This document shows positions 1 through 40,910 of a DNA stretch of 40,910 nt, piece after piece. Under the pieces are notes generated by a model. That model was given only the letters and a program-made list of their open reading frames with translations. It was not told the DNA's origin and ran no database searches. The stretch is from a virus. The translations under genes and the position numbers were made by a program. The stretch spans positions 1 to 40,910 of IMG/VR virus record IMGVR_UViG_3300046454_000274, one strand, 5' to 3'. Position 1 is the first letter of the stretch, and each line of letters begins with the position of its first letter.

Positions 1-1374
1 GGAGTTGACCAGGCTAAGGAACTTATCCCGAGCAAGGCCCAAGAGATCGACGATCTCATGGAGACGAGCTCGGATATCAGTTCTGCTGCTGATCAGGACC
101 GTGAACGTGTCTGGGTTAATACCAGCCTGAAGCGGCTGCGGATGGTCGATCACTGGTACATTTGTAAGGGAAAATGGTGCTGGACGCTCTATATCGGCAA
201 CACCGTCATGATGCAGGGTATTTCTCCCTTCCATGACGAGAAGGGCAAGACCTTCCCTCGGTTCCTGATGTTCTCGGCGAATGTCGATCATGATGGCGAT
301 CGTTACGGGTTCATCCGGCAGTTCAAATCGCCGCAGGACGAGGCCAACATGCGCGCTTCCAAGGCGCTGCATTTGCTCAACAGCCGGCGCGTCGTCAGTG
401 AAAAGGGCGCCGTTGATGACGTTGAGGTAGCTCGGCGCGAATGGGCACGGGCTGACGGTTGGATCGAGACCAATCCCGGCCTGAAGATGGAGCCTGACGA
501 CAATAGAGCCTTGGCCGATATGAAGGGCCAGCTTGAGATGCTTCAGGCCGCCAAGGAAGACATTGAGAATTTCGGGCCCAATCCGGCTCTGGTCGGACAG
601 GGCCTTGAGGACTCGTCCGGTCGGGCCATTGCACTGCTTCAGCAAGCCGGCATGGCTGAGCTTGGGCCCTATCTGTCGTCCTTTAAGAACTGGAAAATCC
701 GCGTTTACCGCGCCATCTGGAACATCGTCACGGAGCATTGGAAGGCCGAGCGCTGGATTCGTGTGACCGACGATCAGAACATCACTCAGTTCTTCCAGAT
801 CAACAAGCTCCAGGTCGATCAGTACGGCCATCCCGCGATTGTCAACGCGATCGGCTCGATGGACGTTGATTTCATCATCGATGAAGGCCCGGACGCGGTC
901 AATATGCAGGCCGACTCCATGATGATCCTGCAATCTCTGGGCCCGCAGTTCGCTCAGCAGTTCCCGGATATCGCGCTGGAGCTCTCGCCGCTGCCGCAGT
1001 CGATCAAGCAGCCGATGATCAACAAGATTACGCAGAAGCAGAACCAGCCGCCGCCTCCTGATCCGAAGATTGCGGCGCAAGGCCAGATCAAGCAATTGGA
1101 ATTGCAGGCTGACGGTCAGAAGACAGCCGCGGACAACAGTCTCGAATGGCGCAAGGCACAGCTTTCGGCCCTGACCGCGATCGAAGTTGCTCGCATCGGG
1201 GCCAAGACGGATTCCGACAGCTCTGTGCTCGCGGCAAAGATCGAGGCGGCTCTTGGCTTTGGCCAGATGGTGCACGAAGCCCGGCAGAATGATGCTGATC
1301 GGGCTCACGAACAGGTTTTGGCAGCTAGGCAGGCGGCGCAACAGGCGCAGCAACCCCAAGGTATGGACGCATGA
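1..1374 (+). CDS. Portal protein, C-terminal part (P22-type), 5' end outside the window
   Basis: The frame is open from base 1 and encodes 457 residues before the stop. It continues the protein that runs off the other end at 40319-40910: joining the two with one shared G gives a single protein of about 654 residues, near the size of P22-family portals (725 in P22). The family forms the dodecameric DNA channel at the capsid vertex and docks terminase and tail. The last ~130 residues are rich in Gln, Ala and Pro with a predicted helical/coiled region (QPPPPDPK, then QQAQQPQ), resembling the C-terminal barrel and tail of P22 portals. An ATG at 58 exists but is internal to the protein. Its stop overlaps the next start in an ATGA. 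Confidence 0.88.
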   Translation, partial: GVDQAKELIPSKAQEIDDLMETSSDISSAADQDRERVWVNTSLKRLRMVDHWYICKGKWCWTLYIGNTVMMQGISPFHDEKGKTFPRFLMFSANVDHDGDRYGFIRQFKSPQDEANMRASKALHLLNSRRVVSEKGAVDDVEVARREWARADGWIETNPGLKMEPDDNRALADMKGQLEMLQAAKEDIENFGPNPALVGQGLEDSSGRAIALLQQAGMAELGPYLSSFKNWKIRVYRAIWNIVTEHWKAERWIRVTDDQNITQFFQINKLQVDQYGHPAIVNAIGSMDVDFIIDEGPDAVNMQADSMMILQSLGPQFAQQFPDIALELSPLPQSIKQPMINKITQKQNQPPPPDPKIAAQGQIKQLELQADGQKTAADNSLEWRKAQLSALTAIEVARIGAKTDSDSSVLAAKIEAALGFGQMVHEARQNDADRAHEQVLAARQAAQQAQQPQGMDA

Positions 1375-1664
1375 CAAAGGTTTATGTCTCTGAATATGCC
1401 ACGATCCCGAACGTGGGTGGCGTTATTGTTCAGATCCCGTCTGAGCCGCCATTGGCCACTCAGGTCATTGATTATACCGCTGGCGTGGCCACCATCACAC
1501 TCGGCTCCGGAACGCATTACGTGCGCCTGAACAATGACTCGATTTGCTCAATGAGCTTCACGGGAACGAACGCGACGACCAGTGACGCGCGATCCCCGGC
1601 AGAAACGGTCGAATTCAAAGGCGTTCTGCCTGGCAGCAAGATTTCTGCCATTACGAACACATAA
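1371..1664 (+). CDS. Small late structural-region protein, function unknown
   Basis: 97 residues, starting on an ATGA overlap with the portal stop and therefore probably translationally coupled. It is rich in Thr, Val, Ile and Gly with alternating polar and hydrophobic residues, suggesting a small all-beta protein; no catalytic motif, signal peptide or membrane segment is visible. Position between portal and scaffold suggests a virion or head-assembly accessory protein such as a decoration protein. That role is inferred from position only. About 120 bases without a gene follow (1665-1785), holding only a weak hairpin. Confidence 0.7.
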   Translation: MTKVYVSEYATIPNVGGVIVQIPSEPPLATQVIDYTAGVATITLGSGTHYVRLNNDSICSMSFTGTNATTSDARSPAETVEFKGVLPGSKISAITNT

Positions 1665-1785
1665 TCCGCTCCCGCAAGGTTGAGCGCTGGAATCGTTGTC
1701 GGCTGACGACATAGCCGAGATACTACCCGCACGCCCAAGCGACAGAGGGCATACGTGATCGCACGAAACGCGAAAAAGGTGAAGT

Positions 1786-2622
1786 ATGACGATCGAAGCC
1801 CTTGAAGGAGTGACTGACCGGGAACTGTTCGACGAAGCAAACGCAGATGAAGTGACGACCGAAGAGGTTGTTGCTGAACCTGTTGTCGAAGAGAAGCCAG
1901 AAGCTGTAGTTGAGGAGAAGCCGGCCGAAGTGGTCGAGCCCGTCGTCGCGGAAAAGCCCGCGGTTGACGATAATGCTCCTCAGGTACCGTCATGGCGTGT
2001 TCGCGAGATCAACGAGGAAAAGCGGCAGATTGCAGCCGAGAATGAACGCATTAAGGCCGAGTTGGCCCAATTGCGTCAGGCTCCGCGGCAACAGGTCGAA
2101 CAGCCCAAGCCGGCAGAAACGCCAGTGCGGCCTGATCCTCTTCTCGACCCGGATGGTTACGCCGCGGCAATCAGGCAAGAGCTCCGCGAGGAGGCCCTGA
2201 ATGAGCGCCGTGAGGAAAGTCTGCTCCGCGCTCGCGAAGCCAATCAAGCCGAGTTCGACGAGGCCTATGCAGCCGCTCAGAAAGCCGTAGATCCGGCTCT
2301 GAAGGCCCGCATGCAGTCTACGCGAGATCCCGGCAAGACGCTTCTCGAATGGCACCGCGAGCGGAAAGCAATGGCTGAAGTCGGCACTGATCCGAACGCC
2401 TATTTTCAGAAGAAGCTCGACGCGTGGCTCGCTGATCCGGCCAACCAGGCCAAGGTCATCGAGAAAGCCCGCGGCGAGGCACAGCAGCAACTCCAGCCCG
2501 GCAAAGCGCCGGCAGTCTCTCTCCCGCCATCCCTGACCCGAGCGACCAACGCATCCGGCGATCAAAGCGCGGATGACAATGACACCTCGGATGAAGGGCT
2601 CTGGCGACACGCCAACGCTTAA
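1786..2622 (+). CDS. Scaffolding protein (capsid assembly)
   Basis: 278 residues between the portal and major capsid genes, the usual place of the scaffold gene. Composition fits: a very acidic N-terminus with repeated EKP/VVEE blocks (about residues 24-60), then a long charged helix likely to form a coiled coil (about 70-105), Pro-containing linkers, a second helical stretch (about 125-215) and a polar C-terminus. Scaffolds occupy the procapsid interior, direct coat polymerisation around the portal and leave before packaging. Start ATG follows AAGGTGAAGT. A strong terminator lies just downstream. No protease motif is seen, so this is probably not a maturation-protease fusion. Confidence 0.8.
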   Translation: MTIEALEGVTDRELFDEANADEVTTEEVVAEPVVEEKPEAVVEEKPAEVVEPVVAEKPAVDDNAPQVPSWRVREINEEKRQIAAENERIKAELAQLRQAPRQQVEQPKPAETPVRPDPLLDPDGYAAAIRQELREEALNERREESLLRAREANQAEFDEAYAAAQKAVDPALKARMQSTRDPGKTLLEWHRERKAMAEVGTDPNAYFQKKLDAWLADPANQAKVIEKARGEAQQQLQPGKAPAVSLPPSLTRATNASGDQSADDNDTSDEGLWRHANA

Positions 2623-2647
2623 AACCAGCCGACATTCTGATGACAGA

Positions 2648-2670
2648 CCCGCCCTAGTGGCGGGTTTTTT
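2648..2670 (+). terminator. Rho-independent terminator between scaffold and capsid genes
   Basis: A 6-bp perfect GC stem (CCCGCC/GGCGGG) with a CTAGT loop is followed directly by six T. It lies in the 83-base gap before the major capsid gene. It may attenuate upstream transcription or define mRNA 3' ends so that capsid mRNA is separately abundant. Confidence 0.85.
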
Positions 2671-2705
2671 ATTGGGCTGACGGCTTCAGAAAGGACAAGG
2701 CCGTC

Positions 2706-3848
2706 ATGGCTCTCACGACCATCCAGACCAACAACAAACTCATCAAGTTCACCAAGCAGGTGAACCGTGAGTGGGTTCGCGAAAACCTGTTCGCGCCCTA
2801 CATGGGCGAGGATATCACCGCCATCATCCGCAAGCGCATGGAGCCCGTCTCTGGCGGCGAGCAGATGAACATGCCCATGGTTGCCCGTTTGGGCGCCCAG
2901 GCGATCGGCTCCGGCGCTCTCGCCGGTAACGAAGAGTCGATCGACAACTACGGCATGCGTATGTGGATCGATTGGGCCCGCAACGCGGTCAAGACCAACA
3001 AGGCCGAGAAGCACAAGGACTCGTCCGCGATCTTCGACGTGGCCCGTCCCCTTCTGTCCGATTGGCTGAAGGAACTCAACCGCGACGAAATCATCCAGGC
3101 GCTCTACGCTCTCCCGACCGAATCCGCGCCCGCCGGTTTGGGCTCCGGGAACGGTCAGCGCGTTAACGGCATCCTGTTCGATTCCGCGACCGCTGCCCAG
3201 CGCAATACCTGGGTGACGGACAACGCTGATCGCGTGGTGTTCGGCCAGTTGGCTTCGAACTACAGCACGACCTTCGCGACCGCGACGGCCACGCTGGATT
3301 CGACCAACGACATCGCCAACACGGCGAACATGCGCTTCCTGAAGCGTACGGCTCGCGCTGCAAACCCGAAAATCCGCCCGTTCAAGATCAAGGACGGCCG
3401 GGAATACTTCGTGGCGTTCCATGGCTCGCGGACCTTCCGCGATCTGAAGGCGTCTCTCGACTCCATCAACACGAACGCTCGCGCTCGTGAAGGTGAAGGT
3501 CTCAACAAGAACCCGCTCTTCCAGGACGGCGATCAGCTTTACGATGGTGTCATCCATCGTGAGATCCCCGAAATCGACACGCTGGCTCCCGTCTTCTACG
3601 CGACGGCCGGCGCTTCGGGTACGACCCCGGTTCGTCCGGTCTGGCTGTGCGGTCAGTCGGCGATGGCGATGGCCTACGGCCAGATGGCCAAGCCGACGCA
3701 GCTCGACAATACCGACTACCAGTTCAACCAGGGCGTTGGCATCGAAGCCGCCTACGGCGTCGGCAAGATGTTCAAGAAGACCACGGGCGGCGCCATTAAG
3801 GAATGGGGCATCTGCACCGGCTTCTACGCTGCGACCCCTGACGCGTAA
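2706..3848 (+). CDS. Major capsid protein, N4-gp56 family (HK97 fold)
   Basis: 380 residues, typical for the N4-gp56/DUF4043 family of major capsid proteins. Recognisable features are an N-terminal helix with a KFTKQVNREW-like stretch, a GGEQMNMPMV segment followed by a GNEE loop (about residues 55-80), a DWLKELNRDE helix, a central YFVAFHG strand followed by a DLK motif, and a C-terminal GVGIEAAYGVGKMFKK segment. These proteins form the icosahedral shell. The gene stands alone between two terminator-like hairpins, with an SD-containing leader, consistent with high expression. Pairing with a P22-type portal rather than a P22-type coat is notable. Confidence 0.9.
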   Translation: MALTTIQTNNKLIKFTKQVNREWVRENLFAPYMGEDITAIIRKRMEPVSGGEQMNMPMVARLGAQAIGSGALAGNEESIDNYGMRMWIDWARNAVKTNKAEKHKDSSAIFDVARPLLSDWLKELNRDEIIQALYALPTESAPAGLGSGNGQRVNGILFDSATAAQRNTWVTDNADRVVFGQLASNYSTTFATATATLDSTNDIANTANMRFLKRTARAANPKIRPFKIKDGREYFVAFHGSRTFRDLKASLDSINTNARAREGEGLNKNPLFQDGDQLYDGVIHREIPEIDTLAPVFYATAGASGTTPVRPVWLCGQSAMAMAYGQMAKPTQLDNTDYQFNQGVGIEAAYGVGKMFKKTTGGAIKEWGICTGFYAATPDA

Positions 3849-3875
3849 CCCCTAGAGAGAAAAGGAACACATCAT

Positions 3876-4277
3876 ATGGGTACGGGTATCCCGGCTCGCT
3901 CTAGCGGCGACCAGACTGTCAACTACCTTCGCGCTCCGGTCACGTTCGCGATGGGCAATTCCGGCATCGTCAACGTCGGGACGCTTCCCGCTGGTTGCGC
4001 GGTGTTGCGTGCTTACATCATCGTGACCACAGCGTTCAACGCTGGCACCAACAACTTCCTCAAGGTTGGTATCTCCGGCAGCGACGCCTCGATCCTGTCA
4101 ACCGCCACGGTTTCGACGGCTGGCGTGATTGCAACCACCTCGGCACTGGCAACCGCCACGGCAGCAACGACCAACCCGACTGTTGACACCCTCGTCATCT
4201 GCACTTCGCTGATGACGGGCACGGTGGCGACTGCGGGTGTCGGCGTTGTCGTGGTCGAATACGCTCCGCTCTTGTAA
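3876..4277 (+). CDS. Small Ala/Thr/Val-rich virion-region protein, possible capsid decoration protein
   Basis: 133 residues beginning after AAGGAACACATCAT, 27 bases behind the major capsid gene. It is almost devoid of charged residues in its second half and very rich in Ala, Thr, Val, Ser and Gly, as in beta-sandwich decoration or head-fiber proteins. No catalytic motif is seen. Its place directly after the coat gene and its own downstream hairpin suggest an abundant structural protein that binds the capsid. The role is inferred from position and composition. Confidence 0.75.
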   Translation: MGTGIPARSSGDQTVNYLRAPVTFAMGNSGIVNVGTLPAGCAVLRAYIIVTTAFNAGTNNFLKVGISGSDASILSTATVSTAGVIATTSALATATAATTNPTVDTLVICTSLMTGTVATAGVGVVVVEYAPLL

Positions 4278-4284
4278 CCAATAG

Positions 4285-4320
4285 CAGGGACGGGCGTTAT
4301 CGTCCGTCCCTGTCTCTCTT
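4285..4320 (+). terminator. Strong hairpin downstream of the putative decoration gene
   Basis: A 12-bp stem with one G-U pair and a TTAT loop (arms 4285-4296 and 4301-4312) is followed by TCTCTCTT, a pyrimidine but not pure T tract. It could act as a terminator or as an mRNA-stabilising 3' end for the capsid transcripts. Confidence 0.65.
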
Positions 4321-4333
4321 AAAGGATGAAGTC

Positions 4334-4609
4334 ATGGCCAAGCTTACCTGGTTAGGTGAAGACGAACTGCATGGGGAAGGCGCCGCAGGCCCTTCGTTCA
4401 CGCGAGCGTTTGGGGATGTAAAGTTCCCGAAAGACGAGCCGGTCGAAGTGCGGTCGCATGCGATCGTGCAGAAGGCACTCAACAACCCGTATTTCTCGGT
4501 TGAAGACGCTGATGATGTGGATGATGTCCCCGGCAAGCCGGCTCGAAACAAAGGCGGCCGGCCTCGCAAGGACGCCGAACCCAAGCTGGAAGAAGTTTCT
4601 GACGAATAA
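4334..4609 (+). CDS. Small head-region protein with an AT-hook-like C-terminus
   Basis: 91 residues following an AAAGGATGAAGTC leader. Highly acidic in the middle (DADDVDDV) with a basic GGRPRKD motif near residue 75-81 that matches the core of an AT-hook (R/G-RP), a minor-groove DNA-binding element. It is flanked by hairpins on both sides, as a separate small transcription unit in the head gene block. The function is unknown; a DNA-contacting head or head-completion protein is possible. The N-terminal half (LTWLGEDE, then SFTRAFG) resembles small proteins found beside N4-gp56-type capsid genes, but I cannot name a family. Confidence 0.75.
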   Translation: MAKLTWLGEDELHGEGAAGPSFTRAFGDVKFPKDEPVEVRSHAIVQKALNNPYFSVEDADDVDDVPGKPARNKGGRPRKDAEPKLEEVSDE

Positions 4610-4616
4610 TCCAAAT

Positions 4617-4639
4617 GGCCCCTTTTAAGGGGCCTTTTT
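4617..4639 (+). terminator. Rho-independent terminator
   Basis: An 8-bp stem (GGCCCCTT/AAGGGGCC) with a 2-base turn, followed by TTTTT, starting 8 bases after the stop of the 91-residue gene. Confidence 0.85.
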
Positions 4640-4652
4640 CTTGTGAGGTCCG

Positions 4653-4991
4653 ATGTCGAAAACCCGCGCCGATATCCAGAAAAAAGCCCTCGATATCCTC
4701 GTGGGCGGCGATGTCGGCGCGAGCATGTCCGATGAAGATGCGACTGCGCTTGATGGATACATTGATAGCGAAGTCGCCGAGATCAATCAGGACGGCACGA
4801 CCTATATTGACGACCCTGACGACCTCGACGATGCGCTATTTGTGACCTTCAGCAAGTTGGTTGCGAATGCGGCGGCAGAAGAGTTTGGCGCCGTCTCGGA
4901 TGAGACTAAAGCCCAGCTTTGGCGCAATCGTATCCGTGTTCTGACACGGCAGACGATTGGTTACGGACCGCAACAGGTCGAATACTTCTAA
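4653..4991 (+). CDS. Probable head-completion/adaptor protein
   Basis: 112 residues, mostly acidic and helical, starting with MSKTRADIQKKALDIL. The gene sits between the capsid genes and the P22 gp10-like tail gene, where podoviruses of this type encode the gp4-like portal-tail adaptor. It is shorter than P22 gp4 (166), and I see no muramidase motif, so the assignment rests on position, helical character and size. The stop TAA overlaps the next ATG (TAATG), indicating coupled translation. Confidence 0.7.
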   Translation: MSKTRADIQKKALDILVGGDVGASMSDEDATALDGYIDSEVAEINQDGTTYIDDPDDLDDALFVTFSKLVANAAAEEFGAVSDETKAQLWRNRIRVLTRQTIGYGPQQVEYF

Positions 4992-6448
4992 TGGCGACGA
5001 AGGGCGGTCAGGTCCACATCCCGTTCCCATTGAGCTCGACTCCGGGAGCGTCTTCGCAGGAAAGTGCTGGGCGGCTCATCAATGGATATGCGGAGCCCTT
5101 GGGCAAGGATATCGGGGCTCAGAAAGGATTTGCTCCTCCTGCCGTTGTCTGGCGCAAGTGTCCGGGCCTCCCTCAGTTCTGCACCTCGACGCAGACGGGT
5201 TTCCGCGGCGGCTTGCTGGTTGGGAGCGCACTCTATACGGCGTGGAGCGGGAAGGCGGCGACGTACACGTCCGCAGGCGTTGAGGCTGTTCTATCCGGGA
5301 CGCTAAACGGCACGGAAAAGGTATTCTGGGCTCGCAACAACAAGAGCCCGACGCCTGATGTGGTTTGTGTGGCACCTGGCACTGGTGCGTTTTCGGTCTC
5401 ATCCAGTGCGGTTATCTCGTTCGCTGATCCTGATATCGGCACGCCGAACAGCGTCGGTTTCATGGATGGCTATTTCATCTTCACCTATGGCGACGGGACG
5501 ATCCAGGCATCCGGCTTGAATGATGTAACGATCGCCACGACGGACAAGACCAAGGAGCAGGCCAAGACAGGCGGCCTGACGCGCGGGCTTCCGTTCAATG
5601 GCCAATACTATGTCTGGGGGCCAAATTTTGGGGCCGTCTATTCGGATACTGCCCAGCCGACAGGCTTCCCGTTCACGCGCTCCTATGTGATCCAGCGCGG
5701 CTTGCTGAGCCAGTATGCGGTCGCTGGGCATGAGGACGGGTTTGGCTCTGCTCTGATCTGGGTGGCAGACGACAACAGCGTAGTGCAGCACAACGGAACG
5801 CCGAACCCGTTGAAGATTTCGCCTCCCGATCTTGACCGGCTGATTGCCGCGGTGACTGACAAGACCACGCTCGAGGCTTCGGTCTATATCGCGCAGGGAC
5901 ACCCGAAATGGGTGCTTTCCTGTCCGGCGTTCACCTGGGAATTCGACCTTGGCAGCCAGAAGTGGAACGAGAAGGCGAGCTATCAGCAGGCTCGTTGGCG
6001 TGCGATCAGCGGCATATCGGCTTTTGGTAAGTGGATCACTGGCGACACGCAGGGCAACCGGCTCTTGAACATCAGCGAGCAGTCCTACGATGAGAACGGA
6101 AGCCCGCTTGCCTTCCAGCTCGAGAGCGGTCCTGTGATGAATTTCCCAAACCGCACGAAGGTTGCGCGGGCTGACTTCAATTTTGTGGTTGGGGTAGGGC
6201 AGGCAACAGGACAAGACCCGATCGCGACTGATCCGAGTGTCGGTATTTCGTGGTCCGACGATGGCGGCATTACCTGGAGCCAGGAGTTCATCCGCAAGCT
6301 CGGCAGGCAGGCATCTCCGCAGCGCATCACTATGCTGCGGACGGGAATGACGGGCGCGCAGGGGCGCCGCTGGCGGCTGAAGGTCACTGATCCCGTTTAC
6401 GTGGCATTCATGGGCGGGACGCAAGATACGCAGTTGCGAAACCACTGA
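4991..6448 (+). CDS. Packaged-DNA stabilisation protein, P22 gp10 family (tail hub/stopper)
   Basis: 485 residues; P22 gp10 is 472. The start chosen is the ATG at 4991, overlapping the previous stop; an upstream in-frame start at 4919 would overlap the preceding gene by 73 bases. The N-terminus shows a gp10-like segment (GRLINGYAEPL, residues 30-40), and the rest is Gly/Thr/Trp-rich beta-propeller-like sequence with a C-terminal block (SWSDDGGITWSQEF) typical of gp10-type proteins. In P22 this protein joins the portal/adaptor, plugs the tail after packaging and carries the tailspike or needle. Context agrees. Confidence 0.85.
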   Translation: MATKGGQVHIPFPLSSTPGASSQESAGRLINGYAEPLGKDIGAQKGFAPPAVVWRKCPGLPQFCTSTQTGFRGGLLVGSALYTAWSGKAATYTSAGVEAVLSGTLNGTEKVFWARNNKSPTPDVVCVAPGTGAFSVSSSAVISFADPDIGTPNSVGFMDGYFIFTYGDGTIQASGLNDVTIATTDKTKEQAKTGGLTRGLPFNGQYYVWGPNFGAVYSDTAQPTGFPFTRSYVIQRGLLSQYAVAGHEDGFGSALIWVADDNSVVQHNGTPNPLKISPPDLDRLIAAVTDKTTLEASVYIAQGHPKWVLSCPAFTWEFDLGSQKWNEKASYQQARWRAISGISAFGKWITGDTQGNRLLNISEQSYDENGSPLAFQLESGPVMNFPNRTKVARADFNFVVGVGQATGQDPIATDPSVGISWSDDGGITWSQEFIRKLGRQASPQRITMLRTGMTGAQGRRWRLKVTDPVYVAFMGGTQDTQLRNH

Positions 6449-6645
6449 TGGCGAAGCCGCTTCCAAACCTAGACGTCCCGGTAATTGATCTCAATACCGG
6501 CTTCATGACGCAAGCTTGGTACGAATATTTCCAGTCTCGCAAGGGGTTGGCGAACTTGCCTGACGTTTCGACGACCGCGCCGACCAACGGTCAGGTGCTG
6601 ATCTACAACTCGACAACGAAGCTTTGGACGCCGGGAGCCAACTGA
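6448..6645 (+). CDS. Small tail-region protein, function unknown
   Basis: 65 residues starting on a TGATG overlap with gp10 and ending on another TGATG overlap with the next gene. It contains a WYEYFQSRKG segment (about residues 24-33) and a C-terminal beta hairpin-like stretch (GQVLIYNSTTKLWTPG) like those at the ends of tail fiber domains. It probably encodes a small tail accessory or needle-associated subunit; position is the main evidence. Confidence 0.75.
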   Translation: MAKPLPNLDVPVIDLNTGFMTQAWYEYFQSRKGLANLPDVSTTAPTNGQVLIYNSTTKLWTPGAN

Positions 6646-7367
6646 TGGGCCTGTTCGATCTTTTCTCGAATGACAGCGCTGAAAAGGCCGCGGCTGATGC
6701 CAATGCAGGCGCTACCGCAGGGTATGGTCAGCTCTCCGATCTGTACGGCCAAGGTCGCAATGCACTCACCACAAACTACAACAACGCAAGCAGCCTCTAT
6801 ACGCCACTTATTGCTTCAACTGGAGCTGGCGCAAAGGCTTACGGAGATGCCAGCGGCGCGAATGGAACGGCAGGCCTTCAGTCGGCCATGGACACGTTCA
6901 AGAATTCAGGGCAGTACGGCACCTATGGCTTTACGCTCGGTCAAGGCCTTCAGGCACTTAACCGCACCCACGCTGCGGCGGGAAATCCAGATAGCGGCAA
7001 CGCCGATGCAGACACACTAAATTATGCGACAGGCCTCGCCGGAAAGACCTATTCCGATTATCTAAGCGGGCTTTCTCCGTATCTCGGGGCCAATTCTTCC
7101 GCAGTTTCTGGAGCGGCCAGCGTTGATACCGGACTTGGAAGTGCGCTGAACCAATCCTATCAAGGGCAGGGCGGCGCTGCAAACAACACGCAGACTACGA
7201 TCGGAAATAACAACGCAGGCGCTGATCTGAATAACTACAAGGTTAGCGCAAACCTCTGGAATGGCATCTCGGGCGGTTTGAACTTCCTCTCTGGTGGCGC
7301 TGGTGGGCAGGGTGGGGCTGGTGGACTCGCTAAGAACGCAACTTCTCTCTTTTCGGCGTTCGCCTGA
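6645..7367 (+). CDS. Probable internal/ejection protein (P22 gp7-like position)
   Basis: 240 residues, start ATG at 6645 on a TGATG overlap; an in-frame ATG at 6624 lies inside the previous gene. The N-terminus MGLFDLFSNDSAEKAAADA is typical of small phage ejection proteins. The rest is Gly-, Ala-, Asn- and Ser-rich (GGAGGQGGAGG near residue 225), without Cys or signal peptide. It is the first of three consecutive overlapping genes matching the P22 order of injection proteins gp7, gp20 and gp16, which leave the virion with DNA to form a trans-envelope channel. Confidence 0.7.
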   Translation: MGLFDLFSNDSAEKAAADANAGATAGYGQLSDLYGQGRNALTTNYNNASSLYTPLIASTGAGAKAYGDASGANGTAGLQSAMDTFKNSGQYGTYGFTLGQGLQALNRTHAAAGNPDSGNADADTLNYATGLAGKTYSDYLSGLSPYLGANSSAVSGAASVDTGLGSALNQSYQGQGGAANNTQTTIGNNNAGADLNNYKVSANLWNGISGGLNFLSGGAGGQGGAGGLAKNATSLFSAFA

Positions 7368-9064
7368 TGGCTGATATCTCACAGCTGCTCGCAAACGCCG
7401 CGCAGACCAACGCTGATTTTGACCTTGGCAAGATCAACAAGAGCTATTGGGAAGGACAGGACCAGTACGCCAAGAATCAGTTGCGCGATGCCTTCAAGGA
7501 TGGCGTTCCGACCGATGCCAATGGCCAGCCCGACTTTGGCGCAATGGCTAAGGTGCTTTTCCAGAAAGGCGGCTTGAACGAGGGCGTTGCAGCCTCAAAC
7601 CTTGATATCTCTCGCCAGCAACTGAAAGCAGGGCAGGATCTAGCCGGCAAGCTCGGACAGCTCGAGGGCGGCACTCCTCCCCCTAGTCAGCCGATTGTCG
7701 GACCATCCACGTCGCGCAACTCGGTTGCGATCGACCCCAGTAAGCGTGCCGATATCAGCGCTGGTCCGTCTTCGCAGCCCAGCGGCCCGCAGGGCGGCAA
7801 TGCAACGCTTGGCCAGATCCTCACGGCGCAGGGCATCCCGAACGATCAGATTGGCGCAGCGAGCGCGTCTCTCGCGCGCCAGCTAGGCCTCGACAATCCG
7901 AACGCCCCAATTGACGTGAACAATCCTCAGGTGCGCAACGTGCTTGTGCCAGCCATCCAGCAATTGAAGCGGATGGGCATTGGTCAGGTCGTGCAGCAGA
8001 AACCACAGACCGCGCAAGCTGTTCCTCAGCAGCCTCAGCCTCCACAGCAAGCACAGGCCGTTCCTCCGCAGGCGCCGCAACAGGCCGCTCAGCCCAATCC
8101 TCAGCAGAACCAGGGGACGTTTGGCGCCCCGTCTGCGGTTGCAACGCGCGGCGCCATACCGACCGGGACCGATCCTGAAATTCAGAAGCAGATCGCAATC
8201 TATACCTCTGTTGCGAGCAATCCTGCTTATCCCAAGTCGGTACAGGAAGCCGCGCTCACTCGCCTGAAGGCGCTCCAGGATCAAGGCCAGCCTACGCCCG
8301 ACATTAAGAATTATGACCTCTACCGGCGGCAGGGCGGCAATTTGCCGTTCAATGAATGGCAAGCCGACACCGAACAGCGCAAGGCTGTCGCCGGGAAGGA
8401 AGCCGAATCCAGCATCAAGAAATATGATGCGATGGTGGAGGGCGGCGTAAAGGCTCAGCAGGAAATCCCGCAGCTCGAGATGCTGCAAGAGCAGATGAAC
8501 GATCCGAACTTCTATTCGGGCATCGGCGAAAAATATAGTCTCGCCTACAAACGCTTGAAGAGCGCTGTCGGCATTGATCCCGATGCGTCTGTCCCGCAGG
8601 AATTCTTGCGCAAGGCGACGGCGGCCAGCGTGCTCGGCTCATTTGGAGCTCTGAAGGGACTTGGCCCGATCCGCGTTGCGGAAATGAACCTCGCCAAGGA
8701 AGCTGCTGCGGCGCCCACAAACTCGATCCCGGCCAACAAGCTCCTCGTTGAGATCCAGAAGCGGACCTATCAGCGGCAGGGTGACATCGCTGAAATGGCG
8801 CAAAACTACAAGGAGAAGAACGGCATTCTTGATGCGACGTTCGACAAGCAGGTTACGGCCTATTTCAAAGCTCATCCGATCTTCACGGACGCTGAGGTAA
8901 AGGATTTCCACAAGGCAATTGGCGAGGCGCCAAAAGGGTCATCTGCTCCCGCACAACAGCGCTTCTCATCCCCCTCTGATGTCCATGCCGCAGTCGCGGC
9001 CGGCCAGCTCAAGTCCGGTGATAGCTTCGTTGATCCCACCGGCAAGACCCGGTACGTGCCGTAA
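7367..9064 (+). CDS. Probable DNA ejection protein (P22 gp20-like position)
   Basis: 565 residues, TGATG overlap with the previous gene. It has an N-terminal helical region, a long Gln/Pro/Ala-rich linker (about residues 205-250) and a charged helical C-terminal half (about 300-530) ending in a short beta segment (KTRYVP). Low-complexity linkers and amphipathic helices are common in ejected internal virion proteins. No peptidoglycan hydrolase motif is visible. The role is inferred from gene order in P22-like phages. Confidence 0.7.
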   Translation: MADISQLLANAAQTNADFDLGKINKSYWEGQDQYAKNQLRDAFKDGVPTDANGQPDFGAMAKVLFQKGGLNEGVAASNLDISRQQLKAGQDLAGKLGQLEGGTPPPSQPIVGPSTSRNSVAIDPSKRADISAGPSSQPSGPQGGNATLGQILTAQGIPNDQIGAASASLARQLGLDNPNAPIDVNNPQVRNVLVPAIQQLKRMGIGQVVQQKPQTAQAVPQQPQPPQQAQAVPPQAPQQAAQPNPQQNQGTFGAPSAVATRGAIPTGTDPEIQKQIAIYTSVASNPAYPKSVQEAALTRLKALQDQGQPTPDIKNYDLYRRQGGNLPFNEWQADTEQRKAVAGKEAESSIKKYDAMVEGGVKAQQEIPQLEMLQEQMNDPNFYSGIGEKYSLAYKRLKSAVGIDPDASVPQEFLRKATAASVLGSFGALKGLGPIRVAEMNLAKEAAAAPTNSIPANKLLVEIQKRTYQRQGDIAEMAQNYKEKNGILDATFDKQVTAYFKAHPIFTDAEVKDFHKAIGEAPKGSSAPAQQRFSSPSDVHAAVAAGQLKSGDSFVDPTGKTRYVP

Positions 9065-11097
9065 TGCCCGTAGAGCCGGTAATCACATTCCGGGATCAGC
9101 CGGGCGGTAGCTGGGATGCATTCCCTGATGCGCCGCCTGCCATTGCTCCGAAAACTGATAGTTGGGATGCCTTCCCCGACAAGCCGACGACCGATTACGC
9201 TGGTGTTGCAAAGCAGGGCGGGGTGGGCGTCGCCAAGGGTGTGATCGGGCTTGGTGGCATTGTCGGCGACCTCCAGGAGATCGCGAAGAAAGCAGCAAGC
9301 TATCTACCCGATATCAAGGCCGACCCGGATTCCGAGAAGTACGCCCGAAAGTATGGCCGCATGGGCGACGTTATGTCGGTCGGCCAACCGCCAGAATTCC
9401 CGACCTCGCATGACATCCAAGGACAAGTTGAGAAGGTCACGGGCGAGTTTCGCAAGCCGCAGAACCAGACAGAAGCTGATGCCGAGACGGTTGGCGAATT
9501 CCTTCCGGCGGCTCTAGCTGGGCCAGGCAGCCTCGCGCGCAAGGTCGTCACGCAGGACGCCATCCCTGCGGCGGCATCTATCGTTGCAGGCCGGTACAGT
9601 GATCAGAACCCCTACGTAAAGGCCTTGGCGGGCTTTATAGCGGGTGGAACGGGAGCGGCTCTATCAGGACCTAACACGGCTGAAAAGCTCCTCAGGGACC
9701 GCATTCCGGCCTCCGTGACTGAGCAGGACGTGACCCGCGCAGGGCAGTTGATTGAACATGCCCAGACCCGCGGCGTTGCCCTGACATGGCCGGAAGCCTT
9801 GTCCCGCGTCACCGGCCAGCCCGTCTTGACTGACACGCAGCGCATCTTGGAAAGCCACGGCCAGACCCGGCCACAGATGCAGGAACTGTTTTCGCAGAGG
9901 CCAGCACAAGTAGAGCAAGCGGCACGGAACGAATTCGACCAGATCGGCAATCATCCGGCTTATCCGTCTACGATCGGCCCTCAGGCTGGAGAGGCGGCCA
10001 ACGAAACGCTAACTGGAGTTCGCCAAAGCATCAATGCGGCGGCAGAGCCGTATTATCAGAACGCGGCGAATGTCCTGCTGTCGCCAGCCGAAATGAGCCA
10101 TGTTCGGGCAATCCCCGGCTGGACGCAGGCGCGCGATGCGGTGCGCAACAACCCGCAACTAAACTGGAGAGTGGCGAACCTTCCGGATCACAGCGTCGGA
10201 TTCCTGAACGAGGTCAAGAAGCACTTCGACCAGGCAGCAGAGAATGCAGCTTCCAAGTTCAATCCGGGCCGTAATCATCAGGTCCAGGCTTCGAACGAAA
10301 TGGCGGCTTCCGCCGTCAAGCAAGTAGGCGAGGCCAAGTCTGCTGACTACCAGATCGCGCTCGAGATCGGCCGGCAGGGGCGCCAACAATTCCTTGAACC
10401 GCTGCTTCAGGGACCACTTGGAAAGCTCGCCAAGAAGGACATCACCACGCAGAAGGCGATCGCGGCCCTATTCCCCGAAAACCCAGTCCCCGGAACATCT
10501 GGTGAAATCTCGGATGCGGTCTCTGCACTCGTTCAGCGCCGGCCGGCAGTTGCTGAGCAGTTAGTCCGCGCTCATGTCGAAATGGTCTTCAACCAAGCCG
10601 CGCGGGATCTTCAGGGCGGCGCAAATCAATTCGCTGGCGCTAAATTCGCCGCCAAGCTGGCTGGCGGGGCTCAGCAGCGCGAGAACCTGATGGCGGCTAT
10701 CGAAGCACTCCCGAACGGTGCCGCACGCTGGGAGGGCTTTAATCACCTTCTGGACATCATGGCAGCGACCGGGACGCGGCAGCCTAAGGGCTCGCTCACA
10801 GCCTTCAACGCGCTTGAGGTCCAATCAATGTCTACGGGCGGACTTCAGGAGTTGGCGTCGAAGGGCCTCTCTCCCGGGAAGTGGATGAGCTTCGCCAATG
10901 ACGCCTTCAAGTCGTGGTCGCTTGGGCGAAACCTCGATCAGATCGCGCGCATCATTACGGACCCACGTTCGGGGGAGGCCTTGCGACAGATTGTTCGTAT
11001 CCCACCGGGCTCCGACCGTGCGCTTATGATGGCTGGGCGCCTGATCGCGCTGGGGAGCGCGGTGACGACCGAACAGAGAACCAAGGCCACTAAGTAA
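9064..11097 (+). CDS. Probable DNA ejection/transfer protein (P22 gp16-like position)
   Basis: 677 residues (P22 gp16 is 609), starting on a TAATG overlap. The N-terminus carries two copies of a SWDAFPD motif (about residues 16-22 and 33-39), a short repeat often seen at the start of phage ejection proteins, then a Gly/Val-rich hydrophobic stretch (about 52-70) that could insert in a membrane, then a long helical body. It is the last gene of the ejection group. Its 3' end is overlapped on the other strand by a small membrane-protein frame. Confidence 0.75.
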   Translation: MPVEPVITFRDQPGGSWDAFPDAPPAIAPKTDSWDAFPDKPTTDYAGVAKQGGVGVAKGVIGLGGIVGDLQEIAKKAASYLPDIKADPDSEKYARKYGRMGDVMSVGQPPEFPTSHDIQGQVEKVTGEFRKPQNQTEADAETVGEFLPAALAGPGSLARKVVTQDAIPAAASIVAGRYSDQNPYVKALAGFIAGGTGAALSGPNTAEKLLRDRIPASVTEQDVTRAGQLIEHAQTRGVALTWPEALSRVTGQPVLTDTQRILESHGQTRPQMQELFSQRPAQVEQAARNEFDQIGNHPAYPSTIGPQAGEAANETLTGVRQSINAAAEPYYQNAANVLLSPAEMSHVRAIPGWTQARDAVRNNPQLNWRVANLPDHSVGFLNEVKKHFDQAAENAASKFNPGRNHQVQASNEMAASAVKQVGEAKSADYQIALEIGRQGRQQFLEPLLQGPLGKLAKKDITTQKAIAALFPENPVPGTSGEISDAVSALVQRRPAVAEQLVRAHVEMVFNQAARDLQGGANQFAGAKFAAKLAGGAQQRENLMAAIEALPNGAARWEGFNHLLDIMAATGTRQPKGSLTAFNALEVQSMSTGGLQELASKGLSPGKWMSFANDAFKSWSLGRNLDQIARIITDPRSGEALRQIVRIPPGSDRALMMAGRLIALGSAVTTEQRTKATK

Positions 11098-11223
11098 CAG
11101 GGTCGCAAAGAACGCGGCACCGACACCGAGAACACCGGCTGCGTAAGGGTTATCCGTCCATTCGTATCGGATGTTGCCGCACATCACCGCGGCCATAATG
11201 GCAAGCTGAAAGAATTTCCACAT
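10825..11223 (-). CDS. Possible small membrane protein antisense to the ejection gene
   Basis: The 124-base gap between the ejection gene and the fiber gene holds a leftward frame whose ATG overlaps the fiber ATG on the other strand (CATG). The first ~50 residues look genuine: MWKFFQLAIMAAV, a polar NIRYEWTDNPYAAG turn, then a second hydrophobic segment (VLGVGAAFFATLLL), i.e. a two-helix inner-membrane hairpin. The remaining ~80 residues are antisense to the ejection gene, Arg/His-rich and look less protein-like. No clear promoter or SD was found. It may be a moron whose C-terminus has extended by stop-codon loss, or a chance frame. Confidence 0.4.
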   Translation of the reverse strand: MWKFFQLAIMAAVMCGNIRYEWTDNPYAAGVLGVGAAFFATLLLSGLGSLFGRHRAPQRDQAPSHHKRTVGARWDTNNLSQGLPRTWVRNDARDLIEVSPKRPRLEGVIGEAHPLPGREALRRQLLKSARRH

Positions 11224-12271
11224 GTTGAAACGTCTCTGCCTCGCCCTCGCGGGGCTATTTTCGTTGATCAGTGTAGCACAGGGAGCCGGGACCGTCCCCG
11301 GCTTTTCCTTGGTGCCGCAGTTCGACCTTTCGGGGAAAATCGCGCCTGGATGCAAGCTTTATGTGGTTCAGGCCGGCACGGTCTCGACCCCGCAAAATGC
11401 CTATCAGGACAGCGGCTTAACGCTGCTCCAGCCGAATCCGATGTTGTGCGATGCGGCCGGCCGGCTGCCGCAGTGGTTTGTCGCTGACGGGAATATCAAG
11501 CTCCGCCTGACTGACAAGAACGGCGTTCAAATCTTCAGCCAGGACGGTCTCTTGGTTGTTGGTGCTTCGTCAGGCGGCGGAGGTGGTTCGCCCGTCGATC
11601 CCACGACGATCGCGGGGACTGGCGATCTAAAGGCCGCATATGGTACGTCCATTCTATCCGGATGGGTGCGCGCCAATGGCCGCACGATCGGATCTTCCAC
11701 CTCTGGCGCGACCGAGCGGGCGAATGCGGATTGCCAAACTCTGTTCGTCTATCTCTGGGGAGCTGACGCCAATCTCACGGTTAGCGGCGGTCGCGGCGCT
11801 TCAGGGGCCGCGGACTGGGCGGCGAACAAGACGATTGCGCTTCCCGACTGGCGGGGTCGAACGATTTCCGGCCTCGATACCATGGGCAATAGCGCGGCAG
11901 GCGTGCTGACCACGGCGTCAACAGGGTTTGGTAACCAGGCTGGTGATCCTACCATTCTCGGGAGTGGTGGCGGATTGCAGTCGTGGAGTCTTACGTTAGC
12001 GCAATTGCCGACTGGCATTACGTCGAATGGAACTATCTCTGGAACGGCAGGGCTTGCCGGAAGCTATGTCATCACCCAGGGGACGGCCGGCGTTCTCGTT
12101 AATGTCGCTGGTGGTGGAAGCGGTGGCACGGCTCCGCAAGTCGGAACCGCAGCGCAGACCACATCTCTCAATCTAAGTGGGACGGCGAGCGTGACGTCGA
12201 ACAATACGGGCGCCGGTCCTCATCCAACGGTGTCCCCGACCCGCGTCGCAACGATCTATATGAAGCTTTAG
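11222..12271 (+). CDS. Tail fiber with collar domain and N-terminal signal peptide
   Basis: 349 residues. Residues 1-22 form a classical Sec signal peptide (basic MLKR, hydrophobic core LCLALAGLFSLIS, small residues near AQGA). An N-terminal beta domain is followed by a GGGGGS hinge (about residues 117-122) and a phage tail-collar-like domain with recognisable SGWVRANGRTIG and ALPDWRGRT segments (about 147-215), then a Gly/Thr/Ser-rich C-terminal beta region. Such proteins bind host surface structures. A signal peptide on a virion protein is odd, yet the esterase spike downstream has one too, so it is unlikely to be a start-site error. Start ATG follows the noncoding gap. Confidence 0.8.
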   Translation: MLKRLCLALAGLFSLISVAQGAGTVPGFSLVPQFDLSGKIAPGCKLYVVQAGTVSTPQNAYQDSGLTLLQPNPMLCDAAGRLPQWFVADGNIKLRLTDKNGVQIFSQDGLLVVGASSGGGGGSPVDPTTIAGTGDLKAAYGTSILSGWVRANGRTIGSSTSGATERANADCQTLFVYLWGADANLTVSGGRGASGAADWAANKTIALPDWRGRTISGLDTMGNSAAGVLTTASTGFGNQAGDPTILGSGGGLQSWSLTLAQLPTGITSNGTISGTAGLAGSYVITQGTAGVLVNVAGGGSGGTAPQVGTAAQTTSLNLSGTASVTSNNTGAGPHPTVSPTRVATIYMKL

Positions 12272-12273
12272 CC

Positions 12274-12615
12274 ATGAGCATCACCATCAGCTCATCGGCG
12301 ACGAACAACGCCGACTGGAAAACTCAATTCCAGTTCAATGACGCGGAGACTGGCGATCTGATCGATTTCACGGGCGCAACGATCGAGATCGATGTGAAGG
12401 ACTTCGACGGGTGCCGGCGCATCCAGGCTTCAACGAGCAACGGGCTTATCACCATCCAAAGCATCGGGATATTTGAGCTCGATGTGCCTGCCTCGACGAT
12501 GGAGTGTCTATGCCCCGGCACCTATCAGATCGGCGGCGTCTACTCCCTCAATGGTGAAACTATCTCTATCTTCACTGGGTCGCTTGCGATCGTATCAGGG
12601 GTCGCGCGCCTATGA
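12274..12615 (+). CDS. Small tail-region protein, function unknown
   Basis: 113 residues, starting 2 bases after the fiber gene. It has beta-rich sequence with a DFTGATIEIDVKD segment (about residues 26-38) as in small fiber-associated or chaperone-like proteins of phage fiber operons; no membrane segment or enzyme motif is visible. It overlaps the next gene by ATGA, so fiber, this gene, the next gene and the esterase form one coupled unit. Confidence 0.75.
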   Translation: MSITISSSATNNADWKTQFQFNDAETGDLIDFTGATIEIDVKDFDGCRRIQASTSNGLITIQSIGIFELDVPASTMECLCPGTYQIGGVYSLNGETISIFTGSLAIVSGVARL

Positions 12616-13118
12616 CGACACCCATCCTGAAGATCAAGGTTCTCGCCAAGCCGGTCATCAAGGGGAAGATGGATGTTCGCTTTCCGGCGCGCGTCCAGGT
12701 CGTTAGCCCAATATTGTTGGACAACACCGGCGGCGTTTTCACCTTCAGCATGGACATCAATGCCCTGGTCGAAACGCTAAATCAGTTCTTTGACCAAACT
12801 CTTATTTTTTTCACAAAGACTGTTACAGCCGCCGGGACATACAATGTCGTCGCGTCCGATAATGTAGTGCTTATCAACAAGACGGTCCCAGCGGCAAACA
12901 GTGTCCAACTTCCAAATGCAGTCTCGCGCAGTGGACTTCCGGTCACGGTGAAGGATCTAAAAGGCGATGCCGCAACGAACAACATCACAGTTCTCCCAAG
13001 CGGGTCCGAAACGATCGATGGACTTGCTAGTCTGAGAATCAATTCGAACTATGGTGGATATCAACTTTTGCCTGTTCAAAAGGGCCCGACTACATACGGA
13101 TGGACCATTCTGCCATGA
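12612..13118 (+). CDS. Small fiber-like protein
   Basis: 168 residues, ATGA overlap at both ends. The N-terminal ~60 residues are an amphipathic region, and the C-terminal 100 residues resemble a fiber knob or beta-helix cap: TYNVVASDNVVLINKT, then a NITVLPSGSETIDG strand-turn motif and an aromatic NSNYGGYQLLPV end, a pattern common at the tips of phage side fibers. It probably belongs to the host-recognition apparatus. No active-site motif is seen. Confidence 0.75.
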   Translation: MTTPILKIKVLAKPVIKGKMDVRFPARVQVVSPILLDNTGGVFTFSMDINALVETLNQFFDQTLIFFTKTVTAAGTYNVVASDNVVLINKTVPAANSVQLPNAVSRSGLPVTVKDLKGDAATNNITVLPSGSETIDGLASLRINSNYGGYQLLPVQKGPTTYGWTILP

Positions 13119-15196
13119 TTAAGCTGAGGTTACTTGTTGCATTTCTCTTTGCGGTTATCCCCGCTGCACATGCTCAAGGCCCAAATCAACTCGGGCCGTA
13201 TCAGTTCTGGGCTAACCCGACAGCAACCCAGGATATCGGGCAGCCGATCTCTCTTGGCAAGCAGATTGTCATACTGTCGTCTGGGCAGTCGAACTTCGCA
13301 ATGGCTCCAAGTTTCTCATGGACGCCGAGCGCGAACGCAAAAATCTGGAACAATGTAGTCGATACGGACGGCAGCGTCGGAACGGCATATGTTGCACTTG
13401 ACGGTACCAAGGCATCCCTGCCGTCCAAGTTTGCTTCTGACGTTGCCGACGCATACCCAACGCGCCGCGTCTGCCTGATTAACGTCGCGTACTCTGGTCA
13501 GCCAATTTCGCATTGGAAGACAGGAACGGCTTCCCCTGATGCGTTTGCCAATATCCAAAGCAATATTACTGCGGCCCTCTCAGCTTGTGGTGCCACTAAA
13601 ATTGACGTCTTCCTCTGGTGGCAGGGAGAGGCGGATTCCGTTCCTATCAACGCCAACTATGTGAGCGATTTTACAACTGTGATGTCTCGGTTTTGGGCCG
13701 ACACTACTCCGGGAGCTAAGTGGTTTCCGCAAGAAACGCCCGTCATAGTGCACGGCATAGCGTCATATGCTGATGGCAGTGCGGTCAACGCTAACGCCGA
13801 TTTGATGAATGAGGTTTTGCAATCCGTCGTCAATACCGACATCGACAAGCGACGTTTCGTGTACACCTCGGCGCTGCACGGTGCGACTTATTGGAATGGT
13901 AGCAACCCCGGTCACATGACGGGGCAGGGATATTTTTCCGCTGGCGCGATGTCGGCGAGCGCCTTCCTGAACGGCCCTGGTTTTGTTTCTCGTCCCATCG
14001 TCAATCCAGCGACGGGATACTTTAACTTCGGCAACCCAGCCACTATGGCAGCGCCGTACACTTTCAACTCTAATGCTGTAGGTGCAACGGCTCCCACGCC
14101 TTCATCGGGAACGAACAGGCAGGTATTGGGAGGCGACGGAGCGCCCAATTTAGATGTTCTAGATTCGTTCGGAGGTTTTGCGAACTACATCTGCCGGCGG
14201 GCAAATGGGACACTCGCTTCCCCTACCGCAATCGCGCTCGATGATATTATTTGTGGCATCGGAGCGCAGGGATATACCAGCGCTGGATCTTATGCTTCAG
14301 GAAATAAAGCTAGTATTCTTTTCCAAGGGGCAGAAGCATGGACTGGTTCTGCTAACGGCACTTATGCCGGCATTTATCTAACTCCCACTGGTTCATCCAC
14401 GGGGGCCATGTATCATCGGTTCGATCCTGGCTCGCATACTATAATCGCAACAGGCGGCGGGACGGCAAAGCTATCGGCACCAGCGAGCGGTAGCAGTGTC
14501 ATCACGCTCCCGGCTGGGACAACCAACTTTAGCGCAACGGGCGGAACGTCACAGGTTGTCAAGCAGACAAGCGCGGGTGGCGCTTTCACTGTCGCTCAGC
14601 TTGCCGCCAGTGACCTTTCGAATGGTACGACTGGTAGCGGCGCAGCAGTTCTTGCAGTAGGCCCGGCCCTGACCGGTGCGCCTACCGCGCCAACTGCCGC
14701 CGTTGATACGAACACCACGCAACTTGCGACGACGGCCTATGTGCTCGGGAACGGTGGAAGCGGTACGCCTAGCGCTGTCACGAACACTGCAGCCGTTGGG
14801 GTGTCCACGCGATTTGCCCGCGCAGATCACGTACATGCCTATGAAAACACGGCATGGACTACCTATTCCCCAACTGTGACATCAAGCGTTGGCTCTTTTA
14901 CTACGGTGTCCGCGACAGGAAGGTACAAGCAGGTCGGGAAGACCGTTTTTGTCCAAGCCGATGTGACGATCACAACCGCAGGAACGGCCGCTGGGCTAAT
15001 TCAGGTCTCATTGCCGTTTGCGGCAGCCGCTTTCAACTTTACAGGCACCGCGAAGGAATATCAGGCGACTGGCAAGAGCGGAGTTGCTCAGGTTATTGCA
15101 AGTGGCTCGACAATGATCTCAGCGGATAGCGGCGGCATAACCTTCATCGCGAGCGGCAACAAGATCAATTTCGGCCTCACTTACGAGGTGCCGTGA
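13115..15196 (+). CDS. Secreted-type tailspike/fiber with SASA (sialate/xylan-type) O-acetylesterase domain
   Basis: 693 residues from the ATG at 13115 (ATGA overlap). Residues 1-20 are a Sec signal peptide ending AHA. The catalytic domain (about 45-285) has SASA-family marks: SSGQSN with the nucleophile Ser59, WWQGEAD at 168-174 and NPGHMTGQGY with the catalytic His267. The family removes O-acetyl groups from sugars. The remainder is fiber-like: a Gly/Thr-rich shaft, an APTAAVDTNTTQLATTAYV segment (about 526-544) common in phage fibers, and a beta-rich C-terminus. It probably deacetylates host capsule or O-antigen. An in-frame start at 13100 lacks better support. Confidence 0.85.
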   Translation: MIKLRLLVAFLFAVIPAAHAQGPNQLGPYQFWANPTATQDIGQPISLGKQIVILSSGQSNFAMAPSFSWTPSANAKIWNNVVDTDGSVGTAYVALDGTKASLPSKFASDVADAYPTRRVCLINVAYSGQPISHWKTGTASPDAFANIQSNITAALSACGATKIDVFLWWQGEADSVPINANYVSDFTTVMSRFWADTTPGAKWFPQETPVIVHGIASYADGSAVNANADLMNEVLQSVVNTDIDKRRFVYTSALHGATYWNGSNPGHMTGQGYFSAGAMSASAFLNGPGFVSRPIVNPATGYFNFGNPATMAAPYTFNSNAVGATAPTPSSGTNRQVLGGDGAPNLDVLDSFGGFANYICRRANGTLASPTAIALDDIICGIGAQGYTSAGSYASGNKASILFQGAEAWTGSANGTYAGIYLTPTGSSTGAMYHRFDPGSHTIIATGGGTAKLSAPASGSSVITLPAGTTNFSATGGTSQVVKQTSAGGAFTVAQLAASDLSNGTTGSGAAVLAVGPALTGAPTAPTAAVDTNTTQLATTAYVLGNGGSGTPSAVTNTAAVGVSTRFARADHVHAYENTAWTTYSPTVTSSVGSFTTVSATGRYKQVGKTVFVQADVTITTAGTAAGLIQVSLPFAAAAFNFTGTAKEYQATGKSGVAQVIASGSTMISADSGGITFIASGNKINFGLTYEVP

Positions 15197-15214
15197 TCAT
15201 TGCTTGCGCCCCAC

Positions 15215-15337
15215 TTACCAACTCCGCGTAGCCGGGTCGTCGGGGTCATCCCCAAAAAACTGAGGCCATAGCCATTTGGCAGTCCAGATGGCAGCCGTCA
15301 ACGCGCATATGACTATCAGAAACGTCATGATCTGCAT
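15215..15337 (-). CDS. 40-residue antisense membrane protein (moron candidate)
   Basis: The gap between the esterase spike and endolysin holds a leftward gene: a hydrophobic helix (TFLIVICALTAAIWTA, about residues 5-20), an aromatic KWLWPQFF interfacial segment and an acidic, polar tail ending in RSW. This looks like a single-pass inner-membrane peptide. A good sigma70-type promoter lies immediately upstream and would start transcription at or near the ATG, so the mRNA may be leaderless; a second ATG is at 15328. Oriented against the late genes with its own promoter, it fits a lysogeny-expressed moron. Function is unknown; superinfection exclusion or lysis control are possibilities. Confidence 0.6.
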   Translation of the reverse strand: MQIMTFLIVICALTAAIWTAKWLWPQFFGDDPDDPATRSW

Positions 15338-15343
15338 GGCCGC

Positions 15344-15371
15344 AATTTAGCCCTCATAACCTTTGAGTCAA
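15344..15371 (-). promoter_or_regulatory. Sigma70-like promoter for the 40-residue antisense gene
   Basis: Reading leftward: -35 TTGACT (5/6 match; 15371-15366), 16-base spacer, -10 TAAATT (4/6; 15349-15344). The expected start point is about the A of the ATG at 15337. The -35 box lies in the leader of the endolysin gene on the other strand, so the two transcription units could interfere. Confidence 0.5.
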
Positions 15372-15374
15372 TCC

Positions 15375-16325
15375 ATGGTAGACCTTAACGCCCTGTCTGC
15401 GGCGAACGCGAAGCGCTGGGCAAACGCCAAGCTGACGCGCGAAGCCGAGTTCACCAAGCCGGCCAAGGTGGCAGTTGCGAACAAGGGCAGGTATCTCGCT
15501 ATCGCGCGTTCAGCCGGCATGCCTGACATCGCATGGGTGTTCATCGCGGTCAGCCATTATCGCGAGTCCTCACAAGACTTTAGTCGAAGCCTCGCGCAGG
15601 GCGATCCTTGGAATGCGATCTCCATTCATGTCCCAGCCGATCGCGGGCCGTTCAAATCGTTCGAGGACGCGGCTGTTGATGCGCTGGTCAAATGCTCGCC
15701 TTACGCCGCCAAGCTGAAGGACTGGAGCATTGGCGGGACGCTCACGAACCTGGAGCGGTTCAATGGGGTAGGGTATGCCGCTCGCGGCGTTCCGTCCGCT
15801 TACGTCTGGTCCGGTACCGACCAGTATCACTCCGGCAAGTTCGTCGCGGATGGCGTCTACGATCCGAACAAGGTTGATGCTCAGCTCGGCGTCGCCGGCC
15901 TGATCATGGCAATGATGCAGTTTGATCCGTCCATCAAGTTTGACGACACGCCTGTCCAGACAGGTCCTAAGCCGGCCAGCGCGACGGCTACAGGAGCTCA
16001 GCCCATTCGTGACGGCATCTGGCTCCAGAACAGCCTCAACCGACTGGGAGCGAGCCCCAAGCTTGCCCTGGATGGGATTGTCGGTCCGGCAACCAGAAAC
16101 GCTGTCAGGGCCTTCCAATTGGCCTCTGGGATTGGCGTGGATGGCCTTGTCGGTCCGGAGACCTTTGCGGCGATCGACAAAGCTATTGCGGCCGGAAAGC
16201 CCGTTCCGACGATGCCGGTACCGCCCGATATCGTTTTGCCGCCTCCCGGCAGCCAAGCGCATCACGACCTTGCACCCACCTTCTGGGGCCGGGTGCTCGA
16301 CCTTTTCAAACCGAAGGAACATTGA
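15375..16325 (+). CDS. Endolysin: lysozyme-like N-terminal domain plus peptidoglycan-binding domain
   Basis: 316 residues. The ATG at 15375 has a GAG 7 bases upstream; a TTG at 15363 would add four residues. The N-terminal domain (about 25-190) carries HYRESS with Glu64 as the likely catalytic acid, QGDPWN, and a VGYAARGVPSAYVWSGTDQY stretch seen in phage muramidase-like proteins; the C-terminal part (about 215-270) is a PG_binding_1 repeat (DGIVGPATRNAVRAFQ, then DGLVGPET). No signal peptide is seen, so release needs the holins encoded just downstream. It degrades host peptidoglycan at lysis. Confidence 0.85.
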   Translation: MVDLNALSAANAKRWANAKLTREAEFTKPAKVAVANKGRYLAIARSAGMPDIAWVFIAVSHYRESSQDFSRSLAQGDPWNAISIHVPADRGPFKSFEDAAVDALVKCSPYAAKLKDWSIGGTLTNLERFNGVGYAARGVPSAYVWSGTDQYHSGKFVADGVYDPNKVDAQLGVAGLIMAMMQFDPSIKFDDTPVQTGPKPASATATGAQPIRDGIWLQNSLNRLGASPKLALDGIVGPATRNAVRAFQLASGIGVDGLVGPETFAAIDKAIAAGKPVPTMPVPPDIVLPPPGSQAHHDLAPTFWGRVLDLFKPKEH

Positions 16326-16568
16326 ATGTGGGGTCTAAACGATTGGGGGCGGGTGCTCGTCTCAATCATTGTCGTGGCGGGGTTTCTCGCCATTCTCGTT
16401 CTTGTTCTCACGACAAAGCTTCAAGGCTCGGCAACCCCTGACATTCTCCTGGTGATGCTCGGCGCGCTAGCTGCTGCATTCCAGCAGGTGATTAGCTTTT
16501 GGGTAGGGAGCTCGTCCGGCTCGGCTCAAAAGGACGCCGCGATCAGCAATATGGCGGCGAAGTCGTGA
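16326..16568 (+). CDS. Two-helix holin-like membrane protein
   Basis: 80 residues, starting on the base after the endolysin stop. It has two hydrophobic segments (VLVSIIVVAGFLAILVLVLT, about 10-29; and ILLVMLGALAAAFQQVISFWVG, about 40-61) joined by a short polar loop, and a short polar C-terminal tail. Size and topology fit a class II holin or a holin partner. The 4-base GTGA overlap with the 3-TM holin gene suggests both act together in timing lysis. Confidence 0.75.
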   Translation: MWGLNDWGRVLVSIIVVAGFLAILVLVLTTKLQGSATPDILLVMLGALAAAFQQVISFWVGSSSGSAQKDAAISNMAAKS

Positions 16569-17083
16569 TCGCAGTTCTCGCCGCTCTCCCGGCCATCCTC
16601 GGCGCGCTCGCCGGCATGGTCCCGGCCATCGTCCAGCTATTCACGTTGAAGGCTCAGAATGCCCAGCAACTCGCAATGGCTCAGCTCCAGCTCGAAGCTC
16701 AGAAGGAAGGCGTGGCTCTACAGGTTGATCTCGCTAACGCTCAAGCTGATGTTCGACAGGCAGACGCTATTTACAATTTTGGTAACGGCACTTCTGGCAA
16801 CAAGTTTGTTGACGCGTTGGCCGTGTTCGTACGGCCCTACATTACCCTTGTTTTCTTCCATCTGTGGATATTTCTAGAGGTCTGCCTGTTCATCTATGGC
16901 GTTAACAGCGGCTACGACCTCGGGCAGCTCGTTAAACTTCTATGGCCCGCCGAAACGCAAGCGATGTTCGGCGCCATCATCGGCTTCTGGTTCGGCGACC
17001 GCATGATGCTGCGCGGCAAGCAACAGATGGCCGCCACTCTCGCAGTTACGCAACCCAACATCACCGCAACCAAAGGGACTTGA
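16565..17083 (+). CDS. Three-TM holin of the GTA-release type
   Basis: 172 residues from GTG at 16565 (GTGA overlap); a longer frame from 16499 reads out of phase through the previous gene and is rejected. It resembles the GTA_holin_3TM family: an N-terminal hydrophobic helix (about 1-25), a Gln/Ala-rich helical linker (LKAQNAQQLAMAQLQLEAQ), then VRPYITLVFFHLWIFLEVCLFIY and AMFGAIIGFWFGDRMM membrane segments. The family permeabilises the inner membrane for release of gene-transfer agents or phage in alphaproteobacteria. The domain order (holin beside endolysin) agrees. Confidence 0.8.
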   Translation: MIAVLAALPAILGALAGMVPAIVQLFTLKAQNAQQLAMAQLQLEAQKEGVALQVDLANAQADVRQADAIYNFGNGTSGNKFVDALAVFVRPYITLVFFHLWIFLEVCLFIYGVNSGYDLGQLVKLLWPAETQAMFGAIIGFWFGDRMMLRGKQQMAATLAVTQPNITATKGT

Positions 17084-17084
17084 A

Positions 17085-17249
17085 ATGACCTTCCTCGTGA
17101 TCCTCGGAAATATTGGCTGCTTCATGGCCGGCGGTGCGTTGATCTGGTTCGGCAAGGAGAAAATCCAAGTCCTCGTCATTGGCGCCAACGCGCTGTCTGC
17201 AAAGCTCCACGCGAAGGCTGACGCTATCGCGGCGGCGTCCAAGAAGTAA
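17085..17249 (+). CDS. Small single-pass membrane protein in the lysis cassette
   Basis: 54 residues, starting 1 base after the holin stop. An N-terminal hydrophobic segment (TFLVILGNIGCFMAGGALIWFG) is followed by a basic/Ala-rich helix ending ASKK. It probably sits in the inner membrane with a cytoplasmic C-terminus. Cassette position suggests a lysis regulator or antiholin, but nothing in the sequence proves it. Confidence 0.6.
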   Translation: MTFLVILGNIGCFMAGGALIWFGKEKIQVLVIGANALSAKLHAKADAIAAASKK

Positions 17250-17257
17250 CCTTTGAA

Positions 17258-17569
17258 ATGGGACTGGCCTTTGAATGGACTGTCAAGCTCGGCGATATCC
17301 TGACGATGGGGGGCGCGGTCATGGTGGCCGCGGCCTTCCTCTACAACAGGGGCGGCAAAGAGGCCGGAGACCAAATGTCGCTAACCGCGCTCTCTGAAGA
17401 ATTCAAGGAGATGAAGTCAGAGCTGAAAACGTTCAGTGAGACGCTTCAGAAGATCGCAGTCCAAGAGACCAAGATCGAGCTTCTGATGAAGTGGTATGAC
17501 GAGCTGCGCCACGGGACCGGATTCATCCAAGAGCGCCGCGCCAATATCGACGGCGAATATAAGCGCTGA
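17258..17569 (+). CDS. Membrane-anchored coiled-coil protein, possible inner spanin-like
   Basis: 103 residues: one hydrophobic segment (about 12-29, ILTMGGAVMVAAAFLY) followed by a long charged helix with heptad pattern (about 45-85, EEFKEMKSELKTFSETLQ). An N-terminal TM plus periplasmic coiled coil is the architecture of inner-membrane spanins (Rz), which connect to an outer-membrane partner in the last lysis step. No lipobox partner is obvious next to it, so the spanin call is tentative. It overlaps the next gene by TGATG. Confidence 0.6.
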   Translation: MGLAFEWTVKLGDILTMGGAVMVAAAFLYNRGGKEAGDQMSLTALSEEFKEMKSELKTFSETLQKIAVQETKIELLMKWYDELRHGTGFIQERRANIDGEYKR

Positions 17570-17820
17570 TGCCTCACGCCAAACGTGCGAATGGATTTCT
17601 TGTCCTAATCATTGTCTCCATCTTTTTCCTGATCGCCTTAATGATCATTCTAATGACGCAGCCAGCGAGGGCCGACACGGCCCTCCCTGACGGCATCACC
17701 TGCGAAATGGTCCGCGAGAAAGTCGCCGAGCACGGCAAGGTCAAGGCTCTGGCATGGGCCATCGAGCACGGCCTTTCGATCCGCCAAATCTACTTCATTC
17801 GCAAAACGTGCAGGGTGTGA
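17569..17820 (+). CDS. Small exported or membrane-anchored protein in the lysis cassette
   Basis: 83 residues with a basic N-terminus (MPHAKR), one long hydrophobic segment (about 9-29) and a possible signal peptidase site (PARA-D, residues 33-36). The remaining ~45 residues form a small helical domain with two Cys (ITCEMVREK and RKTCRV) that could form a disulfide in the periplasm. A periplasmic lysis accessory is likely. I do not recognise a named family. Confidence 0.65.
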   Translation: MPHAKRANGFLVLIIVSIFFLIALMIILMTQPARADTALPDGITCEMVREKVAEHGKVKALAWAIEHGLSIRQIYFIRKTCRV

Positions 17821-17823
17821 ACC

Positions 17824-18153
17824 ATGCGTCTAGACATTTTTCATCACTACTTCGAGGAAGAGGCCCCGCCTTGGGTAGATGAACTGAAAGAAGCGTTGGG
17901 CCTTATCAACTACCGACTGGAGACCATAATGGCCGATCTTACGAAACTGCAAAGCGATGTGACTGCCCAGACCTCCGTAGTTCAGGGCGTGAGCACGCTG
18001 CTCTCGCAACTGTCCAAGGAGATTTCCGACCTGAAGAACCAGGGCACTGCGGACCCGGCGCTTCAGTCTGCGATCGACGATCTCGCCGCCAAGGTGGAAG
18101 CCAACTCTCAGGCTCTAGCCGACGCCGTGACAGCCAACACGCCTTCCGCCTAA
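17824..18153 (+). CDS. Coiled-coil protein of unknown function
   Basis: 109 residues, 3 bases after the preceding gene. A short N-terminal acidic/aromatic region (FHHYFEEEAPPWVDEL) is followed by a long predicted coiled coil (about 36-105) of small and polar residues. There is no membrane segment. It is the last gene of the lysis operon, followed by terminator hairpins; it could equally be a small oligomeric tail-associated protein. Confidence 0.65.
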   Translation: MRLDIFHHYFEEEAPPWVDELKEALGLINYRLETIMADLTKLQSDVTAQTSVVQGVSTLLSQLSKEISDLKNQGTADPALQSAIDDLAAKVEANSQALADAVTANTPSA

Positions 18154-18160
18154 CGCGATC

Positions 18161-18182
18161 GGGCGCGCGCATCACCGCGCCC
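18161..18182 (+). terminator. GC-rich hairpin after the lysis cassette
   Basis: Seven-bp perfect arms (GGGCGCG/CGCGCCC) with an 8-base loop, 7 bases after the stop. A T tract is absent, so it may be an RNA-stability or rho-linked element; a better terminator follows at 18206. Confidence 0.4.
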
Positions 18183-18205
18183 AACCCTTTCCCAGACCTG
18201 ACCAA

Positions 18206-18230
18206 GCTCCCTAGCGGGGGCCTTTTTATT
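18206..18230 (+). terminator. Rho-independent terminator before the tailspike gene
   Basis: A six-bp GC stem with one G-U pair (GCTCCC/GGGGGC), TAGC loop, followed by CTTTTTATTT, 10 bases before the tailspike ATG. Its location inside the leader of the next gene makes it a possible attenuator requiring late antitermination. Confidence 0.7.
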
Positions 18231-18240
18231 TGGAGCACTC

Positions 18241-21200
18241 ATGGCATTCGGAAAGCTCGGCGCTATGGGCCGGGGATTTGGCTCCCTCGGTGGCCTTGGG
18301 AAAGCTGGGGGGAGCCATCCGGCCGCCCCCGCACAGGGCTTCGGCGCGGCCAACAGGCTTGCGGGCTCCTATCCGTTCTCAAGCGGATACACGTCCAGCA
18401 TCGCGTCGTGGGAATCGTGGCTCGGCAAGGCGAACGATTTCGTCCTGGCCTATTCGGCGGGGCCGGACTGGGCCACGATCGCGACCAATACCGACAGCCA
18501 GGTCACGTCGATTGCGGCGTCAAACCGCGCCATCCACTGGAACCTCTACATCCCAACGAGCGGCGTCACCTTGGCTGCGGTCGCGGCCGGCACCTATGAC
18601 ACGCAGCTCACGACGCTGGCGAACAAGTACCTTGCGGCGCGCCCGTCCGATCCGTACATCGTTGTCTCGATCTTCAAGGAATTCAATTTCAATACAAATG
18701 CGTGGACGTCGGTCGGCAACGAGGCGAACTTCATCGCAGCGTACCGCCACGTCGCAGTGCTGTTCAACAGCATCTCGAACAAGTTCCGGTTCGAATGGTG
18801 CCCGAACTGGAACGTGGTCATTACCGGCTCGCCCTATGATCCGTCTCTGGCATATCCCGGCGACGGCTACGTCGATGTCATCGCGATGGACGTCTACTAC
18901 ATCAACGCGTTCGACGGAACGGATGGCACTGCCGCGTGGAACGGCAAGCTCACTGCCACTTACGGCATTAATTGGCTCGTCAGCTTCGGCCTAACGCACA
19001 GCAAGCCGATCGCGTTGGGCGAGTGGGGCATTGACACTGATGTCGGAGGCCCTGCCTACATCGATCTAGTGAAGGCGTGGGTGAGCGCTCAGAACATCGC
19101 CTATCAGGCGTATTTCAACGCCAACAGCACGTTCAACAACCGCCTCGACCAGAACCAGTACCCGAATTCGAGCGTTCGGTTTATCGCCGACTTCGGCGTT
19201 GGGACTTTCGTTGTGGATCATTTCAACAACACGGGCGGCGCGAACGTCTCTCTCGTCGGGTGGGTTCCTGACACGACCGGAGCCGTAGCATGGTCGAAGA
19301 ACACGGTGTCTCCTACCGATAACGCGCAGGTCGCGTTCGCTACTGATAATGTCATTGGGACTGATGCAACGGGATCTTACTACGTCAATAAATCGACTGT
19401 TCCTGTCTCGGACTATGCCATCGCAGCCAATTTGGCGGATACCTTCGGAGCGAGCGTATTGACGCGCTTCTCCGACACGGCGTTGACCGGGTATCAGGCT
19501 TTCCGGGACAGCACGAACACGTCCGCGACTTATGGCTTCACGCTTCGCCGTGGCAATGCCGGGACGTTCACGAACATCGGGGCGATCGGCGCCTTCCCGT
19601 CTAACAATGTTCTTGTCTCGACTTGGGTCATGCCGGATCGCGTCCGCACCAAGCTTCAGGACGTTACCACGGGCGGCACGGTAATCGTTGACGACACCTC
19701 GGGATCGAAGATCACCGCCCAGAATTTCCCCGGCCTCAGCGTCAGGACAACGGCAGAGGTGGATGACTTCGTTGTTACCAGTATCCCACCTGTTGCTCGC
19801 GGCGGCAGCCAGCTTACGGCGGACGGCATCTGGACTTGGTTCAACGACCCGCGCTCGATCACGGTCAACGGCAAGACCTATTTCAGCTACGTTTCGTCCG
19901 CTGGTAACGTCATGCTGGCGCGGCTTGATGGCGGCATCGTAGTTACTGAGGTTGTGGTCGCTTCCGCATTGGAAAAAGACGACCACGACAACGGCGGCCT
20001 CATCGTTCTTCCTGGTGGACGGCTGGCTGTATTCTACTCCGCACATTCGTCAGACACGGTTGGCATGCGCTATCGCGTGACGACCAATCCTCTGCCGGAT
20101 ATTTCATCGCTAAATGCAGAGGTGCAGATTTCAAACGGCGGCGTTTCGACGGCCTATGCCAAGCCTTACTACTTTGCCGACGATAACAAAATCAGGCTTT
20201 ACTACCGCAGCGGCAATAGCACGCAGCGCGACCAGAAAGCCGCCATCGCTGATGCAACTCAGGTAGAAGCCGGGACCGCATCGTGGTCCCTGCAAACCGT
20301 CATCAGCATGACGAATCAGCGGCCCTATATACAGATCGTACAGAACGGGACCAACCGCATCGACTTCTTCATGACGAATGGTCATCCGAATGAGGTCGTC
20401 ACGTCGCTCTACCATATGTACATGACCGTTTCCGGCGGGGTGGAGAGCTACTTCAAGTCGGACGGGACATCGCTTGGTGCGATTCCAATCGATCCAACGT
20501 CAGCGACGCTTATCGACACCGGGTCCACTGGCGGGCGTTCGTGGAACTGGTCAATCGGCATCGGTGGCGATGGTTTCGCGCGTGTGATGTTTGCAAAGTA
20601 TCCATCGAGTACAGGTGCGCGCGATACATTCTTTACTGACGTTCAATATTGGCATGGGCGATGGAACGGATCATCGTGGGTCAAGACGCAGCTCAGTTCA
20701 GGCCAGCATTCGCTCTACGCCAACGAGAACCATTACCTCGGCGGCATGACTTTCGACGCCAATGACGTAACCACCTTAGCCCTCAGCGAGTGGAACAGCA
20801 CGAACGCCGTCAACAGGCTCGTCGAGTATTCATTCAACGAGAGCACGGGCGTAAAGACACAGGTTCGTGTCGTCGCTGACGATCCCAGCTCGCATCAGTT
20901 GCGGCCCTACAGCCCGAAAAACCACGGCGACGATTGCAAGTGGGTATGGGCCGAGGGTGGTTATGTCTGCTATGGCGTCGGTTCGTCCCAGGCCAGCACA
21001 GTCCCCGTCCCACCGGCATTCCAGCCCTACAACACGACGCTCCGCTACGCTCCGAAGCTTGGCTATACGCCGCCGGCCTATAGCTTCACCAACGCTGAAG
21101 CCGCGGCGGTCGCTGCTGCCTTCACGACGCCTCCGGTTGATACGCGGAAAATCCTGATGGATAATCTGGTGTCGGAGCTCAAGTCGGCCGGCATCTGGAG

Positions 21201-21825
21201 CTTACTGGATGTGTTCTACATTCTGGCCGCTGCGGACTCGCAGGCTGGAACGATCAACTGGATCACCCCGGCCTCGTTCACGCTCCTTCCGATCAACTCG
21301 CCGGGCTTCCTCGCCGACCGCGGCTATATCGGAAACGGCACGACCAGCCGTCTCAGAACACAGTTTACGCCGAGTGTTAATGGCACCAAGGGAACGCTAA
21401 ACGACTATTCGCTTTCTGCATTCTCTCTCACCAACCTCGACGCCTCAAACTCGGCGGACTTCGGAAGTGTGACCGCCCCACGTTCGTTCATCACTCCGGT
21501 ATCGGGTGGTTTTGCGGCGTGGAGCGTTAACGACGCTGGCGGTGGAACAAACCCGGCAAACGTCAATTCAATCGGCCTCTTCCAAGCGCAGCGCACGACC
21601 AGCACCGCTACCAGACTGTTCAAGAACGGTGTGCAGGTTGGGCCTGATCGAGTCGTCACTTCCACGGCTATCGCATCACAAGAAGCGTGGATTTGCGGCG
21701 CGGATGCGACGAACTTCTCGGCTCGCCGCATTGCAATGGCGGCATGGGGTGCGGGTCTCGCCGGCAAGGAAGTCTCATTCTACAATATCGTGAATGAGTA
21801 CCTTCACGCGATCGGGGCGACCTAG
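18241..21825 (+). CDS. Multidomain tailspike: GH26-like glycosidase, BNR_4-like propeller, lectin-like C-terminus
   Basis: 1194 residues. Residues 1-35 are a Gly-rich probable virion anchor. Residues ~42-315 form a clan GH-A barrel resembling GH26 endo-mannanases: FKEFNFN with Glu147 as acid/base, EWCPNW at 185-190, a YPGDGYVDVIAMDVYY segment (205-220) and IALGEWGID with nucleophile Glu261. Residues ~320-520 look like a lectin-type jelly roll. From 521 a BNR_4-like repeat domain begins (DGIWTWFNDPRSITVNGKTY), a propeller found in polysaccharide lyases and sialidase-like proteins; the last ~200 residues are again LamG-like. It probably depolymerises host surface polysaccharide during adsorption. 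Confidence 0.85.
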   Translation: MAFGKLGAMGRGFGSLGGLGKAGGSHPAAPAQGFGAANRLAGSYPFSSGYTSSIASWESWLGKANDFVLAYSAGPDWATIATNTDSQVTSIAASNRAIHWNLYIPTSGVTLAAVAAGTYDTQLTTLANKYLAARPSDPYIVVSIFKEFNFNTNAWTSVGNEANFIAAYRHVAVLFNSISNKFRFEWCPNWNVVITGSPYDPSLAYPGDGYVDVIAMDVYYINAFDGTDGTAAWNGKLTATYGINWLVSFGLTHSKPIALGEWGIDTDVGGPAYIDLVKAWVSAQNIAYQAYFNANSTFNNRLDQNQYPNSSVRFIADFGVGTFVVDHFNNTGGANVSLVGWVPDTTGAVAWSKNTVSPTDNAQVAFATDNVIGTDATGSYYVNKSTVPVSDYAIAANLADTFGASVLTRFSDTALTGYQAFRDSTNTSATYGFTLRRGNAGTFTNIGAIGAFPSNNVLVSTWVMPDRVRTKLQDVTTGGTVIVDDTSGSKITAQNFPGLSVRTTAEVDDFVVTSIPPVARGGSQLTADGIWTWFNDPRSITVNGKTYFSYVSSAGNVMLARLDGGIVVTEVVVASALEKDDHDNGGLIVLPGGRLAVFYSAHSSDTVGMRYRVTTNPLPDISSLNAEVQISNGGVSTAYAKPYYFADDNKIRLYYRSGNSTQRDQKAAIADATQVEAGTASWSLQTVISMTNQRPYIQIVQNGTNRIDFFMTNGHPNEVVTSLYHMYMTVSGGVESYFKSDGTSLGAIPIDPTSATLIDTGSTGGRSWNWSIGIGGDGFARVMFAKYPSSTGARDTFFTDVQYWHGRWNGSSWVKTQLSSGQHSLYANENHYLGGMTFDANDVTTLALSEWNSTNAVNRLVEYSFNESTGVKTQVRVVADDPSSHQLRPYSPKNHGDDCKWVWAEGGYVCYGVGSSQASTVPVPPAFQPYNTTLRYAPKLGYTPPAYSFTNAEAAAVAAAFTTPPVDTRKILMDNLVSELKSAGIWSLLDVFYILAAADSQAGTINWITPASFTLLPINSPGFLADRGYIGNGTTSRLRTQFTPSVNGTKGTLNDYSLSAFSLTNLDASNSADFGSVTAPRSFITPVSGGFAAWSVNDAGGGTNPANVNSIGLFQAQRTTSTATRLFKNGVQVGPDRVVTSTAIASQEAWICGADATNFSARRIAMAAWGAGLAGKEVSFYNIVNEYLHAIGAT

Positions 21826-21855
21826 CGCGCTGCCTCAGGGAGAGCGGGGTAGTGG

Positions 21856-22086
21856 TTAGTCGGTGAACTGGCCAAGGTCATTGCCAAGGCGCTCGGCCCA
21901 CTCGTCAACGTCTTCTCCCTTGCGGGTCTCGATCCGCGCCAATGCCGCGCGGGCCTCATCTGTAAGCTCGTTGTCGTTGGCCCAAGTCTTGTTCGGGTTC
22001 CTTGGGTCAAAGCGATCCCAGATCGTGCCCTTCTGCATCGGGATTCCCCGCATGCGTTCAAGGATCAGATCGTTGTCGTTCTTCAC
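21856..22086 (-). CDS. Small hypothetical protein, last gene of the leftward block
   Basis: 76 residues, GTG start overlapping the previous stop (GTGA). Charged and helical, with a conserved-looking WDRFDPRNPNKTW segment (about 23-35) and an acidic C-terminus. No domain is recognised. It converges with the tailspike gene 30 bases away; no clear terminator is visible between them. Confidence 0.7.
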   Translation of the reverse strand: MKNDNDLILERMRGIPMQKGTIWDRFDPRNPNKTWANDNELTDEARAALARIETRKGEDVDEWAERLGNDLGQFTD

Positions 22087-22286
22087 TTCAGCACTCCTTG
22101 CCCAAGAGTTGCGTTGAGCCGCTTTCTCAGGTCGTCCATTTCGGCTGACGTTTTTTCAAGCATATAGTCCTGCCTGACCAAACCAAGGCGATGAGAAGAG
22201 ACGATGCCCTGCCGGAGGTCTTTGGCCGCACTGTCAAGCGCGGCTACGCAGAGCGCCAGATCGTGATCCGTCATTTCGATCTTCAT
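22083..22286 (-). CDS. Small helical hypothetical protein
   Basis: 67 residues from the ATG at 22286 (GAGG 5 bases upstream; a GTG one codon earlier is possible). It begins MKIEMTDHDLALCVAALDSA and is wholly amphipathic helical. Coupled to the next gene by a 4-base overlap. Function unknown. Confidence 0.7.
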   Translation of the reverse strand: MKIEMTDHDLALCVAALDSAAKDLRQGIVSSHRLGLVRQDYMLEKTSAEMDDLRKRLNATLGQGVLK

Positions 22287-22304
22287 CACATCCTCACGTT
22301 TCGC

Positions 22305-22505
22305 TTACGACTGCGGTGGCGGCATGTAGGCATGGACTTCCAGAGATACGGCCTTGAGCACAGCCAAAACTGAGCGCATCTCCTGGGCCGTCATTTCTCC
22401 AGCGTGTAGCCGGATATAGTCCGGCCGTTGCCAGCGCATCAGCACCTTCCGCACGCCGTCTGCGTAGGTTTCCTTGGTCGTCGGGTCGATGTCCTGCATG
22501 CTCAT
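22305..22505 (-). CDS. Small hypothetical protein
   Basis: 66 residues, ATG at 22505. Helical and mixed charge (KETYADGVRKVLMRWQRPDY), ending in Pro-rich PPPQS. No membrane segment, Cys pair or HTH is evident. It lies in the leftward block of small genes between the tailspike and integrase. Confidence 0.7.
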   Translation of the reverse strand: MSMQDIDPTTKETYADGVRKVLMRWQRPDYIRLHAGEMTAQEMRSVLAVLKAVSLEVHAYMPPPQS

Positions 22506-22518
22506 CGTCGTTTCCTGT

Positions 22519-22701
22519 TTAGGATTGCTGGTCTTCCCGGCAGGCTTTGAACCGGCCCGTTAGCGACCACGTTGGCTCAAATGGGTCCGTCCCGAAAACA
22601 GCAGCGGCGAGAGCAGTGTGGGCTCGCGCCCATTCTTTGCCGTCCTTGTCGCGCCAGACGGTGACTTGGCAATCACAATTATTTCCGATAGGTCCGAACA
22701 T
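22519..22701 (-). CDS. Small hypothetical protein
   Basis: 60 residues with an early CDCQVTVWRDKDGKEW stretch (about 9-24) that suggests a small beta hairpin domain and possible metal or disulfide contacts (Cys9, Cys11, Cys54). Function unknown; the clean frame and close spacing to neighbours support it. Confidence 0.65.
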   Translation of the reverse strand: MFGPIGNNCDCQVTVWRDKDGKEWARAHTALAAAVFGTDPFEPTWSLTGRFKACREDQQS

Positions 22702-22720
22702 CAGTTTCGCTCTCTGCTCA

Positions 22721-22945
22721 TCATCGAAAGTGGCGTCGTTGGAACGGGGAGCATACTTCCCCAGGACGGACCGTCCGACAGAAATTGATGATCTTGATGC
22801 AATCGGCGCAAGTTATTTGAGCCGGGGTTTCTTTCATGTGTGGGACGGTTTCGGTCCGATAAGCTCCACAGAGCATTTTGATATCTCCAGCCTCGGCCTC
22901 GACGTGCACCGTGATATTATCGATGTCTATGTAATGGTTCGGCAT
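22721..22945 (-). CDS. Small Cys-containing hypothetical protein
   Basis: 74 residues from ATG 22945, which has GAGGACGAG upstream; a TTG start at 22981 would overlap the previous gene. Beta-rich N-terminus (HYIDIDNITVHVEAE), then Cys residues in LCGAY and TCADCI (CxxC) and a further Cys, compatible with a small zinc-binding fold. Function unknown. Confidence 0.65.
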   Translation of the reverse strand: MPNHYIDIDNITVHVEAEAGDIKMLCGAYRTETVPHMKETPAQITCADCIKIINFCRTVRPGEVCSPFQRRHFR

Positions 22946-22973
22946 CGGTCTCGTCCTCGGTGTTCGGTCAGCA

Positions 22974-23192
22974 CTATTCAACTACATAGACCGGCCGACG
23001 CCAGTACATGAAAGAAAGTCCAATCGGACCGAGTGAAATGCGCAAATCATACCAGCAGGGATCGGGATCGAAAGTGATGCCGAACAGCCAGCAGCGCAAT
23101 TCGTAGTCCAGATACACGGAAATCGAACCGATCTTCTGGTCGCTATCGAATAGCGTGGTCGATGCCTTATACCAAGTCGTGGTCTTGCTCAT
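22974..23192 (-). CDS. Small aromatic-rich hypothetical protein
   Basis: 72 residues; ATG overlaps the previous stop (ATGA). Rich in Trp, Tyr and Phe (ELRCWLFGITFDPDPCWYDL), predicted beta sheet, without a clear membrane helix. It belongs to the coupled run of small leftward genes. Function unknown. Confidence 0.7.
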   Translation of the reverse strand: MSKTTTWYKASTTLFDSDQKIGSISVYLDYELRCWLFGITFDPDPCWYDLRISLGPIGLSFMYWRRPVYVVE

Positions 23193-23404
23193 CCTTCACT
23201 CCCCCGATGACCATTCGAAAGCGGCTGCCAGCCGTCGAGGTAGTAGAGCAAGCCGCCCTCGCTACCGACCTCGTTCCAATTTTCGTGGTCATAGAAGGCG
23301 ATGGCGTAGTGTCGCCTGCGCGTGCGATCGCCGAAGTCGTGCCCGCGCACCTTGATCCAGGTGCCATCTTTCGGCGCGGTGTCGATGGTTTGCCATTTTG
23401 GCAT
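23189..23404 (-). CDS. DUF551-like small protein
   Basis: 71 residues from the ATG at 23404 (AGGGA 8 bases upstream); an ATG at 23425 would overlap the preceding gene by 11 bases. The WQTIDTAPKDGTWIKV opening and WQPL ending are the hallmark of the DUF551-type domain common in phage accessory genes, whose role is unknown. It overlaps the next gene by ATGA. Confidence 0.8.
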   Translation of the reverse strand: MPKWQTIDTAPKDGTWIKVRGHDFGDRTRRRHYAIAFYDHENWNEVGSEGGLLYYLDGWQPLSNGHRGSEG

Positions 23405-23414
23405 CGGCGTTTCC

Positions 23415-23648
23415 CTATTGATCATCGCTGACTTGAACGACGGTTGTCACGATCTTACGGCCGCCCTCCGCAGCTTTGGCCGCCTTCCGGATCGCGGCAA
23501 TGACGTTGCCGGCGTGGTCCGGGTGGAAGCTGATACTGGCGACCCCGCCATTCTCATCCACGCCAAGCATATGGACGAGCGGTTTCCTGGGCTTCGTGCC
23601 CTTGACGCCGTTGTTCCCATAGCCGTGGACTGCAATCTCTGTGCTCAT
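23415..23648 (-). CDS. Small hypothetical protein
   Basis: 77 residues, ATG at 23648 preceded by AAGGAC at suitable spacing; the longer frame to 23792 runs through the neighbouring gene and reads as noncoding. It begins MSTEIAVHGYGNNGVKG and has a beta strand pair followed by an Ala/Lys helix (AIRKAAKAAEGGRK). Possibly a small nucleic-acid-binding protein by charge; this is speculative. Confidence 0.7.
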   Translation of the reverse strand: MSTEIAVHGYGNNGVKGTKPRKPLVHMLGVDENGGVASISFHPDHAGNVIAAIRKAAKAAEGGRKIVTTVVQVSDDQ

Positions 23649-23664
23649 CGCGAATGTCCTTGCC

Positions 23665-23811
23665 TCACTGCCTGAGGGTGGCGAGGCACAGAAGCGCCAA
23701 ACCGGCCGCCCAAGATCCACCCATCTCTTTGGTGGCCGCTTCGTCCCGGATGCGGACCAAAGCTTCCCGCATCTGGCGGATGTTCCGTTCAAGCTTCTCG
23801 GCTTCGTTCAT
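23665..23811 (-). CDS. 48-residue hypothetical protein
   Basis: Fills the gap between two leftward genes. The ATG at 23811 has GGGAG 8 bases upstream. The product is a charged helix (EKLERNIRQMREALVRIRDE) followed by a short hydrophobic C-terminus (AGLALLCLATL). It may be a tail-anchored peptide or a two-helix protein. Function unknown. Confidence 0.6.
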   Translation of the reverse strand: MNEAEKLERNIRQMREALVRIRDEAATKEMGGSWAAGLALLCLATLRQ

Positions 23812-23827
23812 CGGGGCTCTCCCTGTC

Positions 23828-24043
23828 TCATCTGGTACGAGCGACGATCTCGCCCGTGCGCTTGTCGATCAGCACCAGCTCGACCAGCGGTCGGGGCCTG
23901 GGGCCATTCTTGCGTGCCTGGCAGACGCCGCGAACGGAGTCCTTGCCTTCGATGGTCGCCCCACAGGCCGGGCAAGGACGGTGAGGCCCGATCGGGAAGA
24001 CCAGATCGTCAGCATCCAGATCAGGGCAATATTCCGGTCTCAT
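23828..24043 (-). CDS. Small protein with a zinc-knuckle-like Cys motif
   Basis: 71 residues from ATG 24043 (GGGGAG upstream; an ORF extension to 24061 is less likely). It contains CPACGA (about 25-30), a preceding YCPDLD and a later VCQAR, so three to four Cys could bind zinc, and ends with a VELVLIDKRTGEIVARTR strand pair. Zinc binding is inferred; function unknown. Confidence 0.7.
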   Translation of the reverse strand: MRPEYCPDLDADDLVFPIGPHRPCPACGATIEGKDSVRGVCQARKNGPRPRPLVELVLIDKRTGEIVARTR

Positions 24044-24065
24044 GGGCGATCTCCCCTGCACAGCT

Positions 24066-24407
24066 TCAGTGGCTAATTTTCTTCAGATTGGCGTCGAGAT
24101 CGTCCGTCCACCGGAGGATACTGGCGGCCAGATTGCGGCGCTGCACCTCGTCGGTTGACTTCTCGTGGTTCTCGGACGCCTCCATGATGTCGGAGCAGAG
24201 GTGGCCGACCTCCGTGTCGGCGCCGTGGGCATCGCGTACCTTGCGGAGCGCCCCGCGAACGCTTCGAGAACTTGGCTGTGTCAGTCCTGTGCCAATTTGC
24301 TCGGGCGTTCCCGAACCGTTCACCATGATAGAGCAGGAACCTGCACGGTCGTCAGTCTCGTTATTATTGAATTCGTTCGTGTTTTCGGTCTTTGCCATCT
24401 CGCTCAT
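24066..24407 (-). CDS. Hypothetical protein downstream of the integrase
   Basis: 113 residues. The N-terminal 45 residues are Asn/Thr/Ser-rich and probably disordered; the rest is helical (RGALRKVRDAHGADTEVGH, then NLAASILRWTDDLDANLKK). No known domain is seen. The 35-base gap to the integrase stop is the only noncoding DNA beside int and the first place to look for attP. Confidence 0.7.
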   Translation of the reverse strand: MSEMAKTENTNEFNNNETDDRAGSCSIMVNGSGTPEQIGTGLTQPSSRSVRGALRKVRDAHGADTEVGHLCSDIMEASENHEKSTDEVQRRNLAASILRWTDDLDANLKKISH

Positions 24408-24442
24408 ATTCCCCTATATGGGTTGCACTTTACGGCTCTAAA

Positions 24443-25453
24443 CTATTGATCTTGCTTGCTTGACGTCTTTGCTGTGTCAGCATCTGTGTCAATCTCAGAA
24501 TGAAACAGCCTTTCGATCAGCGTCGCGTCGTCCAGCGGATGCCCATAGGTTTGGAAGACGTGAGCCGGTGACTTCCAACCGCCGAGCTTCGCCGTCGTCA
24601 CCACGTCCACACCGCGTCGCAGGAGTGTCGTAGCGAAGCCGTGGCGGCAGGAGTGGAAGGTCAGGCCCTCAATGCCAGCGGCCTTCGCGCTGCGGCTCCA
24701 CGCATCCCTGGCGGTCGTGTAGGCCATGTCAAAGACCCTGCCCTTCGGGGGCCGTTCGGTCTCCGGCAGATTGGCAATCTTCAACAGCACGTTCATTGGC
24801 AGATGCGCGACGCGCTCGTTGCCGAGCTTGCTCTGCTGGATCAGCACCGTCTTGGCCTTGAAGTCGATATCCATCCAGCGGACTGATAGCGCCTCCGAAA
24901 TGCGGGCGCCGGTCGCGTAGAGAAAATAGGCAAGGGCGTCGAGCTCCGGGCTCTCCGCACTGGCACCGAACTTCACGATCCAATCCTCAAGGATTGGCTT
25001 CTTCTTCTTCGTCTCGAACTTCAGCCGCTTGATCTTGATATGCGAGCACAGCTCGGACTCCGCGGCGTGGTTGATGATTGCCTGCGTCGGGACAATGACC
25101 TGCCGGTTCCGGCTGGCGTTGCCGGACTTCGGGTAGATCTCCATCGCTGATCGGATGATCGCGCCCGGCGTCATGTCTTTGACCTTGGCATCGCCCCAAT
25201 ACTTCAGGAGCGGAGTGAGAAAGCGCTGTGACTTGCCGGCGGAGATGTAGAGCGCAGCCGCCTTCGGAAACGTTAGGACTTCCTTGTCGCCATGGAGACG
25301 ACGTTTGTAGAACTCGTCCTGGACCTTGGCCGCAATTTCCGCGGCTCTTTCCTTGTCAGGTGTGCCAGTAGTGCCGCGGAGTCGATGTCCGGCAAGCGTC
25401 CCGCGGTAGTGGTAGACAAGGCTGCCCTTACGTCGATAGACCTTGAGGGACAT
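24443..25453 (-). CDS. int: Tyrosine-family site-specific integrase
   Basis: 336 residues. N-terminal arm-binding region (1-60, with YHYRGTLAGHRLRGTTGT), core-binding helices (60-150) and catalytic domain (160-310). All signature residues are visible: Arg184 (TGARISE), a Lys near 209, His267 and Arg270 (FHSCRH), Trp293 in the His/Trp position (GGWKSP) and nucleophile Tyr303 (QTYGHP). It integrates and excises the phage at att sites, so the phage is temperate. Its first 60 codons overlap, in another frame, the end of the Xis-like HTH gene, so the two are likely co-regulated. It lies far downstream of the leftward promoter, as in lambda. Confidence 0.95.
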   Translation of the reverse strand: MSLKVYRRKGSLVYHYRGTLAGHRLRGTTGTPDKERAAEIAAKVQDEFYKRRLHGDKEVLTFPKAAALYISAGKSQRFLTPLLKYWGDAKVKDMTPGAIIRSAMEIYPKSGNASRNRQVIVPTQAIINHAAESELCSHIKIKRLKFETKKKKPILEDWIVKFGASAESPELDALAYFLYATGARISEALSVRWMDIDFKAKTVLIQQSKLGNERVAHLPMNVLLKIANLPETERPPKGRVFDMAYTTARDAWSRSAKAAGIEGLTFHSCRHGFATTLLRRGVDVVTTAKLGGWKSPAHVFQTYGHPLDDATLIERLFHSEIDTDADTAKTSSKQDQ

Positions 25454-25620
25454 GGGCGGGTTGCCTCCATAATGGCGGTCACGTCGTCGGGCAACAATAC
25501 CATACGGTTGCCCAAAATTCGGCAGGCGCCAAGCTCGCGCGCTTTATCACGCACACGTCTTTCGGACCAGCCGTAGCGCTTGGCAAACTCGGCCGGCGTG
25601 ATCGCGTCGGGGAGGCTCAT
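25273..25620 (-). CDS. Small HTH protein, probable excisionase/recombination directionality factor
   Basis: 115 residues; ATG overlaps the previous stop (ATGA). Residues ~6-50 form a MerR/AlpA-type helix-turn-helix (ITPAEFAKRYGWSERRVRDK then a RILGNRMVLLPDDV wing). The C-terminus is basic, with RKEPRKLRPRSR. Size, HTH type and position directly ahead of int suggest an excisionase that bends attachment-site DNA, but a transcription factor is possible. The last 60 codons overlap the integrase start; both frames look protein-like there. Confidence 0.75.
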   Translation of the reverse strand: MSLPDAITPAEFAKRYGWSERRVRDKARELGACRILGNRMVLLPDDVTAIMEATRPCPSRSIDVRAALSTTTAGRLPDIDSAALLAHLTRKEPRKLRPRSRTSSTNVVSMATRKS

Positions 25621-26042
25621 TCTGTACCTCGATTGTTCGACGTCAGTGAGTACGACGGCTCAGGCTGCGCCTCGGCCATCGACCACGGCAGCATCAGATA
25701 GCCGCGCGATAGTTTCTTCCAGCGACCGAAGACAAGCTGCCTATCGCTTTCGGCTATCACGCGATCGACAGTCATGCTGACGATGGAATAGCCGAGAGTT
25801 TCGAGCTTTTCGCATTCTGACGGACTGAACCAGCGTCGCAATGCCTCCAAGGATCTGAAGGCGCACCCGCCATTCTCGCCGGGCAGCCATCGTCCTGGGA
25901 TGGATGATAGCGGCCAATCGAACTCGACCATGAATGGCGGGTTTCTGTCATGGTCGCCATCTACCCAGCGATGCGAGAAGCCGGGACGGTAAGGCCCGCG
26001 TCCTTCTGCATCTTGAATGCGATAGACAGTGATCTTGCTCAC
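25617..26042 (-). CDS. Hypothetical protein
   Basis: 141 residues, GTG start in a GTGA overlap. It opens with a beta segment (KITVYRIQDAEGRGPYRPGF) and has a central aromatic region (WLPGENGGCAFRSLEALRRWF), reminiscent of small phage proteins with an ADP-ribosyl or RES-like N-terminus (YRIQDAEGRGPYRPG), but no catalytic set can be assigned. It is encoded upstream of the Xis-like gene and coupled to it. Confidence 0.7.
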   Translation of the reverse strand: MSKITVYRIQDAEGRGPYRPGFSHRWVDGDHDRNPPFMVEFDWPLSSIPGRWLPGENGGCAFRSLEALRRWFSPSECEKLETLGYSIVSMTVDRVIAESDRQLVFGRWKKLSRGYLMLPWSMAEAQPEPSYSLTSNNRGTE

Positions 26043-26308
26043 GCCCGCTCCTTTGAGGACAACGACGTGGCAACCAAGCCTCTGTGCTCCAAGCCGCGAA
26101 GCAATTCTTCTTCGGTGATCGTCTCAAAGGCCGGCTGGTTGCCTGGATCTAGCGCTTCGATGAGCCGCGCAATGCGGCGGCAATTCTCGGCGTTCTGCAC
26201 GTTCGCCCAAAAGTTCGCGTCCTCGCCCCTTGTGTCGCGGTTGACGAAGTAATTGGCTGCGTCCTTCAGGTACGTGATTGCGGCTTGGGTAGACATAAGG
26301 TCGTCCAT
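26039..26308 (-). CDS. Small helical hypothetical protein
   Basis: 89 residues from ATG 26308 (GAGG 6 bases upstream); the longer frame to 26611 reads through the next gene. Helical sequence with TQAAITYLKDAANYFVNRD and ENCRRIARLIEALD. Ends in a 4-base overlap with the next gene. Function unknown. Confidence 0.7.
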   Translation of the reverse strand: MDDLMSTQAAITYLKDAANYFVNRDTRGEDANFWANVQNAENCRRIARLIEALDPGNQPAFETITEEELLRGLEHRGLVATSLSSKERA

Positions 26309-26316
26309 TGTCGTCC

Positions 26317-26526
26317 TCACTGATCTGAAGGAAGTTCTTGTGTCCGGAGATCGATCCCGAGATTCAATTTCTCGCCGCGCATCGCCCGCAACAAAATATC
26401 CGGATGGTTTTCCGACCATAGAAGGCCGATTTGAGACATAAGGCTCAACCCGCGTCGGATACTCGGCGGCTGCATCCGGTATCCGATGTAATAAAGTTTG
26501 GACCCGATGTAGGCTGTCAGGCTCAC
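26317..26526 (-). CDS. Small hypothetical protein
   Basis: 69 residues, GTG start overlapping the previous stop (GTGA). Tyr-rich N-terminus (YIGSKLYYIGYRM) followed by a helical region with ILLRAMRGEKLNLGIDLRT. No domain is recognised. Confidence 0.65.
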   Translation of the reverse strand: MSLTAYIGSKLYYIGYRMQPPSIRRGLSLMSQIGLLWSENHPDILLRAMRGEKLNLGIDLRTQELPSDQ

Positions 26527-26786
26527 TTGGCGACTCCTCCCACACGACTGCGAGTGCGCTTCTTCGCAGGCTTTGGCTTTTTCGCGGGCTGATCTGCCAA
26601 GTACCAGTCAATAATTCGGTTGAACTTTGCGATCGGCAACGTCAGCCCCTGGCTCGGCTCATTCCCGATCTTTTGTTCGTAGATCGAGACCCTGTACCCG
26701 TCCGATAACATCCAGACATCCCCAAAAGTCTTGTTGTCGCGGGTTAGCTGCCTGAGCTTTCTGCCTTTTGCGTCGTATGGCTTCAT
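26523..26786 (-). CDS. Small basic hypothetical protein
   Basis: 87 residues. N-terminal beta-type domain (LRQLTRDNKTFGDVWMLSDG) and a strongly basic Lys/Arg/Pro-rich C-terminal tail (about 69-83), which suggests nucleic-acid binding. The start is 1 base from the adenine methyltransferase stop. Function unknown. Confidence 0.7.
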   Translation of the reverse strand: MKPYDAKGRKLRQLTRDNKTFGDVWMLSDGYRVSIYEQKIGNEPSQGLTLPIAKFNRIIDWYLADQPAKKPKPAKKRTRSRVGGVAK

Positions 26787-26787
26787 C

Positions 26788-27300
26788 TTATTCCCCCGTC
26801 ACTTTCGCTGCGGACACATCATCGCGGACGCGCCAGAACATGCCCAGCTTCGACTTGATCAAAGCATTGCATGCGACTTCGCCCATGCCGATCAGCACAA
26901 CGCCGTGTCCTGGCGAAGTGCCGATCGATCCGTCTGGCCTGATGAATTTCGTCTTACCGTGCGGGAACAGCAGCGCATCGGCGCGCGGCATATGGCTGTG
27001 CCACCAGCCGGACGATGTATAGGCGCGAACGATGCCGATCCCATTGGCGTGGTCAAAGAACCGGGTCAGCCACTGCAGATGTCCCTCTCGGGGGCCGAAT
27101 GGCGGATTCATAAACACCAGACCGTCCCACGGCTTCGTCAGGCCGTCGTCGGCTTTGGTGTAGATCTTGCGCGCCGGCACCCAATGCTCCGGACCTGGGG
27201 AGCAGGGATCGAGATCAAAGGTCAGGCCGAGCGCGTCGAAGATCGACGGAGGCGTGTACCAATCATCCGACTTGCCTTGGTTCGGCTCGTGCTCAGCCAT
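26788..27300 (-). CDS. Phage DNA N6-adenine methyltransferase (Dam-like)
   Basis: 170 residues, the usual size of the phage Dam family (PF05869 type). Marks: DDWYTPPSIFDAL (residues 12-24), FDLDPCSP (28-35), and NPPFG (64-68), the catalytic motif IV of N6-adenine methyltransferases. It methylates adenine in a short DNA target, probably to protect phage DNA from restriction or to control replication or packaging. It overlaps the end of the PCQ-type methyltransferase-like gene by 8 bases. Target site not predictable here. Confidence 0.88.
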   Translation of the reverse strand: MAEHEPNQGKSDDWYTPPSIFDALGLTFDLDPCSPGPEHWVPARKIYTKADDGLTKPWDGLVFMNPPFGPREGHLQWLTRFFDHANGIGIVRAYTSSGWWHSHMPRADALLFPHGKTKFIRPDGSIGTSPGHGVVLIGMGEVACNALIKSKLGMFWRVRDDVSAAKVTGE

Positions 27301-27940
27301 TTTCAGTCCCCAGTTGATGCGAAGTCAGCGCCGGCGTGCGGACCATCGAAAGAAGAAGGTCGCGAAATTCATCCGGCGTCGCGTTGCGGATTTTGGTTTT
27401 GTCCTTGCCGCCGATCATCGCCATCATTCCGATACGACGGGCCTTCTCGTAGCCGTGGCGGGCGAGGGCAGTCGGATGCAGGCGCTGTTCGCACTTGCCC
27501 CAGCGCAAGTCCTGGAGATCGATGCCGTTGGCGTAGAGCCAGGTCGGCTTGCCGGAGAAGTGGCCGTAGTGTCCCTGGTAGACGCAGCACGTCCAGCCGC
27601 CTTCCATGTCAGCCGGAATCCACCCGCCTTCACGGGGCGGTCGGTTGAGATTGAACGCAGCCCAGGCATGGCTATCGCAGGGATGCTCCAGGACGCCGCC
27701 CCAGCGCCGCACAGCGGCTAACGCGGCTTCGAAGCAGCCATCGTCGGCGCCGAGATCGAACTGATGAGGCTTGCGCGTGGAGCCGTGCCAGAACCGGCCC
27801 CAGCGCTGGCAGGGCGGGTGGGCGACGATCGGATGCGGGCCGGCGTACTGCCTGGCGTCGCGGCCGATGTCCCAGGCATCCACATGCGGGAGGCCGGAAT
27901 AGGCGCCGTCCGTCTCGACGTAGAGGGCAGCGACCATCAT
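27293..27940 (-). CDS. Divergent cytosine-methyltransferase-like protein (PPCQ motif)
   Basis: 215 residues from ATG 27940 (ATGA overlap with the upstream stop). It has IVAHPPCQRW (about 38-47), matching the catalytic PCQ motif IV of C5-cytosine methyltransferases, and VLEHPCDSHAW (about 82-92), resembling motif VI (ENV region). The usual FxGxG AdoMet motif I is not evident near the N-terminus; the segment YVETDGAYSGLPHVDAWD stands there instead. It is therefore a divergent or possibly non-methylating member, paired with the Dam-like gene. A modification role is likely but unproven. Confidence 0.65.
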   Translation of the reverse strand: MMVAALYVETDGAYSGLPHVDAWDIGRDARQYAGPHPIVAHPPCQRWGRFWHGSTRKPHQFDLGADDGCFEAALAAVRRWGGVLEHPCDSHAWAAFNLNRPPREGGWIPADMEGGWTCCVYQGHYGHFSGKPTWLYANGIDLQDLRWGKCEQRLHPTALARHGYEKARRIGMMAMIGGKDKTKIRNATPDEFRDLLLSMVRTPALTSHQLGTENG

Positions 27941-28953
27941 TTGCCACCGCCATGTGGGCGCGAGAGCGAAAGTGAGGACCGGGCGCGATTTGACCAATGC
28001 TCGGGACCATAATGCTCTGGTTTCTGCGTGAGACAGAACCGGTCAAGCGCCTCTTTCAGCATTCCAGCATAGCCTGGCGAATGCGGAGGAGCACCGTAAA
28101 GCGGCTCGATCTCCCAGCCCGACTTGTCCTTCGGTAAATCGCCGGGCAGCACGACCATCCAGTCACCGCCGTGCAACTTTGTACGGTACCTGTAGTAGAT
28201 CGGCTCTTGCGCTCCCTGCGGTACTGCATTCATGACCGCCTGTGCCAAGGCTCTCAGATTGACGTGCCCGTTCACGTAGATATCCGGCTCGCCTTGGGGG
28301 CCATCAACCTTGCAGCCGTGTTGGCTACCAAACATGAAGCTTCCCCGCAGCGCCTCGATCACGGCGTCCACATTGCCGGCAGATAAGCGCTGGACAGCGT
28401 TTTCATAGAGGCTCTTGTACATGCCGGCCTCATATCGAAGCTCGGCCATGGTCTCGTTGATATCTGCCTGCCTAGCGTTGAGCGCTTCCGTGATGTCGTC
28501 CGTCTCGACCGGAGCGGCCGGTGGCTGGGCGGCGTAGAGGGGGATGTTTGCCATCGCACCTTTCTGCGACCACATCGCCATCGGTATTCCGTCGTACTCC
28601 CTCGATTTTAGGAAGCCGAGTTGTTCCTTGTTGGTCCACGCGACTGGTTGGGCAACATTGGTGATGACATAGCCATTCAAGTTCAGGGCGCCCATAAGCC
28701 GGTGGTAGTGCATCGTGCCGAGCGCGCTGTTCAGGATGTCGAATAGCGCGGGGTCGCTTTCCAGCACGCCGCCGGCGGGTTGAGCGGGCATCTCGGCCCT
28801 TGGATGCGACCCGAAGAACGCCACCAAATTTTTAGCAAATTGGTTGGGCGTGCCGGGATGGCCTTCCTTGCAGAACACAGAAGGCCACCTGTTTGCCAGA
28901 ATGACTTCCAGTTCCTCTCGACTATATCGATGTTCAGTCTTGGCCTCGCTCAT
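27937..28953 (-). CDS. Large hypothetical early protein
   Basis: 338 residues; start follows AGAGGGAACGCGC. It has an N-terminal helical domain (EELEVILANRWPSVF), a middle DUF551-like segment where a Trp-containing stretch leads to PLYAAQPP (about 107-147), a helical region (about 155-200) and a C-terminal part with WEIEPLYGAPP. The two PLYxA-type motifs suggest a composite of domains common in phage accessory proteins. Nothing indicates an enzymatic activity. Confidence 0.75.
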   Translation of the reverse strand: MSEAKTEHRYSREELEVILANRWPSVFCKEGHPGTPNQFAKNLVAFFGSHPRAEMPAQPAGGVLESDPALFDILNSALGTMHYHRLMGALNLNGYVITNVAQPVAWTNKEQLGFLKSREYDGIPMAMWSQKGAMANIPLYAAQPPAAPVETDDITEALNARQADINETMAELRYEAGMYKSLYENAVQRLSAGNVDAVIEALRGSFMFGSQHGCKVDGPQGEPDIYVNGHVNLRALAQAVMNAVPQGAQEPIYYRYRTKLHGGDWMVVLPGDLPKDKSGWEIEPLYGAPPHSPGYAGMLKEALDRFCLTQKPEHYGPEHWSNRARSSLSLSRPHGGGK

Positions 28954-28965
28954 GCGCGTTCCCTC

Positions 28966-29133
28966 TCACGTCAAAATCGCGCAAAGCACGATCAGGAGAA
29001 TAGACCACGGGTTCTCCGCAACCATTGCGGCGATTACGGTGAGGCAGAGCGCGGCGCGTAGGGTGTCCCAGACGGGATGCCACGCAGGCAGTGCAGCGCT
29101 CTCAGCGGATGATGGCGAGTGTGAATTGGTCAT
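28966..29133 (-). CDS. Small membrane protein
   Basis: 55 residues from ATG 29133 (ATGA overlap). A Ser-rich N-terminus, a WHPVWDTLRAAL segment and then hydrophobic runs (CLTVIAAMVA and ILLIVLCAILT) separated by ENPW, so probably a short two-helix hairpin in the inner membrane. Function unknown. Confidence 0.65.
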   Translation of the reverse strand: MTNSHSPSSAESAALPAWHPVWDTLRAALCLTVIAAMVAENPWSILLIVLCAILT

Positions 29134-29342
29134 GGCAACAGCTCCCGAATGCGGGTCAGCATCTTCATTTCCTCGTTCGGGATGAAGCCGTCCTGATCGC
29201 AATCAGCGTCAGCGCGATCGCCGAAATATTCGTCCAGATCGCAAAGAAGGAATTCAAGCTCCTTGATCCGCTCGTAAGCGGCCTTGAGTTCGTCTTCCTT
29301 CTCAAAGGCGAGATCGAGTGCACGGTCTAGCATCTTGCTCAT
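29130..29342 (-). CDS. Small coiled-coil hypothetical protein
   Basis: 70 residues. A charged helix (LDLAFEKEDELKAAYERIKE) followed by an acidic stretch (DCDQDGFIPNEE) that resembles, but is not clearly, an EF-hand-like calcium loop. Function unknown. Confidence 0.7.
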   Translation of the reverse strand: MSKMLDRALDLAFEKEDELKAAYERIKELEFLLCDLDEYFGDRADADCDQDGFIPNEEMKMLTRIRELLP

Positions 29343-29373
29343 TGGTCACTACCAAGCTGATGGAGAGGGAGTG

Positions 29374-29703
29374 TTAGTCAGGCCGCTTGCAGTTGGGATG
29401 GTTCATCCCTGATCTGGCTGCCATCGCGGCGACATCGTTCGCATATTCAGGATCATCGGAGGATGCCATCGCAGCATACCGCGCCAGCGCTGCGTCCGCG
29501 TACTTGTCCTTGAGCTTCATGACGAAAAACTCATTCTCAGTCCCGACCTCGCCGTACTCGATGAGATCGTTCGTCTCCAAGATGCGAAGTGCATGCGCGA
29601 TGTCCGGGTTATTGCCGAGCGCAACGCCACCAATTCGCTCGATCTCGCGAAGGTTGACGATGGCGTATTTGCCGCGTTTGTTGGTGTTTCGATCAAGCTT
29701 CAT
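29374..29703 (-). CDS. Hypothetical protein
   Basis: 109 residues from ATG 29703 (GGGGACG upstream). Basic N-terminus (MKLDRNTNKRGKYAIVNLRE) and a winged-helix-like pattern in the middle (ALRILETNDLIEYGEVGTENEFFVMKL, about 43-70), ending in Ala-rich helices. A small DNA-binding regulator is possible; not a confident call. Confidence 0.7.
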   Translation of the reverse strand: MKLDRNTNKRGKYAIVNLREIERIGGVALGNNPDIAHALRILETNDLIEYGEVGTENEFFVMKLKDKYADAALARYAAMASSDDPEYANDVAAMAARSGMNHPNCKRPD

Positions 29704-29731
29704 TATCGTCCCCGTTGGTTGGAAAGCAGTG

Positions 29732-29971
29732 TCAGACCGGCGCGATGCCGTTCGGAGCAAACATGATCTCGCCCCAGGCCATGAAAAGGATGAAGGCAAG
29801 CGTGATGATCGCTAGAAGCCAGCGAACCGTGCGGGCGTATGCTTTGCCTGCCATTGCCATTTTGAATCCTTCCCATCCGAAATTGAGAACTGTCAGCACG
29901 CCAATCACCGTGAACACGACGGCCGCGAATATGGTCGCTACCGTTAGATCGCCGATAGCGGCTGCGCTCAT
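29732..29971 (-). CDS. Small two-helix membrane protein
   Basis: 79 residues from ATG 29971, overlapping the HNH gene stop. Two hydrophobic segments (VATIFAAVVFTVIGVLTVL, about 10-28, and WLLAIITLAFILFMAWG, about 51-67) with a basic loop between. Inner-membrane location is likely; function unknown. Confidence 0.7.
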   Translation of the reverse strand: MSAAAIGDLTVATIFAAVVFTVIGVLTVLNFGWEGFKMAMAGKAYARTVRWLLAIITLAFILFMAWGEIMFAPNGIAPV

Positions 29972-30297
29972 CGTTCGCGATCCGCATAGACCATCGTTCC
30001 GTTGAACTTGCGCCACGCTCGAATAGTGCGCGGCTTCTTGATGCCGTTGTGGCGGTCTTTGATGCGCTTGGTCTTGGCGATCAGTGGCACGTCATGCTTG
30101 CGCGTTTTCTCATCGTGGCAGGCATGGCAGAGCACGGCGCAATTATCCAAGGTCGGTTCGCCACCAAGGCCGTCTGCAATGGCGTGGTCGAAGTGAAACT
30201 TGACGCCGAATAGCGCGCCGCAACTTTCGCCTTCACATTTCCCGCCAGCGCGCTTGAGCGCGTCCCGCTTGACCTGCTTTGAGAACTCGCGCCTCAT
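29968..30297 (-). CDS. HNH endonuclease
   Basis: 109 residues. Zinc-type HNH fold: a Cys pair (KCEGESCG, about 20-27), FHFDHAIADGLGG with the catalytic His-Asp-His region (about 34-46), then DNCAVLCHACHDEKT (about 51-65) holding the second Cys pair and the metal-binding His. It probably nicks or cuts DNA in recombination; it sits between NinB and other early genes, overlapping NinB by 4 bases, rather than next to terminase as packaging HNH proteins do. Confidence 0.88.
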   Translation of the reverse strand: MRREFSKQVKRDALKRAGGKCEGESCGALFGVKFHFDHAIADGLGGEPTLDNCAVLCHACHDEKTRKHDVPLIAKTKRIKDRHNGIKKPRTIRAWRKFNGTMVYADRER

Positions 30298-30707
30298 GCT
30301 TCCTCAAGCTCCTCTTGATCGTGGAACTTGATGCCGTTTTCAGCGCCCCAGGCGCCGATGAAATCCATAAGCTCGGACATCTCGGCCACGGAAAGATCAG
30401 AGGACGATCGACCGCACGGGACCATGCCGGCGCCGTTGATCCTCGGCAGATACTTGATCTCGATGCCGCGCTCCTCCGCGTAGGCGTGGAGGAACATCAT
30501 CTTCCATTGCTCGGTATTGAAGCGCCGTTCGTTGATGCGGCCCTGCACGGCAACGTCAGTCAGCATCGCCCAGAAACGTGAGTTCTGATCGACCGAGCGC
30601 GCCGGTCCCTTGAACTCGACGCGGCTCCCGGTTGGCGCCTTGCGCACCCACTGGATTGCCTGCTCGCGCTCGGAAGAGCTGCGCAGTGTCAACAGAGCCC
30701 GGCTCAT
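30294..30707 (-). CDS. ninB: NinB-family recombination protein
   Basis: 137 residues, close to lambda NinB (146). Family features: VRKAPTGSRVEFKGPARSVD, QNSRFWAMLTDVA, a QWKMMFLHAY helix and MVPCGRSSSDLSVAEMSEL near residues 95-113, followed by GAENGI. NinB (Orf) binds single-stranded DNA and assists recombination mediators. Neighbouring genes encode the exonuclease and annealing protein, making one recombination module. Confidence 0.85.
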   Translation of the reverse strand: MSRALLTLRSSSEREQAIQWVRKAPTGSRVEFKGPARSVDQNSRFWAMLTDVAVQGRINERRFNTEQWKMMFLHAYAEERGIEIKYLPRINGAGMVPCGRSSSDLSVAEMSELMDFIGAWGAENGIKFHDQEELEEA

Positions 30708-31348
30708 GCTGCACTCCTCTTGAGTTGATCGGTCAGGCCGCCAGCGGTACGGATCGCGTCAACAACGCTCGCGAGCTCGGCGTTGAACTCCTTCACGGCG
30801 CCGGCAAGCGTGGCGATATAGCCGTCATCCCGCGGAACGCGGACGATCAGGAGCGGAAGGCGGGGGCAGTAGGATACGAAGTCCCAATACTGGCGCTCCG
30901 TCACCCACATGTTGCCCTGCACCTGGGCACGGTGCTCGGTCGGCAATTCGCCCTTGAGCAGCCGTTCGACCTGAATGTGGGGAAGCGCCGTCTTGATCTC
31001 TAGCCCGCCATCATCACCGATCAAGGAATCCGGCGAACAGCCCTTGTCACCGTTGACGATGAAACCGACCTGGAGCGTGTCAACGTCGCGCATCAGCTCG
31101 TAAGCCTCGCGCGCCTCGGCTTCCTGCTCCTTGCCGCGCTCCATGTGGACGTTGGAATAGCTCTCCATGGGTTCGTTGGTCAGGATCTCTCCTGCCAGCT
31201 TCAGCATATAGGTTCGGCGCGTAACGGACTTCCCACCGTCCTTGCCCTTCGCCATAACGGTTGAGAACTCGCTTGCGGTCGGGATGCCGAGGCGTGCCGC
31301 GAACCATTCCGGCTCGCCCTGCTGACATTCGATGATGCGCGGTGCCAT
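30704..31348 (-). CDS. YqaJ/lambda-exo-type exonuclease
   Basis: 214 residues. Recognisable: QGEPEWFAARLGIPTASEFS (about 9-28), ERGKEQEAEAREAYE, GCSPDSLIGDDGGLEIKT (about 102-119) with the Asp and Glu-x-Lys of the PD-(D/E)XK active site, and QVQGNMWVTERQYWDF. The enzyme degrades 5' ends of double-stranded DNA to give 3' tails for the annealing protein encoded 2 bases upstream. It is the standard two-component phage recombinase. Confidence 0.9.
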   Translation of the reverse strand: MAPRIIECQQGEPEWFAARLGIPTASEFSTVMAKGKDGGKSVTRRTYMLKLAGEILTNEPMESYSNVHMERGKEQEAEAREAYELMRDVDTLQVGFIVNGDKGCSPDSLIGDDGGLEIKTALPHIQVERLLKGELPTEHRAQVQGNMWVTERQYWDFVSYCPRLPLLIVRVPRDDGYIATLAGAVKEFNAELASVVDAIRTAGGLTDQLKRSAA

Positions 31349-31350
31349 GC

Positions 31351-32097
31351 TCAGCCCCTCGCCTTGGCGTTGAGCATGTTGACGGCTTCCTGGTATCGCT
31401 TGCTCGGAAGCTCGGCCAACTGCTCGACCTTGAAGAAGCGGAGAAACTTTGCTTTGTCGGCGCCGACGCTCTCGATCAGCTCGGTAAGCGTCCCAATCTG
31501 TTCCTCGGTGATCACCGTGCCACCGGTAACAGTGTTGCCGTCTCTGTCGTCCCCAATCGCGATATTGAAGATCATCTTGAGCAGGTAGCGTTGGCCGTAG
31601 GTCATGGCCGCGCCGGCTGCATGCGTCTTCGTCATCACGTCGCCGCCCTTGGCTCCCTTGCCATCGGCCGGCATATCGACGTGATATTTGCGGGTGAACT
31701 TGCCGCGGGTGACGTAGCAGACGACGCGGATATGATCCGGCGGTGCGCCGTCCTCAGTATTGTAGGACAGCCCGAACCCTTCGCCCGAATAGACGGGGCG
31801 GATTGCCTTATCCAGTGCGAAATAGGAGGCATATTTGCTGCGCGTCTGGGGATTGTTGGCGTCGGCCGCAACCGCGCGCATCTTGCCCTGCACCGCCGAC
31901 ATCGCTTCGTTGAAAGCTTCCTCGGCAGCCTCAAGCTGGATTTCCTTGCGCATCTGCCAGGCGCGCTCCAAGCGCTCCATCGGAACGGATGGATCGCGGG
32001 CAATACGCTCCAACATGTTGATCACGGCCGTCGTTTCCGACTGCGACGGGATAGGCGAAACAGCTCCAATTATGTTTTCTGCGGGCAGATTCATCAT
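31351..32097 (-). CDS. ERF-family single-strand annealing protein
   Basis: 248 residues. ERF features: EAFNEAMSAVQGKMRAVAAD, NNPQTRSKYASYFALDKAIRP (about 82-102), YSGEGFGLSYNTE and a Gly-rich AAGAAMTYGQRYLL motif (about 157-170). It binds ssDNA and anneals or pairs complementary strands, acting with the YqaJ exonuclease downstream. Start in an ATGA overlap. Confidence 0.9.
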   Translation of the reverse strand: MMNLPAENIIGAVSPIPSQSETTAVINMLERIARDPSVPMERLERAWQMRKEIQLEAAEEAFNEAMSAVQGKMRAVAADANNPQTRSKYASYFALDKAIRPVYSGEGFGLSYNTEDGAPPDHIRVVCYVTRGKFTRKYHVDMPADGKGAKGGDVMTKTHAAGAAMTYGQRYLLKMIFNIAIGDDRDGNTVTGGTVITEEQIGTLTELIESVGADKAKFLRFFKVEQLAELPSKRYQEAVNMLNAKARG

Positions 32098-32261
32098 GCG
32101 AACTCCGGGTTTGCCATTTCGGTTGAGACGGCCTTCAACTGCTCTTCAAACAGAAGGTCGTCGGCGATAGCGTTGATGCGCTCCATGCGGTCTGACGGGC
32201 TCAGCGGCCACAACAGGCGCCAGTGAATTAGGAGTTCGTCTGCGAGCTGCTGGGAGGTCAT
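32094..32261 (-). CDS. Small helical hypothetical protein
   Basis: 55 residues, ATGA overlaps on both sides. Amphipathic helical sequence (LADELLIHWRLLWPL, SDRMERINAIADDLL). Tight coupling to the annealing gene and the 28-residue gene upstream supports it. Function unknown. Confidence 0.65.
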   Translation of the reverse strand: MTSQQLADELLIHWRLLWPLSPSDRMERINAIADDLLFEEQLKAVSTEMANPEFA

Positions 32262-32347
32262 CACAGCACCCACTTTGCGATTGCGAACGTGCCCATGAAG
32301 GCGATGAGGAGTGCGCAGAGAAGATCGATGCGGTTCTCGGGGATCAT
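32261..32347 (-). CDS. 28-residue membrane micropeptide
   Basis: Starts with MIPENRID and continues as one hydrophobic helix (LLCALLIAFMGTFAIA) ending KWVL. Its ATG overlaps the upstream stop and its stop overlaps the downstream start, both as ATGA, so it is inserted exactly in a coupled chain where a chance frame would be unlikely. Single-pass membrane peptide of unknown role. Confidence 0.55.
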   Translation of the reverse strand: MIPENRIDLLCALLIAFMGTFAIAKWVL

Positions 32348-32643
32348 GGCTGCACCCACTTGCAGATCGGGATTTGCACGGCACAAAGATGCTCGACCAT
32401 CGCTCGGCCCCGGTCTGTGATTGAGAAGAACGGGCTTTCTTTTCCCTCGCGAATGGCTTGGTCTATCGACCACGACACGTCGCCGAACTTTGACTTGAGA
32501 AGGCCTTCCTTGACGAAGCAATCCATCGCCTCGTGAACGGCCGGAGACCTCGCATGCGCGGGATTTGAGTCGTCCGCCCAAGCGGCGTAGTCAGTCGGGC
32601 TGGCGTAATAGTGCAGCAGCATGTTGATGCAGAGAGGGCTCAT
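32344..32643 (-). CDS. Hypothetical early protein, possible winged-helix
   Basis: 99 residues from ATG 32643 (a GTG one codon earlier also exists). It begins MSPLCINMLLHYYA, and the pattern of helices followed by PFFSITDRGRAMVEHL (about 69-84) is common in small phage winged-helix proteins where a helix reads out ITxxGR at the wing. DNA binding is possible but unproven. Second gene of the leftward early operon. Confidence 0.7.
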   Translation of the reverse strand: MSPLCINMLLHYYASPTDYAAWADDSNPAHARSPAVHEAMDCFVKEGLLKSKFGDVSWSIDQAIREGKESPFFSITDRGRAMVEHLCAVQIPICKWVQP

Positions 32644-32897
32644 CACGCGGCTTCCCCGTTCTTGCGATAGTCGCGAGCGTGGTCGATCTGGAAGACGGCG
32701 CTGTTGCGCTCCTCATCTTCCTCGGTGTTGCTGATGGCTTCGGAGAGGTCTGCGATTGCCGAGAGGCGCGTGGGGCCATAACCGCGGACGCGACCGTCTT
32801 CGCGCTCAAGGTAGGCGCCGAACTGGCCATTCGGGCAGAGGCCAGTGATGACGTGGCAGTCGTTTTCCGGAAAGTAGTGCCTGCGCCGCTGGTCCAT
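32643..32897 (-). CDS. First gene of the leftward early operon, unknown function
   Basis: 84 residues; ATG 32897 has GGGGAC upstream in a 37-base leader from the predicted leftward promoter. Its place corresponds to lambda N, but it is not Arg-rich at the N-terminus and lacks an N-like motif. The sequence shows a FPENDCHVITGLCPNGQFGAYLE beta region and a central ADLSEAISNTEEDEE helix. It may be an early regulator or anti-defence protein; neither is shown. Confidence 0.75.
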   Translation of the reverse strand: MDQRRRHYFPENDCHVITGLCPNGQFGAYLEREDGRVRGYGPTRLSAIADLSEAISNTEEDEERNSAVFQIDHARDYRKNGEAA

Positions 32898-32940
32898 CTG
32901 CTGTCCCCGTCGTCTGGCCGAAGCCGTTTCGATGGGTCAG

Positions 32941-32969
32941 ACTGTAACCGTGGCTGATACACACGTCAA
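32941..32969 (-). promoter_or_regulatory. Leftward early promoter (PL-like)
   Basis: Reading leftward: -35 TTGACG (5/6; 32969-32964), 17-base spacer, -10 TACAGT (4/6; 32946-32941). Expected start near 32934, 37 bases before the first early gene. One 17-bp operator fills the spacer and enters the -10 box; another lies 7 bases upstream of the -35 box. Confidence 0.7.
32944..32960. promoter_or_regulatory. Operator OL-a (17-bp palindrome)
   Basis: GTAACCGTGGCTGATAC. It shares 13/17 positions (on the opposite strand) with the OR-a site and occupies the PL spacer, overlapping three bases of the -10 box, so bound repressor should block RNA polymerase. Confidence 0.65.
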
Positions 32970-32976
32970 CAATAAA

Positions 32977-32993
32977 GTGACGGCTACAGTCAC
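32977..32993. promoter_or_regulatory. Operator OL-b (17-bp palindrome)
   Basis: GTGACGGCTACAGTCAC, with 5-bp perfect terminal arms GTGAC/GTCAC. It lies 7 bases upstream of the PL -35 box, 33 bp centre-to-centre from OL-a, about three helical turns, suiting cooperative binding on one face. Confidence 0.65.
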
Positions 32994-33006
32994 ATTTTTT
33001 CTGGGC

Positions 33007-33035
33007 AAAGAAAAACCCCACGTTTCCATGGGGTT
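33007..33035 (-). terminator. Terminator of the repressor transcript
   Basis: Leftward reading: a 7-bp stem AACCCCA/TGGGGTT with an 8-base loop, followed by TTTTCTTT. It lies 22 bases past the repressor stop and before the PL region, insulating the leftward promoter from repressor transcription. Confidence 0.8.
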
Positions 33036-33056
33036 GCGATTCGATTGCGGTCTATA

Positions 33057-33407
33057 TTAGCGGCCAGCGATGCCTCTGACAGCAGAAATCGCGGCCTGCT
33101 GCTTCACTGGATCGTCCATTTCCTCGATCATGTCGTCCAAACTAAAAACTGTTTGGCCTGGTGCCGGCGGCGGAAACCAGAGCTGGCTCGGCTTTATGCC
33201 TATGGCTGCGGCGATTATATCCATTTCCCCGGCGTTGATCGTCCACCAGTTCTTTTCGAGGCGGTAGTAGCTCTCGCGCTCGATATCGAGGGCATCCGCC
33301 AGATCGACGGCCTTGGTACCCATGAACTTCCGCCAATCCCGCAGATAGAACGGCCGGCGCTTGGCTGGAACCTTAGCAGGAAGGTGTCTCTTCTTGTGTG
33401 TAACCAT
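33057..33407 (-). CDS. HTH (XRE-type) repressor, CI analogue
   Basis: 116 residues from ATG 33407. A basic N-terminus (THKKRHLPAKVPAKRR) precedes an XRE-type helix-turn-helix (about 24-66: FYLRDWRKFMG, VDLADALDIERESYYRLEKN). The remaining ~50 residues hold a Pro-rich linker and an acidic helix (SLDDMIEEMDDP) likely to mediate oligomerisation. There is no LexA/S24 peptidase domain. It lies between the two operator pairs and points left, exactly like lambda cI. No SD is seen; a weak -10 (TATTGT) places the transcript start at about the ATG. Expected role: maintain lysogeny by repressing PL and PR. Confidence 0.8.
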   Translation of the reverse strand: MVTHKKRHLPAKVPAKRRPFYLRDWRKFMGTKAVDLADALDIERESYYRLEKNWWTINAGEMDIIAAAIGIKPSQLWFPPPAPGQTVFSLDDMIEEMDDPVKQQAAISAVRGIAGR

Positions 33408-33441
33408 GCTGGGCACAATACCGCACTGCCGAAATGAGTGG

Positions 33442-33458
33442 GTATCAGCAGCCGTCAC
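33442..33458. promoter_or_regulatory. Operator OR-a (17-bp palindrome)
   Basis: GTATCAGCAGCCGTCAC. It lies 8 bases upstream of the PR -35 box. Its centre is about 43 bp upstream of the predicted repressor transcript start, the position from which lambda CI activates its own promoter (-42), so autoactivation is possible. Confidence 0.65.
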
Positions 33459-33466
33459 TTTTGTCC

Positions 33467-33496
33467 TTGACAGACTGTGACAGCAGCGGATACAAC
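33467..33496 (+). promoter_or_regulatory. Rightward early promoter (PR-like)
   Basis: -35 TTGACA (6/6; 33467-33472) and -10 TACAAC (33491-33496, 18-base spacer) or the overlapping GATACA (33489-33494, 16-base spacer). Transcription should start within a few bases of the ATG at 33504, which has no SD, so the Cro-like mRNA may be leaderless. Confidence 0.65.
33477..33493. promoter_or_regulatory. Operator OR-b (17-bp palindrome)
   Basis: GTGACAGCAGCGGATAC; its reverse complement matches OR-a at 14/17. It fills the PR spacer and runs into the -10 box, mirroring OL-a at PL. Centre-to-centre distance to OR-a is 35 bp. Confidence 0.65.
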
Positions 33497-33503
33497 CACG
33501 GGC

Positions 33504-33740
33504 ATGCAGACGCACCCGCTCAGAACCTACCGCACCTCCAAGACGCCAAAGCAGTCGCAAGCTGACTTGGCAAACATCCTTGGCGTGTCGCGGCTCACCG
33601 TTCTCCGTTGGGAAAACGGCGATCGCAAAATCGATGAATCTCTTCTTTCAACCGTAGCCGAGAGAACGGGCATCCCCGCGAAGGAATTGCGCCCGGATCT
33701 CGTGCTTCGTCTTGAGCAGCTTGTGGGTGGGGATCAGTGA
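33504..33740 (+). CDS. Cro-like HTH regulator
   Basis: 78 residues from ATG 33504; an upstream GTG at 33477 lies inside the promoter and is rejected. XRE-type HTH (about 17-60: KQSQADLANILGVSRLTVLRWENGDRKI) with an ERTGIPAKELRPDL segment following. First gene rightward from PR, divergent from the repressor with a 96-base switch region between. Likely binds the same operators to favour lytic growth, by analogy with Cro; binding order unknown. Confidence 0.8.
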   Translation: MQTHPLRTYRTSKTPKQSQADLANILGVSRLTVLRWENGDRKIDESLLSTVAERTGIPAKELRPDLVLRLEQLVGGDQ

Positions 33741-33970
33741 CTGGTCTCGCCCGCCAACTCCGCGGCCTCGACGTAATGCCGTCCATTCTCGATGGCGACA
33801 GCCGCCGGCGAGATGCTTGCGTAGAGCGGAGTGAATTCGGTTCCGCGCTTGATGCCGCATATCACCATGACGTTGCCATCGTCCATCTTCGTGGTGATGA
33901 TCTTGTTCACATAGAACAGCGGGAGCCCGCTGATATCGACTTCCGACCTCATTCCCATTTCCCCGTCCAT
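33734..33970 (-). CDS. Small antisense gene inside the rightward operon
   Basis: 78 residues from ATG 33970 (later ATGs at 33958 and 33952 also possible). It reads as a compact beta protein (EVDISGLPLFYVNKIITTKM, then VMVICGIKRGTEFTPLY) with an Ala/Glu tail. Its stop overlaps the Cro-like stop by 7 bases on the opposite strand. It opposes PR transcription, so it is probably expressed when PR is off, or its mRNA regulates the rightward transcript. Function unknown. Confidence 0.6.
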   Translation of the reverse strand: MDGEMGMRSEVDISGLPLFYVNKIITTKMDDGNVMVICGIKRGTEFTPLYASISPAAVAIENGRHYVEAAELAGETSH

Positions 33971-34088
33971 GCTTGCGCTGCCGCCAGCGCGAACGGCGAA
34001 TGTGTTCACTTGTTGACAGAGGTTGCAAATCAATTCCGGGCATCTCCGTCTTTGTACGTAGATTTGCGCGCTCAAGTTGATTCAAGCT

Positions 34089-34104
34089 GTTCCGATCTCG
34101 GAAC
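34089..34104. promoter_or_regulatory. Dyad in the divergent gap between 33970 and 34165
   Basis: GTTCCGA/TCGGAAC arms of 7 bp with a 2-base centre; a further GGAAC copy follows 10 bases on. It lies in a 194-base gap between a leftward and a rightward gene with no ORF of its own, so it is a plausible operator for divergent promoters. It differs from the 17-bp operators. No strong -35/-10 pair could be assigned. Confidence 0.45.
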
Positions 34105-34164
34105 ATTGCACGGAACCTTTCCATACATTCCGCGAGATTCAATCTTGCATTCTGGAGAGATGTT

Positions 34165-34416
34165 ATGACCCGACGCGCTGGCCTCACGGGGATAAGCACC
34201 AACGCGCCGGGTGGTGGCGCCGTCACGCAATACAGTTCGGGCGCCGAAATCATTCGCATGCCTTCAGGATCGATTGTCTCGATACCTTCGCTCGAACCTC
34301 TCCATCTCGCTGAGGCGCGTCTTAAGGAAGCGCTCCTTTTCGCGCTGCCGCTCAGCATCATCCTCTGGATTCTTATCGGGCTCGCTATCTGGGGCCTGAT
34401 CTCCGCAGTTCGCTAG
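34165..34416 (+). CDS. Tail-anchored small membrane protein
   Basis: 83 residues; ATG after GGAGAGATGTT. A polar N-terminus (TRRAGLTGISTNAPGGG), a SIVSIPSLEPLHLAEARLKE helix, then one C-terminal hydrophobic segment (LLFALPLSIILWILIGLAIW, about 58-77). Topology suggests a C-tail-anchored inner-membrane protein. A 73-codon opposing frame (34264-34485) is judged a shadow. Function unknown. Confidence 0.65.
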   Translation: MTRRAGLTGISTNAPGGGAVTQYSSGAEIIRMPSGSIVSIPSLEPLHLAEARLKEALLFALPLSIILWILIGLAIWGLISAVR

Positions 34417-34475
34417 GACCCTCGCCGCCGCCAAGCCAAGCGGGGTCCATGTATCGTTGTCTTGTTCAAGTTCGT

Positions 34476-34505
34476 CCTTCGTCATGTCCGCAACATGAAC
34501 GAAGG
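34476..34505. promoter_or_regulatory. Long nested inverted repeat upstream of 34546
   Basis: Outer arms CCTTCGT/ACGAAGG and inner arms CATGT/ACATG form a 12-bp near-continuous dyad with a single bulged A and a 5-base loop. It sits in the 129-base gap before the 111-residue gene. No T tract follows, so operator or RNA structure is more likely than a terminator. Confidence 0.5.
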
Positions 34506-34545
34506 GGTTTCCAGAGTGCTGTCAAAGTTTGCGAGGAAAAAAGCA

Positions 34546-34881
34546 ATGAGTGCCGCCGCGTTAACGTCAATCACCCGCAGCGCCTTGGGCGCCCTGGTTG
34601 AACGCGAGGAGCGCCGTACAGGCTCCCGCATGGTGGCATACGAGATCGTAGCGCAAACGATCGGCGCATCCGCATCGTGGGTGCGCGCCTTCCTCGGGAA
34701 GTCGGAAGCGGTCAAAGAACCGCGGATAACTTTGTTCCAAAATATCAGGGCCAGTTACGAGAATTTGTGTAACCGCGTCGAACAAGAAAACCGACATGAT
34801 GAGCACAGGCTGAGGCTCATCAAGGGAGAGATTGATGCGGTTACTGAAGGCTTTGGCGAGCAAATTGGTCGTCAAGATTAA
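34546..34881 (+). CDS. Hypothetical early protein, possibly DNA-binding
   Basis: 111 residues from ATG 34546 (AGGAAAAAAGCA leader); upstream in-frame starts at 34495 and 34462 fall in the inverted repeat region. N-terminal helical domain with YEIVAQTIGASASWVRAFLG (about 32-51), which has HTH character, followed by a charged coiled-coil-like region ending IGRQD. May be a CII/regulator-type early protein by position; not shown. Confidence 0.65.
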   Translation: MSAAALTSITRSALGALVEREERRTGSRMVAYEIVAQTIGASASWVRAFLGKSEAVKEPRITLFQNIRASYENLCNRVEQENRHDEHRLRLIKGEIDAVTEGFGEQIGRQD

Positions 34882-34917
34882 GATCGCGTGGGCGGTCATC
34901 ACGGGGAGGGGGAAATA

Positions 34918-35391
34918 GTGACATCATTCGAAATGCGTCTGCATGCCGAGCACAAAGCCCGGCAAGCTAGATTTTCTGCGGCGGCAATGCCGCATAACAC
35001 GATTGAGTTTATCGATCCGCCGCCGCCTCAACCGACAGCGACGTCAATCCCGCCGATCTTGAACGAGCAAATCAAGGAAGCTCATTCGATGATCGAGCGG
35101 CCGTGGGTCAACCAGGTCGAGACCATTCAACGCGCGGTGCTTGCGAAGTTTCCGGGCATGACGTTGGCGGACATCAAGTCATCGAGCCGTGGCGCGAAGT
35201 GTGTCGCTCCCCGGCATCTCGCGATGTACCTCTGCAAGGAATTGACTGACAAATCCTTGCTCGACATCGGACGGCGCTTTGGCGGTCGAGATCACACCAC
35301 GGTGCTCAACGCGATCAACCGCATCACCGCGCGCCTGCTTGACGATGAAGAATTCGCGCAGTTCGTCAACCGGATTCGGGAGAGCATCTGA
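34918..35391 (+). CDS. DnaA domain IV protein, probable replication initiator accessory
   Basis: 157 residues from GTG 34918, which has GGAGG 8 bases upstream; an upstream GTG at 34888 has no SD. After a ~55-residue polar, Pro-rich N-terminus, residues ~62-157 match the DnaA C-terminal DNA-binding domain: VAPRHLAMYLCKELTDKSL, IGRRFGGRDHTTVLNAI (117-133), the DnaA-box-reading signature. The AAA+ ATPase domain is missing. It could recruit host DnaA machinery to the phage origin or compete for DnaA boxes. The following replication genes support a replication role. Confidence 0.85.
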   Translation: MTSFEMRLHAEHKARQARFSAAAMPHNTIEFIDPPPPQPTATSIPPILNEQIKEAHSMIERPWVNQVETIQRAVLAKFPGMTLADIKSSSRGAKCVAPRHLAMYLCKELTDKSLLDIGRRFGGRDHTTVLNAINRITARLLDDEEFAQFVNRIRESI

Positions 35392-35573
35392 TGACCCCGA
35401 TCCACACCCTCGTCACCCGCATGAAGCGCTTGCCGCTCCAGCACCAGGCCGCGCATCTCAAGGCTCTGATTGATCTTGAGAAGCCCCGCAGTATCCGCCG
35501 CGGCGAGCTGGAAGCCATGCTCAAGGATGTGAACCTCCGCCGACTGAAGCGAGAAAGGCGCACGGCAGCATGA
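35391..35573 (+). CDS. Small basic helical protein
   Basis: 60 residues, TGATG overlap with the DnaA-like gene and ATGA overlap with the next gene. Highly basic, helical (MKRLPLQHQAAHLKALIDLE; DVNLRRLKRERR). Nucleic-acid binding is plausible from charge. Function unknown. Confidence 0.7.
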   Translation: MTPIHTLVTRMKRLPLQHQAAHLKALIDLEKPRSIRRGELEAMLKDVNLRRLKRERRTAA

Positions 35574-35776
35574 CCAAGATCCGCAAGTCCATTCCAACCG
35601 AAGGCGCTCATATGTGGTGGGCGAGTGGTTGGTCTTACGTCATGCCAGATTTCCACAAGCCCAACCATTCTATCATCGAGTGGCTGAGCGATAATCCTCC
35701 AGTGTATCCCCATCGCGTTCCCGAAACCACGAACCAAGAGAACGCACATGGCGACGATCGGCGACAACCAGCTTAA
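35570..35776 (+). CDS. Small hypothetical protein
   Basis: 68 residues starting in an ATGA overlap. Trp/Pro/His-rich (AHMWWASGWSYVMPDFHKP), no recognised domain. Its last 29 bases overlap the start of the GapR-like gene in another frame. Function unknown. Confidence 0.65.
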   Translation: MTKIRKSIPTEGAHMWWASGWSYVMPDFHKPNHSIIEWLSDNPPVYPHRVPETTNQENAHGDDRRQPA

Positions 35777-35987
35777 GTCAGTCTTGGAGCGGATCAACCG
35801 TCTCGAAGATCAGAAGAAGGATATCCATCAGGATATCACTGAGGTCTATCTAGAAGCCAAAGGGAATGGCCTAAATCCCAAGGCTCTACGCGTGATCGTC
35901 CGCAAACAGCGCGCCGACGCCAAGAAGGCTGCGGAGCTCCAGGCTGATGTGGACGCCTATATGGCCGTCCTGGGGGGCGCCGTTTAA
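35748..35987 (+). CDS. GapR/DUF2312-family DNA-binding protein
   Basis: 79 residues, matching the compact GapR fold: LKSVLERINRLEDQKKDIHQ coiled coil (about 9-28), YLEAKGNGLNPKALRVIVR (about 34-52), then a basic helix and short C-terminal helix ending MAVLGGAV. Host GapR binds AT-rich, overtwisted DNA ahead of replication forks and transcription and stimulates topoisomerases. A phage copy inside the replication operon may serve phage replication or reshape host chromatin. The family is essentially alphaproteobacterial. Confidence 0.88.
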   Translation: MATIGDNQLKSVLERINRLEDQKKDIHQDITEVYLEAKGNGLNPKALRVIVRKQRADAKKAAELQADVDAYMAVLGGAV

Positions 35988-36842
35988 GTGGCGCGCATCC
36001 GTACCATAAAGCCAGAATTCTTCAGGCATGCGGACCTGTACGAAGCGGAGAAGGAAACCGGCCTTCCGCTTCGTATAGCGTTCGCCGGCCTGTGGACTGC
36101 GGCTGATCGCGAAGGACGCTTCAAATGGCGCCCGCGCGAATTGAAGCTCGATTGCCTTCCCCATGATGAGGTTGATTTTTCACGTGTGCTCGACGCGTTG
36201 ACCACGCGTGGATGGCTCGTGCGTTACGCGGTGAACGGAGTGGAATATGGTGCGATCCCAACATGGGGGTCGCATCAGATCATCAATAACCGTGAAACTG
36301 CATCTGTCATTCCTACGCCCAATGAAGTCAATGGCTTGACGCGTGAGGCACGCGTGACAGACGCGACGACCACGCCTCTTGTGCAAGTCCAAGGGGAAGG
36401 GAAGGGAAGGGAAGGGGAAAGGAAAGGAATGGATTCCGACGCTAACGCGCCGGAGTTCGAAAAATCTTCTCGGAAAAAGGTTTCGAAGGCCCTTCCCGAT
36501 AGCTACCAGCTTTCGGAACGAATTCTGGCTTACGCGGTGCGTCTCGGGCTCTCGAACAGCGAGGTAGTTCGCGAGCATACCAAATTCTGCAATCACGCCA
36601 AGCAGACTGATCGACGCTGTGCCGAGTGGGAGCCGGCGGAAGAAACCTGGATGTTGGGTGCAGCCGAAAGACTGGGCAAGCAGCCGACGACAGGTTCTGT
36701 CGCGCCTGATTGGAACGTGGTGATCGAGTTGTACAAGCGGACAGGCCATTGGTCGCGCTGGGCTGGGCCAGATCCTGAATCGCCGGCATGCAAAGCGCCC
36801 CCAGATTTGCTCGAAAAGCACGGCCTGAGGACGATGCAATGA
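35988..36842 (+). CDS. Replication protein (lambda O/DnaD-like role) containing origin-like repeats
   Basis: 284 residues, GTG start on the base after the GapR-like stop. The N-terminal domain (about 1-105) is a winged-helix type seen in phage replication proteins: ARIRTIKPEFFRHADLYEAE, IAFAGLWTAADREGRFKWR. A low-complexity Gly/Glu/Lys/Arg linker (about 134-145) is encoded by a pure purine tract. The C-terminal part (about 165-284) is helical with WEPAEETWMLGAAE. By analogy with lambda O it may bind an origin inside its own gene and load the helicase; no helicase or primase motifs are present. Confidence 0.75.
   Translation: MARIRTIKPEFFRHADLYEAEKETGLPLRIAFAGLWTAADREGRFKWRPRELKLDCLPHDEVDFSRVLDALTTRGWLVRYAVNGVEYGAIPTWGSHQIINNRETASVIPTPNEVNGLTREARVTDATTTPLVQVQGEGKGREGERKGMDSDANAPEFEKSSRKKVSKALPDSYQLSERILAYAVRLGLSNSEVVREHTKFCNHAKQTDRRCAEWEPAEETWMLGAAERLGKQPTTGSVAPDWNVVIELYKRTGHWSRWAGPDPESPACKAPPDLLEKHGLRTMQ
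36339..36429 (+). repeat. Iteron-like 11-bp repeats followed by homopurine tract (candidate replication origin)
   Basis: Four units start at an 11-bp period (36339, 36350, 36361, 36372). The first two share ACGCGTGA, the third keeps ACGCG and the fourth ACGC. Nine bases later a 39-base uninterrupted A/G tract (36391-36429) made of GGGAA/GGAAA blocks follows. Both lie in the middle of the replication protein gene, like lambda ori (iterons plus a purine-asymmetric tract in gene O). Only two units are close copies, so this is a candidate. Confidence 0.45.
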
Positions 36843-37096
36843 TCCGCGATCCCTCAGACGGCACGGTCAAGGAAATCAGTCCTGAGGCCAACAAGATCAA
36901 TACTGTAGAGCCGAAAACGCTGTCCGAGGAAATCAGTGGTTTGCCGGGCGGATCGCAGAAGCGGAATAATATCGCGCGTTTGGAGTGGTCACGCGATTGG
37001 CTGAAAACTTATCACGCGAAGAAGGAACGGGAAAATGCAGAACGGGGCAACGATGAGCGATCGACCAGTGACGTACAAGATCGGGCAGGTGGTTGA
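36839..37096 (+). CDS. Small charged hypothetical protein
   Basis: 85 residues from ATG 36839 (ATGA overlap). Polar and partly disordered, with a basic helix (RLEWSRDWLKTYHAKKEREN, about 52-71). It may be a lambda P-like loader by position, but it is far too small and has no such motif. Overlaps the NusG-like gene by 62 bases. Function unknown. Confidence 0.65.
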   Translation: MIRDPSDGTVKEISPEANKINTVEPKTLSEEISGLPGGSQKRNNIARLEWSRDWLKTYHAKKERENAERGNDERSTSDVQDRAGG

Positions 37097-37703
37097 GTTC
37101 GTGAATCTGATCGAGCGTGAGCAAGGTGAACGTCAGTTCCATATCACCCCAACGTCTCGGTGGTATGTTGCCGTGACGAATCCGAATTGTCAGGCTCGCG
37201 CGGCCCTTGGGCTGCATGAACTCGGCTACCGGAGCTTCTATCCGAAGATCCGCCGCTGGGTGTCTCACGCTCGCGTTAAGACGGCCAAGGAGAAGCCCTT
37301 GCTAGGCCGATACATCTTCGTCGAGGTTGACCAGCCACGCCAGTCATTTGGCGCCGCTCGCAAGGTGAACGGCATTGAGGGATTTGTGTGCAATCCCGAT
37401 CCGGTTCGCATTCCCACCCACTTCGTCCAGCGCATGCGCGAGCGGTACGTCTACGGCGAGTGGGATTTTGTCCGCCAAGAGCCGTGCCCGTTCTATGAGA
37501 TGAACAAAGAAACGGGTCAGATGGAGCTTCAGACCCGACAGAATGCACCGATCCCGATCGGAGCTCGTATTAAGATCGTCGAGGGCGAATTCAACGACAT
37601 GCTTGCCATCGTGACAGCCCGCAAGGGACGCCGGATCGATTTCAAGCTTGCTGGCGAGAACCGTTACGGGCGGATGAACGAATGCTCCGTGAGGGCCGCA
37701 TGA
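37035..37703 (+). CDS. NusG-family transcription antiterminator (phage paralogue)
   Basis: 222 residues. ATG 37035 follows AAGGAACGGGAAA; an ATG at 37053 is an alternative. Residues ~42-135 form an NGN domain (RWYVAVTNPNCQARAALGL, LGYRSFYPKIRRWV, LLGRYIFVEVD, VNGIEGFVCN) and ~174-205 a KOW motif (PIGARIKIVEGEFNDMLAIV). NusG proteins bind RNA polymerase and suppress pausing or, as in RfaH, act on specific operons. Located last before the noncoding region and late genes, where lambda has Q, it is a good candidate late antiterminator. N-terminal ~40 residues are an extension. Confidence 0.85.
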   Translation: MQNGATMSDRPVTYKIGQVVEFVNLIEREQGERQFHITPTSRWYVAVTNPNCQARAALGLHELGYRSFYPKIRRWVSHARVKTAKEKPLLGRYIFVEVDQPRQSFGAARKVNGIEGFVCNPDPVRIPTHFVQRMRERYVYGEWDFVRQEPCPFYEMNKETGQMELQTRQNAPIPIGARIKIVEGEFNDMLAIVTARKGRRIDFKLAGENRYGRMNECSVRAA

Positions 37704-37885
37704 TCCAGGTCGAGAAGTCCACGTTCAAACCTCCGCAGCGGTCCTATAGCGAGGTCGATCGCGACGAGATCGTACGCCAGACGATCAAGGAAGTGGAACG
37801 TCGCATCGCCGCTCTCAGCGTCAACTCCACGTATCGGATGGCCCACAAGCAGGTTATCCGCATCCTTCATGGCATGAAGCCGTGA
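37700..37885 (+). CDS. Small charged helical protein
   Basis: 61 residues from ATG 37700, which overlaps the NusG-like stop (ATGA); an ATG at 37682 is inside that gene. Sequence: VEKSTFKPPQRSYSEVDRDE then helices with VRQTIKEVERRIAAL and AHKQVIRILHGM. Coupling suggests a cofactor of the NusG-like protein or an independent early protein; no direct evidence. Confidence 0.65.
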   Translation: MIQVEKSTFKPPQRSYSEVDRDEIVRQTIKEVERRIAALSVNSTYRMAHKQVIRILHGMKP

Positions 37886-37907
37886 ATTTTAACAAAGCAC
37901 TAAATGA

Positions 37908-37919
37908 CAGTTCGGGGCA
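37908..37919 (+). repeat. Direct repeat copy 1, CAGTTCGGGGCA
   Basis: Twelve bases identical to 38049-38060, 141 bp apart, flanking the terminator-like hairpin in the noncoding region. Candidate protein- or terminase-binding site. Confidence 0.6.
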
Positions 37920-38019
37920 AATCAGCAATTCATGCTGGCGGCCGGTCAATCGCTTTCACCCGCCGGGCGGCTTGTGTCCGCCGTTTCCCTCCCTCGACTT
38001 CGCCCCGGCCTGCTCCCCC

Positions 38020-38043
38020 AAGCTCCCACGGCCGTGGCTTTTT
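38020..38043 (+). terminator. Terminator-like hairpin upstream of the late genes
   Basis: AAGC, a 2-base bulge, then CCAC-GGCC-GTG and GCTT, followed by TTT: a short GC-rich hairpin with a T run. It lies between the NusG-like gene region and the late genes, a position comparable to lambda tR'. Confidence 0.5.
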
Positions 38044-38048
38044 CAATT

Positions 38049-38060
38049 CAGTTCGGGGCA
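38049..38060 (+). repeat. Direct repeat copy 2, CAGTTCGGGGCA
   Basis: Second exact copy of the 12-base repeat at 37908, 5 bases after the T run of the hairpin. Confidence 0.6.
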
Positions 38061-38139
38061 CGCGCCATTCAACCAATGCACCCCGTTGGCTTGTGAGCAA
38101 CTTGGCGTGTCGCCCCGTTCAATTCGCAAGGACAGATCC

Positions 38140-38265
38140 ATGAGCCACGCAATCACGCTCGGCGATGTGCTTCTCGTCGGCGGTTCTGTGCTGGCGCTCG
38201 TGCTCGTCGGCGGCGCGTTGATCCTGCTGCTCACCATCATGAACCCATTCCGATCAGGACATTGA
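38140..38265 (+). CDS. 41-residue membrane protein
   Basis: ATG preceded by AAGGACAGATCC. A short polar N-terminus (MSHAITLGD), then one hydrophobic segment (VLLVGGSVLALVLVGGALIL, about 10-29) and a NPFRSGH tail. Inner-membrane peptide of unknown function, first gene of the late/packaging transcription unit. Confidence 0.65.
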   Translation: MSHAITLGDVLLVGGSVLALVLVGGALILLLTIMNPFRSGH

Positions 38266-38269
38266 AGCC

Positions 38270-38392
38270 ATGAGCCCAGAGACCCTCGCGTTCATCGCCC
38301 ACGAACTCTCCAAGCCGCTCCCGAAGGGCAAGAAGCGCCGCGTCTGGCTCAAGGAGCGCAATGGCGAGCTGGAAGTCGAAAGCCGCCTCTAA
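38270..38392 (+). CDS. 40-residue basic protein
   Basis: ATG 4 bases after the preceding stop. Small and basic with KPLPKGKKRRVWLKERNG (about 16-33), ending in a short strand (ELEVESRL). The stop overlaps the next ATG (TAATG), which supports coding. Possibly nucleic-acid binding; unknown. Confidence 0.6.
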   Translation: MSPETLAFIAHELSKPLPKGKKRRVWLKERNGELEVESRL

Positions 38393-38478
38393 TGCCCGGC
38401 CTGTTCTACACGCTGCTCCTGATCATCTGCGTGATCATTGACCGGGTGTTTATCAACCCGTTTCGGAAAGAGCGATAG
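38392..38478 (+). CDS. 28-residue membrane micropeptide
   Basis: TAATG overlap with the previous gene; 3 bases before terS. Hydrophobic helix (LFYTLLLIICVIIDRVFI) with a NPFRKER tail; the 41-residue gene two positions upstream ends in a similar NPFRSGH, hinting at a duplication. Function unknown. Confidence 0.5.
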   Translation: MPGLFYTLLLIICVIIDRVFINPFRKER

Positions 38479-38481
38479 GAC

Positions 38482-38928
38482 ATGCCGGCCCTCGATAACC
38501 CCAAGCACGAGCGGTTTGCTCAGGGCCTCGCAAAGGGGAAATCGGCCAGTCAAGCCTATGTTGATGCGGGATATAAGGAAAGTCGTCCCGCTGCGTCACG
38601 TTTGTCAACAAATGTGAACGTAGTGTCGCGCGTCGCTGAGCTTCAGGACATCGGCTCATTGCGCGCTGAGGTCACGCTGGAAAGCCTGATCCGCGAGGCT
38701 GGCGAGATCCAGGAAGCGGCAAAGACCGAGAAGCAGTATTCGGCCGCGACCGCAGCGCTGACCGCCAAGGCGAAGCTCGCAGGCCTGTGGATCGACAAGG
38801 CAGAGAACACAAACCGTAATGTTGTTGACCCCAACCAAGTCAGTGACGCGGAACTCGCAGCCGTTCTCAAAGATGGAAGCGGCTCGGGAGCTTCAGCGGC
38901 GCAGGTCGGTACGTCGAAACTTAACTGA
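38482..38928 (+). CDS. terS: Terminase small subunit
   Basis: 148 residues; ATG after AGGAC. The N-terminus has the Terminase_2-type HTH pattern (KHERFAQGLAKGKSASQAY, VDAGYKESRPAASRL, about 8-42), then a helical oligomerisation region (LESLIREAGEIQEAAKTEKQ) and a flexible C-terminus. It recognises phage DNA and recruits the large subunit. The last 56 bases overlap terL. Confidence 0.85.
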   Translation: MPALDNPKHERFAQGLAKGKSASQAYVDAGYKESRPAASRLSTNVNVVSRVAELQDIGSLRAEVTLESLIREAGEIQEAAKTEKQYSAATAALTAKAKLAGLWIDKAENTNRNVVDPNQVSDAELAAVLKDGSGSGASAAQVGTSKLN

Positions 38929-40315
38929 GTGGTGCAGATACGCGGGCTTTGAGCCGGCTGAGCATCATAAGCTGATCAATTCGAAGCTGGAGACTGTTGC
39001 AGGCGGAGTTTGCGATCGGTTGATGATCTTCGCGCCTCCAGGCTCGGCCAAATCGACTTATTCTAGCATTCTCTACGCGCCTTGGTACTACGCACAGCAT
39101 CCCGCTCATTGCGTCATTGCCGCATCGCATACCGCGGAACTCGCTGAGAAGTGGGGGCGGCGCGTTCGTAACCTCGTTGCTGAGCATTCGCCAACTCTAG
39201 GAGTCGGTCTTGCGCCTGATAGTCAAGCTGCCGGGCGATGGGAGACTGATCATGGAGGCGAATATTTTGCAGCCGGCGTCGGCGGGGCCATTGCTGGACG
39301 ACGAGCTGACCTGGTTGTCATCGACGATCCAATCCGTAGCCGAGAGGATGCTGACTCTGAGACCGTCCGTGACAAAATCTGGGACTGGTACAAATCCGAC
39401 TTATATACTCGACTTAAGCCGGGCGGCCGGATCGTACTGATCCAGACCAGGTGGCATGAGGATGATCTAGCTGGTCGTTTGCTGGCCGATATGGCGAGCG
39501 GAGGAGACCACTGGGACGTTATTTCACTGCCTGCGCTGGCTGAGGCTGACGATCCTCTTGGACGCGTTGTAGGGCAGCCTCTGTGGCCTGAGTGGGAAGA
39601 CGAAGCCAACCTGGAGCGCAAGCGGCGCGCGGTTGGAGCTCGCGATTGGTCAGCGCTGTATCAGCAGCGGCCAGCGCCTGAAGACGGCGACTATTTCAAG
39701 CTTGAATGGCTGAAGCATTATGACATCGCACCGGCACTCAATACGATGCGGGTCTATGGCGGATCTGATTACGCAGTCACCGCTGACGGAGGAGATTTCA
39801 CGGTCCATGCCGTCGTTGGGATCGATCCAGAAAATCGAATGTTTCTCCTCGATCTCTGGCGCAAGCAGGCATCGCCCGATGAATGGATTGAGGCGTTTTG
39901 CGACCTGGTTATCAAATGGAAGCCGCTCGGCTGGGCAGAAGAGCAGGGGCAAATCCGATCTGGCATTGGTCCGTTTCTTGATAAACGTCAGCGCGATCGA
40001 AAGGCTTATGTCTATCGCGAGCAGTTTCCTACCCGCGGGGACAAGGCTGTGCGTGCCCAGTCCATCCGTGGACGAATGGCACTTGAGGGATTGTACGTTC
40101 CTACTTCCGCCAAATGGTACGCCGATTTCCGCTCTGAACTACTCTCGTTTCCGGCGGGCAAGCACGACGACCAAGTCGACGCGTTGGGATTGGTTGGACA
40201 GTTGATGGCTCGCATGAGCGCTGGCGCTCGTCCTCTTGAGGCTGAGAAGCCCAAGAACGTAACCGGCTACAAGCGCACGTCATCCGACGATACCGAAAGC
40301 TCAAAGGTGTATTGA
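38873..40315 (+). CDS. terL: Terminase large subunit (ATPase/nuclease)
   Basis: 480 residues from ATG 38873; the frame is open to 38819 but this start matches the usual N-terminus. ATPase domain: Walker A APPGSAKST (54-62), Walker B LVVIDDP (147-153) and a coupling-motif-like QTRWHEDD (191-198). Nuclease domain: GGSDYAV with Asp299, WAEEQGQI (about 354-361) and KHDDQVDALG near the C-terminus, the acidic triad of RNase H-like terminase nucleases. It cuts concatemers and pumps DNA through the portal encoded directly downstream. Confidence 0.95.
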   Translation: MEAARELQRRRSVRRNLTEWCRYAGFEPAEHHKLINSKLETVAGGVCDRLMIFAPPGSAKSTYSSILYAPWYYAQHPAHCVIAASHTAELAEKWGRRVRNLVAEHSPTLGVGLAPDSQAAGRWETDHGGEYFAAGVGGAIAGRRADLVVIDDPIRSREDADSETVRDKIWDWYKSDLYTRLKPGGRIVLIQTRWHEDDLAGRLLADMASGGDHWDVISLPALAEADDPLGRVVGQPLWPEWEDEANLERKRRAVGARDWSALYQQRPAPEDGDYFKLEWLKHYDIAPALNTMRVYGGSDYAVTADGGDFTVHAVVGIDPENRMFLLDLWRKQASPDEWIEAFCDLVIKWKPLGWAEEQGQIRSGIGPFLDKRQRDRKAYVYREQFPTRGDKAVRAQSIRGRMALEGLYVPTSAKWYADFRSELLSFPAGKHDDQVDALGLVGQLMARMSAGARPLEAEKPKNVTGYKRTSSDDTESSKVY

Positions 40316-40318
40316 ATA

Positions 40319-40910
40319 ATGCAGGTCGCCGCCGTCAATTCCTCAGATCCGATGACTGCTGGCGGCAGCACCACGGGCAATGACGACAACACGTCATATC
40401 TCTCGATCGAGAAGCTGAAGAATCAGTACTACGATTATTTGAGCGCCAAGCAGCCAGAGGTCGAGGAAGCACGCGAGGCGCGGCATTATTACCACGGCGA
40501 CCAATGGACTGACAAAGAGCTAGCTGTACTGCATCGCCGCAAGCAGCCTCCGGTGACGAAAAACTACATCGTCCGCAAGATCAACGGCGTTGTTGGTATT
40601 GTCGAGCGGCTGCGGCAAGATCCGAAGGCTTATCCGCGCACGCCGCAGCATCAGGCCGGCGCCGACGTGGCAACCGCGGTCATGCGGTATTGCCTGGATC
40701 AGAACGATTGGAAGTCAAAATCGACCCGCAATGCTCGGTTGGGAGCCATTGACGGCATTGCCGGCGTAGAGTTCGATCTTGAGACCGGCGATCACGGCGA
40801 CCCTGATCTCGGCATCCATATCGTCTATTGCGACACGTTCTTTTATGATCCGCGGTCGTTTGACGAGGGTTTCACTGATGCTCGCTACATGGGCATTGCG
40901 AAGTGGATCG
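40319..40910 (+). CDS. Portal protein, N-terminal part (continues at base 1 if circular)
   Basis: ATG 40319 is 3 bases after the terL stop. The frame is open for 197 codons and one extra base to the window end. After a polar ~25-residue start it shows P22-portal-type features: RHYYHGDQWTDKELAVLHRR, QPPVTKNYIVRKINGVVG (about 76-93), and an ADVATAVMRYCLDQNDWKSK segment followed by an FFYDPRS motif. The last codons KWI join the window's first codons (G V D Q A K E), giving a continuous portal-like KW-x-x-VD-x-AKE block. Confidence 0.88.
   Translation, partial: MQVAAVNSSDPMTAGGSTTGNDDNTSYLSIEKLKNQYYDYLSAKQPEVEEAREARHYYHGDQWTDKELAVLHRRKQPPVTKNYIVRKINGVVGIVERLRQDPKAYPRTPQHQAGADVATAVMRYCLDQNDWKSKSTRNARLGAIDGIAGVEFDLETGDHGDPDLGIHIVYCDTFFYDPRSFDEGFTDARYMGIAKWI

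Follow-up and report, generated by a model that had tools for sequence, protein, structure and literature searches.

A probable phage immunity switch with paired operators of conserved spacing and a probable further operator on the repressor start codon

The locus considered here belongs to a window that comprises the whole of the IMG/VR virus record IMGVR_UViG_3300046454_000274 (40,910 nucleotides), and it raises the question of whether the short related sequences found around two divergent helix-turn-helix (HTH) genes are the operators of a phage immunity switch and, if so, how many operators there are and how they are placed. An initial annotation of the DNA had proposed a lambda-like switch with mirror-image promoters and two operators on each side. 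The reading as a lambda-like immunity switch is supported by the present analysis, and the stretch most probably serves a temperate phage as its immunity switch. The comparison of sequences indicates that the repressor-binding sites are real, with a spacing that is kept in at least fourteen other viruses while the letters change, and that a fifth, overlooked site probably lies on the start codon of the repressor gene.

The cI-like repressor gene (33057..33407, minus strand) encodes a protein of 116 aa, which has an HTH of the Xre/Cro-C1 type only and no peptidase domain, and the cro-like gene (33504..33740, plus strand) encodes a protein of 78 aa with an HTH_3 domain (E 3.5e-8). An intrinsic terminator (33014..33035, minus strand) is found after cI and before the operator OL2, and the first predicted gene of the PL operon (32643..32897, minus strand) encodes 84 aa with no family match. 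With ERF, YqaJ, NinB and an integrase among the genes on the left, and with a DnaA C-terminal domain protein, a replication initiation protein, a NusG-like protein and the terminase among those on the right, the gene plan is that of a temperate phage. The NusG-like protein (37035-37703, plus strand; 222 aa, NusG domain E 4.3e-12), which is encoded between the replication genes and the terminase, is a candidate phage antitermination protein, and the 167-aa protein encoded near the replication initiation protein (34888-35391, plus strand) has only the DNA-binding C-terminal domain of DnaA (E 1.3e-24). A late-region protein of 1,194 aa (18241-21825, plus strand) carries a BNR_4 repeat domain (E 2.5e-23), and neither Rfam families nor tRNAs were found in the window.

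The four related 17-bp sites of the annotation are all present at the positions given there. On the left, PL (32941..32969, minus strand) is formed by a -35 box TTGACG (32969-32964) and a -10 box TACAGT (32946-32941), with a spacer occupied by OL1 (GTAACCGTGGCTGATAC, 32944..32960), and OL2 (GTGACGGCTACAGTCAC, 32977..32993) ends 7 bp upstream of the -35 box, its centre 33 bp from that of OL1. On the right, PR (33467..33496, plus strand) is formed by TTGACA (33467-33472) and TACAAC (33491-33496) with a spacer of 18, which is occupied by OR1 (GTGACAGCAGCGGATAC, 33477..33493), and OR2 (GTATCAGCAGCCGTCAC, 33442..33458) ends 8 bp upstream of the -35 box, its centre 35 bp from that of OR1. At both promoters, the spacer operator and the -10 hexamer overlap by 3 bp, which end the former and begin the latter. 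The mirror-image architecture and both centre distances are borne out in this way, and the pairwise identity of the four 17-mers ranges from 9 to 14 of 17 positions according to orientation, with the maximum of 14/17 that had been claimed.

When a matrix of the four sites was run over the whole 40.9-kb record, the operators scored 18.7-20.8, values that are not independent evidence, given that these training sites had been placed by eye before scoring, and the next place, at 39658, scored 13.2; equally good sites are not scattered through the coding DNA. With leave-one-out matrices, applied to 40,894 positions, only the training sites outscored each held-out site, apart from one tie, between OLb and 39658. 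The latter (39658-39674), the best operator-like site outside the switch, lies within the large terminase gene and is probably a chance match. Better evidence is provided by the ranks of a further, untrained site and by the counts of the bare skeleton GTnnC-N7-GnnAC, which has 14 matches in the 40.9 kb, against a shuffle mean of 8.8, with 6 of them inside this 550-bp stretch. The sequence at 33161-33177 was considered as a further operator and rejected, being coding and not preserved in the related loci L009 or L010.

The same layout, in which a cro-like gene diverges from the gene of a short HTH repressor, was found in 14 further IMG/VR loci (L008, L009, L010, L011, L012, L013, L025, L033, L034, L036, L050, L052, L054 and L055, with only the right side covered in L052), which were obtained by scanning viral contigs with both proteins and their alignments. 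About nine lineages were distinguished by eye, and the more distant loci L053 and L058-L061 were left out of the counts. The operator letters vary among the lineages and agree inside each phage, and the positions are fixed, as in the examples of GTTTCCAATCTGGCAAC in L012, GTGACCGGAGCGGTTAC in L013 and L025, and GTGACCAAATCGGTTAC in L033 and L036. Over the 15 loci, the skeleton has 62 matches inside the switch regions, compared with 2.9 expected from base composition, and when a stricter pattern was run over the whole records of ten relatives, most matches were located in the switch and a few lay outside it. No relatives were found in the genome contigs that were scanned, nor any close relative of the switch region at the DNA level among the GenBank phages, in which patches of 80-82% identity to two Bradyrhizobium phages were recorded outside the switch, mainly in the left operon of ppBjS10J-1.

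In several of the relatives, small genes for lipoprotein-like or membrane proteins separate cI from OL (in L011 at 3342-3572, in L050 between cI and OL2, and in L034, L033 and L054), and none is present in the window; the gap that holds these genes is the position of rexAB in lambda. In L012, the repressor gene (3561-3899) appears to be frameshifted, through either an assembly error or a broken gene.

The centre spacing of both OL1-OL2 and OR1-OR2 is mostly 32-36 bp, and a second class of 43-46 bp is found in L033 (left), L036, L054 and L055 (left). As these two classes are separated by about one helical turn, the spacing suggests that the two dimers must sit on the same face of the helix. The helical phase of the OL-OR distance follows no clear pattern. 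There are two left operators in the window and usually two in the relatives. A third left operator-like site is found 32 bp from OL2 in L033 (at 2422) and L034 (at 2286), and a similar, degenerate match lies beside OL2 in L054.

The predicted -10 box of PRM in the window, TATTGT (33415..33420, minus strand), starts 13 nt before the cI ATG, and the -35 box of this promoter is poor here and in most loci. Of 14 loci, 13 have a -10-like hexamer that begins 12-13 nt upstream of the cI ATG and is itself preceded by OR2 at 30-32 bp, and the corresponding distances in L025 are 15 nt and 28 bp. Thus, OR2 would be found at approximately -40 to -44 relative to the predicted PRM start across the loci, and at about -42 in the window. 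Given that the predicted -10 box of PRM is only 12-15 nt from the ATG, the cI mRNA is probably leaderless, as is probably the mRNA of cro, whose ATG follows the beginning of the PR -10 hexamer by 11-16 nt across the loci (13 nt in the window), the conserved ATG at 12-14 being taken for L010, L013 and L052, and the L008 record ending inside cro. The fifth site, OR3 (GTAACCATGCTGGGCAC, 33400..33416), which is one of the six skeleton matches of the 550-bp stretch and was missed by the initial annotation, contains the cI start codon (CAT, the ATG of the minus strand) and has its centre 42 bp from that of OR2.

No peptidase family was found in the 116-aa repressor in either Pfam or PHROGs, and the length of the repressor across the loci is 105-118 aa. 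Relative to the curated HTH_3 cut-off of 23 bits, the cro-like protein reaches 33.8 and the repressor of the window 14.1, which is below the cut-off; five of ten aligned repressors match HTH_3 at E 0.01 or better. The AlphaFold2 model of the repressor (mean pLDDT 69.6) is confident in the HTH and uncertain in the C-terminal helix. The nearest solved structure, by profile (E 1.3e-7) and also by fold, is that of Neisseria NHTF (PDB 3vk0), a bacterial regulator that aligns with the repressor mainly in the HTH region and with a weak fold match (E 6e-3). In searches of the GenBank phages, tblastn of the window repressor gave no match at E 0.01, and the cro-like protein gave weak matches only, mostly to Streptococcus satellite phages. 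As the repressor has no self-cleaving domain, its induction must probably differ from that of lambda, and an antirepressor or another inactivator is probably needed.

The sites, their conserved spacing, their agreement within each phage, the promoter-like boxes and the position of OR3 can be read from the DNA, and from these we infer which protein binds, its cooperativity, the activation of PRM and the order of filling. The 116-aa HTH repressor would bind as dimers to OL1 and OL2 and to OR1 and OR2, the two dimers of each pair sharing one face of the helix. Once bound, it would cover the spacer and the -10 box, shutting PL and PR. The dimer at OR2, placed near -42 from the PRM start, would activate the transcription of cI, and the transcript would begin at or next to its own ATG. 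At a high level, the repressor would fill OR3 and shut PRM, as Cro may also do early in lysis, and the cro-like protein would probably use the same sites in another order of preference.

A rather unlikely alternative is that the two HTH proteins do not share these sites, with the 116-aa protein occupying them for lysogeny and the cro-like protein acting elsewhere or at a single site only. The Cro of PY54, which binds to a single site, OR3 (PMC4488713), provides a precedent for such a separation, and the two HTHs of the present locus are divergent, but the record has no other good sites, and OR1 and OR3 are positioned where Cro would be expected to act.

In the proposed switch with shared sites, the closing of PRM would depend on OR3. 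An operator-type 17-mer that includes the cI start codon, 42-44 bp from OR2, is found in 13 loci, and it is the best untrained 17-mer of the locus in 11 of these 13. The site is stronger in the relatives, reaching in L013 the level of the main sites, and weak in the window, where 20 of 7,984 untrained positions score better; no recognisable OR3 was found in L034 and L052. Half of OR3 is coding, and for that half the conservation of the Met-Val-Thr start of the protein could be the explanation. Taken by itself, the non-coding half gave p values of 0.0004-0.023 in 12 loci and of 0.08 in the window, with a moderate 0.01-0.08 in the clade of the window. Combining ten loci by Fisher's method gave 3e-13, a value that is too small since the loci are related. 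In L011 and L012, OR3 has GTTGCC or GTTACC on the coding side and GTTTCC on the other side, which are the letters of the operators of those same phages. The non-coding half of OR3 in the clade of the window fits the matrices of other clades better than its own, which is a point against OR3 in that clade.

It is unlikely that the switch has strictly two operators on each side, with the match at the start codon reflecting no more than the conserved Met-Val-Thr start. The weakness of OR3 in the window, the fixing of its coding half by the protein start and the two loci that lack the site all speak for this reading, but the invariance of the repressor residue T3, in an N-terminus that is otherwise variable and has residues 4-16 that vary freely, argues against it, as do the agreement of the non-coding half with each phage's own operators, seen in the GTTTCC of L011 and L012, and the top rank of the site in most loci at a constant distance from OR2. 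OR3 in the window itself is best regarded as probable, not certain. On whether there is a family of phage switches with a leaderless repressor gene whose start codon forms part of a third right-hand operator, such that the letters of this operator dictate Met-x-Thr and a change of immunity specificity would also have to alter the start of the protein, the case from the sequences is evenly balanced. Neither a start-codon operator nor spacing classes one turn apart were found to be reported in the literature that was searched, outside which most subscription journals lie.

It is highly improbable that the sites serve a host regulator, or that they are terminator or hairpin elements, as might be thought from OL2, where T residues follow a weak stem and the score is terminator-like, given that the letters change together within each phage at fixed positions and that all of the sites surround the phage's own HTH genes. 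Chance resemblance in GC-rich sequence, which a skeleton count near the shuffle mean over the whole record might seem to allow, is practically negligible, being already refuted by the clustering of 6 of the 14 matches in 550 bp and by the conservation over the 15 loci.

In lambda, it is from OR2, near -42, that CI activates PRM, and the cI mRNA made from this promoter is leaderless. The present switch has in common with lambda the divergent repressor and cro genes, the operators that PL and PR share, one of them inside the PR promoter, and, as predicted here, an OR2 near -42 of PRM and a cI transcript that starts at its ATG. It differs from lambda in the spacing of the operators, which is 24 bp there (PMC11796464) and 32-36 or 43-46 bp here, in the OL-OR distance, which is 2.3 kb there (PMC5880393) and approximately 0.4-0.7 kb here, and in OR3, which here takes in the start codon and lies 42-44 bp away from OR2. 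Lambda also has three operators on each side, whereas the left side usually has two here and the third on the right is weak in the window, and its repressor has a self-cleaving C-terminal peptidase domain, where the present one has the HTH only. Given that the left operator number, the spacing and the lack of a cleavable repressor depart from the features that define lambda, the switch is not filed as lambdoid, even though it works like that of lambda.

The count of two operators per side, which the annotation had set against the three of lambda, holds for the left side, usually two, and gives way on the right to a probable third site on the cI start codon. Nor is this number a new design, since the listing for Rhizobium phage 16-3 has two operators per side, oL1, oL2, oR1 and oR2 (PMC12429752), and phage 933W has no OL3 (PMC5977221). 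As in the operator listing of the temperate, rhizobial phage 16-3, there are two left operators in the window, which has a probable third one on the right. The switch is more distinctive in its spacing of 32-36 (or 43-46) bp, in having an operator on the start codon and in the lack of a peptidase domain in its repressor. Leaderless cI and cro mRNAs were demonstrated by RACE in PY54 (PMC4488713), and in the telomere phages N15, PY54 and phiKO2 an OR3 is found just upstream of the repressor gene (PMC4488713), although PY54 differs in having one operator, in place of a paired set on each side. Acetobacter phage phiAP1 (LC644972) and Bradyrhizobium phage ppBjS10J-1 (OP596615) combine a short HTH repressor, a divergent cro and paired operators, with the OL pair of phiAP1 34 bp apart and the pairs of ppBjS10J-1 44-45 bp apart, but their operator letters are different (TTTCGCATAATGCGAAA and CCTACCAAAACGGTAGG), and ppBjS10J-1 has its third site on the right next to the annotated cI start and not on it.

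Fifteen natural switches with one geometry and with varied operator letters and repressor sequences provide a series for the study of residue-base recognition, which is also suited to tests of helical phasing, given that about one turn has been added naturally in several of them. The start-codon operator, if true, would be a clear example of a promoter, an operator and the beginning of a coding sequence sharing a single stretch of DNA, and, with a repressor that has no cleavable domain, the induction of these prophages becomes a question in its own right.
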